This document shows, in pieces, positions 1 through 64,000 of a stretch of DNA of 64,000 nucleotides. The notes below the pieces were generated by a model. That model saw only the letters and a list, made by a program, of their open reading frames with translations. It ran no database searches and was not told the DNA's origin. Origin of the DNA: Goekera deserti (GTDB lineage: Bacteria; Actinomycetota; Actinomycetes; Mycobacteriales; Geodermatophilaceae); the NCBI RefSeq assembly GCF_010685995.1, contig NZ_JAAGWK010000012.1, positions 62,001 through 126,000 on the forward strand. Reading direction: 5' to 3'. How positions within the stretch are numbered: the first letter of the stretch is position 1; each line of letters opens with the position of its first letter. The position numbers and the translations under genes were made by a program.

Positions 1-644
<644 letters not shown>

Positions 645-658
645 GTCGGCCCCCTCGC

Positions 659-1851
659 TCAGTCCGCCAGGACCGCGAGGCCCGGGAGGTCCCGGCCCTC
701 GAGGTACTCCAGCGACGCGCCGCCGCCGGTGCTGATGTGGCCGTAGGCCGCCTCGTCCAGGCCCAGCTGCCGCACCGCGGCCGCCGAGTCCCCGCCGCCG
801 ACGACCGACAGCCCGTCGATGCCGGACACGGCCCGGGCGACGCCCTCGGTGCCGGCCGCGAACGGAGCCAGCTCGAACACGCCCATCGGCCCGTTCCAGA
901 ACACGGTGTGCGCACCGTCCAGGTGCCGGCCGAACAGCTCGACCGAGCGCGGGCCGATGTCCAGGCCCATCTGGTCGTCGGCGATCGCGTCGGTGCCGAC
1001 CGTGGTGGTGGGTGCGTCCGCGCTGAACTCCGGGGCGCACACCACGTCGACCGGCAGCACGATCCGCTCACCGGCCTCGGCCAGCAGTCGCCGGCAGGTG
1101 TCGACCTGGTCGGCCTCCAGCAGGGACTTCCCCACCCCGTGCCCCTGGGCGGCCAGGAAGGTGAAGCACATCCCGCCGCCGACGAGCAGCGTGTCCACCT
1201 TGGGCAGCAGGGCCTCGATCACGGCGAGCTTGTCGCTCACCTTGGACCCGCCGAGCACGACCACGTAGGGCCGCTCCGGCTCGGTCGTGAGCCGGCGCAG
1301 CACCTCCAGCTCGCGGGCGACGAGCCGGCCCGCGGCGTGCGGCAGCCGCTGGGCGACGTCGAACACCGAGGCGTGCTTGCGGTGCACGGCGCCGAACGCG
1401 TCGTCGACGTAGAGGTCGGCCAGGCCGGCCAGCCGGTCGGCCAGCTCGCCCCGCTCGGCGTCGTCCTTGCTGGTCTCGGCCGCCTCGAAGCGGACGTTCT
1501 CCAGCAGCAGCACCTGCCCGTCGGCCAGGGCCGCGGCGCGGGCGGTGGCGTCCGCGCCGGCCACGTCGGCGGCCAGCGGCACCTCGGCGCCGAGCAGCTC
1601 GCCGAGCCGGGCGGCGACCGGGGCCAGCGAGAACTGGGGGTCCGGGGCGCCCTTCGGCCGGCCCAGGTGGGCGGCGACGACGACCCGCGCGCCGGCGTCG
1701 CGCAGGGCCTGGATCGTGGGCACGCTCGCCCGGATCCTGCCGTCGTCGGTGATCTCCCGGGTGGTCGTGTCCAGCGGGACGTTCAGGTCGGTGCGCAGCA
1801 GCACGCGCCGGCCGGACACCCCCTCGGCGATGAGGTCGTCGACGCTCCGCA

Positions 1852-1852
<1 letters not shown>
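659..1852 (-). CDS. pgk: Phosphoglycerate kinase
   Basis: Cytosolic kinase that makes ATP from 1,3-bisphosphoglycerate. The 397 residues match the usual length. Visible landmarks are TDLNVP near the N-terminus, the GRPKG loop, LLLENVRF, the hinge region GGSKVSDKL, and the C-terminal nucleotide loop GGGDSAAA. The ATG at 1852 overlaps the gap stop codon by one base (TGATG), which implies translational coupling inside a gap-pgk-tpiA operon. Confidence 0.98.
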
Positions 1853-4161
<2,309 letters not shown>

Positions 4162-5184
4162 TCATCGCGCCCCGGCCACGGCGGCCAGCGCCGCGGCGAG
4201 CCTGGCCGGGTCGTGTCTCGGTGCGCCGTCGGGTTCGGCGACCGGAGCCAGGATCAGCTCCGCGCCGTACCCACGCACCGCTGACAGCAGACCACGGCGG
4301 TCAACAACCGAGTGCTCGTCCGCGACGACAGCGTGCACCGCCACGCCGTCCAGGTGCGCGCTGAGCACCTCCAGGTGCTGCTCCGGGGAGAACCCGTCGG
4401 TCTCCCCGGCCTGCGGCACCAGGTTCAGCACCACCACCACCCGGGCGCTGGTCGCGGCCAGCGCCGCGTGCAGCTGCGGCACCAGCAGGTGCGGCAGCAC
4501 CGAGGTGTACCAGGACCCGGGCCCCAGCGTGACCACGTCGGCCGCCGCGATGGCGTCGGTCACCTCGGGGGCGACCGCGGGGTCGGCGGGCTCCACCCGG
4601 ATGTCGCGCACCCGGCCCGGGGTCGAGGCGATCGCCACCTGCCCGCGGATCGTGCGGGAGCGCCGGGGGTCGTCGGGGTCGACGCTCTCGACCCGGGCCA
4701 CCAGGTCCAGCGGCACCTCGGCCATCGGCAGCACCCGGCCGCACGCACCGACGAGCTCACCGAGCACGTCCAGCGCGCGGCAGGTGTCCCCGCCGTGCAC
4801 CTCCATGAGCCCGGTGAGCAGCAGGTTGCCCACCGGGTGCCCGGCCAGCGCTCCCCATCCGCCCAGCCGGTGCTGGAGCAGCACGGCGAGCTCCTGGTGC
4901 CGGGCCGCCGGGCCGGCGAGCGCGGCCAGCGCCATCCGCAGGTCCCCCGGCGGCAGCACCGGCATCTCCCGCCGGATCCGCCCGGACGACCCGCCGTCGT
5001 CGGCCACGGTGACCACCGCGGTCAGCTCGGTGGTGATCCGCCGCCAGGCGGCCAGCGCCTGGGAGAGCCCGTGCCCGCCGCCCAGCGCCACCACCCGGGG
5101 TGCGAGCGGGCCGGACAGCGGCTGCTCGGGCAGCACGCCGGCGGCGGTGGCCCGGGAGGGCACCGCGGAGGTCGGTGCCGGCAC
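4162..5184 (-). CDS. yvcK: YvcK/CofD-like gluconeogenesis and morphology factor
   Basis: UPF0052 family protein that binds nucleotide-sugars and is needed for cell-envelope homeostasis on gluconeogenic carbon in Bacillus and mycobacteria (there called CuvA). It has 340 aa. The phosphate-binding loop GGGHGLS lies at residues 35-41, followed by [30 protein letters not shown] and [14 protein letters not shown], all hallmarks of the family. The GTG start shares one base with the rapZ stop (TAGTG), so expression is tied to rapZ. Confidence 0.95.
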
Positions 5185-6122
5185 TACTCGCGTCCCAGGT
5201 CGCGGTGCCGGGCGGTGGCGGACACGCCCTCGGCGGACAGCCGGCGGGCGAACTCCTCGGTGATGGCGACGCTGCGGTGCTTTCCGCCGGTGCAGCCCAC
5301 GGCCAGCGTCAGGTACCGCTTGCCCTCGCGGCGGTAGCCGGGCAGCAGCAGGCGCAGCACGTCGGTGTAGCGGTCCACGAACTCCAGGGCGCCGTCCCTG
5401 CTGAGCACGTACTCGCGCACCTCGGGGTCGCGGCCGGTCTTCGGGCGGAGCTCGGGCAGCCAGTGCGGGTTCGGCAGGAAGCGGGCGTCGACGACGAGGT
5501 CGGCGTCCAGGGGCAGGCCGTACTTGAAGCCGAAGCTGAGCACGGTGGCGGTCAGGGCGGGCACCTCGCCGTCGTCGGCGAAGGCGGCCTCCAGGGTGGC
5601 CCGCAGCTGGTGCACGTTCAGGTCGCTGGTGTCCACCCACAGGTCTGCGTCGCCGGCGATGCCGGTGAGCAGCGCCCGCTCGGCGGAGATGCCGTCGACC
5701 AGCCGGCCGCTGCCCTGCAGCGGGTGCTCGCGGCGCACCGACTCGTAGCGGCGCACCAGCACCTCGTCGCGGGCGTGCACGTAGAGCACCCGCGGCCGGT
5801 GCCCGATGTCGGCGAGCTGGCGGACCGCGTCCTGCAGGTCGCTGGAGAACGCCCGGCTGCGGACGTCGACGACGGCGGCGAACCGGCGGACGTCGCCGCG
5901 GGCACCCAGCTCGACCATCGGTTCCAGCAGCGCCGGCGGCAGGTTGTCCACGACGAAGAAGCCGAGGTCCTCCAGCACGCGACCGGCGGTGTTCTTGCCG
6001 GCGCCGGACAGGCCGGTGACCACGACGACCTGTACCGGACGGGCCGGCGCCTGGTCGGCGGCGCCGTCGGGCGCGACCTCGTCGGCGGGGGCGGCCGGGG
6101 TGCCGCCCGGAGGGGCGCTCAC
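5184..6122 (-). CDS. rapZ: RapZ-family P-loop protein
   Basis: Family of P-loop proteins whose E. coli member binds the glucosamine-6-phosphate small RNA circuit; in Gram-positives it travels with yvcK and whiA. Of 312 aa, the first 30 are a low-complexity Ala/Pro extension. The Walker A region is GLSGAGKN (37-44), with Asn where Ser/Thr is usual, followed directly by Thr. The C-terminal half carries [17 protein letters not shown] and [12 protein letters not shown], the substrate-binding part. The GTG start overlaps the uvrC stop by four bases (GTGA), so it is translated in series with uvrC. Confidence 0.96.
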
Positions 6123-8332
6123 CGGACCACCGGCGCGGGCTCGCGGTCGGCTGCCACCTGCTCGTCGATCATGGGCTCCCCGTCTGCGGTGTGCTGGTGC
6201 CGGCCGTCCGCGGGCCCGCCGGGCAGGACGCCCCGAGCATCGCGGAGCTCACTGCCGCGTGCCCGGTCGGTCCCGGCCTCGTGCGCACCTGGTGCAGTGT
6301 GCCCGTCGCCGTGCAGTGGCGACACGCCGGGTGCGGTGTCGTCCGGCGCCTCACCCGGACCGGGGGCCGCTGCCGGGTCGGGGGCCGCTGCCGGGTCGGG
6401 GGTCGCCGCTCCGGGGGCCGCTGCCGGGTCCGCGACCGCGGCGAGCACGGCCTCGGCCGTGCGGCGGCCGATGCCGGGCACCCGGGTCAGCTCCTCGACA
6501 CCGGCGGCCCGCAGCCGCTTGAGCGAGCCGAACTCCTTCATCAGCGCCTTGCGGCGGGTGTCGCCGAGCCCCGGGACGTCGTCCAGGGTCGAGGTGAGCA
6601 TGGCGGTGGACCGCTTCTGCCGGTGGTAGGTGATGGCGAAGCGGTGCGCCTCGTCGCGCACCCGCTGCAGCAGGTACAGCGCCTCGGAGGTGCGCGGCAG
6701 GATGACCGGGTCGGGGTCGTCGGGCAGCCACACCTCCTCCATCCGCTTGGCCAGGCCGCAGATCGCGACGTCGGTGATCCCCAGCTCGGCCAGCGAGCGG
6801 GCCGCGGCCGCCACCTGCGGCTGCCCGCCGTCGACGACCAGCAGGTTGGGCGGGTAGGCGAAGCGGCGCGGGCGGCCCTCCTCGGCGGCCACGCCCTGCT
6901 GGTCGCGCCGGTCGGCCTCGTCCTTGAGGTGGCGGGCGAAGCGGCGACGCACCACCTCGGCCATGGCGGCGGTGTCGTCGGTGCCGTTGGCCACCTGGAA
7001 GCGCCGGTAGTCGCTCTTCTTGGCCAGCCCGTCCTCGAAGACCACCATGCTGGCCACGACGTTGGTGCCCTGCACGTGGGAGATGTCGATGCACTCGATG
7101 CGCAGCGGCGCGTCGGGCAGGTCGAGCGCCTCCTGGATCTCGCTCAGCGCCATCGACCGGGCGGTGAGGTCGCCGGCGCGCTTCACGCGGTGCCGGGCGA
7201 AGGCCTCCTGGGCGTTGCGCTCGACGGTCTCCATCAGGCTGCGCTTGTCCCCGCGCTGGGGCACCCGCAGCGAGACCCGGGAGCCACGCAGCTCCCCGAG
7301 CAGGTCGGCGTAGACGTCGGCGTCGTCGGGCAGCTCGGGCACCAGGACCTCGCGCGGCACCTGCTCCCCCGCCTCGCCGACGCCGGTCTGCTCGTCGACG
7401 CCGCCGTACACCTGGAGCAGGAACTGCTCGACCAGCTGCCCGGTGGACACCGCCTCGACCTTGTCCACGATCCAGCCACGCTGCCCGCGGACCCGGCCGC
7501 CGCGCACGTGGAACACCTGGACGGCGGCCTCCAGCTCGTCCTGCGCGAAGGCGACGACGTCGGCATCGGTGCCGTCGCCGAGCACGACCGCCTGCTTCTC
7601 CAGCGCCCGGTTGAGCGCGCCGATGTCGTCGCGGATGCGGGCGGCCTTCTCGTACTCCATGTCGGCGGCGGCCTGGGCCATCTCGCGTTCCAGGCGGCGC
7701 ATGAACTGGTCGGTGCGCCCGCCGAGGAACTCGCAGAAGTCGTCGACGATCTCGCGGTGCTCCTCGGCCGTCACCTTCCCCACGCAGGGGGCGGCGCACT
7801 TGCCGATGTAGCCGAGCAGGCAGGGGCGGCCGATCTGGCCGGCGCGCTTGAAGACCCCGGCCGAGCAGGTGCGGGCCGGGAACACCCGGGTGAGGGTGTC
7901 CAGGGTCTCCCGGATCGCCCAGGCGTGGGCGTAGGGGCCGAAGTACCGCACGCCCTTCTTCTTCGGCCCGCGCATGACCTGCAGCCGGGGGAACTCCTCG
8001 TCGAGGGTGACCGCCAGGCTGGGGTAGCTCTTGTCGTCGCGGTACTTGACGTTGAACCGCGGGTCGAACTCCTTGATCCAGTTGTACTCGAGCTGGAGGG
8101 CCTCGACCTCGGTGCCGACGACGGTCCACTCGACGCGGGCGGCGGTGGTCACCATCTGCCGGGTGCGCGGGTGCAGGCCGGCGACGTCGGCGAAGTAGCT
8201 GTTCAGCCGCTGCCGGAGGCTCTTGGCCTTGCCGACGTAGATGACCCGGTCGGCCGGGTCCCGGAACTTGTAGACCCCGGGTGACTCGGGGATGCTGCCG
8301 ACCGCGGGGCGGTACGTGGACGGGTCGGGCAT
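6119..8332 (-). CDS. uvrC: UvrABC system protein C (excinuclease)
   Basis: Makes the 3' and 5' incisions in nucleotide excision repair. The start at 8332 gives 737 aa, longer than most UvrC. Order: GIY-YIG nuclease (GVYKF at 19-23, VIYVGKA at 30-36), a UVR motif, the RNase H-like endonuclease core ([22 protein letters not shown]), and a C-terminal (HhH)2 region (LDDVPGLGD...[10 protein letters not shown]). After this comes an extra tail of about 100 residues, Ala/Pro-rich with DPAAAP-like repeats, that is not part of the family fold. An in-frame ATG at 8392 would add 20 residues, but homology begins at the 8332 start. Confidence 0.96.
6362..6431 (-). repeat. Short tandem repeat in the uvrC 3' end
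   Basis: Three copies of an 18-base unit (GGGGGCCGCTGCCGGGTC on the plus strand; two adjacent, the third after a short diverged spacer) lie inside uvrC, encoding DPAAAP-type repeats in the C-terminal tail. The reading frame is kept because the unit is a multiple of three, so copy number can vary without breaking the gene. Confidence 0.7.
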
Positions 8333-8519
8333 GACACCAGCGTAAGTCGGCGGGCCGACACTCTGGGAGCTGGACCCGGAGCCGGTGGTCACCAGCGGCC
8401 GGGTCCCGGCGCACCCCGGTCAGCGCCCTGCCGCCGGCCCCGGTCACCGCCCTGCCCCGGCCCTGGTCACCGCCCCGGGGACCCGTCGCGGTCCGGACCG
8501 GCGAGGGGTGCGCACCGGC

Positions 8520-8557
8520 CCGCACGCCCCCGTCCGGGCCCGGACGGGGGCGTGCGG
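8520..8557 (-). terminator. Perfect 38-bp palindrome downstream of uvrA
   Basis: Two 19-base arms form a perfect inverted repeat with no loop bases beyond the central GGGCCC, 18 bases after the uvrA stop on the minus strand and ahead of uvrC. It would fold as a very stable hairpin, with no T-run after it, as is common for high-GC actinobacterial terminators. It probably separates uvrA from the uvrC-rapZ-yvcK transcript. Confidence 0.7.
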
Positions 8558-8574
8558 CCGACGTGCCGGGCGGG

Positions 8575-11466
8575 TCAGCCGGCCTTCCTGCGGGCCCGCT
8601 TCCTGGGTGCGGACGCCGCGGCGACCGCGGCCGGGTCGAGGATCTTGGCCAGGTACTGCCCGGTGTGGCTCTCCGGCACGGAGGCGACGAACTCCGGCGG
8701 CCCCTCGGCCACCACCGAGCCACCCCGGAACCCGCCCTCGGGACCCATGTCGATCAGCCAGTCGGCGCTCTTGATCACGTCGAGGTTGTGCTCGATGACG
8801 ATGACCGAGTTGCCCTTGTCGACCAGCCCCTGGACGACGAGCAGCAGCTTGCGGATGTCCTCGAAGTGCAGCCCGGTGGTCGGCTCGTCGAGCACGTACA
8901 CGGTGCGCCCGTTGGACCGCTTCTGCAGCTCGCTGGCCAGCTTCACCCGCTGCGCCTCGCCACCGGACAGCGTGGTGGCCGGCTGGCCCAGCCGGACGTA
9001 GCCGAGGCCGACCTCGGTGAGGGTGCGCAGGTACCGGGCGATGGCCGGGATGGCGGCGAAGAAGTCCGCTGCCTCCTCGATCGGCATGTCGAGCACCTCG
9101 GCGACCGTCTTGCCCTTGTAGTGCACCTCGAGGGTCTCCCGGTTGAACCGGGCGCCCTTGCACACCTCGCAGGGCACGTAGACGTCGGGCAGGAAGTTCA
9201 TCTCGATCTTCAGGGTGCCGTCGCCGGAGCAGGCCTCGCAGCGCCCGCCCTTCACGTTGAAGGAGAACCGCCCCGGCTGGTAGCCGCGGATCTTCGCCTC
9301 CGACGTGCTGGCGAACAGCTTGCGGACGTGGTCCCAGACGCCGGTGTACGTGGCCGGGTTGGACCGGGGCGTGCGGCCGATCGGCGACTGGTCGACACCG
9401 ACCACCTTGTCCAGCTGGTCCAGGCCGGTGACGGTGCGGTGCCGCCCGGGCACCAGCCGGGCGCGGTTGAGCTCGTTGGCCAGCACCGTGTAGAGGATGT
9501 CGTTGACCAGGCTGGACTTGCCCGAGCCGGAGACGCCGGTGACGGCGACCAGCATGCCCAGCGGGAAGGTGACGTCGACGCTGCGCAGGTTGTGCTCGCG
9601 GGCGCCCTTGACCACCAGCTCCCGGCCCGGCGTGGGCTCGCGCCGCTTCTCCGGGACGACGATCGCCTTGCGCCCGGACAGGTACTGGCCGGTGACGGAA
9701 CGTTCGCTGGCCAGCAGGTCCGCGTAGGTGCCGCTGACCACGACCTCACCGCCGTGCTCGCCGGCGCCCGGACCGATGTCGACCACCCAGTCGGCCTGCT
9801 TGATGGTGTCCTCGTCGTGCTCGACGACGATGAGCGTGTTCCCCATGTCGCGCAGCCGCACGAGGGTCTCGATGAGCCGGGTGTTGTCGCGCTGGTGCAG
9901 CCCGATCGAGGGCTCGTCCAGCACGTACAGCACGCCGACCAGCCCGGACCCGATCTGGGTGGCGAGCCGGATGCGCTGGGCCTCGCCGCCGGCCAGCGTG
10001 GCCGCGGGCCGGTCCAGGGACAGGTAGTCCAGGCCGACGTCGACGAGGAACGACAGCCGGGCCTGGACCTCCTTGAGCACCCGGTCGGCGATGGCCCGCT
10101 CCCGCTCGCCGAGCTCCAGGGCGTGCAGCCACTCGGCGGCCTCGCCGATGGACAGCCCGGTGATCTCAGCGATGGAACGCCCGTTCATCTTGACGGCGAG
10201 GATCTCCGGCTTGAGCCGGGTGCCGTGGCAGACGGGGCAGGGCACGTCGCGCATGTAGCCCTCGTACTTGTCCTTCATCATCTCGCTGTCGGTGTCCTCG
10301 TGCCGACGCTCGAGGAAGGGCAGCACGCCCTCGAAGGCCGCGTAGTAGCTGCGCTCGCGGCCGTAGCGGTTCTTGTAGCGCACGTGCACCTGGTCGGGCG
10401 AGCCGTGCAGCACGGCCTTCTGCACCTTGGCCGGGAGGTCCTCCCAGGGGGTGTCCATCGAGAAGCCGAGCATGTCGGAGAGGCCGGTGAGCAGCCGGGT
10501 GAAGTACTCGTTGCTCATCGAGCCGGCCCACGGCGCCACCGCGCCCTTGCCCAGGCTCTTGGTGGGGTCGGGCACCACCAGCTCCGGGTCGACCTCCTTG
10601 CGGGTGCCGATGCCGGTGCACTCCGGGCAGGCGCCGAACGGGGAGTTGAAGGAGAACGAGCGGGGCTCGAGCGCCTCGAAGGACAACCCGTCGTCGACGC
10701 AGGCCAGGTGCTCGGAGAAGGTGCGCTCACGCTCGGGGTCGTCCTCCGGCAGGTCGACGAAGTCGAGCACGACGAGGCCACCGGCCAGGCCGAGGGCGGT
10801 CTCGACCGAGTCGGTGAGCCGGCGCTTGGAGCTCTCCTTGACGGTGAGCCGGTCGACGATCACCTCGATCGTGTGCTTCTCCTGCTTCTTGAGCGTGGGC
10901 GGCTCGGTCAGCGGGTGGACCACGCCGTCGACCCGCACGCGGGAGAAGCCCTGGGTCTGCAGGGAGCTGAACAGGTCGACGTACTCGCCCTTGCGGGCGC
11001 GGACGACCGGGGCGAGGACCTGGAACCGGGTGCCCTCGGCCATCGCCAGCACCTGGTCGACGATCTGCTGCGGGGTCTGCCGGGCGATGGGCTTGCCGCA
11101 GTTGGGGCAGTGCGGCTGGCCGGCCCGGGCGTACAGCAGGCGCAGGTAGTCGTAGACCTCGGTGATCGTGCCGACCGTGGACCGGGGGTTCCGGTTGGTC
11201 GACTTCTGGTCGATCGACACCGCGGGCGACAGGCCCTCGATGAAGTCGACGTCGGGCTTGTCCATCTGGCCGAGGAACTGGCGGGCGTAGGCCGACAGCG
11301 ACTCGACGTAGCGGCGCTGCCCCTCGGCGAAGATCGTGTCGAAGGCCAGGCTGGACTTCCCGGAGCCGGAGAGGCCCGTGAACACGATCATCGCGTCCCG
11401 GGGCAGGTCGAGGTGGACGTCCTTGAGGTTGTGCTCACGGGCGCCGCGGACGACGAGTCTGTCCAT
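8575..11466 (-). CDS. uvrA: UvrABC system protein A (damage sensor ATPase)
   Basis: ABC-type ATPase dimer that finds bulky DNA lesions and loads UvrB. It has 963 aa. The first P-loop GLSGSGKSS is at 31-39 and the second (GVSGSGKSS) near 640. Zinc-binding cysteine pairs CPNC, CPEC..., CPVC and CEAC/CEVC are present, as are both ABC signature regions (LAGGEAQR and LSGGEAQR). The C-terminus ends in a basic tail ([11 protein letters not shown]). It stands alone, with a palindromic terminator behind it and an amidase gene upstream on the same strand. Confidence 0.98.
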
Positions 11467-11539
11467 GTGATCCCTGTCGGTCTGAGGTGGATCGGGATGG
11501 GTCAGGCGGTGCGGGAGGGTGCCCCGGTGGGGCAGGCGG

Positions 11540-13018
11540 TCAGGGCCGGGAGGGCGACGGTGCCCCGGCCGGCCCGACGGGATCGAAGACAGGCGCGTGC
11601 CGACGCCAGGGTCGCCGGGCTCCGAGGTCTGCGGCCAGCCAGAGTAGTCGCGTTTCCGACCCGGGCGGGCCGACCAGCTGGACGGACCGCGGCAGCCCGG
11701 CGGGATCGCTGCCCGCCGGCAGGACGAGCGCCGGGAGACCGGCCAGGTTCCACGCCGACACCCACGGCGCCCACCGGGCGTTCGCCAGGGCGTTGGCCAG
11801 GAAGCCGCGCTCGTGCCACGGGCGGGCCGGCAGCGGCGGGCCGGTGACCACCGGGCTCACCAGCACGTCGACGTCGTCGAAGAAGCGCACCATGTCGGCC
11901 CGGAAGCGCGTGGCCGTCGCCGGCCGGACCAGGCCGGCGCGGCGCACCCACGACCCCAGCCGGGCGTGGACCCGGCTGCGGGCCAGGAGCTGCCCGCGGG
12001 CCAGCCCCAGGGCCTCCGCGTCCCGGTCCGCGGCCGCGAGCCACCGGGCGAGGACACCCAGCGCGGCCGACGGCGGGAGCCGCGGGTCCCGCGCCACCAC
12101 CGTGTGCCCGGCCGCCCGGAGCGCGGCCACCGTCGCGTCGAGCGCCGCCCGCCCGGCGGCGTCCGGGCGCAGGCCGGGCAGCGGCGACCGGGCGGCGACC
12201 GCGACCCGGAGCGGCACCGGGACCGCGGGCGCCCCGCCGGTGGGGACCGGCGCACCGGCGAGCACCGCGTGGGCGAGCGCCAGGTCGGCGACCGTCGTCG
12301 CCAGCGCGCCGTTCTCCGCCATGCCGGACCAGCTGTCCGCACCGATCCCGGCGGGGACCACGCCGGTGCCCGGCTTCAGCGTGACCAGCCCGCAGGCGGC
12401 GGCCGGCAGCCGGAGCGAGCCCATCCCGTCGCTGCCGTGGGCGATCGGCACGCAGCCGGCCGCGACCGCGGCGGCGCTGCCGCCGGAGGAGCCGGCCGGG
12501 GACCGGGCGGTGTCCCACGGGTTGCGGCTGACCGTGCCGGGGCCGTCGGTGGCCGCGTACAGGCACAGCTCCGGCACCCGGGTGATCCCGACGACCACGG
12601 CGCCGGCCGCCCGCAACCGGGCCACCACCGGGTGGTCGTCGGGCTCGGGCGGCCCGGTCACCGCCGCCGAGCCGTCGGTGAGCAGCTCGCCGGCCACCGG
12701 CACGACGTCCTTGACCGCGACCGGCACACCGGCCAGGGGCAGCTGTGCCCGGTCGGGGGCGGCGTCGACCGCGGCGGCCTCGGCGAGCGCCGCCTCGGCG
12801 CGGACCACCCGGAAGGCGCCCACCCGGGCGTCGACCGCGGCGATGTGCGCGAGGTGCGCCCGCACCACGTCGACCGCGGACAGCGCGCCGGACCGGACCC
12901 GCGCGGCGATCTCCACCGCCGGCAGACCCACGAGCGCGGCACCCTGCCTGGGCACCGGATTACCGGGCGGCCCGCCCGGCAGGTCGCTCGGCGCGCGCCC
13001 GGCTACGTTGTCGGCCAT
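11540..13018 (-). CDS. Amidase signature family hydrolase
   Basis: Hydrolyses a carboxamide by the Ser-cisSer-Lys triad of the amidase signature family. The ATG at 13018 gives 492 aa. The lysine is K103 (AVKDVV), the Gly/Ser-rich loop is [13 protein letters not shown] (173-185), and the nucleophile is S201 in [12 protein letters not shown]. The C-terminal part keeps [14 protein letters not shown]. It resembles aryl/6-aminohexanoate-type amidases rather than GatA, since no gatB/gatC are nearby; the substrate cannot be named. It is divergent from the MBL-fold gene with a 63-base gap. Confidence 0.9.
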
Positions 13019-13081
13019 GCGGTGGAACCTAGCCGGGGGCACCGACAGGACCGGGTCGAGCAGCACGGACAGGAGCGGACG

Positions 13082-13747
13082 ATGGGCGTCAGCGACTACA
13101 CCGGCGAGGTCACCGTGGGCGGCCCGCCGCAGACCCGTGCCCTGCCCGGGCTGACCGTCACCAAGCTCGCCGTCGGCGACATGGCGAACAACGCCTACCT
13201 GCTGCGCTGCACCGACACCGGCGAGGCCGTGCTCGTCGACGCGGCCGCCGAGCCGGCCGCGCTGCTGGCCCTGATCGGCGACACCCCGGTCCGGAGCATC
13301 GTCACCACGCACGGGCACTGGGACCACCACCGGGCGCTGCCCGAGGTGGTCGAGGCGACCGGGGCGCAGACGGTGGCGCACCCGGCGGACGCCGCGGACC
13401 TCCCGGTCCCGGTGACCCGCCCGGTGCAGCACGGCGACACCGTCCCGGTCGGCAGCCAGGTGCTCGAGGTCGTCCACCTGCGCGGCCACACCCCGGGCAG
13501 CATCGCCCTGGTCTGGCGCGGCCCGGCGGACGCGGGCACGCACCTGTTCACCGGGGACTCCCTCTTCCCCGGCGGCCCGGGCAGGACCACGGACCCGGCG
13601 GACTTCGGCTCGCTCATGGACGACCTGGAGGACCGGGTGTTCGGCCGGTACGACGACGCCACGTGGTTCTACCCGGGGCACGGCGACGACTCCACGCTGG
13701 GCACCGAGCGCCCCCGACTCGGCGAGTGGCGCGCCCGCGGCTGGTGA
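13082..13747 (+). CDS. Metallo-beta-lactamase-fold hydrolase (glyoxalase II-like)
   Basis: Soluble 221-aa hydrolase of the MBL fold. The first metal motif is H77-x-H79-x-D81-H82 (TTHGHWDHH), later ligands are in RGHTPGS and FTGDSLF, and the last histidine is in FYPGHGDD. This is the glyoxalase II/YcbL-like pattern, acting on thioesters such as acyl-mycothiol or similar; the exact substrate is unknown. The ATG at 13082 lies behind a purine-rich GGAGCGGACG stretch. Confidence 0.88.
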   Translation: MGVSDYTGEVTVGGPPQTRALPGLTVTKLAVGDMANNAYLLRCTDTGEAVLVDAAAEPAALLALIGDTPVRSIVTTHGHWDHHRALPEVVEATGAQTVAHPADAADLPVPVTRPVQHGDTVPVGSQVLEVVHLRGHTPGSIALVWRGPADAGTHLFTGDSLFPGGPGRTTDPADFGSLMDDLEDRVFGRYDDATWFYPGHGDDSTLGTERPRLGEWRARGW

Positions 13748-13847
13748 ACCCCGGTCCCGGCGGCCGTGCCCGTGCTCGACGACGGCGCCTCCTGACCGGC
13801 TGTCCGGCCGCGCCCGACCAGGTCATCCGTCGTACCTCGACGGCGAG

Positions 13848-15255
13848 GTGCGCACGTCGGCCGACCGGCTCCGGGTGCTCGACCCGGCGGACGGCGCGAC
13901 CGTCGTCGGGCACGCCGCCGCGGCCACCGCGGCGCAGGCGACCGCGGCCGTCGCTGCCGCGCACCGCGCGTTCCCGGGCTGGGCCCGTCGCAGCCCGCAG
14001 GAGCGGGCCGACCTGCTGCTGGCCTCGCTGGCGCCCCTGGAGGCCGACCGCCCGGCGACGGCGGAGCTGCTCACCCGGGAGAACGGCGAGATCCGCACCG
14101 AGTCGTTCATCGACTCGATCGTCTTCGCCCACCGCTTCCAGCTCGCCGCCGGGCTGGCCGGTGAGGTGGACGCGGTGACGACGCTGCCGGCACCGCCCCA
14201 CCGCACCGAGATCTCGCACCTGCCGCTGGGCGTCGTCACGATCATCGTGCCGTTCAACTGGCCGCTGGCGCTCCTCGCCGCCTCGCTGCCCTACGCGCTG
14301 CTGGCCGGCAACACCGTGGTGGTGAAGCCGCCGCCGTCCTGCCCGCTGGCCACCGTGCGCACCGTGCAGCAGGTGGCGGCACTGCTGCCGCCCGGTGTGC
14401 TCGACGTCGTCACCGGGGCCGACGCCCAGATCGGCGAGGCCCTCGTGGGTGACGACCGCGTCCGGTCGGTGTGCTTCACCGGCAGCCCGGCCGGCGGTCG
14501 GCGGATCATGGGGATGGCCGCCGGCACGCTCACCCGGGTGACCCTGGAGCTCGGCGGCAACGACGCCGCACTGCTCCTCGACGACGTCGACCTCGGCCCC
14601 GAGGCGGTGCAGCGCCTGGTCAGCGGCGCCTTCGACACCACGGGCCAGGCGTGCATGGCGATCAAGCGGCTGTACGTGCACCGCTCCCGCTACGACGAGG
14701 TCGTCGACGCGCTGTCGCACGCGCTGGGCAGCACGCGCATCGGCCACGGCCTGGACGAGGGGGGTGACCATGGGCCCGCTGTACCAGGCGGGGGAGAAGG
14801 CGTACGTCCAGGCACTCCTGGAGCAGGCCCGGCACACCGGCGCCGAGGTGCGCGAGCTCGGCGGGCAGGCCGGCGACGCGGACCTGTCCGCCGGCAACTT
14901 CCCCCGGCCGTCCCTGGTACTGGCCCCGGCCGACGACACCCGGGTCGTGCTGGAGGAGCAGTTCGGCCCGTCGCTACCGGTCCTGCCCTTCGACGACGAG
15001 GCCGTCGCGGTCGCCCGGGCCAACGACACGCCCTACGGGCTCTGCTCCTCGGTGTGGACGGCGGATCCCGCCCGCGCCGCCACCGTGGCCCGCCGGCTGC
15101 GCTCGGGCTGCACGTTCGTCAACGCACACGGCGCCGCGCACCTGGACGAGCGGGCGCCCTTCGGCGGCCTGGGGCACAGCGGCATCGGGCGCGAGATGCG
15201 CGTCGAGGGGCTGCGCGAGTTCATGGACCCGCACGCCGTCGGGTTCCCGGCCTGA
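13848..15255 (+). pseudogene. Aldehyde dehydrogenase split by a one-base frameshift
   Basis: The two halves of one NAD(P)-dependent aldehyde dehydrogenase lie in two frames. The first (from GTG 13848) carries the cofactor region VPFNWPLALL, the catalytic glutamate E234 (TLELGGN) and catalytic cysteine C269 (GQACMAIKR). The second, from about 14764 to 15255, continues with MGPLYQAGEKAYV, EEQFGPSLPVLPF and GGLGHSGIGREM. The break falls in a run of six G at 14759-14764: dropping one G restores GLDEG-VTMGPLYQ. It could be a true inactivating indel or a sequencing error. Conserved sequence (YLDGE) also extends upstream of the GTG without a start codon, so the 5' end is also doubtful. Confidence 0.85.
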
Positions 15256-15419
15256 CGTACGCGCCGGCACCGCCCGTCGACCGGGCGGTGCCGGCAGAGC
15301 GTGGTGCGTGGCCCGGTGCCGGACGCCCACGACGGGCGCGCGGGCCGCCGAACCCCGAGGATGGGCCGACCAGCACGCCGTCCGGCCTCGCTGGGTCGCA
15401 CGAGACGAGGAGACACCCC

Positions 15420-16451
15420 GTGTCCCACCGGACCGGCCGTACGCGCGGCCTGCTGCTCTGCTCCGCCGTGGCGGCCGCCATGGTCACCGCCCCACCGGCC
15501 GCGTCCGCCGCGACCCCGGACGGTGGGGGCGGGCGCTGCGAGCGTGCGGACGTCTCCGGCGACATCACGGTGGACGTGGCGTCCGGCGGCACGACGTACC
15601 CGGTGGCGGTGTACGTCCCCGAGGGGCTCGCGGCCTCCCGGGCCCCGCTGGTGCTGAACCTGCACGGCAGCTCCTCCAACGGCCCGGCGCAGCAGGACAT
15701 CAGCGGCCTGCGTGCCGTCGCCGACGAGGAGGGCTTCGTGGTGGCCGCGCCCAGCGGGGCCCTCCCGCTGGCGCCGCAGACGCCGCCGGACCCGAACGGC
15801 AGCTGGGCGTGGAACGTGCCGGGGGTGCCCACCACGGCCGGCGCGTTCCCGCCCGCCGGCGCCCGGGACGACGTCGCGTTCCTCAGGGACGTGGTGGACA
15901 CCGTCTCGGCGCAGCTGTGCACCGACCGCACGCGGACCTACGCCACCGGCTACTCCGGGGGCGGCCGGATGGCCTCGACGCTGGCCTGCCGCGCGGCGGA
16001 CGTCGTCGCCGCGATCGCGCCGGTCGCCGGGCTGCGCGCCGGGCGCCCCGACCCGGACGACACGTCGGTGCCGGAGGTCGAGGACTGCTCGCCGTCGCGT
16101 CCGGTCCCGGTGATCACCTTCCACGGGCAGCAGGACCCGGTGAACCCCTACCAGGGCAACGCGGACCTGCGCTGGGGCTACACCACTCCGGTGGCCGTGC
16201 AGACGTGGGCACGGCTGGACGGCTGCCGCCGCGGCCCGGAGGCGACCCAGGTCAGCGAGCACGTGACCGAGCTGAGCTACACCACGTGCGCCGGCGGGGC
16301 CGAGGTCACGCTGTACCGGGTGAGCGACGGCGGGCACACCTGGCCGGGCAGCGACGTCCCGGCCCAGGGCCCGGTGACCCAGGAGATCGACGCCTCCCAG
16401 CTCCTCTGGGACTTCTTCGAGCAGCACCGGCTGCGCGGCGCGCGGGGGTGA
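15420..16451 (+). CDS. Secreted PHB-depolymerase/feruloyl-esterase-like hydrolase (LpqC type)
   Basis: Exported alpha/beta-hydrolase of 343 aa. The N-terminus has an Arg-rich n-region, a hydrophobic core and an APPAASA cleavage site near residue 30. The nucleophile elbow is GYSGGG, the acid is in TFHGQQDPVNPY, and the histidine is in DGGHTWPG, the pattern of the COG3509/LpqC esterase family. Several cysteines could form disulfides outside the cell. The GTG start at 15420 has an AGGAG 8-12 bases upstream. The stop overlaps the next gene (GTGA). Confidence 0.88.
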   Translation: MSHRTGRTRGLLLCSAVAAAMVTAPPAASAATPDGGGGRCERADVSGDITVDVASGGTTYPVAVYVPEGLAASRAPLVLNLHGSSSNGPAQQDISGLRAVADEEGFVVAAPSGALPLAPQTPPDPNGSWAWNVPGVPTTAGAFPPAGARDDVAFLRDVVDTVSAQLCTDRTRTYATGYSGGGRMASTLACRAADVVAAIAPVAGLRAGRPDPDDTSVPEVEDCSPSRPVPVITFHGQQDPVNPYQGNADLRWGYTTPVAVQTWARLDGCRRGPEATQVSEHVTELSYTTCAGGAEVTLYRVSDGGHTWPGSDVPAQGPVTQEIDASQLLWDFFEQHRLRGARG

Positions 16452-16879
16452 CGGCCGATCCGACGACGGACCTCGCCGCCTTCGCCCAGGGCGTCTTCGA
16501 TGCCCAGCCGTTCAGCCGCCTGCTGGGCGCCGAGCTCGCCGCGGTCGGCCCGGACTCTGCCGAGATCCGCATCTGCAACCGGCCCGAACTCCAGCAGCAG
16601 CACGGGTTCGTCCACGGCGGCGTCCTCAGCTACCTGGCTGACAACGCCCTCACGTTCGCGGGAGGTCTCGCACTCGGTGGCGATGCGCTCACGGTCGAGT
16701 ACAAGATCAACTATGCCCGGCCGGCGGTCGGGGACGTCGTCATCGCCCGGGCGCGTGCGGTCGTGACCACCCGCCGGCAGTCGGTCTGCGAGTGCTCGAT
16801 CTCCGTGCTGGACGGCGACGTCGAACGCCTGGTCGCGGTGGCGCAGGGCACCATCGTGGCCGCCGGGGGCAGCGGCTGA
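16448..16879 (+). CDS. PaaI-family hotdog thioesterase
   Basis: 143-aa single hotdog domain with the family motif QQHGFVHGGVLSYLADNALTFAGG and the central strand TVEYKINYARPAVGD. Members hydrolyse acyl- or phenylacetyl-type CoA thioesters. The GTG start overlaps the esterase stop by four bases, so the two are translationally coupled. The substrate is not evident. Confidence 0.85.
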   Translation: MTADPTTDLAAFAQGVFDAQPFSRLLGAELAAVGPDSAEIRICNRPELQQQHGFVHGGVLSYLADNALTFAGGLALGGDALTVEYKINYARPAVGDVVIARARAVVTTRRQSVCECSISVLDGDVERLVAVAQGTIVAAGGSG

Positions 16880-16898
16880 GCACGGGTGGTCGGTCGCG

Positions 16899-17471
16899 TC
16901 ACCCGCGGTGGACGTCGGCGAGCCGGTCCAGCTCCCGCAGCTTGCGGCGGTGCTCGCCGACCGCCGTCGCCAGGCAGAACGCGGCCCCGGCCGGCACCGC
17001 CCACACCGCGCCGCTCTGCGTGAACACGGCGACGACGAAGGCGGCGAACAACGCACCGACCACGCCGCTGATCACCAGTCCGCGGTGCAGCAGGCGCCGG
17101 TGGGCGGCCAGCGCCGCCAGCCAGTCCCGATCCCGGTGGTCCGGTGGCAGGGCCCCGACCCGCAGGGCCCGGGCGACGTCGCGGCGGCTGACCCCGGCGG
17201 CACCGGGGCGGGCATCCAGGCTCCGGCGGATCCGCATCCCGACGAGCCCACCCACACCGGCCCCGAGGCCCGCCGCCGGGTCGGGCCGGTCGTGGAGGGC
17301 ATGGCCGAGCACCGTGGTGAGCCCCGCGGTGACCAGCAGGAACAGGAGTGCGCCGCCACAGTCCAGCGCACGCCGGAGCCCGCGGGGCCGGCTGTGGTAC
17401 CACCGCCACGCCCGCTGCCGGACGGGCACGGCGGCAGGCGCCGAGCCGGTCCGGGCAGCGGCGCCGGTCAC
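16899..17471 (-). CDS. Small integral membrane protein of unknown function
   Basis: 190 aa, no recognised domain. After a basic N-terminus ([17 protein letters not shown]) there are about three to four hydrophobic segments: [18 protein letters not shown], a Gly-rich [31 protein letters not shown], and [18 protein letters not shown]. An Arg/Asp-rich cytosolic loop lies between segments two and three. Its GTG overlaps the pgi stop by four bases, so it is co-translated with pgi. A role cannot be inferred. Confidence 0.7.
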
Positions 17472-19150
17472 GCCCGGTGGGCCTGGTACCAGTCGATCAG
17501 CGACCGGGTGGACGGGTCCTGCGCGGCGAGGGCCCCGGCGTCCCCGGTCAGCGCGGGCGCGATCTGCTGGGCCAGCTGCTTGCCCAGCTCCACGCCCCAC
17601 TGGTCGAAGCTGTCGATCCCCCACACCGCGCCCTGCACGAAGGTGACGTGCTCGTACAGGGCGATCAGCTGGCCGAGCACCGACGGGGTGAGGGCCGCGG
17701 CCATGATCGACGTGGTCGGCCGGTTGCCGCTGAACACCCGCGCGGCGACGACGTCCTCCGCGGTGCCCTCGGCACGCACCTCGTCGGCGGTCTTGCCGAA
17801 GGCCAGCGCCTTCGTCTGGGCGAAGAAGTTGGCCAGGAAGAGGGCGTGCACGTCGGCGTCGCCGTCGGTCAGGGCGTGCTGCGGGGTGGCGAAGGCCAGG
17901 AAGTCGGCCGGGACCAGCCGGGTGCCCTGGTGGATCAGCTGGTAGAACGCGTGCTGGCCGTTGGTGCCGGGCTCGCCCCAGAACACCTCGCCGGTCGCCG
18001 TGGTGACCGGCCGCCCGTCCCAGCGCACCGACTTGCCGTTGCTCTCCATGGTCAGCTGCTGCAGGTAGGCCGGGAACCGGTGCAGGTACTGGCTGTAGGG
18101 CAGCACCGCGTGCGTGTGCGCATCGAGGAAGTCGACGTACCAGACGTTGAGCAGGCCCATCAGCAGCGGCACGTTGCGCTCCGGCGGGGTGCTGCGCACG
18201 TGCTCGTCGACGGCGTGGAAGCCGGCCAGGAACTCGGCGAACCGCTCCGGGCCGATCGCGATCACCACCGCGGTGCCGATCGCGGAGTCGACCGAGTACC
18301 GCCCGCCGACCCAGTCCCAGAAGCCGAAGGCGTTGGCCGGGTCGATGCCGAAGTCGGCCACCTTCTGCAGGGCGGTGGAGACGGCGACGAAGTGCCTGGC
18401 GACGGCGTCCCGGCGCGCGTCGTCGTCGTCGGCGAGCGCCCCGGCGGCGGAGAGGCCCCGCCACAGCCAGGCCCGGGCCAGCCGGGCGTTGGTCAGCGTC
18501 TCCAGGGTGCCGAAGGTCTTCGACGCGACGATGAACAGCGTCGTCTCCGGGTCGAGGTCCGCCGTCGTCTCGGCGATGTCGGTGGGGTCGATGTTGGAGA
18601 CGAACCGGCACTCCAGCCCGGGCTGCACGTGCGGCTTCAGCGCCTCGTAGACCATGACCGGGCCGAGGTCGGAGCCGCCGATGCCGATGTTGACCACGGT
18701 GGTGATCCGCTTGCCGGTGACCCCGGTCCACTCCCCCGAGCGCACCTGCTCGGCGAAGGCGTAGACCTTGGCCAGCTCGGCGTGCACGTCGGCGTCCACG
18801 TCCTGGCCGTCGACCCGCAGGGCCGGCTGCGCACCCTCCGGACGGCGCAGCGCGGTGTGCAGGACGGCGCGGTCCTCGGTGACGTTGATGTGCTCCCCGG
18901 CCAGCATCGCGGCGAAGCGCTCCAGCACGCCGGTCTGCTCGGCGAGCTGCAGCAGCAGCGTCACCGTCTCGTCGGTGACCAGGTTCTTGGACAGGTCGAC
19001 GCGCAGGTCGGCCAGGTCGAGGCTCAGCCGCTCGGCCCGCTCCGGGTCGGCGTCGAACCAGCCGCGCAGGTCGGGCGTCAGCGCCTGCCGGTGCTGCTGC
19101 AGGGCGGCCCATGCCGGGACGCTCGTCGGGTCGTGCGAAGGGGCGGCCAC
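17468..19150 (-). CDS. pgi: Glucose-6-phosphate isomerase
   Basis: Interconverts glucose 6-phosphate and fructose 6-phosphate. The start GTG at 19150 is chosen because GGAGGACACCC lies just before it; this gives 560 aa, normal for the long bacterial form. Substrate-binding and catalytic motifs are visible: [42 protein letters not shown] and the C-terminal [17 protein letters not shown] longer open frame reaches 19204 but lacks homology. A small membrane protein gene is coupled behind it. Confidence 0.97.
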
Positions 19151-19216
19151 GGGTGTCCTCCAGAGTCCTGAGGTGCAGGGTCGGGTCGTACGGGTCCGGC
19201 GCACTCCCCGACGACG

Positions 19217-19504
19217 CTAGGGCAGTGCTCCCCCGCCCGCTCGCCCGCCCCGGGCGCTCCGGCTGGCCGGTCTCGATCTGCTGCCACACGCCACCGTCGA
19301 CCCCGCGAGCGCGCCCCGCTCGCCCACGTCCACCGCCGACCCGGTCTCGCCCAGCTCCTCGGCGGCCGCGGTGACGGCGGCGGCGTCCCGGGCGCAGAAC
19401 TCCACCTGGGCGCCCTCGGCGGCGAACGCGGCGACGATGGCGCGGCCGATGCCGCGGGTGCCGCCGGTGACGAGCACGCGGGAGCCGGTCAGCTGCAGGT
19501 CCAT
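19217..19504 (-). pseudogene. 5' remnant of a short-chain dehydrogenase/reductase
   Basis: A good start (ATG 19504 with CGGAGACCC before it) opens a typical SDR N-terminus: LTGSRVLVTGGTRGIGRAIV with the TGxxxGIG cofactor motif, then CARD and ELGETGSAVDVGE. After about 65 residues the homology ends near 19306, and the frame runs on through Arg/Gly-rich noise to 19217. The active-site YxxxK half is absent anywhere nearby. A deletion has probably removed the 3' three quarters and joined the remnant to the region upstream of pgi. Confidence 0.8.
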
Positions 19505-19532
19505 GGGTCTCCGGTCAGGGTGGCGGGGCGCA

Positions 19533-20561
19533 TCACAGCAGGGTGGCGGCGCGGGCGCGCAGCTCGGCGTGCACGCCGCCGTAGGCCGGTGCGTGCGGCA
19601 GCAGGTCCGTGCGCACCTTCACCACCGAGGAGTAGTTGACGTCCACGACGTTGGCGATCGGCGCCTCGGTGACCTGGGACAGCAGCTGGTAGGCGTCCAG
19701 CGGGTGCAGCCCGTGCAGCTCGCCGACCCAGCGGACCAGCTCCCGCTGGGCGATCCGCCAGGCGTCCTCCAGCGGCCGGCTGGACCCGACGGTGACCAGG
19801 CTGGCGTCGTCCTCGAGGCGGGGCCAGGCCGGGCCGCCGAGCGAATCGGCGCCCTTGAGCAGCTCGACGACGACGGTCGTGGTCATCGCGCCCTCGACCG
19901 CGGTGCCGCAGGCCTCGCCCTCGCCCTGCCGGTAGTGCCCGTCGCCGAGGGAGAAGAGCGCCCCGGGCACGTTGACCCGCAGGTAGCAGGTGGTGCCGGG
20001 GCGCATCTGCGGGGTGTCCATGTTGCCGCCGAAGGCGTCGGGCACCAGGGAGCTGCGCACCTCACCGCCGGCCGGGGCGACCCCGACGGTGCCCAGCATG
20101 GGTGCCACCGGCAGGGCCAGCCGCAGGTCGGAGTGGTGCGCCACGAACTCGACGGTGTTGCGGGCCCGGTCCAGCTCGTAGATCCAGGTGGTGTCCGCCA
20201 GCGGTTCCTGCAGCATCGCCGTGCGCTCGGTGGAGGTCAGCCCGCCGAAGAACGGCATGACCGCCGACGCGCCCCAGTCCCGCGCCGGCTCCATCGCCAC
20301 GAAGTGCAGCACCAGGGTGTCCCCGGGTTCGGCGCCCTCGACGTGGAACGGCCCGGTCTGCGGGTTGACCCGGCTCAGGTCGACCTTATCGCCGGACAGG
20401 TCGGTGGCCGAGGTGAGCGCACCGGAGAACGCGTCGTCGGACCACAGCCGCAGGGCGGTGCCCGGCCGCACGGTGCGCAGCGGCGCGACGCCGCCGAAGG
20501 TGAAGGCGTACTGGTCGGGCGACGGGATGACCTCGACGACGTCCATGCCCCAGCTGATCAT
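19533..20561 (-). CDS. Acetamidase/formamidase family protein
   Basis: Member of the FmdA/AmdA family, which hydrolyses formamide or small amides to ammonia and the acid. 342 aa from ATG 20561, or 337 from the internal ATG 20546 (MDVVEV), which may be the true start. Family motifs are TGPFHVEGAEPGDTLVLHF, FGGNMDTPQM and LGDGHYRQGEGEACGTAVE. It lies between an S9 peptidase upstream and the SDR remnant downstream on the same strand with short gaps, so the three were probably once one transcript. Confidence 0.88.
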   Translation of the reverse strand: MISWGMDVVEVIPSPDQYAFTFGGVAPLRTVRPGTALRLWSDDAFSGALTSATDLSGDKVDLSRVNPQTGPFHVEGAEPGDTLVLHFVAMEPARDWGASAVMPFFGGLTSTERTAMLQEPLADTTWIYELDRARNTVEFVAHHSDLRLALPVAPMLGTVGVAPAGGEVRSSLVPDAFGGNMDTPQMRPGTTCYLRVNVPGALFSLGDGHYRQGEGEACGTAVEGAMTTTVVVELLKGADSLGGPAWPRLEDDASLVTVGSSRPLEDAWRIAQRELVRWVGELHGLHPLDAYQLLSQVTEAPIANVVDVNYSSVVKVRTDLLPHAPAYGGVHAELRARAATLL

Positions 20562-20589
20562 CCCCGGGCGCCGAGCACCAGCCCCGGGC

Positions 20590-22593
20590 TCAGCGGACCC
20601 GGGTCGCCGGCGGGGCCGGCGCGGCCTCGGTCACCGGCTCCGGGTCGGGTCGGTCCTGCTCGGTGGGCAGCCAGCGGGCCCACCAGCGCAGCACGTGCTC
20701 GAAGCGCGCCAGCCGGTGCGCGGGGCGGCCCGTGCGGGTCAGCTCGTGGCCCTCGCCGGGGAACAGCAGCAGCTCGGTGGGCACGCCGCGGCGCTGCAGC
20801 TCCACGTACAGCCGGGTGCCCTGCTCCAGCGGGCAGCGCCAGTCCTCCTCGGAGTGCACGACCATGGTCGGCGTGCTGATCCGGTGGGCGCCGGCCATCG
20901 CCGACTGCGCGGTGATCCGCTCCGGGTCGGTGCCGACGTAGCCGTCGGCGAAGAAGAAGCCGATGTCAGAGGAGCCGACGAAGCTCACCGGGTCGTTGAA
21001 GCCGCGCTCGCTGATCGCGGCGGTGAACCGGGTGGTCCGGCCCAGCAGCAGCGTGGTCATGTACCCGCCGTAGGAGCCGCCCAGGATGCCGACCCGCTCG
21101 CCGTCGAGGGCCGGGTCCTCCAGCGCGGCGTCCAGGAAGGCCAGCACGTCGGCCGCGTCCAGCTCGCCCAGGTGCTCCTTGACGACCCGACCGTGGGCCT
21201 GCCCGTAGCCGGAGCTGCCCCGCGGGTTGCACTGCAGCACCGCGTAGCCGGCGGTGACCGCGGTCTGCGTCTCGTCCAGCAGCGTCCAGCCGTACTGGCT
21301 GTACGGGCCGCCGTGCACCATCAGCAGCACCGGGTGCGGCCCGGGACCCTCGGGCGTGGTGACCCAGCCGTGCACCGGGTAGCCGTCCGGGGCGGTGGCG
21401 GTCGTCTCCCGCATCCGGTGCAGCCGGCCGGTGGCCTGCAGTGCGGACCCGAAGCCGGTCAGCAGCCGCTTCGCGCCGGGGGTGATGGCGATCAGCTCCC
21501 CGGCGGAGCGGTCGTGCGCCACCGTGGCGACGACGACGCCCCTGCCGACCGCGAACCCGCGCACGGTGAAGTCCCCGTCGACCAGCGTCTCGGGCTCCCC
21601 GCCGTCCAGCGGCACCCGCAGCAGCTCCACCGCGCCGCGCCGCTCCACCCCGACGAGCACGGCACCGTCGGCGACCACCGTGCCCGGGGTCTCGTCGCCC
21701 CGGCCGTGCTGCTCCGGGTCGAGCAGCGGCTCCAGCTCACCGCCGGCCGCGTCCACCCGGGCCACGGTCTCGTTGCGGGCGACGAAGTCCAGCCCGTCCG
21801 GGCCGAGGTCGGGGATGGCGGTGACGACGATGGTGCCGCCGTCCGGCGTCCAGGCCGGCTTGCTGCAGTCCGCGCGGGACCCGGTCACCCGGCGCGGCTC
21901 GCCGCCGTCGGCGTCCACGACGTACACGTCGCGCACCAGGTCGCGGTCGGCACCGGGGTGCCGGGCGGACACGAAGGCGAGCCGGGTGCCGTCCGGGCTC
22001 CACGCGGGGTCGGCGTCGTCGGCGTCCCCGTCGGTGATCTGCACCGGCGTCGGCAGGTCGGCGGCGTCGTCGTCGGTCAGCTGCATCACGAACACGTGCG
22101 GGCGGCGGTCGGTGGTGAACCCGACGTCGTCGCTGCGGTAGGCGAGCGTGGTGATCAGCCGCGGCGGCTCGGCGGCCGGCGGCACGTCCTCGGCGGTGCC
22201 GTAACGGCCGGGCTCGGGCACGCGGGCGGTGTAGGCCAGCCGCCGGGAGTCCGGCGACCACACCGGGGCCCCGGCGCCCAGCGGGTGGTCGGTGAGCCGG
22301 CGGGCCTGCCCCCCACCGGTCGGCAGCAGGTGCAGCTGCGGCTTGCCGCCGGACTCCGCGCCCAGGTAGGCCAGCCAGCGCCCGTCCGGTGACCAGGCGG
22401 GCGCGGTGTCCCGGTGGCCGTGGGTCAGCGGCCGGGCCGGGGCGGACCCGTCGGTGGGCACGGTCCAGAGCTGGCTGCGGTACTCGTCGGCGTCCAGGTC
22501 CAGCCGGGTGACGGCGACGACGGCCGTGCGCCCGTCCGGTGACACGGTGGGGACACCGGGCGTGCGCAGCAGGGCGAGGTCGGTGGGCCGCAT
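20590..22593 (-). CDS. S9-family prolyl oligopeptidase-like peptidase
   Basis: 667 aa. The N-terminal half has beta-propeller blades with the repeated pattern WSPDGRWLAYL / WSPDSRRLAYT / WSPDGTRLAFV / WTPDGGTIVV. The C-terminal half is an alpha/beta-hydrolase with nucleophile S507 in GGSYGGYM, an acid in HSEEDWRCP and the histidine in GEGHEL. This matches acylaminoacyl/dipeptidyl peptidases that cut short peptides in the cytosol; no signal peptide is seen. An Ala/Pro-rich tail ends the protein. Confidence 0.92.
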   Translation of the reverse strand: MRPTDLALLRTPGVPTVSPDGRTAVVAVTRLDLDADEYRSQLWTVPTDGSAPARPLTHGHRDTAPAWSPDGRWLAYLGAESGGKPQLHLLPTGGGQARRLTDHPLGAGAPVWSPDSRRLAYTARVPEPGRYGTAEDVPPAAEPPRLITTLAYRSDDVGFTTDRRPHVFVMQLTDDDAADLPTPVQITDGDADDADPAWSPDGTRLAFVSARHPGADRDLVRDVYVVDADGGEPRRVTGSRADCSKPAWTPDGGTIVVTAIPDLGPDGLDFVARNETVARVDAAGGELEPLLDPEQHGRGDETPGTVVADGAVLVGVERRGAVELLRVPLDGGEPETLVDGDFTVRGFAVGRGVVVATVAHDRSAGELIAITPGAKRLLTGFGSALQATGRLHRMRETTATAPDGYPVHGWVTTPEGPGPHPVLLMVHGGPYSQYGWTLLDETQTAVTAGYAVLQCNPRGSSGYGQAHGRVVKEHLGELDAADVLAFLDAALEDPALDGERVGILGGSYGGYMTTLLLGRTTRFTAAISERGFNDPVSFVGSSDIGFFFADGYVGTDPERITAQSAMAGAHRISTPTMVVHSEEDWRCPLEQGTRLYVELQRRGVPTELLLFPGEGHELTRTGRPAHRLARFEHVLRWWARWLPTEQDRPDPEPVTEAAPAPPATRVR

Positions 22594-22657
22594 GCGCGCA
22601 GGCTAGCCGTCCGGCAACCGTGAGCACTGCTCAGGACCTGCGGGCTACGGTGACCCG

Positions 22658-23893
22658 ATGACGCGACGCGTGTTCACCGGCGGCCAGGTCCTCGACGGCA
22701 CCGGGAGCCCCGCGGCGCCGGCCGACGTGGCGGTGCAGGACGGCCGCGTCGTCGAGGTGGGCACCGGGCTGGACGGCGACGAGCAGGTCGACTGCACCGG
22801 CGCCACGCTGCTGCCGGGCCTGTTCGACTGCCACGTGCACGTGCTGATGAGCGGCGTGGACACCCTCCGGCAGCTGCAGACCCCGTACAGCCAGACCTAC
22901 TTCGAGGCGGTGGGCAACCTGCGCCGCACCCTGGCGCTGGGCATCACCTCGGTGCGGGACGCCGCCGGCGCGGACCTGGGCGTGGCCGAGGCGGTGCGCA
23001 CCGGGCTGGTGCCGGGCCCGCGGATGCAGATCTCCATCGCGATGATCTCCCAGACCGGCGGGCACGCCGACGACTGGCACGTCTGCGGCGCCGACACCCC
23101 GCTGCTGCCGGTCACCCCCGGCCGGCCCAGCGGCATCTGCGACGGACCGGACGAGATGCGACGCACCGTGCGGCTGCTGGTGCGGGCCGGCGCCGACGTG
23201 CTCAAGGTGGCCACCAGCGGCGGCGTGCTCTCCCCGCGCGACGACCCCCGGCACGCGCACTTCCGGCCCGCCGAGCTGGCCGTGCTGGTGGAGGAGGCGG
23301 AGGCGGCCGGCCTGGCGGTGATGGCGCACGCGCAGGGCGCCGACGGGATCAAGAACGCCGTCCGGGCCGGCATCCGGTCGATCGAGCACGGCATCTACCT
23401 GGACGACGAGGCGATCGACCTCATGCTGCGGCACGGCACCTGGCTGGTGCCCACGCTGTCGGCCCCGCGCGCGGTGCTGGCCGCCGTCGCTGCCGGGGCC
23501 GCGCTGCCGGAGGCCGTCGTGGCCAAGGCGCGAGCGGTGCAGGACGTGCACGACGCGTCGGTGACCCGGGCCGTCGAGGCGGGCGTGCGGGTGGCGATGG
23601 GCACCGACAGCGGGGTGGGCAGGCACGGGGACAACCTGGGCGAGCTCGCCCTGATGGCTCGCTGCGGCATGAGCCCCGAGCAGGCCTGGCACGCCACCAC
23701 GCAGTCGGCCGCGCAGCTGCTGCGGGTGGACGACGAGCTCGGCACCCTGGAGCCGGGCAAGCGGGCCGACGTCGTGGTGCTGACCGGCGACCCGGCCGAC
23801 CTCGGCGGGCTGGCCGGCCGGGTGCGCGAGGTCTGGCAGGACGGTGTGCCGGTGGCCCGGGACGGCCGGGTCGTGGACGTCCCCGCCGCCTGA
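22658..23893 (+). CDS. Amidohydrolase (imidazolonepropionase/prolidase-like)
   Basis: 411-aa metal-dependent hydrolase of the amidohydrolase superfamily. The metal motif HVHV follows the first beta strand (LLPGLFDCHVHV), a carboxylated-lysine candidate lies in ADVLKVATSGGV, later histidines are in MAHAQG and SIEHGIYL, and the final aspartate is in MGTDSGVGRHG. The end is the usual LEPGKRADVVVLTGDP. Related proteins act on Xaa-Pro dipeptides or cyclic amides; the substrate is not certain. It starts 64 bases from the divergent S9 peptidase. Confidence 0.9.
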   Translation: MTRRVFTGGQVLDGTGSPAAPADVAVQDGRVVEVGTGLDGDEQVDCTGATLLPGLFDCHVHVLMSGVDTLRQLQTPYSQTYFEAVGNLRRTLALGITSVRDAAGADLGVAEAVRTGLVPGPRMQISIAMISQTGGHADDWHVCGADTPLLPVTPGRPSGICDGPDEMRRTVRLLVRAGADVLKVATSGGVLSPRDDPRHAHFRPAELAVLVEEAEAAGLAVMAHAQGADGIKNAVRAGIRSIEHGIYLDDEAIDLMLRHGTWLVPTLSAPRAVLAAVAAGAALPEAVVAKARAVQDVHDASVTRAVEAGVRVAMGTDSGVGRHGDNLGELALMARCGMSPEQAWHATTQSAAQLLRVDDELGTLEPGKRADVVVLTGDPADLGGLAGRVREVWQDGVPVARDGRVVDVPAA

Positions 23894-23959
23894 CCGCCCT
23901 GCCGAGGGCGACCGGGTGGCCGGTCCCCGGTCCGCCGGCCGGGACCTCAGGTCGTACGG

Positions 23960-23992
23960 GGCCGGTGTCGGCGTGCGGGCGCGGCACCGGCC
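23960..23992. terminator. Possible terminator hairpin between convergent genes
   Basis: GGCCGGTG at 23960-23967 pairs with CACCGGCC at 23985-23992 around a 17-base GC-rich loop. It lies between the amidohydrolase gene and the convergent terC gene, where a bidirectional terminator is expected. Confidence 0.35.
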
Positions 23993-23997
23993 ATCGG

Positions 23998-25089
23998 TCA
24001 GCTGTGTCGGGTGTCGCCCCGGGCCTCGGCCGCGCGACGCTCGGCGTCGGTGAGGGCGTCGGGCTCGCCGGGGGCACCGGTCGGCTCGCCCTCCGGGTCG
24101 ACGGCGGGGCCGTCGGCGTCGGGCACCTGGCCGCGTGTCTTCAGCAGGCTGGCGACCGTGGCGATGACCAGCACGCCGAGGATCACCGACAACGAGAGCC
24201 AGATCGGGATCTCCGGGATGCTCTCGATCGGCTCGCGCTCGCCGGCGAAGGGCAGCTGGTTCTCGTGCAGCGCCTCCAGCACGAGCTTGACGCCGATGAA
24301 CGCCAGGATGACGGCGAGGCCGAGCGACAGGTAGACCAGCCGCTTGAGCAGGCCGCCGAGCAGGAAGTACAGCTGCCGCAGGCCCATCAGGGCGAAGACG
24401 TTGGCGGTGAACACGATGAACGGCTCGCGGGTCAGCCCGAAGATGGCCGGGATGCTGTCCAGCGCGAAGATCAGGTCGGTGGTGCCCAGGGCGAGGAAGA
24501 CGATGACCAGCGGGGTGAAGAACCGCTTGCCGTCGCGCTTGACGCGGACCTTGCTGCCCTCGTAGTCCTCGGTGATCGGCAGGATCTTGCGCATCCGCCG
24601 GATGAGCGCGTTCTCCTCGTACTCCTCGTCCTCGTGCTGGCTGCGGACCAGGTTGATCGCGGTGTAGATGAGGAACGCGCCGAAGATGTAGAAGACCCAG
24701 ACGAACCGCTCGATGACCGCGGCGCCCAGCAGGATGAAGATCCCGCGCAGCACCAGGGCGATGATGATGCCCACCATCAGGGCCTCTTGCTGCAGCGCCC
24801 GGGGCACCTTGAAGCGGGCCATGATGATCACGAAGACGAAGAGGTTGTCGACCGACAGCGAGTACTCGGTCAACCAGCCCGCGTAGAACTGTGTCGCGAA
24901 GTCACCGTTGGTGACCACCAGCACGAGGACGCCGAACAGCAGCGCCAGCGCGACGTAGAAGACCACCCAGCGGGTGGCCTCCTTGACCGAGGGCTCGTGC
25001 GGTCGCTTGACCACCAGCGCCAGGTCGAACAGCAGCAAGGCGGTGAGCCCCACGAACGTCGCGATCTCGAACCAGACGGGGAGCTCCAC
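23998..25089 (-). CDS. TerC-family integral membrane protein (downstream paralogue)
   Basis: 363 aa with about eight to nine transmembrane segments and the TerC hallmarks SLSVDNLFVFVIIM and FALDSIPAIFGLTREPFIVF. TerC/Alx members export or exchange Mn2+ and support metalation of secreted enzymes; related proteins give tellurite resistance. The acidic HEDEEYEEN loop and a charged cytosolic C-terminal tail are visible. GTG start at 25089. It lies 186 bases behind a second terC copy, with a strong terminator in between, so it seems to be a separate transcript. Confidence 0.92.
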   Translation of the reverse strand: MELPVWFEIATFVGLTALLLFDLALVVKRPHEPSVKEATRWVVFYVALALLFGVLVLVVTNGDFATQFYAGWLTEYSLSVDNLFVFVIIMARFKVPRALQQEALMVGIIIALVLRGIFILLGAAVIERFVWVFYIFGAFLIYTAINLVRSQHEDEEYEENALIRRMRKILPITEDYEGSKVRVKRDGKRFFTPLVIVFLALGTTDLIFALDSIPAIFGLTREPFIVFTANVFALMGLRQLYFLLGGLLKRLVYLSLGLAVILAFIGVKLVLEALHENQLPFAGEREPIESIPEIPIWLSLSVILGVLVIATVASLLKTRGQVPDADGPAVDPEGEPTGAPGEPDALTDAERRAAEARGDTRHS

Positions 25090-25190
25090 GGGACAGGACT
25101 CTACGGGGACGCACAGGGAGCCGCCGTCCGTGAGCTGTGCACGACGCTCGCGGCCTGCTCACGGCAGGGTCACCGGAGCCGGACACGACG

Positions 25191-25225
25191 GAGGCCGTCG
25201 ACGACTCGGGGTCGTCGACGGCCTC
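25191..25225 (-). terminator. Strong hairpin between the two terC genes
   Basis: A perfect 15-bp stem (GAGGCCGTCGACGAC against its complement) with a five-base loop TCGGG, 50 bases after the stop of the upstream terC gene. It is a convincing factor-independent terminator stem without a strong T-run. Confidence 0.75.
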
Positions 25226-25275
25226 GGCCGTGCGGGTGGCGCGGGGCCGCGGGTGCGGCACGCCGCACCGGTGGG

Positions 25276-26415
25276 TCAGCGCGGCGCGGGCAGCCCGTCG
25301 GCGTCCCGGCTGGCGGTGTCCGGCGACCCGGTGTCGGAGGCGGTGCCGGTCTCGGAGCCCGTGTCCGCGTCGGTCTGCGGGGCGGCGGGGCCGGAGGCGC
25401 CGCCGGTGCCGGTGACGGGCAGGCCAGCCGCGGCCTGCTGCTGCTTGACCTTCTTGTCCTTGGCCAGGCTGGCCAGGGTGGTGACGACCAGTGTGACCAC
25501 GATGACGCCCAGCGACAGCCAGGTCGGGATCTCCGGGACGGCGGTCACGTGCTCGCCGCCGTTGATGAACGGCAGCTCGTTCTCGTGCAGCGCGTGGATC
25601 AGCAGCTTCAGGCCGATGAAGCCCAGGATGACGGCGAGGCCGTAGGCCAGGTACACCAGCCGGTCGAGCAGACCGTCGATGAGGAAGTACAGCTGGCGCA
25701 GGCCGAGCAGCGAGAAGGCGTTGGCGGCGAAGACGAGGAAGGTCTCCTCGGTGAGACCGAAGATCGCCGGGATCGAGTCGACGGCGAAGAGGATGTCGGC
25801 GCTGCCGATGGCGATCAGCGCGACGGCGAGCGGGGTGATGAAACGCTTCCCGTCGATCTTCGTGACCATCTTGTCGCCGTGGTACTCCTCGGTCGTCGGC
25901 AACACCTTGCGGGTGAGCCGGAGGACCGAGTTCTCCTTGAACTCCTCGTCCTTGCTGTGCCCGCCGCTGCGGGCCTGCACGACCGCGGTGTAGATGAGGA
26001 TGGCGCCGAAGAGGTAGAACACCCAGCTGAAGTTCTCGATCGCGGCGGCACCGATCACGATGAAGACCGTGCGGAGCACCAGGGCGAAGGTGATCCCGTA
26101 GAGCAGCACCTTCTGCTGCAGCTCCCGCGGGATGGCGAAGCTGGTCATGATCAGCACGAAGACGAACAGGTTGTCCACCGAGAGGCTCTTCTCGGTGATG
26201 TAGCCGGCGAAGTACTCACCGCCGTAGGTGGCCCCGGAGAAGGCGAAGACCAGCAACCCGAACACGACGGCGATGCCGACGTACACCGAGGACCAGATCG
26301 CGGACTCGCGCATCGAGGGGGCGTGCGGCGTGCGCACGTGGCCGAACAGGTCGAACGCGAGCATCCCGACGATCGCGGCGATCGTCAGTGCCCACACCCA
26401 GGTGGGGACGTCCAT
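25276..26415 (-). CDS. TerC-family integral membrane protein (riboswitch-linked paralogue)
   Basis: 379 aa, same fold as its neighbour: SLSVDNLFVFVLIM, FAVDSIPAIFGLTEETFLVF and about eight hydrophobic segments. The C-terminal 60 residues are Ala/Gly/Asp/Thr-rich and probably disordered in the cytosol. The ATG at 26415 has CGGAGGAAC before it. The leader 38 bases upstream carries a yybP-ykoY-type Mn2+ riboswitch, which supports a manganese-export role over tellurite resistance. Confidence 0.93.
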   Translation of the reverse strand: MDVPTWVWALTIAAIVGMLAFDLFGHVRTPHAPSMRESAIWSSVYVGIAVVFGLLVFAFSGATYGGEYFAGYITEKSLSVDNLFVFVLIMTSFAIPRELQQKVLLYGITFALVLRTVFIVIGAAAIENFSWVFYLFGAILIYTAVVQARSGGHSKDEEFKENSVLRLTRKVLPTTEEYHGDKMVTKIDGKRFITPLAVALIAIGSADILFAVDSIPAIFGLTEETFLVFAANAFSLLGLRQLYFLIDGLLDRLVYLAYGLAVILGFIGLKLLIHALHENELPFINGGEHVTAVPEIPTWLSLGVIVVTLVVTTLASLAKDKKVKQQQAAAGLPVTGTGGASGPAAPQTDADTGSETGTASDTGSPDTASRDADGLPAPR

Positions 26416-26452
26416 GCGGGTTCCTCCGGAGATCTGGCAGGTCGTGTCAGAA

Positions 26453-26557
26453 CCGGAGGTCTCTCCCGTCGGACCGGTGGACCGGCCGACCAGCTGCCCC
26501 GGGGGTCATCGGACCCCGTGTTGACGAGACTGCTGCTGGGGATACTCCCCTCCCGGA
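26453..26557 (-). promoter_or_regulatory. yybP-ykoY (Mn2+) riboswitch candidate
   Basis: Read on the minus strand, the leader holds the conserved 5' block GGAGGGGAGTA, a central CGTCAACAC block, and the 3' block GAGAGACCTCC; GGAGG and CCTCC can pair as P1. These are the paired L1/L3 elements that bind Mn2+ in this riboswitch class. It ends 37 bases before the terC start codon, so it could act on the ribosome site or on early termination. Assignment is by eye and should be scored with the Rfam model RF00080. Confidence 0.75.
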
Positions 26558-26719
26558 CAGCACTCTCACCTGGGCACCACGAGATGGCCAGGCGGCACGC
26601 CGTCCACCGGGGAAGACGACCCGGAGCGCCGGATGATTCCCGGACCCGACGTGATCCACGCCGCACTCGCCTCGCCGGGGGGCAACCGACCCGCCTGGCA
26701 CGGGCGTGCCGCGCGCCGC

Positions 26720-28834
<2,115 letters not shown>

Positions 28835-29078
28835 GTGGACGACGGTACGACGACCCACCGACAGAACGGGCCGTGCTCGGTCTCCCCCGCCTCGCACAGC
28901 GGACGGGGCCGGTGGTTGAGAGACTGGCGGCGAGCTCGTGACCGGGACGTCATGACGAGTGCGTGTGCCCGGCGGTGCGGGCGGGCACCGCCGACCCGAC
29001 GAGCTCGTCGTCCCCGCCGGCTGGCGGGGGCTCCCGCGGCCCCGACACGAGGGCCGCCCACAGCAGGAGGACCACCCG
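28835..29078. other. Divergent uvrB/glgX intergenic region
   Basis: Holds the presumed promoters of both genes. A hairpin at 28970-28993 (CGGCGGTGC pairing with GCACCGCCG) lies in the glgX leader, and AGGAGG at 29065-29070 is the glgX ribosome site. I looked for a LexA-type SOS box and did not find one. Confidence 0.5.
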
Positions 29079-31186
<2,108 letters not shown>

Positions 31187-31190
<4 letters not shown>

Positions 31191-33532
31191 CGCCCGCCCC
31201 GCCCCCGACCTCGGCTCCGGCTGCCCGCGACCGGCGGGACGTCCCGTCGGCCACCTACCGGCTGCAGGTGCACGCCGACTTCACCCTGGACGACGCCGCG
31301 GCCGTGGCCGGCTACCTGGCCGACCTCGGGGTGAGCCACGCGTACTCCTCCCCGCTGCTGCGGTCGTCCGAGGGCTCGAACCACGGCTACGACACGACCG
31401 ACCACGCCCACGTGGACGAGGCCCGCGGCGGCCGCGCGGGCCTGGACCGGTTCGTGTCCGCGCTGCACGAGGTCGGCCTCGGCCTGGTGCTTGACCTGGT
31501 GCCCAACCACATGGGCGTGGCCGACGCGCACGCCTCGGCCTGGTGGTGGGACCTGCTGCAGCACGGCCGGGACAGCGCCCACGCCGACGCCTTCGACGTC
31601 GACTGGGAGTTCGGCGACGGCCGGGTGCGCATCCCGGTGCTCGGCTCGGCCGACGACCTGGCGCAGCTCGAGGTGGTGGACGGCGAGCTGCGCTACTACG
31701 ACAACCGCTTCCCGATCACCCCGGGGACGGCGGAGGGCACGCCGCGGGAGGTGCACGACCGCCAGCACTACGAGCTGGTCGACTGGCGCCGGGCGGACAG
31801 CGACCTGAACTACCGCCGGTTCTTCGCGATCAACACCCTCGCCGGGCTGCGCGCCGAGGACCCGGCGGTCTTCGAGGCCACCCACGCCCTGCCGATGGAG
31901 CTGGTGCGCACCGGGGCCGTCGACGGCCTGCGGATCGACCACCCCGACGGTCTGGCCGATCCGGGCGGCTACCTGGACCGGCTGGCCGCGGCGTCCGGTG
32001 GGCGATGGACGGTGGTGGAGAAGATCCTGGAGCCCGGCGAGGCCCTGCCGGAGAGCTGGGCGACGGCCGGCACCACCGGCTACGACGCCATGGCCGAGGT
32101 GGACGGCGTCCTGGTGGACCCGGCCGGTGAGCCGGCGCTGACCGCGCTGGACACCGAGATCACCGGTGCCCCGGTCGACTACGCCCAGCTCGTGCACGAC
32201 TGCAAGCGGGAGGTCACCGACGGCATCCTCGGTTCCGAGGTCGCTCGGTTGCACCGGCTGGTCGGCGAGCTGCCGGGCGTGCCGGCGGAGCAGGTGCGGG
32301 AGGCGCTGGCCGAGCTGCTGGCGAGCTTCCCGGTGTACCGCTCCTACCTGCCCGCGGGCCGCGAGCACCTGGACGCCACCGTGGCCGCCGTCCGGGAACG
32401 GCGTCCGGACCTGACCGAGGCCGTGAACGGGCTGCACCCGCTGCTGTCGACGGCGGGCTCGGAGCTGGCCACCCGGTTCGAGCAGACCAGCGGGCCGGTG
32501 ATGGCCAAGGGCGTGGAGGACAGCGCCTACTACCGGTGGGCCCGGTTCGTCGCGCTCAACGAGGTGGGCGGGGACCCGGCGCACCTCGGCCGCACCGTCG
32601 AGGAGTTCCACGCCGCGCAGCAGCACCGGGCCGCGTCGCTGCCCGCGTCGATGACCGCGCTGTCCACCCACGACACCAAGCGCAGCGAGGACACCCGTGC
32701 CCGGCTGGCAGTGCTGGCCGAGCTGCCCACCGAGTGGGCCGGGCTGGTGCGGCAGCTGCTCGAGCGGCACCCGCTGGCCGACCGCCCGCTGGCGCACCAG
32801 GTGTGGCAGAACCTGGTCGGCGCGTGGCCGATCTCGCGGGAGCGGGCGCACGCCTACGCGGAGAAGGCGGCCCGGGAGGCCGGGACCTCGACCACCTGGA
32901 CCGCCTCGGACGCCGCCTTCGAGGAGCAGCTGCACGCCCTGGTCGACGCCGCCTTCGACGACGAGGTGACGCGGGGCGCCGTCGAGGAACTGGTGGCCCG
33001 GATCACGCCGGAGGGCCGGTCGAACTCGCTGAGCCAGAAGCTGCTGCAGCTGACCATCGCGGGGGTGCCGGACGTCTACCAGGGCTCCGAGCTGTGGGAC
33101 CACTCCTTGGTCGACCCGGACAACCGGCGACCGGTCGACTACGACCTGCGCCGCGCGCTGCTGGCTCGGCTGGACGGTGGGGAGGTGCCCGGTGTCGACG
33201 ACACCGGCGCCGCCAAGCTTCTGGTCGTCTCCCGCGCGCTGCGGCTGCGCCGGGACGCACCCGAGCTGTTCACCGGCTACACGCCGGTGGCGGCGAGCGG
33301 GCCGGCTGCCGACCACGTGGTCGCCTTCGACCGGGGCGGGGCGATGACGGTGGCCACCCGGCTGCCGGTCGGGCTGGCCGCCGCGGGCGGCTGGCGGGAC
33401 ACCGCCGTCGCGCTGCCCACCGGCAGCTGGCACGACGTGCTCACCGGCGCCCGGGTCGTCTCCGACGCCCACGGCGCCCCGGTGGCCGAGCTGCTCGCGC
33501 GGCTCCCGGTCGCGCTGCTCACCCGCGCGTAG
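31187..33532 (+). CDS. treY: Maltooligosyltrehalose synthase
   Basis: Converts the reducing end of maltodextrin into a terminal trehalose unit, first step of the TreYZ pathway. 781 aa. Early motif SATYRLQVHADFTLDDAA and SSPLL; nucleophile about D251 (GLRIDHPDGLADP) and acid/base about E278 (VVEKILEPGE); the C-terminal SLSQKLLQLTIAGVPDVYQGSE and DPDNRRPVDY are typical. GTG overlaps the glgX stop by four bases. Its usual partner treZ is not next door but about 6.7 kb downstream. Confidence 0.96.
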
Positions 33533-33551
33533 GCGGGCGGGGCGGCCACCC

Positions 33552-33630
33552 GCCGAGCTCACGACCGTCCGGCCGGGTTCACCAGCGTTGGTGAGCTCGG
33601 CCGGACGGTGATCAGCTCAGCTGATCACCG
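33552..33630. terminator. Three mutually overlapping hairpins between convergent genes
   Basis: Stem a pairs GCCGAGCTCAC (33552-33562) with 33591-33601; stem b pairs ACCGTCCGGCCG (33564-33575) with 33598-33609; stem c is CGGTGATCAGCT (33606-33617) against 33619-33630. Each shares bases with its neighbour, so a and b, and b and c, cannot form together. Stem b also has an inner TCACCA/TGGTGA stem. It lies between treY and the convergent permease gene and most likely terminates both transcripts. Confidence 0.6.
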
Positions 33631-33657
33631 CTGGGCTCCCAGCAGCCGCGGCGGGGG

Positions 33658-34878
33658 TCAGAAGCGGATGGCGTCGATGACCTTGACCCGGACGGCGAGC
33701 AGCGCCGGCAGCAGGCCGGCCAGGGCACCGACACCGGCGGCGGCCAGCAGGCCCTCGACGGCGGCCTCCACCGGGAAGCCGGGCAGGTCGGCGATCGGGA
33801 CGCCGTCGTTGAACAGGTCGGCGATGGGCAGGTTGTCGACCACGGCCACGGCCAGGGCCACCGCGGCGAGCCCGGCCAGCACGGTGGCCACGACGCTCTC
33901 CAGCATGATCGCGCCGAACACGCGTGCGGAGGTCGCGCCGAAGCTGCGCCGGATGCCGATCTCCCGGATCCGCTGCCGTACCGCCATCAGGCCCACGTTG
34001 AACACGCCCAGCCCGCCGAGCAGCAGCGCCACCGCGCCGACCGCCCGGACGGCGAGCCGCAGCGTGTCGATGGTTCCCTCCAGGCTGGGGTCGTCGGCCC
34101 GGTAGACGTTGGCCGAGATGCCGGGCAGCAGCAGCGGCAGGTCCGCCTGCAGGGCGGCCATCACCTCGTCGACCTGCGCCGACGGCACCCACAGCTCGAC
34201 GCTCGGTGGCCCGTACATCATCGCGGCCTGGTCGGCGGCCGCGGTGGCGCGCGCGTCGTCCAGGCCGGTGTGGTCGATGCGGTACACCGTGGGGCTCCGG
34301 TAGCCGTCGCGCAGCACGCCGACGACGGTGGCCGTCACCGGCCGAGCACCACCGAGGACGACGGTGCGCGGGGCGGTGAGGTCGCCACCGCCGAGCATGT
34401 CTAGGAAGAACTCGTTGACCACCAGCGTCGGGGACAGCGACGTGCGGTCGCCCTCCCGGAACCAGCGCCCCTGCACCGGCTGCAGGCGGTGCAGCGGCCC
34501 GTAGGACGGCGACACCTGCTGCACCTGGAGCTGCTGGGTGCCGCCGGGCAACCGGAACAGCGCGTCGCGGTAGGCGACCGTGGCGTAGGCTTCCACCCCG
34601 TAGCGGTCCAGCAGCTGGCCGACTGCGGCGTCCCACTCGGCGGCCGGTGCCGGTGCCCCGGTGGTCTGGTCGAAGCCGGACAGCTGGATGGTGGCCGACC
34701 GGCCGGTGCTGCGCTCGGACTGCTCCTGCTGCACCTGGGCGACGATCAGGCCCAGCCCGGTCACCGACGTCATCGCGAAGACGGCGAGGAACACCCCGAC
34801 CAGGGAGAGCACCACGCGGGCCTTGTGCACCCGCACCTCGCCCCAGGCCTCGACGAACACGCCGATCAGCCCGGTCAC
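33658..34878 (-). CDS. MacB/FtsX-type ABC transporter permease
   Basis: 406-aa permease with one N-terminal transmembrane helix (VVLSLVGVFLAVFAMTSV), a large extracellular MacB-periplasmic-core-like domain and three C-terminal helices including AVGAVALLLGGLGVFNVGLMAV, followed by the FtsX signature VRQRIREIGIRRSFGATS. Such proteins drive mechanotransmission or export with a membrane-fusion-like partner. GTG overlaps the ATPase stop by four bases; last gene of a three-gene operon. Confidence 0.88.
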   Translation of the reverse strand: MTGLIGVFVEAWGEVRVHKARVVLSLVGVFLAVFAMTSVTGLGLIVAQVQQEQSERSTGRSATIQLSGFDQTTGAPAPAAEWDAAVGQLLDRYGVEAYATVAYRDALFRLPGGTQQLQVQQVSPSYGPLHRLQPVQGRWFREGDRTSLSPTLVVNEFFLDMLGGGDLTAPRTVVLGGARPVTATVVGVLRDGYRSPTVYRIDHTGLDDARATAAADQAAMMYGPPSVELWVPSAQVDEVMAALQADLPLLLPGISANVYRADDPSLEGTIDTLRLAVRAVGAVALLLGGLGVFNVGLMAVRQRIREIGIRRSFGATSARVFGAIMLESVVATVLAGLAAVALAVAVVDNLPIADLFNDGVPIADLPGFPVEAAVEGLLAAAGVGALAGLLPALLAVRVKVIDAIRF

Positions 34879-35657
34879 GCGACCACCTCGGCGGTGCGCG
34901 CCCCGGGGGCCTCGGCGTCCATCGGGGTGAGCCGGCCGTGGTCCAGCCGCAGGCGGCGGTCGGCCAGGGCGGCGACCGCGAGGTCGTGGGTGATGGTCAC
35001 CAGCGCGGCGCCCTGGGCTGCGGTCGCCTCCGCCAGCAGGGCCATCACCGCCTGGCCGGTCTCGACGTCGAGGGCGCCGGTCGGCTCGTCGGCCAGCACC
35101 ACCCGGGGGCGGCGCACCAGCGCCCGGGCGATGGCGACGCGCTGCTGCTCGCCACCGGAGAGCCGCTCGGGCACCTGGTCGGCCCGGGCCGCGAGCCCCA
35201 CCTGGTCCAGCACCTCCAGCGCGCGCCGGGTGCGGCCCAGGAACTCCCGGCCGCGGGCGTAGAGCAGCGGCGCGGCCACGTTCTCCACGGCGGTCCGGCG
35301 GGGCAGCAGGTTGAACTGCTGGAACACGAAGCCGAAGCACTCCCCGCGCAGGCGGGCGCGCCGCCGGCCGCGCAGCCGGTCGGTGGGCTGGCCGTCCAGC
35401 AGGTACTCCCCCGACGTCGGGGCGTCGAGCAGGCCGAGCACGTTGAGCAGGGTGGACTTGCCCGAGCCGGACCGGCCGACGATCGAGACGTGCTCGCCGG
35501 CCCCGATGGTGAGGTCGATGCCGCTGAGCACCTCCAGCAGGTCACCGCTGGGCAGCCGCACCTCCCGGCCGACGGCGGTCAGCTGCAGCTGGCTGCCCAC
35601 CCGCTCCGGCGGCCCGCCCTCGCCCCGACCGCGTCCCCGGCCGTCGAGGCCCCTCAT
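34875..35657 (-). CDS. MacB/LolD-type ABC transporter ATPase
   Basis: 260 aa. Walker A GRSGSGKST, Q-loop FVFQQFNLLP, signature LSGGEQQR, Walker B VVLADEP and the switch histidine in THD are all intact. The first 20 residues are a Gly/Arg-rich extension that may be untranslated, since homology starts at LQLTAVGREVRLPSG. ATG overlaps the stop of the upstream membrane-fusion gene (ATGA). It pairs with the permease coded next. Confidence 0.93.
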   Translation of the reverse strand: MRGLDGRGRGRGEGGPPERVGSQLQLTAVGREVRLPSGDLLEVLSGIDLTIGAGEHVSIVGRSGSGKSTLLNVLGLLDAPTSGEYLLDGQPTDRLRGRRRARLRGECFGFVFQQFNLLPRRTAVENVAAPLLYARGREFLGRTRRALEVLDQVGLAARADQVPERLSGGEQQRVAIARALVRRPRVVLADEPTGALDVETGQAVMALLAEATAAQGAALVTITHDLAVAALADRRLRLDHGRLTPMDAEAPGARTAEVVA

Positions 35658-36700
35658 CCGCCGAAGCCGCCGTACATGCCGCCGTCCACCGGGGTGTCGT
35701 CCGGGATCGGCACGAACTGCAGCACCTGCTGGCCCTCGGTGAGCCCGCCGGTGACCTCCACCTGCTGGCCGTCGTTGAGCCCCAGGGTGACCGGCGTCTG
35801 CACCTGCTCGCCGTCCGGCCCGACCACCCAGACGTTGCCCGACTGCACCGAGCCCTGGACGGCGGTGATCGGCAGGGTGAGCACGTCCACCGCCGTGCCG
35901 GCCGCGACCTCCACGCCGGCGGACATGCCGGCGAACACCGGGGTGCCGGCCGGGACGGTGCAGCGGGCCGTCGTCCCGGTGGTCGCGCCACCGCTGCTCG
36001 GGTCGTAGTACGGGGCGCCGCCGGGCGGGGCCCCGGCCGGGTCCGCCGCCGTCTCGGGGGTGCCGAGGGTGAGGCCGGTGCAGGTGAACGGGGCCGGCCC
36101 GCCCTGCACGGTGACCGCGGCGGTGGTGGGGGGCGAGAGCAGCCGGAACTGGTCGGCCTGGGTCAGCGGTGCGCTGATCGACAGGGTGCCCGGGGAGATG
36201 GTGCCGGCGGCGTCCCCGACGGCGACGAGCTGGTCCACCAGGACGTCCAGGGTGGCGACCCGGCCGGCGGTGGGCGCCGGCACGGTCACCCGGGTGACCA
36301 GCGGCGGGCGCGGGGTGACCACCTCCACGCCCATCGCGTCCTTCGTGGTGACCGGGTCCCGCTCGGTGGTCACGGTGATCTCGAACAGCGCGTCACCGGC
36401 GGCGACGTCCTCGCCCTGCTCGACCAGCACCCGGCGCACCTTCCCGGCCGCCGTCGCCTTGACCGGGACGGCCGGGTCGGCCACGACCGTGCCGGTCACC
36501 GAGACGGTGTTCTGCACGGTGCCGACCGTCACCGGCACCGCCGGGCTGGCCAGGTCGACCGGTGCCGGGCCGCCCGAGCCGGCCGCGGTCGCGTCGGTGC
36601 CCGTGCCGCCCCGGAAGGCCAGCACCACGAGCGCGACGGCGATGACGCCCCAGACGAGCAGGCGCAGGGTGGGGAACACCACGGAGCGCAGGACCCTCAT
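35654..36700 (-). CDS. HlyD/MacA-like membrane fusion subunit
   Basis: Membrane-anchored adaptor of 348 aa if ATG 36700 is used; a longer frame from 36769 gives 371. One transmembrane helix (LRLLVWGVIAVALVVLAF) is followed by a biotinyl-lipoyl-like half (VTGTVVADPAVPVKATAAGKVRRVLVEQGEDVAAGDALFEI), a second half with PAPTAGRVATLDVLVDQ, and a C-terminal beta-barrel-like part ending in Gly-rich GGMYGGFGG. In Gram-positives such proteins work with MacB-like pumps (YknXYZ type). First gene of the operon. Confidence 0.85.
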   Translation of the reverse strand: MRVLRSVVFPTLRLLVWGVIAVALVVLAFRGGTGTDATAAGSGGPAPVDLASPAVPVTVGTVQNTVSVTGTVVADPAVPVKATAAGKVRRVLVEQGEDVAAGDALFEITVTTERDPVTTKDAMGVEVVTPRPPLVTRVTVPAPTAGRVATLDVLVDQLVAVGDAAGTISPGTLSISAPLTQADQFRLLSPPTTAAVTVQGGPAPFTCTGLTLGTPETAADPAGAPPGGAPYYDPSSGGATTGTTARCTVPAGTPVFAGMSAGVEVAAGTAVDVLTLPITAVQGSVQSGNVWVVGPDGEQVQTPVTLGLNDGQQVEVTGGLTEGQQVLQFVPIPDDTPVDGGMYGGFGG

Positions 36701-37024
36701 GAACACTCTTCTCACCGATCGGACGGGACTGTGCAGCAACGTAGCCACCCGATCGCCGGCTGTGGTCAACCCGGGGTCGACATCGGCATGCGGACCGGGT
36801 CATCCCCGAGGATGAGCACGATCACGGAACGCTCCGTGTCATCACCACAACGTCACGTCACGGACGCACCGGGCCCTCGGGCGGCGACCTGGGCAGACGC
36901 CGGGAGGCTCCCGCCGAGCCCGGGCGGCACCCGCCGGAGCCACCTACCGTCCTCCGGGTGTCCGCGTCAGTGGCCGGGCACCAGGCACCGCCCCGCCCAG
37001 CCCCGTCCGGTGGTGGCCTGCACA
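36701..37024. other. Intergenic region between the MacAB-like operon and the rpf riboswitch
   Basis: 324 bases without a gene. It must hold the divergent promoters of the two transcripts. A small hairpin TCATCC/GGATGA lies at 36800-36815, and CGTCACGTCACGG at about 36852-36865 contains a short direct repeat. No convincing -35/-10 pair can be named by eye. Confidence 0.4.
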
Positions 37025-37740
<716 letters not shown>

Positions 37741-37747
37741 CCGCACC

Positions 37748-37773
37748 GGGGGCCCCGCCACGGCGGGGCCCCC
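37748..37773 (+). terminator. rpf terminator hairpin
   Basis: GGGGGCCCCGC pairs perfectly with GCGGGGCCCCC around a four-base loop, 7 bases after the rpf stop. Strong GC stem, no T-run. Confidence 0.75.
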
Positions 37774-37850
37774 ACTCCGGGCCCCGTCCTGCGGCCCGTC
37801 CGGCCTTCTCCCCAGGGCCCACACCGGCCCGCCCCGCAGCAGCGGGCCGG

Positions 37851-40031
37851 TCACCCCCGCCAGACGTCCGCGACGGCGGCCGGCCAGGCCGGGTCGCTGG
37901 CGGCGTCCGCGTGGCCTCGCAGCCCCGGCCAGGGTCGGCGCTGCGGGTCCACGACGGCCGGGTCGAGCAGCCGCCAGTCCCGGCCGCACCGTCGGGTGCC
38001 GTGCTCGTCGACGACGTCGTCGCCGCGCCCGGCGCCCGCCGGGGCCAGCCGGGTCGACGTCCACGGCGGGCCCGCCTCCTCCGCGGAGCGGTCCCAGGAG
38101 AGGACGGCGCCGGCGAACGGGTCGGTGTCCCGGAACAAGCTGCGCCAGCGGCCACCCAGGGCCCGGAGCACCCAGCGCAGCAGGGCCACCGGCACCGCGG
38201 CCGGGAACACCCGGGCGTAGGCCACCTGCAGCTGCGAGCCGTGCGTGACCAGGGCGACCCGGTCGCGCAACCCGGCCGGCAGGTGCACCAGCGCCGCGAG
38301 GCACAGCAGGCTGCCCTGGCTGTGCCCGGTCAGCACCACCCGGGCGGCGCCCCCGGCGGTCAGGTGCCAGGCCACCCGGTCGGCGACGTCGGCCACGGCG
38401 CGCTGCGAGTACGGCGGCGGCACCACCGGGTGCACCTCGCGGGGCCAGAACGCGACGACGTCCCAGAGCACGTTGACCCCGCGGCGCACCGCCGGGGAGG
38501 ACACCGCACCCCGGCCGACCAGCAGCAGGCCGGCGGCGAAGCCGACCAGTGCCACGGTGCCCACCGCCACCAGCACCCCGGCGGGCCGGCCGGGCACCGC
38601 GCCGGTCACCCCGGCGAGCAGGACCGGTGCGGTGACCGTGCCCAGCACGGCCAGCCCGACGAGCGCGGCCGGCAGGTGGCGGCGCAGCCCGGCCCGCCAC
38701 AGCGCCGCCGCCGTCGCGTCCAGCAGCGTCGCGGGCGTGGTCGGGGCCACCAGCGCCCGGGCCGCGGCCGCCCGAGCGCGCAGCCGGCGCAGCGCGCGGC
38801 CCCGGCCGGCCAGCACCACCAGCGCACCGGCGGCCAGCAGCAGGACGGCGAACCCCCAGGCGCCGGCGACCCCGCGGTAGAGCCCGGCCACCTCACCGCC
38901 GACCGCCCACCGGGTGGCCCACACCAGCCCGGCGGTGAACCCGATGCCGAGGTGTGCCCCCAGGGCCGCCAGCACCCAGCCGGCCAGGCCCCCGGCCAGC
39001 GGCCGGAACGGCGGCGGGGTGTCCGCGGCGGTCCCCCGGCGGGCCGCGCCGGCCACGGCGACCAGCAGCACCAGCAGGCAGCCCGCGCCGGCGGCCACCA
39101 GCGCGGCGGTCAGCCCGGCCGTCCCGGGCAGCGGCCCGCGGGCCGGGGCCCGACCGGTCAGCACCAGCGCCCACAGCACGGCGGCCGCGCCGGCGGTGGC
39201 CACCAGCAGCACGGTGACCAGCCAGCCCAGCACCGGCCGCGGCCCGTCCCCGCGGCGCAGCCGGGGCGCCGGGGCCAGCGGGTCGCCGAGCAGCACCCCG
39301 AGCAGTGCCGCGGCCGCCAGCAGGGCAGCGGGCAGCGCCGGCACGCCGGCCTGGGCGCCGGCCGGCACCGCCACGACGGCCAGGCCGACCACCCCGTGCA
39401 GCCGTCGGAGCACCGGCACGTCGGGGTCGCCCCGGTAGAAGGCGGGGTCGGCCAGCACGGTGGCCGGCGGGTCCTCGGCGTCCACCGTGCGAGTGCCGGG
39501 CGGGGCGGCGCCGACCCGGCCACGGCCCAGCACGGCGACCACGCCGAGCACCAGCAGCACCCCGGCCAGCGCGGCCAGCACCGCGGCGCGGCGTCCCTGT
39601 CCCGGGCCCTGCCGGGCCAGCAGGTCGACCAGCACCTGCACCACGCCGAGGGCAAAGGTGGCGCTCAGCGCCAGGCCGAGCAGGCGCAGCGCGGCCAGCG
39701 CCGTGCTGCGGGCCCGGCGGCCGGCAGCCGGCGGCAACGCGTGCGCGGCCAGGTTGACCGCGCCGAACGGCAGCAGCAGGAACCACAGGCCCTGCACCCA
39801 GCTGCCGGAGGTGAACAGGCCCCAGTGGTAGCCCTCGAGCACGTGCCCGTCGCGCGCCGGCAGCGGCGTGCCGCGGCCGTCGGCCGGTCGGAAGAACCGC
39901 CCCGCGCCGTCCCCGGCGACCTGCACCACCACCGGGCTGCCCAGCAGGTCCTCCGGCGAGCTGCCCGCGGCGCCGTGGGTGCGCAGCTCGACCGTCGGGC
40001 CGCCGGTGGCGCCCGGTTCCTGTGCCTGCAT
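37851..40031 (-). CDS. Large multi-pass membrane protein with lipase-like hydrolase motif
   Basis: 726 aa, not assigned to a named family. The N-terminus (about 1-90) begins VELRTHGAAG and includes VAGDGAGRFFRPADG. Then come roughly ten or more hydrophobic, Ala/Leu/Val-rich helices with an interrupting hydrophilic loop. The last 200 residues hold an alpha/beta-hydrolase-like core: nucleophile elbow VVLTGHSQGSLLCLAAL, then VTHGSQLQVAYARVFP and a C-terminal DVVDEHGTRRCGRDWRLLDP. The GHSQGS motif suggests lipase or esterase chemistry at the membrane. It stands alone between rpf and treZ, divergent from treZ. Confidence 0.75.
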   Translation of the reverse strand: MQAQEPGATGGPTVELRTHGAAGSSPEDLLGSPVVVQVAGDGAGRFFRPADGRGTPLPARDGHVLEGYHWGLFTSGSWVQGLWFLLLPFGAVNLAAHALPPAAGRRARSTALAALRLLGLALSATFALGVVQVLVDLLARQGPGQGRRAAVLAALAGVLLVLGVVAVLGRGRVGAAPPGTRTVDAEDPPATVLADPAFYRGDPDVPVLRRLHGVVGLAVVAVPAGAQAGVPALPAALLAAAALLGVLLGDPLAPAPRLRRGDGPRPVLGWLVTVLLVATAGAAAVLWALVLTGRAPARGPLPGTAGLTAALVAAGAGCLLVLLVAVAGAARRGTAADTPPPFRPLAGGLAGWVLAALGAHLGIGFTAGLVWATRWAVGGEVAGLYRGVAGAWGFAVLLLAAGALVVLAGRGRALRRLRARAAAARALVAPTTPATLLDATAAALWRAGLRRHLPAALVGLAVLGTVTAPVLLAGVTGAVPGRPAGVLVAVGTVALVGFAAGLLLVGRGAVSSPAVRRGVNVLWDVVAFWPREVHPVVPPPYSQRAVADVADRVAWHLTAGGAARVVLTGHSQGSLLCLAALVHLPAGLRDRVALVTHGSQLQVAYARVFPAAVPVALLRWVLRALGGRWRSLFRDTDPFAGAVLSWDRSAEEAGPPWTSTRLAPAGAGRGDDVVDEHGTRRCGRDWRLLDPAVVDPQRRPWPGLRGHADAASDPAWPAAVADVWRG

Positions 40032-40204
40032 GCCCGTCCCCCCGTCCGACGGTTCGCGAGCGTGTCACCGGGCATGATCGACCCGTCCCCCGCCGGCGCC
40101 CGTCCCCGGGCGCCGTGCCCGGCGGGCACCTCCCCGCAGCGCCCACCCGTCAGCAGAGCCCAGCACACCGCAGGCACACACCACCGCACCACGGAGGCCC
40201 CCGC

Positions 40205-41959
40205 ATGTCGCAGCCCGTCCCGTTCGACGTCTGGGCACCGATCCCCACCCGGGTCCGGGTGCTGGTCGACGGCACCCCGCACGAGATGCAGCGCGACGAG
40301 GGCGGCTGGTGGCGGGCCACCGTCGAGGCCGGCCCGGACAGCGACTACGGCTACCTGCTCGACGACGGCGACACACCCCGCCCCGACCCGCGCTCGCCGC
40401 GCCAGCCGGACGGCGTGCACGGGCTGTCCCGCCGCTTCAACCGCGGTGCCCACGCCTGGGGCGACCGGGCCTGGACCGGCCGGGTGCTGGCCGGCGGCGT
40501 GGTCTACGAGATGCACATCGGCACCTACACCGCCGAGGGCACGTTCGACGCCGCGATCGGGCAGCTGGACCACCTGGTGTCCCTCGGCGTCGACTTCGTG
40601 GAGCTGCTGCCGGTCAACGCGTTCAACGGCACGCACAACTGGGGCTACGACGGCGTCGCCTGGTACGCGGTGCAGGAGACCTACGGCGGCCCCGCCGGGT
40701 ACCAGCGCTTCGTGGACGCCTGCCACCAGCGCGGCATCGGCGTCATCCAGGACGTCGTCTACAACCACCTCGGCCCGTCCGGGAACTACCTCCCGGAGTT
40801 CTTCCCGGTCTTCGCCGAGGGCGGGGCGAACACCTGGGGCAACTCGATCAACCTGTCCGGCCCGGACTCCGACGAGGTGCGCCGCTACATCATCGACAAC
40901 GCGCTCATGTGGCTGCGCGACATGCACGTCGACGGTCTGCGGCTGGACGCCGTGCACGCCCTCGTCGACGAGCGCGCCACCCACGTGCTGGAGGAGATGG
41001 CGACCGAGGTGGCCCGGCTGTCGGTCGCCGAGGGCCGGCCGCTGACGCTGATCGCCGAGAGCGACCTGAACGACCCCCGGATGGTCACCCCGCAGGTGGC
41101 CGGCGGCACCGGGCTGACCGCGCAGTGGAGCGACGACTTCCACCACGCGCTGCACGCGACCCTCACCGGCGAGGGCCAGGGCTACTACGCCGACTTCGCC
41201 GCCGCCGGCATCGGCGGGCTGGCCAAGACCCTCACCGGGGCCTTCTTCCACGACGGCGCGTGGTCCAGCTTCCGCCGCCGGCACCACGGCCGGCCGGTGG
41301 ACACCCGGGCGCTGCCCGGCTGGAAGTTCGTCGCCTACCTGCAGGACCACGACCAGATCGGCAACCGCGCCGTCGGCGACCGGATCGCAGCCAGCCTCTC
41401 CCCCGGCCTGCTCGCCGTCGGCGCCACCATCGTGCTGACCAGCCCGTTCACCCCGATGCTGTTCATGGGCGAGGAGTGGGGCGCGGCCACCCCGTGGCAG
41501 TTCTTCACCAGCCACCCCGAGCCCGAGCTGGGCAGGGCCACGGCCGAGGGCCGGATCGGTGAGTTCGCCGAGCACGGCTGGGACGCCGCCGTCGTCCCCG
41601 ACCCGCAGGACCGGGAGACCTTCCGGCGCTCCAAGCTGGACTGGTCCGAGCCCACCCGGGAGCCGCACGCCCGGCTGCTGGCGGTGCACCGGGAGCTGAT
41701 CGCGCTGCGCCGGGCGCACCCCGAGCTGGTCGACCCCGACCTGTCGGCGATGGCCGTCAGCTGGGACGACGACGACCGCTGGCTGGTCGTGCACCGCGGC
41801 TCGCTGCGGGTGGTCGCCAACCTGGCCGACACCGCCCGGGAGATCGACCTGGACGTGCCGGCCACCGGCGTGGTGTTCGCCACCGGCGACGCGCCGACGC
41901 TGGACCACGGCTCGGTGACCGTGCCGGCCGAGAGCGCCGTCGTCGTCACCACCCGCTGA
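40205..41959 (+). CDS. treZ: Maltooligosyltrehalose trehalohydrolase
   Basis: Releases trehalose from the maltooligosyltrehalose made by TreY. 584 aa from ATG 40205. The N-terminal beta-domain (FDVWAPIPTRVRVLVDG, GYLLDDGD) precedes the GH13 barrel; nucleophile D248 (GLRLDAVHAL), acid/base E285 (LIAESDLND), third carboxylate D383 (LQDHDQIGNR). FMGEEWGA and the C-terminal beta-sandwich complete it. Two bases separate it from the next gene, so they form one transcript. Confidence 0.96.
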   Translation: MSQPVPFDVWAPIPTRVRVLVDGTPHEMQRDEGGWWRATVEAGPDSDYGYLLDDGDTPRPDPRSPRQPDGVHGLSRRFNRGAHAWGDRAWTGRVLAGGVVYEMHIGTYTAEGTFDAAIGQLDHLVSLGVDFVELLPVNAFNGTHNWGYDGVAWYAVQETYGGPAGYQRFVDACHQRGIGVIQDVVYNHLGPSGNYLPEFFPVFAEGGANTWGNSINLSGPDSDEVRRYIIDNALMWLRDMHVDGLRLDAVHALVDERATHVLEEMATEVARLSVAEGRPLTLIAESDLNDPRMVTPQVAGGTGLTAQWSDDFHHALHATLTGEGQGYYADFAAAGIGGLAKTLTGAFFHDGAWSSFRRRHHGRPVDTRALPGWKFVAYLQDHDQIGNRAVGDRIAASLSPGLLAVGATIVLTSPFTPMLFMGEEWGAATPWQFFTSHPEPELGRATAEGRIGEFAEHGWDAAVVPDPQDRETFRRSKLDWSEPTREPHARLLAVHRELIALRRAHPELVDPDLSAMAVSWDDDDRWLVVHRGSLRVVANLADTAREIDLDVPATGVVFATGDAPTLDHGSVTVPAESAVVVTTR

Positions 41960-41961
41960 CC

Positions 41962-42687
41962 GTGCGCTCGCTCCACCCGTCGGTCGGGCTGGTGCCCGAC
42001 GAGGAGCTGGCCGCGGTGTACGGGCTGCCGACGGGCAGGGTGCTGCGGGTCAACTTCGTCACCTCGCTGGACGGCGCGGTCGCCGTCGACGGCCGCAGCG
42101 GCGGGCTCGGGTCCGACGGCGACCTGCGGGTGTTCCGGGTGCTGCGGGCGCTGGCCGACGCGGTGCTGGTCGGCGCGGGCACCGCCGCGGCCGAGGGCTA
42201 CCGGCCGCTGAGCGCCGACTCCCCCGTCGGCCGGCTGCGCAGCGACCTCGGCCGCCCGGCGACAGCGCCGGTGGTCGTGGTGTCCCGGCGGGCGTCGCTG
42301 AGCCCCGACGACCAGCTGGCAGGCGCGGCACAGCCCACGGTGCTGGTCACCTGCGCCGCCGCCGACCCCGAGCGGCGCGCGGCGCTGACCGCGGCCGGCG
42401 TGCACGTGCTGGTCTGCGGCGAGGACGACGTCGACCTGCCCGAGGCACTGGACCAGCTCGCCGCCCGTGGGCTGGAGCAGGTGCTCTGCGAGGGCGGGCC
42501 GGCGCTGTTCGCCGCCGCGCTGGACGCCGGGGTGGTGGACGAGCTGTGCCTCACCATCGCCCCGGCGCTGGTCGGCGGCGGGCCGCAGCTGCTCGGCGGC
42601 ACCGCGCTGGCGGAGGTGGCCCGCCCGGAGCTGGTGCACGTGCTCACCGAGGACGGCAGCCTGTTCACCCGGTACCGCTTGGCGTGA
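41962..42687 (+). CDS. RibD C-terminal-domain (pyrimidine reductase-like) protein
   Basis: 241-aa dihydrofolate-reductase-fold protein. It begins VNFVTSLDGAVAVDGRSGGLG, the NADPH/substrate motif of 5-amino-6-(5-phosphoribosylamino)uracil reductases, followed by DAVLVGAGTAAAEGY and LCEGGPALFAAAL. It lacks the RibD deaminase domain. Stand-alone proteins like this are often called pyrimidine reductases, but no riboflavin genes are nearby, so the true substrate is open. GTG start two bases after treZ. Confidence 0.85.
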   Translation: MRSLHPSVGLVPDEELAAVYGLPTGRVLRVNFVTSLDGAVAVDGRSGGLGSDGDLRVFRVLRALADAVLVGAGTAAAEGYRPLSADSPVGRLRSDLGRPATAPVVVVSRRASLSPDDQLAGAAQPTVLVTCAAADPERRAALTAAGVHVLVCGEDDVDLPEALDQLAARGLEQVLCEGGPALFAAALDAGVVDELCLTIAPALVGGGPQLLGGTALAEVARPELVHVLTEDGSLFTRYRLA

Positions 42688-42732
42688 CCGCCGGCGGTGC
42701 GGCCGTCGGGCACCGCGCCGCCGGCGACTCGG

Positions 42733-43359
42733 TCAGCCCTTGAGCTGGTCCAGCGTGAACGTCGCCGTGAAAGCCGCGGTGTCGCTCTGCACCTTGTTGT
42801 CCGCGGTGGTGGGCAGCGTGAGCACCAGCAGCATGCACAGCGCACCCTTGGGCTCGACCTCGAAGCTGCCCTTGGGCACGGTGAAGGCGTTCAGGGTGCC
42901 GAGGTCGGCGGTGCCCACGGCGTCGTCCAGGGTCTTGATCGCCTGGCATTCCTGGTAGTTGTGCGCCTTCTTGTCCACGTAGTACCCGACGGTGAGCTGA
43001 GCGCCGAGCTCGCCGCTGCCGGGCCCGGCCTTCGTGCAGTCGTCGCCGAGGAGCTTCTCCTCCGCCGCGCAGCCGTTCTCGTCGTTGACCACGTCGGCGA
43101 TCGAGCCGTGCAGGTAGCCGGGCGTCGAGCCGGTGTTGCGCACCAGGAACGGGTAGATGCCCGTACTGCCCGGGATGAGGTTGCCGGCGATCGTTGGCGC
43201 CTGCGCCGGCGCGTCGACGGTCACGCTCAACGTGCCGGCGGCGACCGCCGGCCCGGTCGCCGCGGCGGAGTCGGTGAACCCGGCGAAGGTGCCGCCGGTG
43301 CTGAGGGCGATGAGGGCCACGCCACCCATGGCGGCGGAGGTGAGGACGAGCTTCTTCAT
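42733..43359 (-). CDS. TasA/camelysin-like secreted protein with SipW-type signal peptide
   Basis: 208 aa. The signal peptide MKKLVLTSAAMGGVALIALS ends in GGTFAGFTDSA, the pattern cut by SipW-class peptidases. The mature part reads as a beta-sandwich like CalY/TasA: GTLSVTVDAP, NLIPGSTGIYPFLVRNTGSTPGYLHGSI, then LTVGYYVD. Four cysteines (NGC, DDC, QEC, ALC) suggest disulfides. The ATG at 43359 is preceded by AGGAG; an upstream ATG at 43494 is rejected because the signal peptide begins here. A SipW-type peptidase is encoded 2.3 kb away and a kinase-regulator pair is divergent. Confidence 0.8.
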   Translation of the reverse strand: MKKLVLTSAAMGGVALIALSTGGTFAGFTDSAAATGPAVAAGTLSVTVDAPAQAPTIAGNLIPGSTGIYPFLVRNTGSTPGYLHGSIADVVNDENGCAAEEKLLGDDCTKAGPGSGELGAQLTVGYYVDKKAHNYQECQAIKTLDDAVGTADLGTLNAFTVPKGSFEVEPKGALCMLLVLTLPTTADNKVQSDTAAFTATFTLDQLKG

Positions 43360-43573
43360 GGTTGTTCTCCTGTCGATGGCCGCGCGGCGGCGGTCACCCG
43401 CCGGTCGTGCGGCTGGCAGGGAGAGGTTCCCGTGAGGGTCGGTGGGGCGGCATCGTCCACGTTGAGGATGCGCCGGCTGTAACGGGTGGGTCACGTGTTG
43501 CGGACACTGTCACCGAAATGGATCAGCTGGTCACGGCGCGTGTTGTAGTCGGCGCAACCCCAGGAGGTGGTCC

Positions 43574-44455
43574 GTGCCGATCAGGACGACGGCCGGCTCG
43601 GGCGGTGACCGGATGAGTCCGGCCCGCGACCGGCCGGTCACCCCGCCCGCCCGCCGACCCCGGCGGGCGGCGGCGCTGACCCGTCGCCGCAGCTCGCTGC
43701 TCGACGCGTGGGCGACCCCGCGCCGCCGCCCGACCGCGCTCCCGGACGTACCGGACGAGGCGACGGCGCTGCTGGCGGAGGCCGAGCAGCGGTTGCGCGC
43801 CGTGCGGGAGTGCCTGCACGACGCGCGGTCCCTGGTGGCCGGGGTACGCGCCGCGTCGTCGATGACCCGACACCCGGCCTTCGGTGACGACCCGGCCCGG
43901 CGCGCGGCTGTGGAGCAGGCGGTGGACCGGGAGCTCGCCCGGCTGGAGCGGATGCTGCAGCTGCCCGACCGGGCGCCCGCGCCGGGCGCCGTCGCCCTGG
44001 ACGACGTGATCGGCTTCCTGGTCGGTACGCACCGGCAGCGCGGGCTCGCGGTCAGCTGGACGGCGACCGGAACCGGCCCGGTCACCGTCGACGCCGACGC
44101 GCTGGCGGTGATCGTGGGCAACCTGCTCGACAACGCCCTGGCGCACGCCGCCGGTGCCCCGTGCCGGGTGAGCGCGCACCTGGGCGACCAGCTCACCGTG
44201 ACCGTCGCCGACGACGGCCCGGGCCTGGGCGACACCGGCGCCGTGTTCTCCCCGGGTGTGCACCGGACCGGCAGCCCGGGCGAGGGGCTCGGCCTGGGCA
44301 TCGCTCGGGCGATGGCCCGCGCCCACGGCGGCGAGCTGGTGGCCGAGTCGTCCCGCGCCGGTGCCACGTTCACCCTGACGCTGCCCCTCGGGGCCGTGCA
44401 CCTGCTCCCCACCACGCTGTCGGTCGACCCGGCCCGTCTCCGGCTGGTCGGATGA
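43574..44455 (+). CDS. Soluble histidine kinase-like ATPase
   Basis: 293 aa, no transmembrane segment. An Arg-rich N-terminus (1-55) is followed by a helical region with a candidate phospho-His in ECLHDARSLVAGVRAASS, then a HATPase domain: N-box IVGNLLDNALAHA, G1 VADDGPGLGDTG, G2 GEGLGLGIARAMARAHGG. There is no recognisable sensor domain, so the input is unknown and probably cytosolic. GTG 43574 has AGGAGG six bases upstream. The stop overlaps the regulator gene (ATGA). Confidence 0.8.
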   Translation: MPIRTTAGSGGDRMSPARDRPVTPPARRPRRAAALTRRRSSLLDAWATPRRRPTALPDVPDEATALLAEAEQRLRAVRECLHDARSLVAGVRAASSMTRHPAFGDDPARRAAVEQAVDRELARLERMLQLPDRAPAPGAVALDDVIGFLVGTHRQRGLAVSWTATGTGPVTVDADALAVIVGNLLDNALAHAAGAPCRVSAHLGDQLTVTVADDGPGLGDTGAVFSPGVHRTGSPGEGLGLGIARAMARAHGGELVAESSRAGATFTLTLPLGAVHLLPTTLSVDPARLRLVG

Positions 44456-45129
44456 CCACCGCGGTGCCCGTGCTCCTGGTCGACGACCACGTGCTGCTGG
44501 CCCAGGCGGTCCAGTTCGCGCTGCGCACAGCGGGGATCGAGGCGTCGGTGGTGGCCCCGGACTCCGCGGACGCCGTGCTGACCGCGGCCCGGGCGGTGGC
44601 GCCGGCGACCGTTCTGCTGGACCTGCGTCTGGGTGTCCCGGGCGGCACCGTGCTCGACGGGCTGGACCTCGTCGCCCCGCTGGTCGCCGCCGGCTGCACC
44701 GTCGTCGTGTTGACCGCCGAGCCGGCCGGCAGCGTCTGGGGCACGGCACTGCAGCGCGGGGCGACGACGGTGCTGGCCAAGGACGCCCCCCTGGACCGTC
44801 TCGTGGAGACGGTGCTCACCGTGCGCGCCGGCGGCGACCCGCTGCCTCCGGGACGACGGCAGCAGCTGCTCGCCGCGGCTCGCACGGCGCGCGCCGACGA
44901 GACCGCGCGCTGGGCTCCGTTCCGCCGGCTGAGCCCCCGGGAGGACGAGGTGCTGCGCCGGCTGGCCGACGGGATGACGACGGCCGCGATCGCTCGGGCC
45001 TCGTTCGTCAGCGAGTCGACCGTCCGCAGCCAGATCCGTGGCGTGCTGACCAAGCTGCAGGCCACCTCGCAGCTGCAGGCGGTCGCCGCCGCCCGCCGGA
45101 CGGGCTGGCTGGACGCCGCCGGCCGCTGA
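44452..45129 (+). CDS. NarL/LuxR-type response regulator
   Basis: 225 aa. Receiver domain with acidic pair LLVDDH, phospho-acceptor D57 (TVLLDLRLG), the conserved Thr in VVVLTAEP and Lys in TTVLAKDAP. The C-terminal helix-turn-helix LSPREDEVLRRLADGMTTAAIARASFVSESTVRSQIRGVLTKL is of LuxR type. ATG overlaps the kinase stop, so the two form a two-component pair. Likely targets are the flanking secretion genes, but this is inferred from position only. Confidence 0.88.
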   Translation: MTTAVPVLLVDDHVLLAQAVQFALRTAGIEASVVAPDSADAVLTAARAVAPATVLLDLRLGVPGGTVLDGLDLVAPLVAAGCTVVVLTAEPAGSVWGTALQRGATTVLAKDAPLDRLVETVLTVRAGGDPLPPGRRQQLLAAARTARADETARWAPFRRLSPREDEVLRRLADGMTTAAIARASFVSESTVRSQIRGVLTKLQATSQLQAVAAARRTGWLDAAGR

Positions 45130-45141
45130 CCGGGCGTCCGC

Positions 45142-45522
45142 TCAGTCGCCCGGAGTCCCGGGGACCGGAGGTCCGGGAGCTGGGTCCACCGGCTCGGCGG
45201 GGCCGCCGCCGGCGGGAGGCGCGGTCGAGGCCTCCCCCTGCCCGCCCGTAGCGGGGGGCACTGCCGGCTCCGGCGGCGCGGACTCGACAGGCAGGGCGGG
45301 CCCCGGCTCCGGATCGGCGGGCAGCGCTGCCCCGACAGAGCCCGGGTCCGCGTCGGCTGCGACCCCGCCGTCCGGGGCCGGGTCCCCGGCCGGCCCGGCG
45401 ATGGCCACGACCCCTGCGCCGGTCACGTCGGTGAACGACGCCGTCGTCGTCCCCGCCGGCCCCTCGGCCAGCGTGCCCGCCCACAGCGCCAGCGCCACTC
45501 CGACGACGGCCCGGCCGCTCAC
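45142..45522 (-). CDS. Small Pro/Ala-rich secreted protein with SipW-like signal peptide
   Basis: 126 aa from GTG 45522. The N-terminus SGRAVVGVALALWAGTLAEG ends in TTTASFTDVTGAG, closely resembling the FTD signal-cleavage region of the TasA-like protein in the same cluster. The rest is Pro/Ala/Gly/Asp/Glu-rich, probably disordered or wall-spanning, with no fold recognised. It is convergent with the regulator gene and divergent from the SipW-type peptidase. A longer open frame to 45912 overlaps the peptidase gene and is rejected. No clear ribosome site. Confidence 0.55.
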   Translation of the reverse strand: MSGRAVVGVALALWAGTLAEGPAGTTTASFTDVTGAGVVAIAGPAGDPAPDGGVAADADPGSVGAALPADPEPGPALPVESAPPEPAVPPATGGQGEASTAPPAGGGPAEPVDPAPGPPVPGTPGD

Positions 45523-45625
45523 GTCGGCGGCATCGGGGGCGGGGGCACGGACCGATGCTCGTGCGCTGCTCCCCCGGCCCGCATCCCCAGCTTCGATGAT
45601 GTGCGACCGGCCGGCCGTGGCGAGG

Positions 45626-46219
45626 ATGGCGAGCGTGTCCACGACGCTGCTCCCACCGGCCGACGCACCCTCCCCCGCGGCTCCCGGGCACCGGCGGATG
45701 CGCGTGGTGCGCCGCGTCGTCGCGGGCCTGCTGGGTCTGGTGCTGCTGGGCGTGACCGGTCTCGCGCTGGGTATCGCGCTGTACCCGAGGGTGACCGGCG
45801 GCAGTGCGCTCACGGTGCTCAGCGGCAGCATGGCGCCCGGCATACCGGTCGGTGCCCTGGTCCTCACCCGCGCGGTCGACCCGAGCACCGTGGTGGTCGG
45901 CGACGTCGTCACCTACCAGCGGGCCACCGGCGTGCTGGTCACCCACCGGGTCGTGGCCGTGGACGGCACCGGCGCGACGCTGTCGTTCACCACCCGGGGT
46001 GACGCCAACGCCGACGCCGACGCCGACCCGGTGCCGGCCGGCGACGTCCGCGGTGTGCTGTGGTCCGCCGTGCCCGGTCTCGGGCGCTTCGCCGTGCTGG
46101 CGCACAGCCCGACCGGCGCCGGGGTGCTGGTGCTGCTGGCCTGCGCCGTGCTGGCCGTGTCACCGGGTCGGCAGCTCCCCCGGCCGGCCGACGAGCTGCC
46201 CGGGCCGGTCGCACCGTAG
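45626..46219 (+). CDS. sipW: ER-type (SipW-like) signal peptidase I
   Basis: 197 aa. One N-terminal transmembrane helix (VVAGLLGLVLLGVTGLALGIALY), then the catalytic domain with S68 (TVLSGSMAPGIPVGALVL) and, in place of the usual bacterial lysine, H107 (GVLVTHRVVAV); this Ser-His pair marks the ER/SipW class. DVVTYQ and FTTRGDAN follow, and a second C-terminal hydrophobic segment (GVLVLLACAVLAV) ends it. The start is uncertain: in-frame ATGs at 45596 and 45698 and an earlier GTG/ATG series to 45401 exist. Confidence 0.85.
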   Translation: MASVSTTLLPPADAPSPAAPGHRRMRVVRRVVAGLLGLVLLGVTGLALGIALYPRVTGGSALTVLSGSMAPGIPVGALVLTRAVDPSTVVVGDVVTYQRATGVLVTHRVVAVDGTGATLSFTTRGDANADADADPVPAGDVRGVLWSAVPGLGRFAVLAHSPTGAGVLVLLACAVLAVSPGRQLPRPADELPGPVAP

Positions 46220-46263
46220 GACGGCGGCGGCGGGTGTCGGCGGGGGCTGCTTCACTGGCCGGC

Positions 46264-47370
46264 ATGGACCTGCCCGTACAGCTGCCGGTGAAGCCCATGC
46301 TGGCCAAGGCCGCCACCACGTTCCCCACCGCGGCGGACCTGTGGTTCGAGCCGAAGTGGGACGGTTTCCGCTGCATCGTCTTCCGCGACGGCGACGAGGT
46401 CGAGCTGGGCAGCCGCAACGAGCGTCCGCTGACCCGCTACTTCCCCGAGGTCGTCGAGGCGGTGAAGGCGCAACTGCCGCAGCGGTGCGTCGTCGACGGC
46501 GAGATCGTGGTGCCGCAGGGCGACCGACTGCACTTCGAGTCGCTGCTGCAGCGCATCCACCCGGCGGTCTCCCGGGTCACGAAGCTGGCGCAGGAGACCC
46601 CCGCGTCGTTCGTCGCCTTCGACCTGCTGGCCCTGGGCGACGAGTCGCTGATGGAGCAGCCGTTCTCGGTGCGCCAGGCCCGGCTGCGCGAGGCGCTGGC
46701 CGGGGTGCAGGCACCCGTGCACACCACCGCCATCACCCGCGACGTCGCGCTGGCCCGCCGCTGGTTCGCCGAGTTCGAGGGCGCCGGGCTGGACGGCGTC
46801 GTCGCCAAGCCCGGTGGCCTGCCCTACGCCCCCGACCAGCGGCTGATGACGAAGGTCAAGCACGTGCGCACCGCCGACTGCGTGGTGGCCGGGTTCCGCT
46901 GGCACAAGACGACGACGCCGGAGCAGCCGCTGGTCGGCTCGCTGCTGCTGGGCCTCCACGACGCCGAGGGCGGCCTGCAGCACATCGGCGTCGCCGCGTC
47001 TTTCACCGTCACGCGGCGGGCCGAGCTGGTCGAGGAGCTGGCGCCGTACCTGGCCGACGCGCTGTCCGGGCACCCGTGGCAGGACTGGGCCAACGCCCAG
47101 GTGCTCACCGAGGGCGAGCAGCGGATGCCCGGCGCCACCAGCCGCTGGAACGCCGGCAAGGACCTGTCCTGGGTGCCGCTGCGCCCGGAGCTGGTGGTCG
47201 AGGTGAAGTACGACCAGCTGGAGGGCACCCGGCTGCGGCACACCGGGCACTTCCTGCGCTGGCGGCACGACCGGGACGCCCGCTCGTGCACCTACGAGCA
47301 GCTGGAGGTGCCGGTGCGCTACGACCTGGCCGAGGTGCTCGGGGGCCGCGTGCGGCCCACCGAGGGCTGA
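46264..47370 (+). CDS. ligC: ATP-dependent DNA ligase (LigC type)
   Basis: 368 aa. The adenylated lysine is K31 in EPKWDGFR, followed by motif III FVAFDLLAL, motif IV GLDGVVAK and motif V MTKVKHVRTADCVV; a C-terminal OB-fold domain has VVEVKYDQLEG. Size and lack of a polymerase domain match mycobacterial LigC, a ligase of accessory strand-break or excision repair. It is on the same strand as a stand-alone LigD-type polymerase gene, with one unrelated gene between. Confidence 0.93.
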   Translation: MDLPVQLPVKPMLAKAATTFPTAADLWFEPKWDGFRCIVFRDGDEVELGSRNERPLTRYFPEVVEAVKAQLPQRCVVDGEIVVPQGDRLHFESLLQRIHPAVSRVTKLAQETPASFVAFDLLALGDESLMEQPFSVRQARLREALAGVQAPVHTTAITRDVALARRWFAEFEGAGLDGVVAKPGGLPYAPDQRLMTKVKHVRTADCVVAGFRWHKTTTPEQPLVGSLLLGLHDAEGGLQHIGVAASFTVTRRAELVEELAPYLADALSGHPWQDWANAQVLTEGEQRMPGATSRWNAGKDLSWVPLRPELVVEVKYDQLEGTRLRHTGHFLRWRHDRDARSCTYEQLEVPVRYDLAEVLGGRVRPTEG

Positions 47371-47413
47371 CCGGGACGAGCAGCCGACCGCCGCGCCTCC
47401 TACGCTCCTGATC

Positions 47414-48970
47414 ATGTCCGTCCCGAAACGCCTGGCCGCCCTCGCCACCGGGCTGCTGCTCGGCCTCACCGGCTGCACGTCCTTCAGCGAGACCGACGGC
47501 GCCGCCGCGCCGGCCGCGGCGAGCGCGACCCCGACGCCCGAGCAGGTCGACGCGATCGCCTGGACCGACTGCGACTCCGAGATCCAGCAGCTGATCGCCG
47601 GGCAGCCGGGGGCCGAGCGGGACCTGTCCTTCGAGTGCGGCCGCACCGACGTGCCGGTCACCTACGACGACCCCGACGGCCCGACCCTGCAGCTGTTCAT
47701 GATCCGGGTGGTCATGGCCGGGCAGACCGACCGCGAGGGGTCGCTGCTGGTCAACCCCGGCGGCCCGGGCGGCTCCGGGGTCGACGCCGTCGTCGGCCTG
47801 GCGCTGACCCTGCCGGTGGAGGTGCTGCAGCGCTTCGACCTGGTCGGCTTCGACCCCCGCGGGGTGGGCCTGTCCTCCCCCGTCGAGTGCGTCGACGCCG
47901 AGCTCAAGGACCGGTCCGCGGCGTCCGAGCCGCAGCCGACCACCCCCGAGCAGCTGGACGACGCGTTCGCGCTGACCCGCGAGGTGGCGGACGCCTGCGC
48001 CGACGAGTACGGCGAGGGCCTCGGCGCCTTCAGCACGGTGGCCACCGCCCGGGACATGGACCGGCTGCGCCAGGCGCTGGGCGACGAGCAGCTCAGCTAC
48101 CTCGGCTACTCCTACGGCACCACGCTGGGCTCCACCTACGCCGAGCTGTTCCCGGAGAACGTGCGCGCCCTGGTGCTGGACGGCGCCGTCGACCCGGACG
48201 CCACCGAGCAGGAGTCCGCCGAAGGCCAGGCCCGGGCCTTCGAGGCCGCCTTCGACGCGTTCGCGGCCAACTGCACCGGCCTGCTCGCCGGCTGCCCGAT
48301 CGGCGCCGACCCCCGCGGCTTCGTGACCTCGCTGCTGGCCCAGGCCCGCACCGCCCCGATCCCCAGCTCGGAGGCCGGGGAGACCCGCCAGGCCACGGCC
48401 GGGCACGTGTTCACCGCGGTGCTCGCGGCCCTGTACGACACGTCGTCCTGGCCGCAGCTGGCGCAGGCCCTGGCCAGTGCCCAGGCCGGTGACTCGGCCG
48501 GGGTGTTCACCCTGGCCGACTCCTACAACGGGCGCTTCCCCGACGGCACGTACTCCAACATCACCGACGCGAACCTGGCGATCAACTGCGCCGACACCGA
48601 CGAGGAGTACACCGAGGCCCAGGTGCGGGCGCTGGTCGCCGACTGGAGCGTCCGGTACCCGCTCTTCGGCGCGGGCTCCGCCAGCTCGCTCTACACCTGC
48701 TCGGTCTGGGACGCGCCGCGCACACCGCTGCCGGAGCGGGACGCCCAGGGCAGCGCACCGATCGTCGTCGTCGGCACCGAGGGCGACCCGGCGACGCCGT
48801 ACCCCGGCGCGGTGGACATGGCCGAGGACCTCGACGCGGGCGTGCTGCTCACCTGGCAGGGCAACGGGCACACCGCCTACCCCAAGACGCCGTGCGTGAC
48901 GGCGGCCGTCGACGCCTACCTGACCGACCTGACCGTGCCCGCCGACGGGCTCGTCTGCCCGGCCGCCTGA
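47414..48970 (+). CDS. Secreted lipoprotein alpha/beta-hydrolase (tripeptidyl aminopeptidase-like)
   Basis: 518 aa. A lipoprotein signal (LLLGLTGC, Cys21) anchors it outside the membrane. The core has LLVNPGGPGGSGVD (oxyanion), DLVGFDPRGVGLSSP, nucleophile in YLGYSYGTTLGS, acid in EGDPATP and histidine in GNGHTAYP, with a TAP-like C-terminal domain; cysteine pairs are frequent. This is the SlpD/TAP family of Streptomyces and mycobacteria, cutting peptides or small esters. It sits between two DNA-repair genes, with which it has no obvious link. Confidence 0.9.
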   Translation: MSVPKRLAALATGLLLGLTGCTSFSETDGAAAPAAASATPTPEQVDAIAWTDCDSEIQQLIAGQPGAERDLSFECGRTDVPVTYDDPDGPTLQLFMIRVVMAGQTDREGSLLVNPGGPGGSGVDAVVGLALTLPVEVLQRFDLVGFDPRGVGLSSPVECVDAELKDRSAASEPQPTTPEQLDDAFALTREVADACADEYGEGLGAFSTVATARDMDRLRQALGDEQLSYLGYSYGTTLGSTYAELFPENVRALVLDGAVDPDATEQESAEGQARAFEAAFDAFAANCTGLLAGCPIGADPRGFVTSLLAQARTAPIPSSEAGETRQATAGHVFTAVLAALYDTSSWPQLAQALASAQAGDSAGVFTLADSYNGRFPDGTYSNITDANLAINCADTDEEYTEAQVRALVADWSVRYPLFGAGSASSLYTCSVWDAPRTPLPERDAQGSAPIVVVGTEGDPATPYPGAVDMAEDLDAGVLLTWQGNGHTAYPKTPCVTAAVDAYLTDLTVPADGLVCPAA

Positions 48971-49006
48971 GCCCGGCACCACCGCACCGCCCGGGGAGGA
49001 CCGGCC

Positions 49007-50074
49007 ATGGCCAGCAGCAAGGACGCCGTCGTGCTGACCGTCGACGGTCACGAGGTGCGGGTGTCCAGCCCGGAGAAGCCCTACTTCGCCGAGCTCGGCC
49101 TGCGCAAGATCGACGTGGTGGAGTACTTCATCGCGGTCGGCCCGGGCGTGCTGGCCGCGCTGCGGCACCGGCCGACCACGCTGGAGCGCTGGCCGGGCGG
49201 GGTGTTCGAGGGCGCGAAGCTGTCCACCCGGACGGACACCAGCGGCGACGCGTTCTACCAGAAGCGGGTGCCCAAGAACGCCCCCGAGTGGGTGCCCACC
49301 GCGCGGATCACCTTCCCCAGCGGGCGCACCGCCGACGAGATCGCCCCGGACTCGGTCGCGGTGGTGGCCTGGGCGGCGAACCTGGGCACGCTGACCTTCC
49401 ACCCCTGGCCGGTGAGCACGACCGACGTCGAGCAACCCGACCAGATCCGGATCGACCTGGACCCGCAGCCCGGCACCGACTTCTCCGACGCCGTGCGGGT
49501 CGCCCCGCACGTGCGCGAGCTGCTGCACGAGCACGGCATGCAGGGCTGGCCCAAGACCTCCGGTGGGCGCGGCCTGCACGTCTACGTGCCGATCCAGCCG
49601 CGCTGGCCGTTCGCCGACGTGCGCCGCGCCGTGATCGCGTTCGGCCGGGAGCTGGAACGCCGGCTGCCCGACCGGGTCACGATGAGCTGGTGGAAGGAGG
49701 AGCGCGGCGAGAGGATCTTCATCGACTACAACCAGATGGCCCGGGACCGCACGATCGCCAGCGCCTACTCGATCCGGCCCCAGCCGCACGCCCCGGTGTC
49801 CGCCCCGCTGGACTGGGACGAGCTGCCCGACGTGTCCCCCTTCGACTTCACGGTGCGCACCATGCCCGACCGCTTCCGCGCCCTCGGCGACCGGCACGCG
49901 GGCCTGGCCGACCACGCCCACGGCATCGAGAGCCTGCTGGAGCTGGCCGAGCGCCAGGAGCGCGACCTGGGTCTGGGTGAGCTGCCCTACCCGCCGGACT
50001 ACCCCAAGATGCCGGGCGAGCCGATGCGGGTGCAGCCCAGCCGCGCCCGGCGTCCAGCCGGCGAGATCACCTGA
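49007..50074 (+). CDS. LigD-type polymerase/primase domain protein
   Basis: 355-aa stand-alone archaeo-eukaryotic primase (PolDom), which adds ribo- or deoxynucleotides during end joining and gap repair. Metal aspartates D150 and D152 (IRIDLDP), H191 in SGGRGLHVYVP and D240 in RIFIDYNQ form the active site; TTLERWPGGVFEGAKL is a family motif. Related to mycobacterial PolD1/PrimPol-C. No nuclease or ligase domain is fused; LigC lies 1.6 kb upstream. No Ku gene is in this window. Confidence 0.92.
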   Translation: MASSKDAVVLTVDGHEVRVSSPEKPYFAELGLRKIDVVEYFIAVGPGVLAALRHRPTTLERWPGGVFEGAKLSTRTDTSGDAFYQKRVPKNAPEWVPTARITFPSGRTADEIAPDSVAVVAWAANLGTLTFHPWPVSTTDVEQPDQIRIDLDPQPGTDFSDAVRVAPHVRELLHEHGMQGWPKTSGGRGLHVYVPIQPRWPFADVRRAVIAFGRELERRLPDRVTMSWWKEERGERIFIDYNQMARDRTIASAYSIRPQPHAPVSAPLDWDELPDVSPFDFTVRTMPDRFRALGDRHAGLADHAHGIESLLELAERQERDLGLGELPYPPDYPKMPGEPMRVQPSRARRPAGEIT

Positions 50075-50084
50075 CCGACGGGGG

Positions 50085-50114
50085 ACCACGACGCCGAGCA
50101 GCTGCAGTCGTGGT
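50085..50114 (+). terminator. Possible hairpin terminator after the polymerase gene
   Basis: ACCACGAC (50085-50092) pairs with GTCGTGGT (50107-50114), and the loop itself contains GCAGCTGC. It starts 10 bases after the stop codon. Confidence 0.45.
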
Positions 50115-50190
50115 GGGCGGGGAGCCCGGCGCAGCCGACTCCGGCCGCGCCGGGCACCACTGGACCACTCAGTGAGCGCGGTGCAGCGCC

Positions 50191-50336
50191 TCAGCCGCCG
50201 GCGACGGTGAAGAGCTGCTCCATCCCGGTGATCTCCGCGCGCTGGCTGTCCACGATGTCCCGGGCCATCGCGACCGCGTCGGGGTCCTCCCCGTCGTCGA
50301 TCTCGGTGACGATCTCCCCCGACAGCGACCTGGCTC
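50191..50336 (-). pseudogene. C-terminal remnant of a DUF305-family protein
   Basis: On the minus strand, frame ending at the TGA at 50191-50193, about 45 residues read IVTEIDDGEDPDAVAMARDI followed by VDSQRAEITGMEQLF. This is the end of the DUF305 (ferritin-like, often copper-associated, secreted) domain, whose members finish with DPEV..LA..I...Q..EI..M. The rest of the gene, including its signal peptide and His-rich half, is missing: sequence upstream in frame is unrelated and runs into the oxidoreductase 3' end. It is too short and startless to be expressed. Confidence 0.65.
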
Positions 50337-50349
50337 GACGGCCTGCAGG

Positions 50350-51303
50350 TCAGTGCGCGGCGATGCGCACGGCGATCTTCCCGGTGGACCCGCCGCCCAG
50401 CGCCGCGAAGGCATCGGTCAGCTGCTCCAGCGGGAAGCTCCGGGTGACCGGCGCGCGCAGCCGCCCGGCCGCCGCCAGGTCGGCGATCGCCTGCAGGGCG
50501 GCCTGGTCGGCGTGCCCGAACACGTTGCCCGCCACCATCCCCGGCAGGGCGTCGGGCTCGGCGGCGAAGGTGGTGGAGGCGACCCGCCCGCCGGTGGCGA
50601 GCACCTGCCGGGCCAGCGCGGTCAGCTCGGCCGGCGCCTGCGGCACCAGGTGCACGATCGCCGCGATCCCCTCGGGGTGCCGGTCCCGCACGCTCTCGCC
50701 GAGGTCGGCCGAGGAGCCGTCGAGCACGTCCTCGGCGCCCAGGCTGCGCAGCAGCTCGGCACCCGGCTCCGAGCGGGCGGTGGCCATCACCCGCGCGCCC
50801 CGCGCGAGCAGCACCTGGACGGCGTAGCTGCCCACCCCGCCGCTGGCCCCGTGCACCAGCACCACGTCACCGGTGCTCGCGGCGACGGCCTCGACGCACT
50901 GCCACGCGGTCTGGGCGGCGTGCCCGAGGGCGCCGGCCGACTCGTCGTCCACGGCGTCGGGCGTGCGGACCACGGAGCTGCGGGGTGCCGCCGCCAGCTC
51001 GGCGAACGAGCCGCGGGCACCGGCCACCATGGAGTGCACGGTGCCGAACACGCGGTCCCCGGCGGCGAGGTCGGACACCCCGGCGCCGACGCGCTCGACG
51101 GTGCCGGCGAGGTCGGTGCCGAGCACGACCGGGTACTCGTAGGTCATGTAGGCGGCGGCCTCGCCGGAGGCGATGTGCAGGTCGCGGGGGTTGACCGAGG
51201 ACGCCGTCACCCGGATCAGCACGTCGTCGTCGCCGACGGCGGGCACCGGGACGTCGGCGAGCTCGGGGTCGGTGCCGGACTCGCGGAGCAGCTGGGCGCG
51301 CAC
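50350..51303 (-). CDS. Zinc-independent quinone oxidoreductase-type MDR protein
   Basis: 317-aa medium-chain dehydrogenase/reductase of the NADPH:quinone reductase group. Motifs: TASSVNPRDLHIASG, YPVVLGTDLAGTVERVGAGV, the Rossmann motif VLVHGASGGVGSYAVQVLLARGARV, and the C-terminal GGSTGKIAVRI. The structural-zinc cysteines of alcohol dehydrogenases are absent. GTG at 51303. It is the only intact gene between the remnants at 50.2 kb and 51.4-51.9 kb. Confidence 0.9.
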   Translation of the reverse strand: MRAQLLRESGTDPELADVPVPAVGDDDVLIRVTASSVNPRDLHIASGEAAAYMTYEYPVVLGTDLAGTVERVGAGVSDLAAGDRVFGTVHSMVAGARGSFAELAAAPRSSVVRTPDAVDDESAGALGHAAQTAWQCVEAVAASTGDVVLVHGASGGVGSYAVQVLLARGARVMATARSEPGAELLRSLGAEDVLDGSSADLGESVRDRHPEGIAAIVHLVPQAPAELTALARQVLATGGRVASTTFAAEPDALPGMVAGNVFGHADQAALQAIADLAAAGRLRAPVTRSFPLEQLTDAFAALGGGSTGKIAVRIAAH

Positions 51304-51358
51304 GGGTGAGCTCCTCGCTGTGGACCGGACGGGCCGGCCGGATGGGGATGCGGACGGG

Positions 51359-51604
51359 TCAGAGGGAGGGGACGCGCTCGGCGTGGTGGCAGGCCGAGCT
51401 GCTGTCGCCGATCAGCCGCAGCGGCGGCCGCTGGGCGCTGCAGACGTCGGTGGCCAGCGGGCAGCGGGGCACGAACGGGCACCCGGTCGCCGAGGGCCGG
51501 GCCGCGCCGGCGGTGCCGAACCCGGCGGCCTCGCGGGCCGCCCGGCGAGCGGCCTGCTGGGCCGGCCGGGGCACCGGGGCGGCCGCGGTCAGCGCGACGG
51601 TGTA
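51359..51604 (-). pseudogene. C-terminal remnant of an oligopeptide ABC transporter ATPase
   Basis: From 51604 down to the stop at 51359 the frame reads YTVALTAAAPVPRP, then GCPFVPRCPLATDVCS, then SSACHHAERVP. This is the Oligopeptide_HPY tail that follows the ATPase core in OppD/DppD/OppF proteins (HPYTxxLxxAxP, RCPxAxxxC, CHxAE). The whole nucleotide-binding domain is missing; homology stops at 51604, three bases from where a second truncated gene begins on the other strand. Confidence 0.75.
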
Positions 51605-51606
51605 CG

Positions 51607-51882
51607 CCGCACCTCGTGCTCGACCAGGTGCGCGGGGAGCTCTACTGCAGCTACGCCGACGAAGACTTCACCGCGCCACCGGCGATGGTCGCCCGGTGGG
51701 AGCAGCTCCTCGCCGACGCCCCGGTGCGCTACCAGCGCGTGGCCCACCCGGGCGTGCAGCACGGGTACACGATGCCGACGCGGGACGTGCACGACCCGGT
51801 CGCCGCCGAGCGCGACTGGGAGCTGGTCGTCGCGATGCTGCGCCGTCAGCTGCCGGTCGACGGCGTGCGGCGCGACGGCTGA
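51607..51882 (+). pseudogene. C-terminal remnant of a dienelactone hydrolase-family gene
   Basis: From 51607 the frame reads PHLVLDQVRGELYCSYADED, then later HPGVQHGYTMPTRDVHDPVAAERDWE. This is the final third of a dienelactone hydrolase (acid residue in ADED, histidine in QHGYTMP). The N-terminal part with the nucleophile is absent. An in-frame GTG at 51616 might allow an 88-aa product, but it would lack the active-site cysteine or serine. Its broken 5' end abuts the broken 5' end of the ABC ATPase remnant. Confidence 0.72.
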
Positions 51883-51894
51883 CCCTGCGGGTGC

Positions 51895-52878
51895 TCAGCC
51901 CGCGGGGTCGTCCGCGGTGGCCAGGCGGGCGGCGCGGACGAGCGCGCCGCGCAGCCACCGGTGGCCGGGGTCGTCGGTCATCGTCTGGTGCCAGCGCAGC
52001 GACAGGGTCATGACGACGTCGACCGGGCAGGCCACGATGCGCACCGGCACGACCGGGGCCAACCGGCGGGCCAGGCGCTCCTGCACGAAGGCGACCCGGT
52101 TGCTGCCGGCCACCAGGAACGGCACGGCCAGGAAGCTGTCGGTCAGCACGTCGACGTGCGGGTCGATGCCGAGGGCACCCAGCCGGCGCAGCGGCGGGAT
52201 CTCCGTGGTGCGCTCGTGCCGGCTCAGCTGGCTGACCCAGGGCAGTGCCGCGAGCTCGTCCAACGACAGCTCGTCCCCGACGCTGGTGTTGTTGGTGGAC
52301 ACGATGCACACCCAGCGGTCCGCCAGCAGCGGCTGGCCCGGATGGCCCTGGACGAGCTCGTGCGGCAGCACCGCGCCGTCGGTCTGGCGCAGCAGCGCGT
52401 CGACGTCCAGCTGGGCCATCGCGGTCAGCTGCTGCACGTCCAGGCTCGCCCCCGGGGCCTCGTCGGCCAGGATCCGGCTCAGCTGCTCGGCCAGCACGGT
52501 CACCAGGTAGTCGGAGATCGCGAGGGTGAAGCGGCGCGACGTGGTGGCCGGCTCGAAGTCGTCACCGAACAGCCGGTCCAGGGCATCGGTGGCCACCTCC
52601 AGCCGGGACTGGAGACTGGCCGCCAGCGGGGTGAGCTGGTAGTCGCGCCCGACCCGCACGAGCAGCTCGTCGCCGAAACGCCGCCGCAGCTGTGCCAGGA
52701 CGGCGCTGGTGGCGGGCTGGCTGAGCCCGACCGACTCGCCGGCCCGGGTGACGCTGCGCTCGACCAGCAGGGCGCGGAGCACCGGCAGGGTCATCAGGTC
52801 CTGGCTGCGCAACGCCCGCCGGGACGGCTCGGGCACGGGGCCGCCCGCAGCGGGGCCGGTGGACGCGCGGTCGGGCAC
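51895..52878 (-). CDS. LysR-family transcriptional regulator
   Basis: 327 aa from GTG 52878, chosen because AGGAGG lies four bases upstream. The winged helix-turn-helix (about 30-87) reads LPVLRALLVERSVTRAGESVGLSQPATSAVLAQLRRRFGDELLVRVG, as in NodD/NahR-type aromatic-responsive regulators; the effector domain follows. It is divergent from a putative ring-cleavage operon, with a dyad in the space between, and probably controls it. Confidence 0.93.
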   Translation of the reverse strand: MPDRASTGPAAGGPVPEPSRRALRSQDLMTLPVLRALLVERSVTRAGESVGLSQPATSAVLAQLRRRFGDELLVRVGRDYQLTPLAASLQSRLEVATDALDRLFGDDFEPATTSRRFTLAISDYLVTVLAEQLSRILADEAPGASLDVQQLTAMAQLDVDALLRQTDGAVLPHELVQGHPGQPLLADRWVCIVSTNNTSVGDELSLDELAALPWVSQLSRHERTTEIPPLRRLGALGIDPHVDVLTDSFLAVPFLVAGSNRVAFVQERLARRLAPVVPVRIVACPVDVVMTLSLRWHQTMTDDPGHRWLRGALVRAARLATADDPAG

Positions 52879-52996
52879 GGGTCCTCCTCGTCGAGCGGTC
52901 GCCGCGCTCTGCGGGCCACCCCCCATCATGCGCCCCCGCCGGGCCCCGTCATCGGCTGCCGGCACCGGTCGCGGCGCGCGAGCATCCACCCGCCCG

Positions 52997-53021
52997 ATGG
53001 TCCGCATACCGACAAGACCAT
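52997..53021. promoter_or_regulatory. Candidate LysR operator
   Basis: ATGGTC and GACCAT form a perfect six-base dyad separated by 13 bases, near the middle of the 240-base gap between the divergent LysR gene and the dioxygenase operon. Position and symmetry fit an activator-type LysR site, though spacing is longer than the simple T-N11-A rule. Confidence 0.55.
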
Positions 53022-53118
53022 TCCGCACCGGTACGGCCGGGGTCACGATGGCCGCGACCTCCTGAGGACGCCCGGTCGGCCGACCGGGACCCGGCAGGTG
53101 CGTGCTGAGAGGAAACCC

Positions 53119-54000
53119 ATGGCCTCCGTGGTGCAGGTGCTGTGCACCCCACACGACCCGACGCTGCCCGGCATCGCCGCCCGCGGTGCTGCCTCGCCCG
53201 AGCCGCTGCAGCGCACGATCGCCCAGTTCGCCGTGCTCCGGGAGCGACTGGCCGCCGCGCAGCCCGACCTGCTCGTGGTCGTCTCCGGGGACCACTTCAA
53301 CCAGTGGTTCTTCGACAACATGCCGACCTTTCTGATCGGCAAGGCCGCCCGGGCCCGCGGCCCGTTCCCGCACGAGCAGGAGCTGTTCGGCATCGCGCCC
53401 TACGACACGGCGCTGGAGGGCGACGTGGCCCGGCACCTGCTCAGGCAGGGGCTCGCCCGCGGCATCGACTTCTCCTACAGCGACGACTTCCTGCTCGACC
53501 ACGGGTTCACCGTGCCGCTGAACTTCCTGCGGCCCGAGCAGGACATGCCCGTCGTCCCGATCTTCACCAACGTGATGGCGCCGCCGGTGGCGACCGGGCG
53601 TCGCTTCTACGACCTGGGCTCGGCCGTGCGCGAGATGATCGAGGCGCACCCGGCGGACCTGCGGGTGGCGGTGATCGCCAGCGGGCACCTGTCCAACGCG
53701 ATCGGCGGGCCCGCCATGGGCCGGTTCCTCACCCAGCCGGAGACACCGTGGGACACCCGCGTCTGGGAACAGATCACCTCCGGTGACACCGGGACGCTGA
53801 TCGCGGAGAGCACCTACGAGACCCTGTCGGCGCTCGGCAGCGGGACACCCGGGTTCATGGACTACCTGTTCGCCCTCGGCGCGGTGGGCGGCGAGGCGCC
53901 CGTGTTCGCCGAGAAGATCTCCAGCACCTTCGGCCCGCCCACCGGCTTCCTGGCCTGGGGCGAGCAGGCGGCCCGCACCCCGGCCGGAGCGGCCCGATGA
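53119..54000 (+). CDS. LigB-type extradiol ring-cleavage dioxygenase (catalytic subunit)
   Basis: 293-aa class III extradiol dioxygenase like LigB/gallate dioxygenase beta. Candidate iron ligands and base are in CTPHDPTLPGI, VSGDHFNQWF, DDFLLDHGFTVPL and VIASGHLSNAIGG. ATG 53119 lies behind GAGAGGA. The stop overlaps the small LigA-like gene, as expected for an alpha-beta enzyme. Substrate is probably a catecholic acid such as gallate, protocatechuate or a methylated relative; this cannot be fixed from sequence. Confidence 0.87.
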   Translation: MASVVQVLCTPHDPTLPGIAARGAASPEPLQRTIAQFAVLRERLAAAQPDLLVVVSGDHFNQWFFDNMPTFLIGKAARARGPFPHEQELFGIAPYDTALEGDVARHLLRQGLARGIDFSYSDDFLLDHGFTVPLNFLRPEQDMPVVPIFTNVMAPPVATGRRFYDLGSAVREMIEAHPADLRVAVIASGHLSNAIGGPAMGRFLTQPETPWDTRVWEQITSGDTGTLIAESTYETLSALGSGTPGFMDYLFALGAVGGEAPVFAEKISSTFGPPTGFLAWGEQAARTPAGAAR

Positions 54001-54284
54001 GCCGGTACGCGACCCACCGGACGATGTGGGAGGTGGCCGCCGACGGCGAGCTGGCGCAGCAGCTCAAGGACGACCCGGCGCAGGCCCTGGCCGGCCGCGA
54101 CCTCACCGACCAGGAGAGCACCGCGCTGGCGAAGGGCGACGTGCGCGGGCTGTTCCAGCTCGGCGTGCACCCGTTCCTGCTCTACAACTTCGCACTGCGC
54201 CTCAACGGCGGCTTCACGATCCCCTTCTTCGAGGCCTACCTCGAGGCGCTGAGGGGCCTCGAACTCGGCGACCTGGAGACCTGA
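53997..54284 (+). CDS. LigA-type small subunit of extradiol dioxygenase
   Basis: 95 aa, all-helical LigA family. Typical sequence: DPAQALAGRDLTDQESTALAKGDVRGLFQLGVHPFLLYNF, then LNGG, the part that caps the active site of LigB. ATG overlaps the ligB-like stop by four bases (ATGA), supporting a two-subunit enzyme. Confidence 0.87.
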   Translation: MSRYATHRTMWEVAADGELAQQLKDDPAQALAGRDLTDQESTALAKGDVRGLFQLGVHPFLLYNFALRLNGGFTIPFFEAYLEALRGLELGDLET

Positions 54285-54288
54285 CCCG

Positions 54289-55347
54289 ATGACCGCAGTC
54301 ACCCCCGCCACCCGCACCCCGGAGCACCCGGTCGACGAGGCCACCGGCCTGCGCCGGGACAGCTTCGCGCTGGCCAGCTACGCCGAGGGCGACCGCCGCT
54401 TCCCGGCCCTGGTCGGCTCGGACGGCACCGTCACCGACCTGTCCGGCACGTTCCCGGACCTGCACGCGGTCTTCGACGACTGGACCCGCAACCTGCAGGT
54501 GGTCGGCGACCTCTGGGCCTCCGGCAGCCGCCCGACCCGGCCGCTGGCGGGCCTGCGCCCGCTGCCGCCGCTGAGCCACCCCAACCTGCTCGCGGCCGGG
54601 GCGAACTACAAGACGCACTCGGCGCAGATGCTCACCAAGAACGAGTTCAACCAGCACAACCGGCGCCCCGGGGAGAGCGACGAGGACTTCTTCGCCCGCA
54701 ACCTGGAGCTCATGGAGACCCGCTCCCGCGAGGGCGTGCCGTTCTTCTGGACCGGGCTGCACTCCTCCCTGGTCGGCGCCCAGGACGACGTGGTGCTGCC
54801 GGTGCTGGGCAACGAGCCGGACTGGGAGCTGGAGCTGGGCGTCGTCCTCGGCGGCACCGGCCGGCTGCTCACCCCGGACGAGGCGCTGGAGAAGATCGCC
54901 GGCTACACGATCGTCAACGACCTGGGCACGGTCGACCTGTTCCGGCGCACCGACATCCCGTGGGGCTACGACTGGGTGAGCAAGCACCAGCCGACGTTCA
55001 AGCCGGCCGGCCCGTTCGTCGTCCCGGCGCAGTTCTTCACCCTCGACGACACGATCCGCACCACCCTGTCGGTGAACGGGCAGGTGATGCAGGACTGGCC
55101 GACCGCCGACCTCATCTTCCGGCCCGAGCAGTTCGTGGCCTACGCCTCCGAGCGGGTCCGGCTCACCCCCGGGGACATGATCGTCATGGGCTCCCCGCCC
55201 GGGAACGGGAAGCACCACGGCCGCTTCCTCGCCGACGGCGACGTCATCGACAGCACGATCACCTACCTCGGTTCGCAGCGGAACCGCTGCGTCGCCGAGG
55301 ACGCGCACGGGCGCACGCCGCACTTCGGCGACTTCCCCGCGAGCTGA
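54289..55347 (+). CDS. Fumarylacetoacetate hydrolase-family protein
   Basis: 352 aa. The FAH fold is shown by LLAAGANYKTHSAQM, metal-binding carboxylates in DWELELGVVLGG and the D in VNDLGTVDLF, then TFKPAGPFVVPA and LTPGDMIVMGSPPGNG. Family members hydrolyse or isomerise the oxo-diacids made after ring cleavage. It starts four bases after the LigA-like gene and so belongs to the same operon. Confidence 0.9.
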   Translation: MTAVTPATRTPEHPVDEATGLRRDSFALASYAEGDRRFPALVGSDGTVTDLSGTFPDLHAVFDDWTRNLQVVGDLWASGSRPTRPLAGLRPLPPLSHPNLLAAGANYKTHSAQMLTKNEFNQHNRRPGESDEDFFARNLELMETRSREGVPFFWTGLHSSLVGAQDDVVLPVLGNEPDWELELGVVLGGTGRLLTPDEALEKIAGYTIVNDLGTVDLFRRTDIPWGYDWVSKHQPTFKPAGPFVVPAQFFTLDDTIRTTLSVNGQVMQDWPTADLIFRPEQFVAYASERVRLTPGDMIVMGSPPGNGKHHGRFLADGDVIDSTITYLGSQRNRCVAEDAHGRTPHFGDFPAS

Positions 55348-55351
55348 CCGG

Positions 55352-57256
55352 GTGACCAGCACGCGGCGCACCGCCGTCTCCCCCGACGGCACCCGCTTTC
55401 GGGACCTGGACGGCGACGGGGTGATGGCGCCGTACGAGGACCCCCGCCTGTCGGCCGAGGAGCGGACCGCCGACCTGCTCCCCCGGCTGTCGAGGCAGGA
55501 GAAGGCCGGGCTCCTCTTCCACACCATCATCGGCGTCGGCCGGCCCGGCGAGCACGACGAACCGGCCGGCGTCAGCCCCTACACGACCCGCGAGCTGGTC
55601 GGCGAGCGACTGGTCAACCACCTCAACGTGCACACCCTGCCCACGGCGCGGGAGACCGCGCAGTGGGTCAACGCGGTGCAGGAGCTGGCCGAGCAGACCC
55701 CGCACGGCATCCCGGTCACCCTGTCCACCGACCCGCGGCACGGCTTCACCGAGAACAGCGGGGTGTCCCTCGAGGCGGGGTCGCTGTCCCAGTGGCCCGA
55801 GTCGCTGGGGCTGGCCGCGATCGGGGACGTCCAGCGGGTCGCCGAGTTCGCCGACGTCGTCCGCCGCGAGTACCTGGCACTGGGGCTGCGGGCCGCGCTG
55901 CACCCGCAGGTCGACCTGGCCACCGAGCCCCGCTGGGGACGGCAGGGGCAGACCTTCGGTCAGGACGCGGCGCTGTCCTCGGCGTTCGTGACCGCGTTCC
56001 TGCGCGGCATGCAGGGCGAGCACCTGGGCCCGGCCAGCGTCGCCTGCACCACCAAGCACTTCCCCGGCGGTGGCCCGCAGGCCGACGGCGAGGACCCGCA
56101 CTTCCCCTACGGCCGCGCGCAGGTCTACCCCGGCGGGCGCTTCGCCGAGCACCTCGAGCCGTTCCGCGCGGCGATCGCCGCCGGCACCAGCGCGGTCATG
56201 CCCTACTACGGCATGCCGGTCGGGCTGGAGCTGGACGGCGAGCCGGTCGAGGAGGTCGCGTTCGGCTTCAACCGGCAGATCCTCACCGGGTTGCTGCGCG
56301 AACAGCTCGGCTACGACGGCGTGGTGCTCACCGACTGGGGTCTGGTCACCGACATCGAGCTGTTCGGCAAGCCCTTCCCCGCCAAGGCCTGGGGGGTCGA
56401 GCACCTGTCCCCCGTCGACCGGGTGGCCCGGGTGCTCGACGCCGGCGCCGACCAGTTCGGCGGTGAGGTCCGCACGGACCTGGTGCTGGAGCTGCTGGCC
56501 GACGGGCGGCTCGACGAGCGGCGCGTCGACGAGTCGGTGCGCCGGCTGCTGCTGGTCAAGGTCCGGCTCGGGCTCTTCGACGACCCCTACGTCGACGAGG
56601 ACGCGGCGGAGCAGGTGGTCGGTGCCGCGCCGTTCCGGGCTGCCGGGCACCGGACCCAGGCGGAGTCGGTGACCGTGCTGGCCGGCGCCGCGGAGCTGCC
56701 GCTCGCCCCCGGGCGCCGGCTGTACGTCGAGGGCGTCGGCCCGGAGGTCGCCGCCGGCTACGGGGTGGTCGTGGACGACCCGGCCGACGCCGACCTGGCG
56801 CTGGTGCGGCTGCAGGCACCCTTCGAGCCGCGCGACCGCTACTTCCTGGAGGCGATGTTCCACCAGGGGTCGCTGGACTTCCCGGCCGACGTGGTGGAGC
56901 GGGTCACCGCGCTGGCCGCGCAGGTGCCGGTGGTCCTCGACGTCACCCTCGACCGGCCGGCCGTGCTCACCCCGTTCGACGGCGTGGTCACGGTGCTGAC
57001 CGCCAGCTACGGCTGCTCGGACACCGCACTGCTCGACGCGCTGAGCGGTGCGATCGCCCCGCGCGGGCGGCTGCCGTTCGAGCTGCCCCGCTCCATGGCC
57101 GCCGTACGGGCCAGCCGTCCCGACGTGCCCTCGGACACCGCGGACCCGCTGTACCCGGTGGGCGCCGGTCAGACCGTTGCGCCCGCCGGCCGAGGTCGGG
57201 AGCACGTCACCGCCGCGCCTGCGTCGTCGTCGGGACGTGCCGCTCCAGGGAGCTGA
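55352..57256 (+). CDS. Glycoside hydrolase family 3 enzyme
   Basis: 634-aa beta-glycosidase-like protein. The N-terminal barrel has LSRQEKAGLLFHT, PVTLSTDPRHGF, TKHFPGGGPQ and nucleophile in VVLTDWGLVTDIE; the second domain has SVTVLAGAAELPL and the C-terminal GRLPFELPRSMAAVRASR. There is no signal peptide, so it acts inside the cell. It starts four bases after the FAH gene, which suggests that the pathway receives glycosylated aromatics and first removes the sugar. Confidence 0.9.
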   Translation: MTSTRRTAVSPDGTRFRDLDGDGVMAPYEDPRLSAEERTADLLPRLSRQEKAGLLFHTIIGVGRPGEHDEPAGVSPYTTRELVGERLVNHLNVHTLPTARETAQWVNAVQELAEQTPHGIPVTLSTDPRHGFTENSGVSLEAGSLSQWPESLGLAAIGDVQRVAEFADVVRREYLALGLRAALHPQVDLATEPRWGRQGQTFGQDAALSSAFVTAFLRGMQGEHLGPASVACTTKHFPGGGPQADGEDPHFPYGRAQVYPGGRFAEHLEPFRAAIAAGTSAVMPYYGMPVGLELDGEPVEEVAFGFNRQILTGLLREQLGYDGVVLTDWGLVTDIELFGKPFPAKAWGVEHLSPVDRVARVLDAGADQFGGEVRTDLVLELLADGRLDERRVDESVRRLLLVKVRLGLFDDPYVDEDAAEQVVGAAPFRAAGHRTQAESVTVLAGAAELPLAPGRRLYVEGVGPEVAAGYGVVVDDPADADLALVRLQAPFEPRDRYFLEAMFHQGSLDFPADVVERVTALAAQVPVVLDVTLDRPAVLTPFDGVVTVLTASYGCSDTALLDALSGAIAPRGRLPFELPRSMAAVRASRPDVPSDTADPLYPVGAGQTVAPAGRGREHVTAAPASSSGRAAPGS

Positions 57257-57282
57257 GCTGTGCCAGGGCGACGAGGCGTCGG

Positions 57283-59754
57283 TCAGCCGCCGGCGACGGC
57301 CGCCACCGGAGGGGTCCTGGCCGCACGGCGGGCCGGGGCCACCGAGGCCAGCAGCCCGGCAACCGTGGCAACGACGACGATCGCGCCGACCTGCAGCCAC
57401 GGGACGGCCAGCACCACGGCCCCGCCGTCCTCGGCCAGGGCCGAGCTGACCGTGGCGAGGCCGTAGGCGCCGCCCGCCACGACGCCGAGCACGGCGGCGA
57501 CCCCGGCGGCGAGGACCGCCTCCCAGGCCAGCAGCACACGCACCTGACCCCGGGTCAGCCCCAGGGCCCGCAGCAGACCGGTCTCCTGGCGCCGCTCGAC
57601 CACCGACAGGGCGAGGGTGTTCCCGCCCCCGATCAGCGCGATGAGCACGGCCACGGCGAGCAGGCCGGTCCCGACACGCAGCAGCGTGTCGAGCAGGGCG
57701 TCCGTCGTCGCCCGCTCGCTGGCCGTCCCGGTCACCTCCGAGGCGGGCAGCCCGCTCTCGGCCAGGGCGGCGATCTCGTCGACGGCGGCGATCTGGTCGA
57801 TGCCGTCGGCCAGCCTCAGCCACATCGTCTGCACCGTCGCGTCGGGCGCCAGCCGGAGCAGGTCGTCGGCGGTCACCGTGAAGCTGCTCTCCTCACCGGA
57901 CACGACGGTGAACGTCTGCGACCGGTCGCCGGAGACGAGCGTCAGCGCGTCCCCTGCCTGCACGCCCAGACGCCCCAGGCTCCACGTCGGCACGACCATC
58001 TCGCCCGGCCGGGGCAGCGTCGTCCGGTCCGCGGACCGCAGCACCGGCAGTGCCTGCGTCGGGTCGACCCCGTCCACCTCCACGGGGAGGTCCGGACGGG
58101 CCGGGTCGACGACGCTCGCCCTGATCACGCCGGTGGACGCCACCACGCCGTCCGCGGTCGCCAGCTGCTGCTGCACCGACTCCGGCATCGCGTCGTAGGC
58201 GCCCACGATCACGTCGGTCGGGTACCTGGCCGCCAGTCCGGCCCCGGCGGTGGCCCGAGCCGAGCTGGTCGCGACCACCATCGCGGTGGTCAGGGTGACC
58301 CCGATCGTCAGGGCGATCACGGTGGTCGCCGTCCGGTGCGGGTCGCGGCTGGCGTTGCCGGCCGCCAGGCGGGCCGGCAGGCCGCCGACCCGGGCGACGA
58401 GCCGGCCGGCCAGGGCGACGACCGGGGGCACCGCCCGCTGCGCGAGCAGCAGACCGCCCAGCGCGCTCAGCACCACGCCGGCCAGCGTGGCGAGGAACTC
58501 CGCGGACGCGACGCCGATCGCCTGCAGCGCGACGCCCGAGCCCACCAGGAGCAGGCCACCGCCGAGCCGGGCCACCCCGCCGCGGGAGCGGAGCGGTGCC
58601 GGGTCGGTCGGCCGCAGTGCGGCGAGCGGGGCGACCCGGGTGGCGGCCCGGGCCGGAGGCAGTGCGGCGATCACCGTGGTCAGCGTGCCGACCGCCAGCC
58701 CCGTGGCGACCGCGGACGGCGGGACGGAGAGGCCGGACAGCGCGATCGCGGAGTCGGTGGCCCCGACGATCGCCGAGACGGCCGCAGCCAGTCCGACCCC
58801 CGCGAGCACGCCCAGCGCGGAGGCGAGCAGCCCGGTGACGGCTGCCTCCCCGAGGACCCCGCGGCGGACCTGCCGGGCGGTGGCACCCACGAGGCGCAGC
58901 AGCGCCAGGTCGCGGGTCCGCTGGGCCAGCAGCACGGCGAACGTGTTGGCGATGACCAGGCCCGCGACCAGCACGGCGACGGCGGCGGAGGCCAGCAGGG
59001 CCTCGGTGAGGACGCCGGTGTCGCCGAGCACCGCCCGGGCGGCGAGCTCGGCCTGCTCGGCCCCGGTGCGCACGGTGACACCCGTGTCGGGCACCGAGCC
59101 GCGCACCACGGCGGCCAGGGCGTCGGCGTCGGTGCCGGCCGTCCCGGCGATCCGCAGCTCGCCGGAGTCGATCGGGCCCCAGCTCTGTGCCTGCTGCGCG
59201 GTGACGAAGCCTCGACCGGAGCGACCCGCCGTCGCGTCGCTGCCCAGGTCGACCACCCCGGTCACGGTCAGGTCGCTGGTGACCAGCACGCCCTGGGTGT
59301 CGTAGGTGGACACCTGGAGGACGTCACCGACGGCGGCGCCGACACGCTCGCTCACCGCGATCTGGCCCGGGCCGGTCGGCAGCGCCCCGTCGGTCAGGTG
59401 CTGCCAGCGCAGCGCCGGGTCGTCGGCGACGGACTCGACCTCCATGCCCAGCTCCCCGGCCCGCCCGGGGACGCGGGCCGTCATGGCGATCTCCACCGAG
59501 GGGTCGACCGCGCGGACGCCGTCCACAGCGGCCACCGCGCCCACCAGGTCGCCCACGCCCGTGCCGCCCTCGCCGACGACGACCACGCTGGCGTCGACGT
59601 ACTCGGCCGCGGTGGCCTCGAGCACGGTGTCCCGCGCGGTCTGGTCCAGTGTCAGCGTGGCCACGACGAAGCCGACGGCGGTGACGATGGCCAGGGTGGA
59701 GGCGACGAGCCGGGGCAGGTGAGCCCGGATGCCGGCCAGGGTGACTGCGAGCAC
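57283..59754 (-). CDS. ABC transporter permease with two FtsX domains
   Basis: 823 aa. One helix at the N-terminus, an extracellular domain, then an FtsX unit ([24 protein letters not shown]...RTRDLALLRLVGATARQVRR), two central helices, a second extracellular domain (AYDAMPESVQQQLATADG...) and a second FtsX unit (ERRQETGLLRALGLTRGQVRVLL), ending in a last helix. This is the pattern of actinobacterial lipid/lipoprotein or antimicrobial-peptide-linked transporters. GTG start three bases behind the ATPase stop. Confidence 0.92.
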   Translation of the reverse strand: MLAVTLAGIRAHLPRLVASTLAIVTAVGFVVATLTLDQTARDTVLEATAAEYVDASVVVVGEGGTGVGDLVGAVAAVDGVRAVDPSVEIAMTARVPGRAGELGMEVESVADDPALRWQHLTDGALPTGPGQIAVSERVGAAVGDVLQVSTYDTQGVLVTSDLTVTGVVDLGSDATAGRSGRGFVTAQQAQSWGPIDSGELRIAGTAGTDADALAAVVRGSVPDTGVTVRTGAEQAELAARAVLGDTGVLTEALLASAAVAVLVAGLVIANTFAVLLAQRTRDLALLRLVGATARQVRRGVLGEAAVTGLLASALGVLAGVGLAAAVSAIVGATDSAIALSGLSVPPSAVATGLAVGTLTTVIAALPPARAATRVAPLAALRPTDPAPLRSRGGVARLGGGLLLVGSGVALQAIGVASAEFLATLAGVVLSALGGLLLAQRAVPPVVALAGRLVARVGGLPARLAAGNASRDPHRTATTVIALTIGVTLTTAMVVATSSARATAGAGLAARYPTDVIVGAYDAMPESVQQQLATADGVVASTGVIRASVVDPARPDLPVEVDGVDPTQALPVLRSADRTTLPRPGEMVVPTWSLGRLGVQAGDALTLVSGDRSQTFTVVSGEESSFTVTADDLLRLAPDATVQTMWLRLADGIDQIAAVDEIAALAESGLPASEVTGTASERATTDALLDTLLRVGTGLLAVAVLIALIGGGNTLALSVVERRQETGLLRALGLTRGQVRVLLAWEAVLAAGVAAVLGVVAGGAYGLATVSSALAEDGGAVVLAVPWLQVGAIVVVATVAGLLASVAPARRAARTPPVAAVAGG

Positions 59755-59757
59755 GGG

Positions 59758-60528
59758 TCAGCTCCCGAGCCCGCGCAGCGCGTCGATGATCGAGTCGCTG
59801 GTCGGCCGGTGGACCTCGCCGGCCAGGCGACCGTCGGCCAGCAGCACCACACGGTCGGCGTGGGCGGCCGCGATCGGGTCGTGGGTGACCATGACGACGG
59901 TCTGACCGGTCTCCCGGACGGCGGAGCGGAGCAGGCCGAGCACCTCGGTGCCGGCCCGGCTGTCCAGGTTGCCCGTGGGCTCGTCGGCGAAGACGACGTC
60001 GGGGCGAGGGAGCAGGGCGCGGGCGACGGCCACCCGCTGCTGCTGTCCGCCGGAGAGCTCGTGCGGCCGGTGCCGGAGCCGGTCGCGCAGGCCGAGCCGG
60101 CCGACCACCGCGTCCGTCCAGGCGCGGTCGGGGCGCTGTCCGGCCAGTTGCATCGGCAGCACCATGTTCTCCTGCGCGGACAGCGTGGGCAGCAGGTTGA
60201 ACGCCTGGAACACGAAGCCGATCCGCTGACGACGCAGCGCGGTCAGCTGTTCGTCGCTCGAGCCGGTCAGTTCGGTGTCGCCCAACCACACCGAGCCCGA
60301 GGTGGTGGTGTCCAGGCCGGCGAGGCAGTGCAGCAGCGTGGACTTGCCGGAGCCCGACGGCCCCATGATGGCGGTGAAGGCGCCGCGTGCGAACGCGACG
60401 TCGACCCCGTCGAGCGCGTGCACGGCCGTCTCACCCGAGCCGTACGTCCTGCGGAGGTCACGGGCGCTGACGGCAGCGGGAGGAGGTGCCGCGGGCTCAG
60501 CCGCGACGGTCATGACGGGGATGGACAC
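59758..60528 (-). CDS. ABC transporter ATPase (LolD/MacB/BceA type)
   Basis: 256 aa. Walker A GPSGSGKST, Q-loop FVFQAFNLLPTLSAQEN, signature LSGGQQQR, Walker B VVFADEPTGNLDS, switch THD, all intact. GTG 60528 has GGAGG upstream. It forms a two-gene transcript with the FtsX-type permease, divergent from an OmpR-type regulator. A 21-base motif 70 bases upstream is shared with a second gene nearby. Confidence 0.95.
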   Translation of the reverse strand: MSIPVMTVAAEPAAPPPAAVSARDLRRTYGSGETAVHALDGVDVAFARGAFTAIMGPSGSGKSTLLHCLAGLDTTTSGSVWLGDTELTGSSDEQLTALRRQRIGFVFQAFNLLPTLSAQENMVLPMQLAGQRPDRAWTDAVVGRLGLRDRLRHRPHELSGGQQQRVAVARALLPRPDVVFADEPTGNLDSRAGTEVLGLLRSAVRETGQTVVMVTHDPIAAAHADRVVLLADGRLAGEVHRPTSDSIIDALRGLGS

Positions 60529-60597
60529 TGCTGCCTCCAGAGGCGGGAACGAGACGTCATGGAGGGTGCAGGGGGCGGTGTCGGGCGGCCGTAGGAC

Positions 60598-60618
60598 TTC
60601 CCCTTATGCCGCCTTCAC
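60598..60618 (-). promoter_or_regulatory. Shared regulatory motif, copy 1 (ABC transporter promoter)
   Basis: On the minus strand: GTGAAGGCGG-C-ATAAGGGGAA. It matches copy 2 at 63363-63383 in 19 of 21 positions and has the same orientation and similar distance to a minus-strand start (70 bases here). The ATAAGGGGAA part is unusually AT-rich for this sequence. A response-regulator box or a special promoter is likely. Confidence 0.6.
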
Positions 60619-60678
60619 GACCGACCGGGCATCCTGGTGCAGCGCGCCGTCGATGTGTGACAGGAACCGGAGGGGCCG

Positions 60679-61341
60679 ATGCGCGTGCTCGTGGCCGACG
60701 ACGAGAGGTTGCTCGCGGAGACCGTGGCCGAGGGGCTGCGCCGGCTGTCCATCGCCGTGGACGTCTGCTACGACGGCGACGCCGCGGTGGACCTGGTCTC
60801 GGTGCACCGCTACGACGTCGCGGTGCTCGACCGTGACATGCCCGGCCGTACCGGAGACGAGGTGTGCCGGTACATCGTGGGCAGCCGCACCGGCGTCCGC
60901 GTGCTGATGCTCACCGCGGCCGCCGGCATCCGGGACCGCGTGGACGGCCTGTCCCTGGGCGCCGACGACTACCTCACCAAGCCCTTCGCGTTCGCCGAGC
61001 TGGCCGCGCGCGTCCAGGCGCTCGGGCGGCGGTCGGGGGCGATCACCCCGCCGGTCCTCGACCAGCACGGCATCGTGCTCGACGTCTCCCGGCACACCGC
61101 GTCGCGGGACGGCCGGCTGCTGTCGCTGACGCCCAAGGAGTTCGCCGTGCTGACCGTGCTCATGCGCGCCGAGGGACAGATCGTGACCGCCGAGCAGCTG
61201 CTCGAACAGGCGTGGGACGAGCACGCGGACCCCTTCACGAACGCCGTCCGGGTCGCCGTGATGACCTTGCGCCGCAAGCTGGGCGACCCGCCGGTCCTGC
61301 ACACGGTGCACCGGGTCGGCTACCGGCTGGGGCACGGCTGA
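60679..61341 (+). CDS. OmpR-family response regulator
   Basis: 220 aa. Receiver domain with phospho-acceptor D51 (AVLDRDMPG), acidic pair ADDE, switch Thr in MLTA and K101 (LTKPFAF); winged-helix output LTPKEFAVLTVLMRAEGQIV...VRVAVMTLRRKLGDPPVLHTVHRVGYRL. ATG 60679 has CGGAGGGG upstream. Coded just ahead of its kinase (two bases apart) and divergent from the ABC transporter it probably controls. Confidence 0.95.
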   Translation: MRVLVADDERLLAETVAEGLRRLSIAVDVCYDGDAAVDLVSVHRYDVAVLDRDMPGRTGDEVCRYIVGSRTGVRVLMLTAAAGIRDRVDGLSLGADDYLTKPFAFAELAARVQALGRRSGAITPPVLDQHGIVLDVSRHTASRDGRLLSLTPKEFAVLTVLMRAEGQIVTAEQLLEQAWDEHADPFTNAVRVAVMTLRRKLGDPPVLHTVHRVGYRLGHG

Positions 61342-61343
61342 CC

Positions 61344-62375
61344 GTGCGACCCACCCAACGTCAGCGCGTCTTCCTCAGCCTGTGCGCCTGCCTGCTCATC
61401 GGCCCGGTCGTCGCGGCCTGGGCGCTGGACCGGGCGGACGCCATCTGGGGCACCGTGCGCGGCACCTCGCTGGGGCAGGTGTCCGTCCCGTGGACGATCG
61501 TCGAGCTGGCCCTGGGCACCGGCCTGCTGCTGGCCGTGCTGGTCGGACTGACGCTGTGGTGCGGGCGTCCGTTGCGCCAGCTCAGCGCCACCGTGCGCCG
61601 GCTCGGTCCGCAGAACGTCGCCGAGCGGACGGACCAGGCCTCCGGCAGGGGTGAGTACGGGAGCCTCGCCGGGGCGATCGACGCCATGCTCGACCGGGTC
61701 GCGGAGGGTCACGCGGGCCAGCGCCGGTTCGCCGCCAACGCCTCGCACGAGCTGCGCACCCCCCTGGCGCTGCAGCGGACGCTGATCGAGGTCGGGATGT
61801 CCGGGGACCCGACACCGGACCAGCTGCAGCTGCTCACCCGGCAGTTGCTGCACACCAACGAGCGCAACGAGGCCCTCATCGAGAGCCTGCTGGTGCTGGC
61901 CGAGGCCGACCAGGCCGTCGTGGCGCGCACCCCGCAGCGGCTGGACGCGATTGCCGCCGACGTCGTCGCGGTCCACCGTCAGCTGGCCGATGCCGCCGGG
62001 GTCCGGCTGGAGACCGAGCTCGAGCCGGTGACCGTGGCCGGTGAGGCCACGCTCCTGGAGCGCCTGATCACCAACCTCGTGCACAACGGCATCAAGTACA
62101 ACGTCCCCGGCGGTGAGGTGTGCCTGCGGGTGGGGCCCGGACAGCCGGTGCTGCGGGTGACCAACACCGGCCCGGTCGTGCCGGCCGAGTCCGTCTCCCG
62201 GCTGTTCGAGCCCTTCCGCCGGGGACGCGGGGACCGGCTGGACCACAGCGCGGGTGCCGGGCTCGGGCTGACGATCGCCCGGTCGATCACCCAGGCGCAC
62301 GCGGGCCACATCGAGGCCGCCGCTCCCGTGGCCGGTGGCCTCGACGTGACGGTGGAGCTGCCCGCACCGACCTGA
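61344..62375 (+). CDS. Sensor histidine kinase with very short extracellular loop
   Basis: 343 aa. Two helices (about 10-28 and 52-72) enclose an outside loop of only about 22 residues, then HAMP, HisKA with phospho-H135 (FAANASHELRTPL), N-box LITNLVHNGIKYN, and G2 GAGLGLTIARSI. So small a loop is typical of intramembrane-sensing kinases that take their signal from a partner ABC transporter, as in Bce systems. GTG start two bases after the regulator stop. Confidence 0.93.
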   Translation: MRPTQRQRVFLSLCACLLIGPVVAAWALDRADAIWGTVRGTSLGQVSVPWTIVELALGTGLLLAVLVGLTLWCGRPLRQLSATVRRLGPQNVAERTDQASGRGEYGSLAGAIDAMLDRVAEGHAGQRRFAANASHELRTPLALQRTLIEVGMSGDPTPDQLQLLTRQLLHTNERNEALIESLLVLAEADQAVVARTPQRLDAIAADVVAVHRQLADAAGVRLETELEPVTVAGEATLLERLITNLVHNGIKYNVPGGEVCLRVGPGQPVLRVTNTGPVVPAESVSRLFEPFRRGRGDRLDHSAGAGLGLTIARSITQAHAGHIEAAAPVAGGLDVTVELPAPT

Positions 62376-62411
62376 CCGGCCGCCCGCGCGCGCCCGCCGG
62401 CCGCGGCCCGG

Positions 62412-63320
62412 TCATCGGCTCTCGACCACCGACTCGGCGGTGGCCGTCAGGGCGGCCTGGGCCTCCTGCCAGGACGTGCCGGCCGGGAACTCGCCGAGCA
62501 GCACGACCACCCGCCCGTCGGTCAGCACCCCGGTGGAGTGCAGCTGGCGGCGGTCGTCCAGGCAGCACATCCACCCCTGCTTGCCCGCCACCGCGCCTTC
62601 GGTGTCCGCCTGGTCCGACAGCAGCCCGAAGGACTGGTCGAAGCCGTCGGCGGCGGTGGGGGCGGCCGACCGCATCCAGGCGGTCATGGTCGCCAGGTCC
62701 TGGGCGGACAGGTGCGCGCCCAGGTCGGACAGGAAGGTGGCGAAGTCCGCCGCCGTGGTGGTCGTCTCGCCCCACCGCCCGGACCGCGCGGGTGGGGCGG
62801 TGTCGTCCAGTCCGAACTCCTCGGCCGCGGCGGTGACCAGCTGCGCGCCACCGAAGTCCTGCCAGAGGCTGTTCATCGCCTGGTCGTCGGAGACCTCGAC
62901 GGCCCGCTCCATCAGGGCCCGGTCGGCGTCGTCCAGGGTGAGGGTGCCGGCTTCGTCCTGCTCCAGCAGCTGCTGGACGACGAACAACTTGGCCAGCGAG
63001 GCGGTCCAGTGCGTCGATCCGGCGTCCTCCGAGACCGTCTCGGCGCCCGAGCCGTCCAGCACGACGACCGAGACCTCCCCGCCGGACGCGGCCGTCACCG
63101 GCGGCCTCCCCCGCAGCGCGGACACGTCCACGACGCCCGAGTGGGCGGCCAGCCAGCCGGCCAGGACGGCGGAGAGGGCGACGGCCAGGCCGCCGGCACC
63201 CCGCCGGCGACGGACCGGCCGGCCGCGGCGGTAGGCGGTGCGGCGGCTCGACCGCTCCGACGTCGGCGCCGCGGCACGACGAGGGAGGGCGACGGTGGGC
63301 TGCAGAGACGTCCTGGTCAC
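62412..63320 (-). CDS. Beta-lactamase-fold serine hydrolase, membrane-anchored or secreted
   Basis: 302 aa. A long Arg-rich N-terminus (about 40 residues) leads to one hydrophobic segment (GGLAVALSAVLAGWLAAH), then the class A fold: S108-x-x-K111 (TASLAKLF), S144-D-D (usual SDN has Asn) and K247-Q-G (usual KTG). The general-base glutamate region of real class A enzymes is not clear, so it may be a peptidase or sensor rather than an antibiotic-cleaving enzyme. GTG 63320. Convergent with the sensor kinase. Confidence 0.8.
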   Translation of the reverse strand: MTRTSLQPTVALPRRAAAPTSERSSRRTAYRRGRPVRRRRGAGGLAVALSAVLAGWLAAHSGVVDVSALRGRPPVTAASGGEVSVVVLDGSGAETVSEDAGSTHWTASLAKLFVVQQLLEQDEAGTLTLDDADRALMERAVEVSDDQAMNSLWQDFGGAQLVTAAAEEFGLDDTAPPARSGRWGETTTTAADFATFLSDLGAHLSAQDLATMTAWMRSAAPTAADGFDQSFGLLSDQADTEGAVAGKQGWMCCLDDRRQLHSTGVLTDGRVVVLLGEFPAGTSWQEAQAALTATAESVVESR

Positions 63321-63345
63321 GAGGTGGAGGTTCCGGGAAGCAGCC

Positions 63346-64000
63346 TCATCCGCCGGTCAGCGTTCCCCTTATCCCGCCCTCACCAGGGATGCCCGTCGCG
63401 GGGGCCCCGACCGGCCGGTGCCGTGAGCGACCGGCGCGCGCGTGCTCGGCGACCAGGGACGCCGGCAGGGCCACGCTCGCCCAGGACGAGGCCCCGGCCA
63501 TCCAGCCGGCGAAGTGGTCGCTGGCGGGCCTCGCCGGCCAGGGCTCGGTGCTCAGCTCGTCGAAGCCCAGACGCCAGGGCGCCTCCTCCGCCTCGCCGCC
63601 GACCATGGTGGCGCTCGAGGCGACGGCCGCCCCGTCGACGTCCAGGACCGATCCGGCGGTGCTGGACAGGGTGACGGTGGCCAGGTGCCAGAGCGCGCCG
63701 ACCACGTGCGCGGCCTCGAGCCGCACCGGCGTCCGGTCGGCGGCCGCGTCGGCGTCGCCACGCGGGACGAGCCCGCCGTCGGCGGCCACCGACGCCAGCC
63801 GGTGCGGCCGCAGCCTGCCGGGCTGGTCCGGGTCGTCGACCAGCAGCACCGGGACCGTCGACCAGAGCAGCAGACCGATCAGCACCGACAGCACACCCCG
63901 GCCAGGACGGTGCCCACCACCGCTGCCCAGGTGCGTCGCCATCCGGCCGACGGCCGGGCGCGCCGCGGCGACGCGGTGCAGGCGCGGCCCGGCGCTGCGT
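63346..64000 (-). CDS. Unknown protein with N-terminal membrane helix (start may lie outside window)
   Basis: The frame is open from the window edge to the stop at 63346; the first visible ATG is 63942, giving 198 aa. One clear transmembrane helix, VLSVLIGLLLWSTVPVLLVDD, is followed by DPDQPGRLRPHRLASVAADGG and a hydrophilic Ala/Gly-rich region that may be extracellular. No domain recognised. Its last codons overlap a candidate regulatory motif at 63363-63383. Whether residues upstream of the ATG belong to it cannot be told. Confidence 0.5.
   Translation of the reverse strand, partial: RSAGPRLHRVAAARPAVGRMATHLGSGGGHRPGRGVLSVLIGLLLWSTVPVLLVDDPDQPGRLRPHRLASVAADGGLVPRGDADAAADRTPVRLEAAHVVGALWHLATVTLSSTAGSVLDVDGAAVASSATMVGGEAEEAPWRLGFDELSTEPWPARPASDHFAGWMAGASSWASVALPASLVAEHARAGRSRHRPVGAPATGIPGEGGIRGTLTGG
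63363..63383 (-). promoter_or_regulatory. Shared regulatory motif, copy 2 (beta-lactamase-fold gene promoter)
   Basis: On the minus strand: GTGAGGGCGG-G-ATAAGGGGAA, 43 bases upstream of the 63320 start. Nineteen of 21 positions equal copy 1 at 60598-60618; the match also includes a flanking T two bases outside. It lies inside the last codons of the preceding frame, so selection here is more likely on DNA than on protein. Confidence 0.6.

Follow-up and report, generated by a model that had tools for sequence, protein, structure and literature searches.

Two tandem terC genes in the window (the whole 64,000-nucleotide stretch of DNA analysed here) appear to be controlled by different 5′ elements. 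We read the leader of the first gene, terC1, as a translational, Mn2+-sensing riboswitch of the yybP-ykoY class, and the second gene, terC2, as expressed from its own promoter on a leaderless mRNA without a switch; the probability of this reading is, in our estimate, about 0.8. That the two copies use different control is, judging from their sequences, very likely, because terC2 has no switch and seemingly starts at its own promoter. The original prediction had likewise proposed different regulation of the paralogs, which is supported by the riboswitch, GGAGG, and ATG found at terC1 as opposed to the -10-like TAGAGT and GTG found at terC2.

An ORF check returned both genes at the predicted positions; they are on the minus strand:

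25276..26415, minus strand: terC1, TerC/Alx family membrane protein, ATG start (PF03741 169.9 bits, TIGR03718 383 bits)
23998..25089, minus strand: terC2, paralog of terC1, GTG start, predicted to be leaderless

Their products share 52% identity, and both score above the cut-off for Pfam PF03741 and NCBIfam TIGR03718 ('R_switched_Alx'). The genes lie on the same strand with a spacing of 186 nt, and the tandem pair is also present in relatives. Upstream of terC1 is a minus-strand ORF (26720-28897) that we take to be uvrB. The host genome is 4.84 Mb in size. Elsewhere in the window, a c-di-AMP riboswitch (RF00379, 37013-37162, plus strand, 55.1 bits) is the sole Rfam match above cut-off; other weak Rfam matches (DUF3800-XI, snoRNAs, and more, with E-values of 0.73 to 9.1) were set aside as chance.

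Structure and class assignment of the terC1 leader

The aptamer blocks that had been predicted upstream of terC1, with matching P1 halves, are all present on the minus strand. The GGAGGGGAGTA block runs from 26553 to 26543 and the GAGAGACCTCC block from 26465 to 26455, and the P1 halves GGAGG (26549-26553) and CCTCC (26455-26459) are complementary. Leaders of relatives were first gathered by a simple motif search upstream of terC in loci of the host's family; with helices numbered as in the alignment A1 (76 sequences), the parts of the window leader are as follows:

26438..26564, minus strand: yybP-ykoY-type Mn2+ riboswitch aptamer with flanks, matched by the covariance models R1 (105.1 bits) and R2 (86.9 bits)
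26549..26553, minus strand: 5′ strand of the P1.1 switch helix, GGAGG (helix 1 of A1, 100% of cells paired)
26543..26548, minus strand: 5′ side of the L1 internal loop, GGAGUA (unchanged in all 91 sequences of the class set, whose members were selected by model rather than by motif)
26539..26542, minus strand: 5′ strand of P1.2, UCCC (helix 2 of A1, partner GGGA at 26464-26467)
26492..26534, minus strand: L3 hairpin arm (helices 3-5 of A1)
26525-26534 / 26492-26501, minus strand: outer helix of the L3 arm
26518-26524, minus strand: loop side of the L3 arm, UCAACAC
26512-26517 / 26502-26507, minus strand: inner helix of the L3 arm
26468..26490, minus strand: last arm, the variable hairpin GUCGGCCGG..CCGGUCCGAC (helix 6 of A1, change on both sides at 8 of 8 pairs)
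26460..26463, minus strand: 3′ side of the L1 internal loop, GAGA (89 to 91 of 91 per column)
26455..26459, minus strand: 3′ strand of P1.1, CCUCC (7-mer CCUCCGG with 26453-26454; partner of the Shine-Dalgarno sequence in the minimum free energy (MFE) fold)

In the A1 fold, P1.1 is followed by the internal loop GGAGUA/GAGA and by P1.2; an L3-type hairpin, bulged on one side, and the variable hairpin complete it. Across A1, 95.8% of the cells at paired positions are in fact paired, compared with 84.5% in shuffled alignments, and none of 500 shuffles was equally high, the shuffles taking no account of kinship; slid controls pair in 35 to 51% of cells. All five pairing measures lie above every one of the 500 shuffles and the slid controls. 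Compensatory change is seen at 21 of the 30 pairs; in P1.2, where 99.3% of cells are paired, both sides have changed at two of four pairs. The columns of the two search motifs in A1 are invariant by construction. In a set of 91 class-wide sequences chosen by model instead of motif, GGGAGUA and the A of CGUCA in the L3 arm (26522) are the same in 91 of 91 sequences and GAGA is nearly so; 95.4% of cells are paired in this set as against 72.2% in shuffles, in an alignment fitted to the structure. By sequence and covariation, the window leader has the junction core of the class, with P1.1, L1 (GGGGAGUA / GAGACC), P1.2, and an L3 hairpin with CGUCA. The leader precedes 67 of the 68 terC1-type genes in the host's family, and the lone exception (L071) is a second terC1-type gene in a genome whose other copy has the leader.

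Folding energy and the existing Rfam model gave little by themselves. The fold of the aptamer stretch alone was not clearly better than that of shuffles (z -1.26), and the MFE of the whole leader was modestly below them (z -1.86). A search with RF00080, which the original prediction had named as a check, was negative at the terC1 leader with or without the gathering score: the window had no match at that score (45 bits), the local stretch none to an E-value of 10, and the whole host genome, searched to the same E-value, none at this leader. RF00080 did report another place in the host genome, a sister copy (L001) aligned over the whole model at 22.7 bits. The cut-off was reached at none of 20 relatives' loci submitted to Rfam (20 of the 29 in L005-L033). 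Because RF00080 gives the terC1 leader no score at all, this search would wrongly have dismissed the element.

The same model also falls short on well-studied members of the class. RF00080 (Rfam 15) missed the known alx riboswitch of E. coli K-12 (L290, 1866-2016) at an E-value of 0.01, and the E. coli K-12 mntP stretch (L291) scored 41.6 bits against the cut-off of 45. Fourteen control genomes yielded three with a match (E. coli, B. subtilis, and Caulobacter), two of them above cut-off. As the mntP and alx stretches also fall below it, we did not take the RF00080 cut-off as the boundary of the class, and judging by these two stretches the model may be weak beyond actinomycetes too.

We also scored the leader with the two custom covariance models. 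R1 was built from A1 with the window sequence included, so that its score of 105.1 bits on the window leader is partly by construction. R2 was built from 91 class-wide matches, its alignment lacking the window sequence, and gave the window leader 86.9 bits (E 2.3e-19); it is not wholly independent, since its sequences were collected with R1. R2 also found the leaders of two E. coli genes, alx (56.6 bits, E 7e-13) and mntP (27.3 bits, E 8e-6). The former is a TerC-family gene, annotated as Mn exporter Alx. The terC1 leader belongs to the same aptamer class as that of alx. Both E. coli leaders are described as yybP-ykoY-family riboswitches under manganese regulation, and for mntP the switching is described as translational, with Mn as the activating signal (PMC9603457, PMC11647493). 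The comparison with relatives settles the question that RF00080 and folding had left, and we accept the terC1 leader as a riboswitch and file it as a putative Mn riboswitch aptamer, although it does not reach the formal Rfam threshold.

One may ask whether a related structured leader could sense another cation or pH, given that a response to alkaline pH is also described for the E. coli alx leader (PMC9603457). We regard this as highly improbable: no sequence of the class set departs from GGGAGUA or from the A of CGUCA, GAGA is almost as constant, R2 recognizes Mn-responsive E. coli leaders, and the genes downstream of class instances belong mostly to Mn export families. Manganese as the ligand of the terC1 switch, and its ON direction, would be shared with the class, from which both are carried over by analogy.

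Proposed exchange between P1.1 and the terC1 Shine-Dalgarno sequence

In the published aptamer, as described in PMC6754395, P1.1 is stabilized by Mn2+, and without that stabilization the platform downstream invades the 3′ strand of the helix. The corresponding partner in the window is the following:

26423..26429, minus strand: terC1 Shine-Dalgarno sequence CCGGAGG, complement of CCUCCGG at 26453-26459, with covariation across leaders

The 7-mer CCUCCGG is exactly complementary to this sequence, which lies 7 nt upstream of the ATG. The unconstrained fold of the window leader pairs the 3′ strand of P1.1 with the Shine-Dalgarno sequence, and forcing P1.1 to form costs 9.7 kcal/mol in the fold model. 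Of 75 family leaders, 68 are predicted to sequester the Shine-Dalgarno sequence likewise in their ground state; the other seven comprise one with a CCUCAGG strand and six with CCUCCGG. The CCUCAGG strand, not a full match to CCGGAGG, occurs in six of the 75.

As CCUCC is complementary to any GGAGG, the relevant test is whether both sides change together. Among 81 non-redundant class leaders, the duplex between the strand and its own downstream region had a mean energy of -16.3 kcal/mol, compared with -13.0 kcal/mol for permuted partners, and none of 10,000 permutations reached the energy of the true partners; an 80% identity filter was the only guard against relatedness. For the first 7 nt, an exact complement was present in 38 leaders (15.4 expected) and absent in the other 43; for the first 9 nt, one was present in 12 (2.3 expected). 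For individual strand variants, the complement of CCUCC was found in 31 of 42 own regions and 13 of 39 others, that of CCUUC (GAAGG) in 10 of 19 own and 8 of 62 others, and that of CUUUC (GAAAG) in 3 of 6 own and 2 of 75 others. The rarer CCUUG (1 of 5 own, 1 of 76 others) and CCUCA (1 of 2 own, 1 of 79 others) gave small counts, and the rarest strands (CCUCU, CCUCG, CCUGC, and CCUGG) had an exact 5-mer complement in none of seven own regions. Strand and partner have changed jointly in L088, L247, L255, L259, and L260, and in a further copy from the host genome (L075) the strand and its downstream region form 11 contiguous pairs.

These data bear on a different reading, in which the riboswitch acts mainly on transcription, by ending it within the leader either intrinsically or with Rho, and the match to the Shine-Dalgarno sequence arises incidentally from the likeness of CCUCC to the anti-Shine-Dalgarno sequence of 16S rRNA. 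Any GGAGG will indeed pair with such a strand, for an X. oryzae member the mechanism described is transcription antitermination (PMC6754395), and translational control of E. coli mntP is described as combined with Rho (PMC11647493). We nevertheless judge this reading unlikely, as the pairing reaches past the GGAGG core and tends to change on both sides together (CCUUC/GAAGG, CUUUC/GAAAG), to a degree that no permutation matched.

We favor a translational switch, in which the pairings of the P1.1 strand with its aptamer partner and with the Shine-Dalgarno sequence are predicted to be mutually exclusive. At low Mn2+, the 3′ strand CCUCCGG would pair with CCGGAGG and initiation would be blocked. 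Mn2+ would dock loops L1 and L3, whereupon P1.1 would close and take up the CCUCC strand, freeing the Shine-Dalgarno sequence so that TerC1, a probable Mn exporter or metalation factor, could be made. A search for a conserved or fixed -10 box ahead of the terC1 aptamer was negative.

Leaders of GDT1 genes, which belong to the same class, showed a further arrangement. In L271, L281, L283, and L289, a linker element pairs with the 3′ strand of P1.1 and is also able to pair with an anti-Shine-Dalgarno strand, which suggests that GDT1 leaders have a longer relay platform than terC leaders. This was clear in those four of the 13 examined, and not clear in several others (e.g., L234, L244, L284, and L286).

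The terC2 start and the gap between the genes

Two features distinguish the region from the end of terC1 to the start of terC2:

25191..25225, minus strand: intergenic 15-bp hairpin with no U run after it, at which the terC1 transcript would probably terminate
25098..25103, minus strand: -10-like TAGAGT, 8 nt upstream of the terC2 GTG start

The original prediction held that the second terC gene has no riboswitch leader, and the window bears this out: apart from the terC1 aptamer itself, nothing in 23900-26900 scored above 7.6 bits even with filters off, and a search for a degenerate aptamer in the gap gave 7.4 and 5.9 bits, on the hairpin. With TAGAGT placed 8 nt from the GTG and no GGAGG, the terC2 sequence predicts a leaderless mRNA without a switch. 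TANNNT -10 boxes and many leaderless mRNAs are described as established in Mycobacterium tuberculosis (PMC3898074).

The same features recur in the host's family. A script called a riboswitch at 8 of 46 terC2 orthologs, all eight of which have ATG and GGAGG, and none at the other 38. No GGAGG precedes the start in any of these 38, and in 29 of them TANNNT stands exactly 7 or 8 nt ahead of it, a placement seen in none of 68 terC1-type genes. Inspection by hand added L020 and L045 to the 29 and moved L073 to the riboswitch genes, giving a corrected tally of nine with a riboswitch, 31 of leaderless type (the window included), and six with neither. The predicted placement of a riboswitch at only one of two terC genes consequently stands in the window and does not extend across the family, where 9 of the 46 terC2 orthologs have one. 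When R2 was run on 29 family loci, the terC1 leader was the only strong match in the 17 leaderless ones besides L069; L045 had a weak match (15.1 bits) on the other strand.

The intergenic hairpin, noted in the original prediction for its strength, has a perfect 15-bp stem. The gap stretch 25170-25275 folds at -74.7 kcal/mol, compared with a shuffle mean of -50.2 (z -7.0). Of the 31 leaderless loci, 28 were tested, and every one has a strong intergenic hairpin, with differing sequences; the best 50-nt folds range from -33 to -51 kcal/mol, and z was below -2 in all 28 (mean -4.8, 30 shuffles each). In L069, the best gap hairpin touches an extra riboswitch. As the window hairpin has no U run, we call it a probable terminator only, at which the terC1 transcript probably ends.

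This evidence weighs on the possibility that terC1 and terC2 form one operon, with terC2 translated from the riboswitch transcript through read-through and coupling and both genes responsive to Mn2+. The shared strand, the spacing of 186 nt, and the recurrence of the pair in relatives would suit such an arrangement, as would the six of 46 terC2 genes that have neither a riboswitch nor a -10-like box at the usual spacing (L006, L048, L054, L057, L062, and L064), five of which follow gaps of 60 to 117 nt. Against it, the window and 30 other loci carry a -10-like box 7 or 8 nt ahead of a GTG, GGAGG is missing at 38 of 38 terC2 genes, and all 28 loci tested have a strong hairpin in the gap; we think a single operon improbable. 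In the reading that we prefer, terC2 would have a promoter of its own, giving a leaderless mRNA that begins with the GTG and has no metal switch, and would provide a basal supply.

We placed the leader types on a tree of 46 terC2 proteins, with five terC1 proteins as outgroup and 20 of 48 inner branches open. Their distribution is clustered yet patchy: the leaderless label requires nine changes, three of them forced by well-supported branches, and the riboswitch label six, two of them forced. For 8 of 10 terC2 riboswitches examined, the closest sequence is another terC2 riboswitch, and the nine for which the alignment includes the terC1 switch of the same genome are only 61 to 71% like that switch. 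Against a clean split, the terC1-type leader L023 is about equally close to two terC2 riboswitches (86 and 88%). L069 has a full riboswitch (1610-1751, minus strand) whose GGAGG and ATG start a short ORF; this ORF ends ahead of an intact terC2 promoter of the leaderless type, and the locus is possibly an intermediate of regulatory replacement.

The patchy tree, the mutual similarity of terC2 riboswitches, and L069 suggest that terC2 genes of this family (probably Geodermatophilaceae) alternate whole 5′ modules, either Mn riboswitch, GGAGG, and ATG or leaderless promoter and GTG, which are exchanged before the same gene. We advance this tentatively, at somewhat less than even odds; if true, module exchange would make a transporter under metal control constitutive, or the reverse.

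Distribution of the class and relation to known systems

At an E-value of 0.01, R1 matched 123 of 197 genomes in one class sample that included the host (116 of 173 when restricted to high-quality genomes). RF00080 matched seven of the same 197 at that E-value and none above its cut-off, so that many Mn riboswitches of Actinomycetes lie below the current Rfam model. Across the phylum, R2 matched 38 of 149 genomes at an E-value of 0.001, some of which had already been used in its building. The exact pattern was found, among the matches listed, in Blastococcus, Arthrobacter, Janibacter, Actinomadura, Cellulomonas, Kocuria, and Tsukamurella, in MAGs labelled Acidimicrobiia and Thermoleophilia, and in single MAGs labelled Acidobacteria and Melainabacteria.

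The genes behind these elements are largely those of Mn export and homeostasis, as with TerC/Alx in the window. In 90 class instances (the 91 rows of the R2 alignment minus one duplicate), the downstream gene was TerC by best hit in 72 and GDT1, another Mn exporter family, in 13. Of the other five, all ORFs picked by script, one encodes a Na/Ca exchanger, one a GreA/GreB C-terminal domain protein, and one a PGPGW protein; the last two match no Pfam family. The R1 matches L238, L255, L265, and L287 precede ORFs for the GreA/GreB C-terminal domain, the PGPGW membrane protein, and the two Pfam-less products; these script-picked ORFs are candidate members of the Mn regulon, and may not be the first gene, especially at L238.

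The host genome itself holds three convincing copies, at terC1, at a third terC gene (L075), and at a GDT1 gene (L076). A fourth R1 match (C19, E 0.05) was rejected, the ORFs of that stretch reading as rplC and rplD, and four weaker matches had E-values of 0.97 to 6.1. In L006, L025, L054, L057, and L064, a further riboswitch with P1.1 GAAGG/CCUUC lies on the opposite strand beside the tandem pair, and in L006 and L025 it stands before a third TerC gene.

The class of the element is known, as is its gene context (annotated for a terC leader of C. glutamicum), and divided control of TerC genes has its counterpart in B. subtilis. Three points appear new to us, not having been met in our searches of the open-licence literature: the class-wide failure of RF00080 to pick up the element, the covariation seen in the exchange of P1.1 with the Shine-Dalgarno sequence, and the choice between riboswitch and leaderless start at terC2. 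Within that literature, searches for a manganese riboswitch together with TerC, and for a riboswitch in Geodermatophilaceae, found none, and titles and abstracts gave no Mycobacterium TerC with such an Mn leader.

Compared with E. coli alx and mntP, the window leader shares an aptamer core that the actinomycete model R2 recognizes in all three. It differs in that its Shine-Dalgarno sequence directly complements the 3′ strand of P1.1, a feature known here from actinomycete leaders alone, in which the switch helix of the class seems to swap its strand directly with the Shine-Dalgarno sequence. Closer in phylogeny is the terC gene cg2157 of C. glutamicum, an actinobacterial gene for which a yybP-ykoY leader annotated by Rfam and an observed transcript are described (PMC3890552); the likeness is one of annotation, and its 49.1 bits stem from the Rfam model current at the time (PMC3890552).

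A parallel in regulatory logic is found in B. subtilis, where meeY is described as controlled by an Mn riboswitch and meeF as expressed constitutively, with additional induction through stress sigma factors (PMC10550928). There, meeF sits in a yceCDE-meeF operon (PMC10550928), whereas the terC copies of the window are adjacent and the second is seemingly leaderless. As with meeY and meeF, one of the tandem TerC copies would be metal-switched and the other probably constitutive, and the separate roles of two TerC forms become testable at one small locus.

Follow-up and report, generated by a model that had tools for sequence, protein, structure and literature searches.

The locus at positions 42,733 to 46,219 of the window (the whole stretch of Goekera deserti DNA analysed, 64,000 nucleotides) raised the question of why the genes for a kinase and a NarL/LuxR-type regulator are placed between a SipW-class signal peptidase and its SipW-type substrates, and what such a set of genes would make. 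Filaments of TasA, a biofilm-fibre subunit, have been described in Bacillus, and archaea have related pili. An earlier note had described five genes here, all of which were found open and where it had placed them. The genes were arranged in two divergent pairs (peptidase and cargo 2, the second SipW-type substrate; TasA-like gene and kinase), and they belong together as one predicted secretion and regulation unit. This unit is probably self-contained and serves a TasA-type extracellular filament, in a form that is reduced and apparently untethered in this genome.

The comparison covered 115 genomes of Geodermatophilaceae, with the genus of the window represented by its own genome only. An orthologous module was found at the same site, with its genes intact, in ten other genomes of the family (five genera including that of the window), and was missing in some 90% of the family genomes that were searched; at least 12 genomes without it had the two flanks less than 150 bp apart. 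Trees of the module and of the flanks agreed at genus level, and the window branch had a length of 0.61 in the module tree versus 0.17 in the flank tree. The co-occurrence of the gene set in related genomes, which the earlier note had supposed, was thus observed.

The SipW-class (ER-type) signal peptidase gene was located on the forward strand from GTG 45,635 (or ATG 45,626) to 46,219 and encoded about 194 aa. The protein matched TIGR02228 (ER/archaeal-type signal peptidase I) with 86.7 bits (cut-off 51.85), and the serine of SGSM and the histidine of VTHRV were invariant in 11 peptidase orthologues; the dyad had been numbered Ser68/His107, which is right if counted from ATG 45,626. The Bacillus SipW equivalog NF046067 gave 79.8 bits and its threshold of 190 was not reached, so the enzyme is assigned to the SipW class and not to SipW itself.

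The TasA/camelysin-type subunit (42,733..43,359, reverse strand, 208 aa), preceded by a Shine-Dalgarno AGGAGA, carried a SipW-type signal ending GTFAGFTD and matched Pfam PF12389 with 27.8 bits (cut-off 22.5) over residues 11-78 only. It was modelled with AlphaFold2 at a middling pLDDT of 71.6, with residues 1-39, donor region included, below 50. Bacillus subtilis TasA (5of2/5of1) was the top PDB match of this model (Foldseek E 2.2e-4), and VIA-align gave Z 8.6 with an rmsd of 3.8 Å over 139 residues; unrelated jelly rolls came next at Z 7.5, a margin of about 1. A profile built from 11 orthologues matched the TasA fibre chain 8aur (E 0.0023), beginning at the mature N-terminus, and the match ran from residue 1 through LKPGD, so that the N-terminal donor segment and the L-x-PG proline box were both found; P63 was invariant in the alignment of orthologues. 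The score for the B. subtilis TasA equivalog NF046066 was 13.2 bits and did not reach the threshold of 450. The 208-aa protein therefore models as a TasA-type beta-sandwich, and the TasA/camelysin-like identity proposed for it was upheld by PF12389 and by TasA as best structural match.

The histidine kinase catalytic core (43,574..44,455, forward strand, 293 aa) was preceded by a Shine-Dalgarno AGGAGG at its GTG 43,574 and joined by an ATGA overlap to the gene of the NarL/LuxR-type response regulator (44,452..45,129, forward strand, 225 aa). The kinase had an HATPase_c match of 66 bits, over cut-off, and an LHD motif resembling a phosphoacceptor site together with N and G boxes, all invariant in the alignment with orthologues; the profile search matched no HisKA family, and the acceptor histidine was therefore assigned by alignment only. 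The regulator matched Response_reg and GerE over cut-off and was 57-64% identical across the ten orthologous loci. The sequences thus contained the parts of a two-component pair, namely an ATPase domain with an acceptor-like histidine, and a receiver with a DNA-binding domain. The kinase lacked a membrane segment, as had been described (the highest Kyte-Doolittle mean over 19 residues was 1.34), but a soluble kinase was not supported as a feature of the system: the kinases of all ten orthologous loci had about 500 aa and carried, at the N-terminus, a block of roughly eight membrane segments, for which a search gave no matching family.

Both divergent promoter regions contained a 20-bp inverted repeat, CATCGTC-N6-GATGATG, in 11 of 11 genomes. 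Its looser form CATCNNCN6GANGATG occurred at two places only in the 4.84-Mb genome of the window, both in the module. A matrix made from the relatives only was scanned over the 64-kb window and ranked best (19.4) the operator-like copy between cargo 2 and the peptidase (CATCCCC-AGCTTC-GATGATG, 45,582..45,601, forward strand) and second-best (17.2) the copy in the region that separates the TasA-like gene from the kinase (CATCGTC-CACGTT-GAGGATG, 43,451..43,470, forward strand). Each edge of the former lay 34 bp from a start codon, on one side the peptidase GTG 45,635.

Looser clusters of SipW, TasA, kinase and regulator genes recurred in other actinobacterial families, and kinase homologues lay at most 1.7 kb from SipW in seven sampled genomes outside the family. 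As in the window, a SipW peptidase, one or more TasA-type proteins and a kinase with a NarL-type regulator were found together in Halopolyspora (locus L081), Streptacidiphilus (L105), G144 (L164) and G224/G285, while the gene order was unlike that of the window module. Related repeat sites adjoined SipW/TasA genes in Streptacidiphilus, Halopolyspora and G144, and the matrix search gave no convincing operator in the G285 and G224 loci. Halopolyspora also shared with the window a short disordered SipW-type cargo. Synteny in 11 of 115 family genomes, recurrence elsewhere and a repeat confined to the module bear out the proposal of one unit with its own switch.

Cargo 2 (45,142..45,522, reverse strand, 126 aa) had a signal ending TTTASFTD, a short N-terminal stretch and then a disordered Pro/Ala-rich tail, with no family match in profile searches; a signal peptide ending in GFTD or SFTD, as noted earlier, was thus present on both substrates. 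The cargo 2 genes of the relatives were located by tblastn with two example sequences, and alignment showed a folded domain in 10 of 10 that was missing from the window copy. The disordered second substrate is therefore present in the window but was not supported as a feature of the system. The cargo 2 profile aligned to columns 17-99 of the TasA-like profile, that is, the signal and donor region, and to no other part; against PDB sequences it gave no TapA match and nothing relevant among solved structures.

A sixth module gene in all ten relatives encoded a C-terminally membrane-anchored TasA-domain protein without the N-terminal strands. The profile of this anchor matched the TasA-like profile with a probability of 97.8% and E 1.2e-12, over columns 60-203 only. 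Its predicted model had no PDB match under E 0.001, and a conjugative-transposon lipoprotein ranked above TasA in VIA-align (Z 7.2 against 6.3, both too low to decide), so the kinship of the anchor to TasA rests on the profile comparison. The anchor profile matched nothing relevant among the sequences of solved structures, and its sole match in the genome of the window was the TasA-like gene. At the anchor-gene site the window had a nine-codon ORF (VPPPPMPPT*, 45,519..45,548, reverse strand), whose start codon lay 34 bp from the operator (33-35 bp for the anchor GTG in 10 of 10 relatives) and whose TGA overlapped the cargo 2 GTG as GTGA, a 4-nt overlap also seen in 9 of 10 relatives. With spacing and overlap kept, the ORF is evidently what is left of the start of the anchor gene and of the coupling between that gene and cargo 2; the five genes first described were there, but this sixth had been missed. 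An anchor-like protein was also found outside the family in L081, L164, L166 and L167. These anchors kept an extra N-terminal strand and had LPxTG/LAxTG-like C-terminal motifs, unlike those of the family.

Since 10 of 10 orthologous loci have the fuller forms, the soluble kinase and the bodiless cargo 2 are therefore taken as reductions in the window lineage, and the window copy evidently lost the anchor, the membrane part of the sensor and most of cargo 2 by deletion. An assembly artefact as the source of the missing pieces was rejected, with three separate losses in one contig and the start-stop coupling preserved.

In B. subtilis, TasA polymerises by donor-strand exchange (PMC9674648, PMC10151520), with 28-38 as the donor strand and 48-61 as the self-complementing strand (PMC9674648), while the N-terminus of TapA is sufficient (PMC10151520). 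The tapA-sipW-tasA operon and the module share a SipW-class peptidase with a TasA-type substrate, the TasA fold, the mature end with its motif and N-terminal segment, and a second SipW-type substrate with a common donor region. Unlike the operon, the actinobacterial module has divergent promoters that share an operator-like repeat, includes a two-component pair of its own, showed no TapA homologue in the comparison with PDB sequences and, in the relatives of the window, adds the membrane-anchored TasA-domain protein, whose signal peptide is an ordinary one. Even within Bacillus, TapA is not known to be conserved. At the sipW-calY (camelysin) locus of Bacillus cereus, too, a SipW peptidase is accompanied by two or more TasA/camelysin-type proteins, but neither a kinase-regulator pair nor an anchored TasA-domain protein is reported for it in PMC10151520. 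No description of actinobacterial TasA or SipW filaments was found in the papers searched.

A surface filament built from these proteins is inferred. The kinase would phosphorylate the regulator, which would then bind the repeat and set expression of the module alone. The peptidase would cut ahead of the [AGS]F[TS]D motif and expose the N-terminal donor strand of the TasA-like subunit, and donor-strand exchange would then link the subunits into a polymer, as in TasA. Cargo 2, by its position and N-terminal similarity, may act as a TapA-like starter of the chain with the donor-strand region it shares. In the relatives, the TasA domain of the anchor, without donor and self-complementing strands, would accept a strand and so fix the filament to the membrane. 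The window lineage, with anchor, sensor membrane part and cargo 2 body deleted, would make an untethered filament under a cytosolic kinase. Same-site synteny, the agreement of module and flank trees at genus level, the private repeat and its kin beside SipW/TasA genes elsewhere, the kinase homologues near SipW in other families, the TasA fold, the 8aur match and the profile alignments of anchor and cargo 2 were counted for this model; counted against it were the middling confidence of the TasA-like model, lowest in the donor region, the failure of cargo 2 and anchor to match a solved structure by sequence, the three losses in one locus, which could be early decay, and the absence of the module from most of the family.

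That the neighbourhood is coincidental, with an unrelated two-component pair among SipW genes, is very improbable. These genomes contain many two-component genes and both the kinase and regulator families are widespread, but this reading is already contradicted by the conserved gene order in 11 genomes of five genera, the recurrence of the cluster in other families and the shared repeat exclusive to the locus. It is also unlikely that the locus is a decaying remnant, with the filament module being lost in the window lineage and the rest no longer functional. The three separate losses, the patchy occurrence of the module with closely spaced flanks where it is missing, and the long window branch would suit such decay, but the five remaining genes are without stop or frameshift, the catalytic motifs of kinase, regulator and peptidase are intact, both operator sites and the 34-bp spacings are kept, and the start/stop coupling survives at the deletion scar.

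We consider it quite unlikely that the SipW-dependent proteins are soluble secreted or cell-surface proteins (adhesin, protease or antimicrobial) which form no filaments and whose export the pair controls. The filing of camelysins as peptidases in Pfam (PF12389), the first description of B. subtilis TasA as an antimicrobial spore-coat protein (PMC9674648) and the Pro/Gly tails, which suit surface proteins, speak for it; the best structural and profile matches are nevertheless TasA and its fibre, with the mature N-terminus taken into the alignment, and a partner with the TasA fold minus the N-terminal strands is what a donor-strand system predicts. Beyond the filament model itself, it is tentatively proposed that this is an actinobacterial donor-strand filament of TasA type with a dedicated membrane base (an obligate strand acceptor) and a private two-component switch controlling nothing else, of which the window lineage may be a natural minimal, tetherless version whose starter is little more than a secreted donor peptide.

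The actinobacterial set offers candidates for both anchor and starter, as well as a switch with a predicted regulon of one locus, and the candidate anchor bears on how TasA-type fibres attach to cells. Which parts can be lost is seen from the window lineage, so that the roles of anchor and starter may be tested by comparing the natural versions.

The module at window 42733-46219 of Goekera deserti is a real, co-inherited unit that is probably co-regulated, represented in the window by a reduced version. All five genes proposed in the earlier note were found with open reading frames. In this 4.84-Mb genome, the order was ribD-like (+), TasA-like (-), kinase (+), regulator (+), cargo 2 (-), SipW-class signal peptidase (+) and ligase-like (+), which places divergent promoters in two regions, one between TasA-like and kinase, the other between cargo 2 and peptidase. 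The 208-aa TasA-like protein matched PF12389 above cut-off and was below the cut-offs of the Bacillus TasA equivalog and SipW signal models. Its AlphaFold2 model, built from 11 orthologues (pLDDT 71.6, residues 1-39 unreliable), had B. subtilis TasA as top structural match (Foldseek E 2.2e-4; Z 8.6, 139 residues); jelly rolls of no relation came about one Z unit lower. The best match to the orthologue profile was the TasA fibre chain 8aur (E 0.0023), in an alignment that began at its mature N-terminus AFNDIKS and continued through the proline box. The peptidase was above cut-off for TIGR02228 with invariant Ser/His, and is of SipW class, yet not the Bacillus SipW equivalog. The kinase contained a HATPase_c core, and the regulator a receiver and GerE. 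Elsewhere, window 37165-37740 (+) encodes a secreted protein, a 13-residue stretch of which we take to resemble a resuscitation-promoting-factor (transglycosylase-like) domain. Window 23998-26415 (-) contains two neighbouring genes for membrane proteins that resemble each other; G+C is reduced here (0.68-0.69 at window 24-30 kb versus about 0.75 in the surroundings).

A search of 115 genomes of the family, Geodermatophilaceae, for a TasA-like gene near a closely related peptidase revealed ten further genomes with the two genes 4-5 kb apart and peptidases 53-58% identical overall. The locus was also seen in named relatives: Klenkia, Blastococcus, Trujillonella, Geodermatophilus and a Modestobacter strain. 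Module order and flanking genes were the same in each of the ten genomes, except that no ribD-like match was found at the Klenkia marina locus. The ribD-like and ligase-like flanks are neighbours in most family genomes; hand-calculated distances between them are 3.6-8.0 kb where the module is present and <150 bp in at least 12 of the genomes that lack it. Across the family this gap spans 23 bp to 8 kb, often with 1-5.5 kb of other content in module-free genomes, and the site therefore appears to be variable. Repeated arrival of the module was weighed against repeated loss after inheritance; module and flank trees agreed at genus level, which favours inheritance with loss.

Words enriched in the module's intergenic regions gave the repeat CATCGTC-N6-GATGATG, with sites at window 43451..43470 (TasA-like/kinase) and 45582..45601 (cargo 2/peptidase). 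A matrix from 20 sites of the ten relatives, window excluded, ranked 45582..45601 first (19.4) and 43451..43470 second (17.2) in the 64-kb window, ahead of the next distinct site at 12.3. Shuffled windows gave maxima mostly <16 and one of 22.8, so the score by itself is not decisive; the two positions are. The looser pattern CATCNNCN6GANGATG, composed once the sites were known, occurred in the genome only at both module sites (reversed control, zero), and its few additional matches in relatives all lacked the CATCGTC half. The operator-like repeat lies 33-35 bp from the start of the anchor (the relatives' sixth gene) or of a nine-codon ORF in its place, and likewise from the peptidase start in most loci. 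Streptacidiphilus and Halopolyspora have sites of this type in the region separating TasA from SipW genes, and G144 has one upstream of TasA. We infer that the module's own regulator binds this repeat.

A simple hydropathy scan counted five to eight hydrophobic segments in the kinase of every one of the ten relatives, a protein of ~500 aa, and zero in the window kinase. Cargo 2 of all ten relatives has well over 100 residues of folded-looking sequence separating signal from tail; the 126-aa window protein has nothing but signal and tail. The anchor (10/10 relatives, 300-360 aa) combines an ordinary A-x-A signal with a TasA-related domain, a Gly/Pro/Ala stretch, an Arg cluster and a membrane helix at the C-terminus. 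Searched with the anchor profile, the window's genome gave the TasA-like gene as its sole match and no anchor. At the anchor's place, 45519..45548 (-), stands GTG CCC CCG CCC CCG ATG CCG CCG ACG TGA. Its GTG is 34 bp away from the operator-like repeat (GTG at 33-35 bp in 10/10 relatives), and its TGA and the start of cargo 2 overlap in the sequence GTGA, an arrangement shared by the anchor stop in 9/10. Judged from sequence, the ORF looks like a deletion scar with start and coupling retained. Decay of the window copy is the main rival to a reduced member. A small cargo is not confined to the window, since in Halopolyspora, too, a short disordered cargo bearing a SipW-type signal is encoded next to an anchor-like gene.

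Among 342 sampled genomes of the class, kinases of the module's family lay ≤1.7 kb from a SipW gene, by coordinates, in seven other-family genomes (G144, G119, G177, G172, G224, G285 and G294); three, examined in detail, also had TasA-type, anchor-like and regulator genes. The anchors there have LPxTG- or LAxTG-like ends. At L081 (Halopolyspora algeriensis, 2799-6118), an expanded filament locus, four consecutive TasA-type genes adjoin SipW, and a CGTCGTCAA-like site recurs upstream of at least two. Secreted proteins with a C-terminal membrane segment adjoin SipW in Cellulomonas (L083 7046-7783) and Nocardioides (L084 7085-7738, with LPDTG), the kinase pair being absent; these are a possible further anchor class.

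The donor strand of TasA comprises residues 28-38, and residues 48-61 form the strand that sits in the same groove when the protein is a monomer (PMC9674648). The relatives' anchor domain aligned to TasA-like columns 60-203, starting at the L-x-PG box, and so lacks both strands; it would therefore have to accept a strand and could tether the filament. Cargo 2 and TasA-like share signal and donor region in alignment. Since secreted TapA residues 44-57 alone are enough for normal biofilm in B. subtilis (PMC10151520), cargo 2 trimmed to its N-terminus could, by analogy, still start filaments. As the window retains no anchor, any filament that this lineage might produce would either be released or be retained in some other way.
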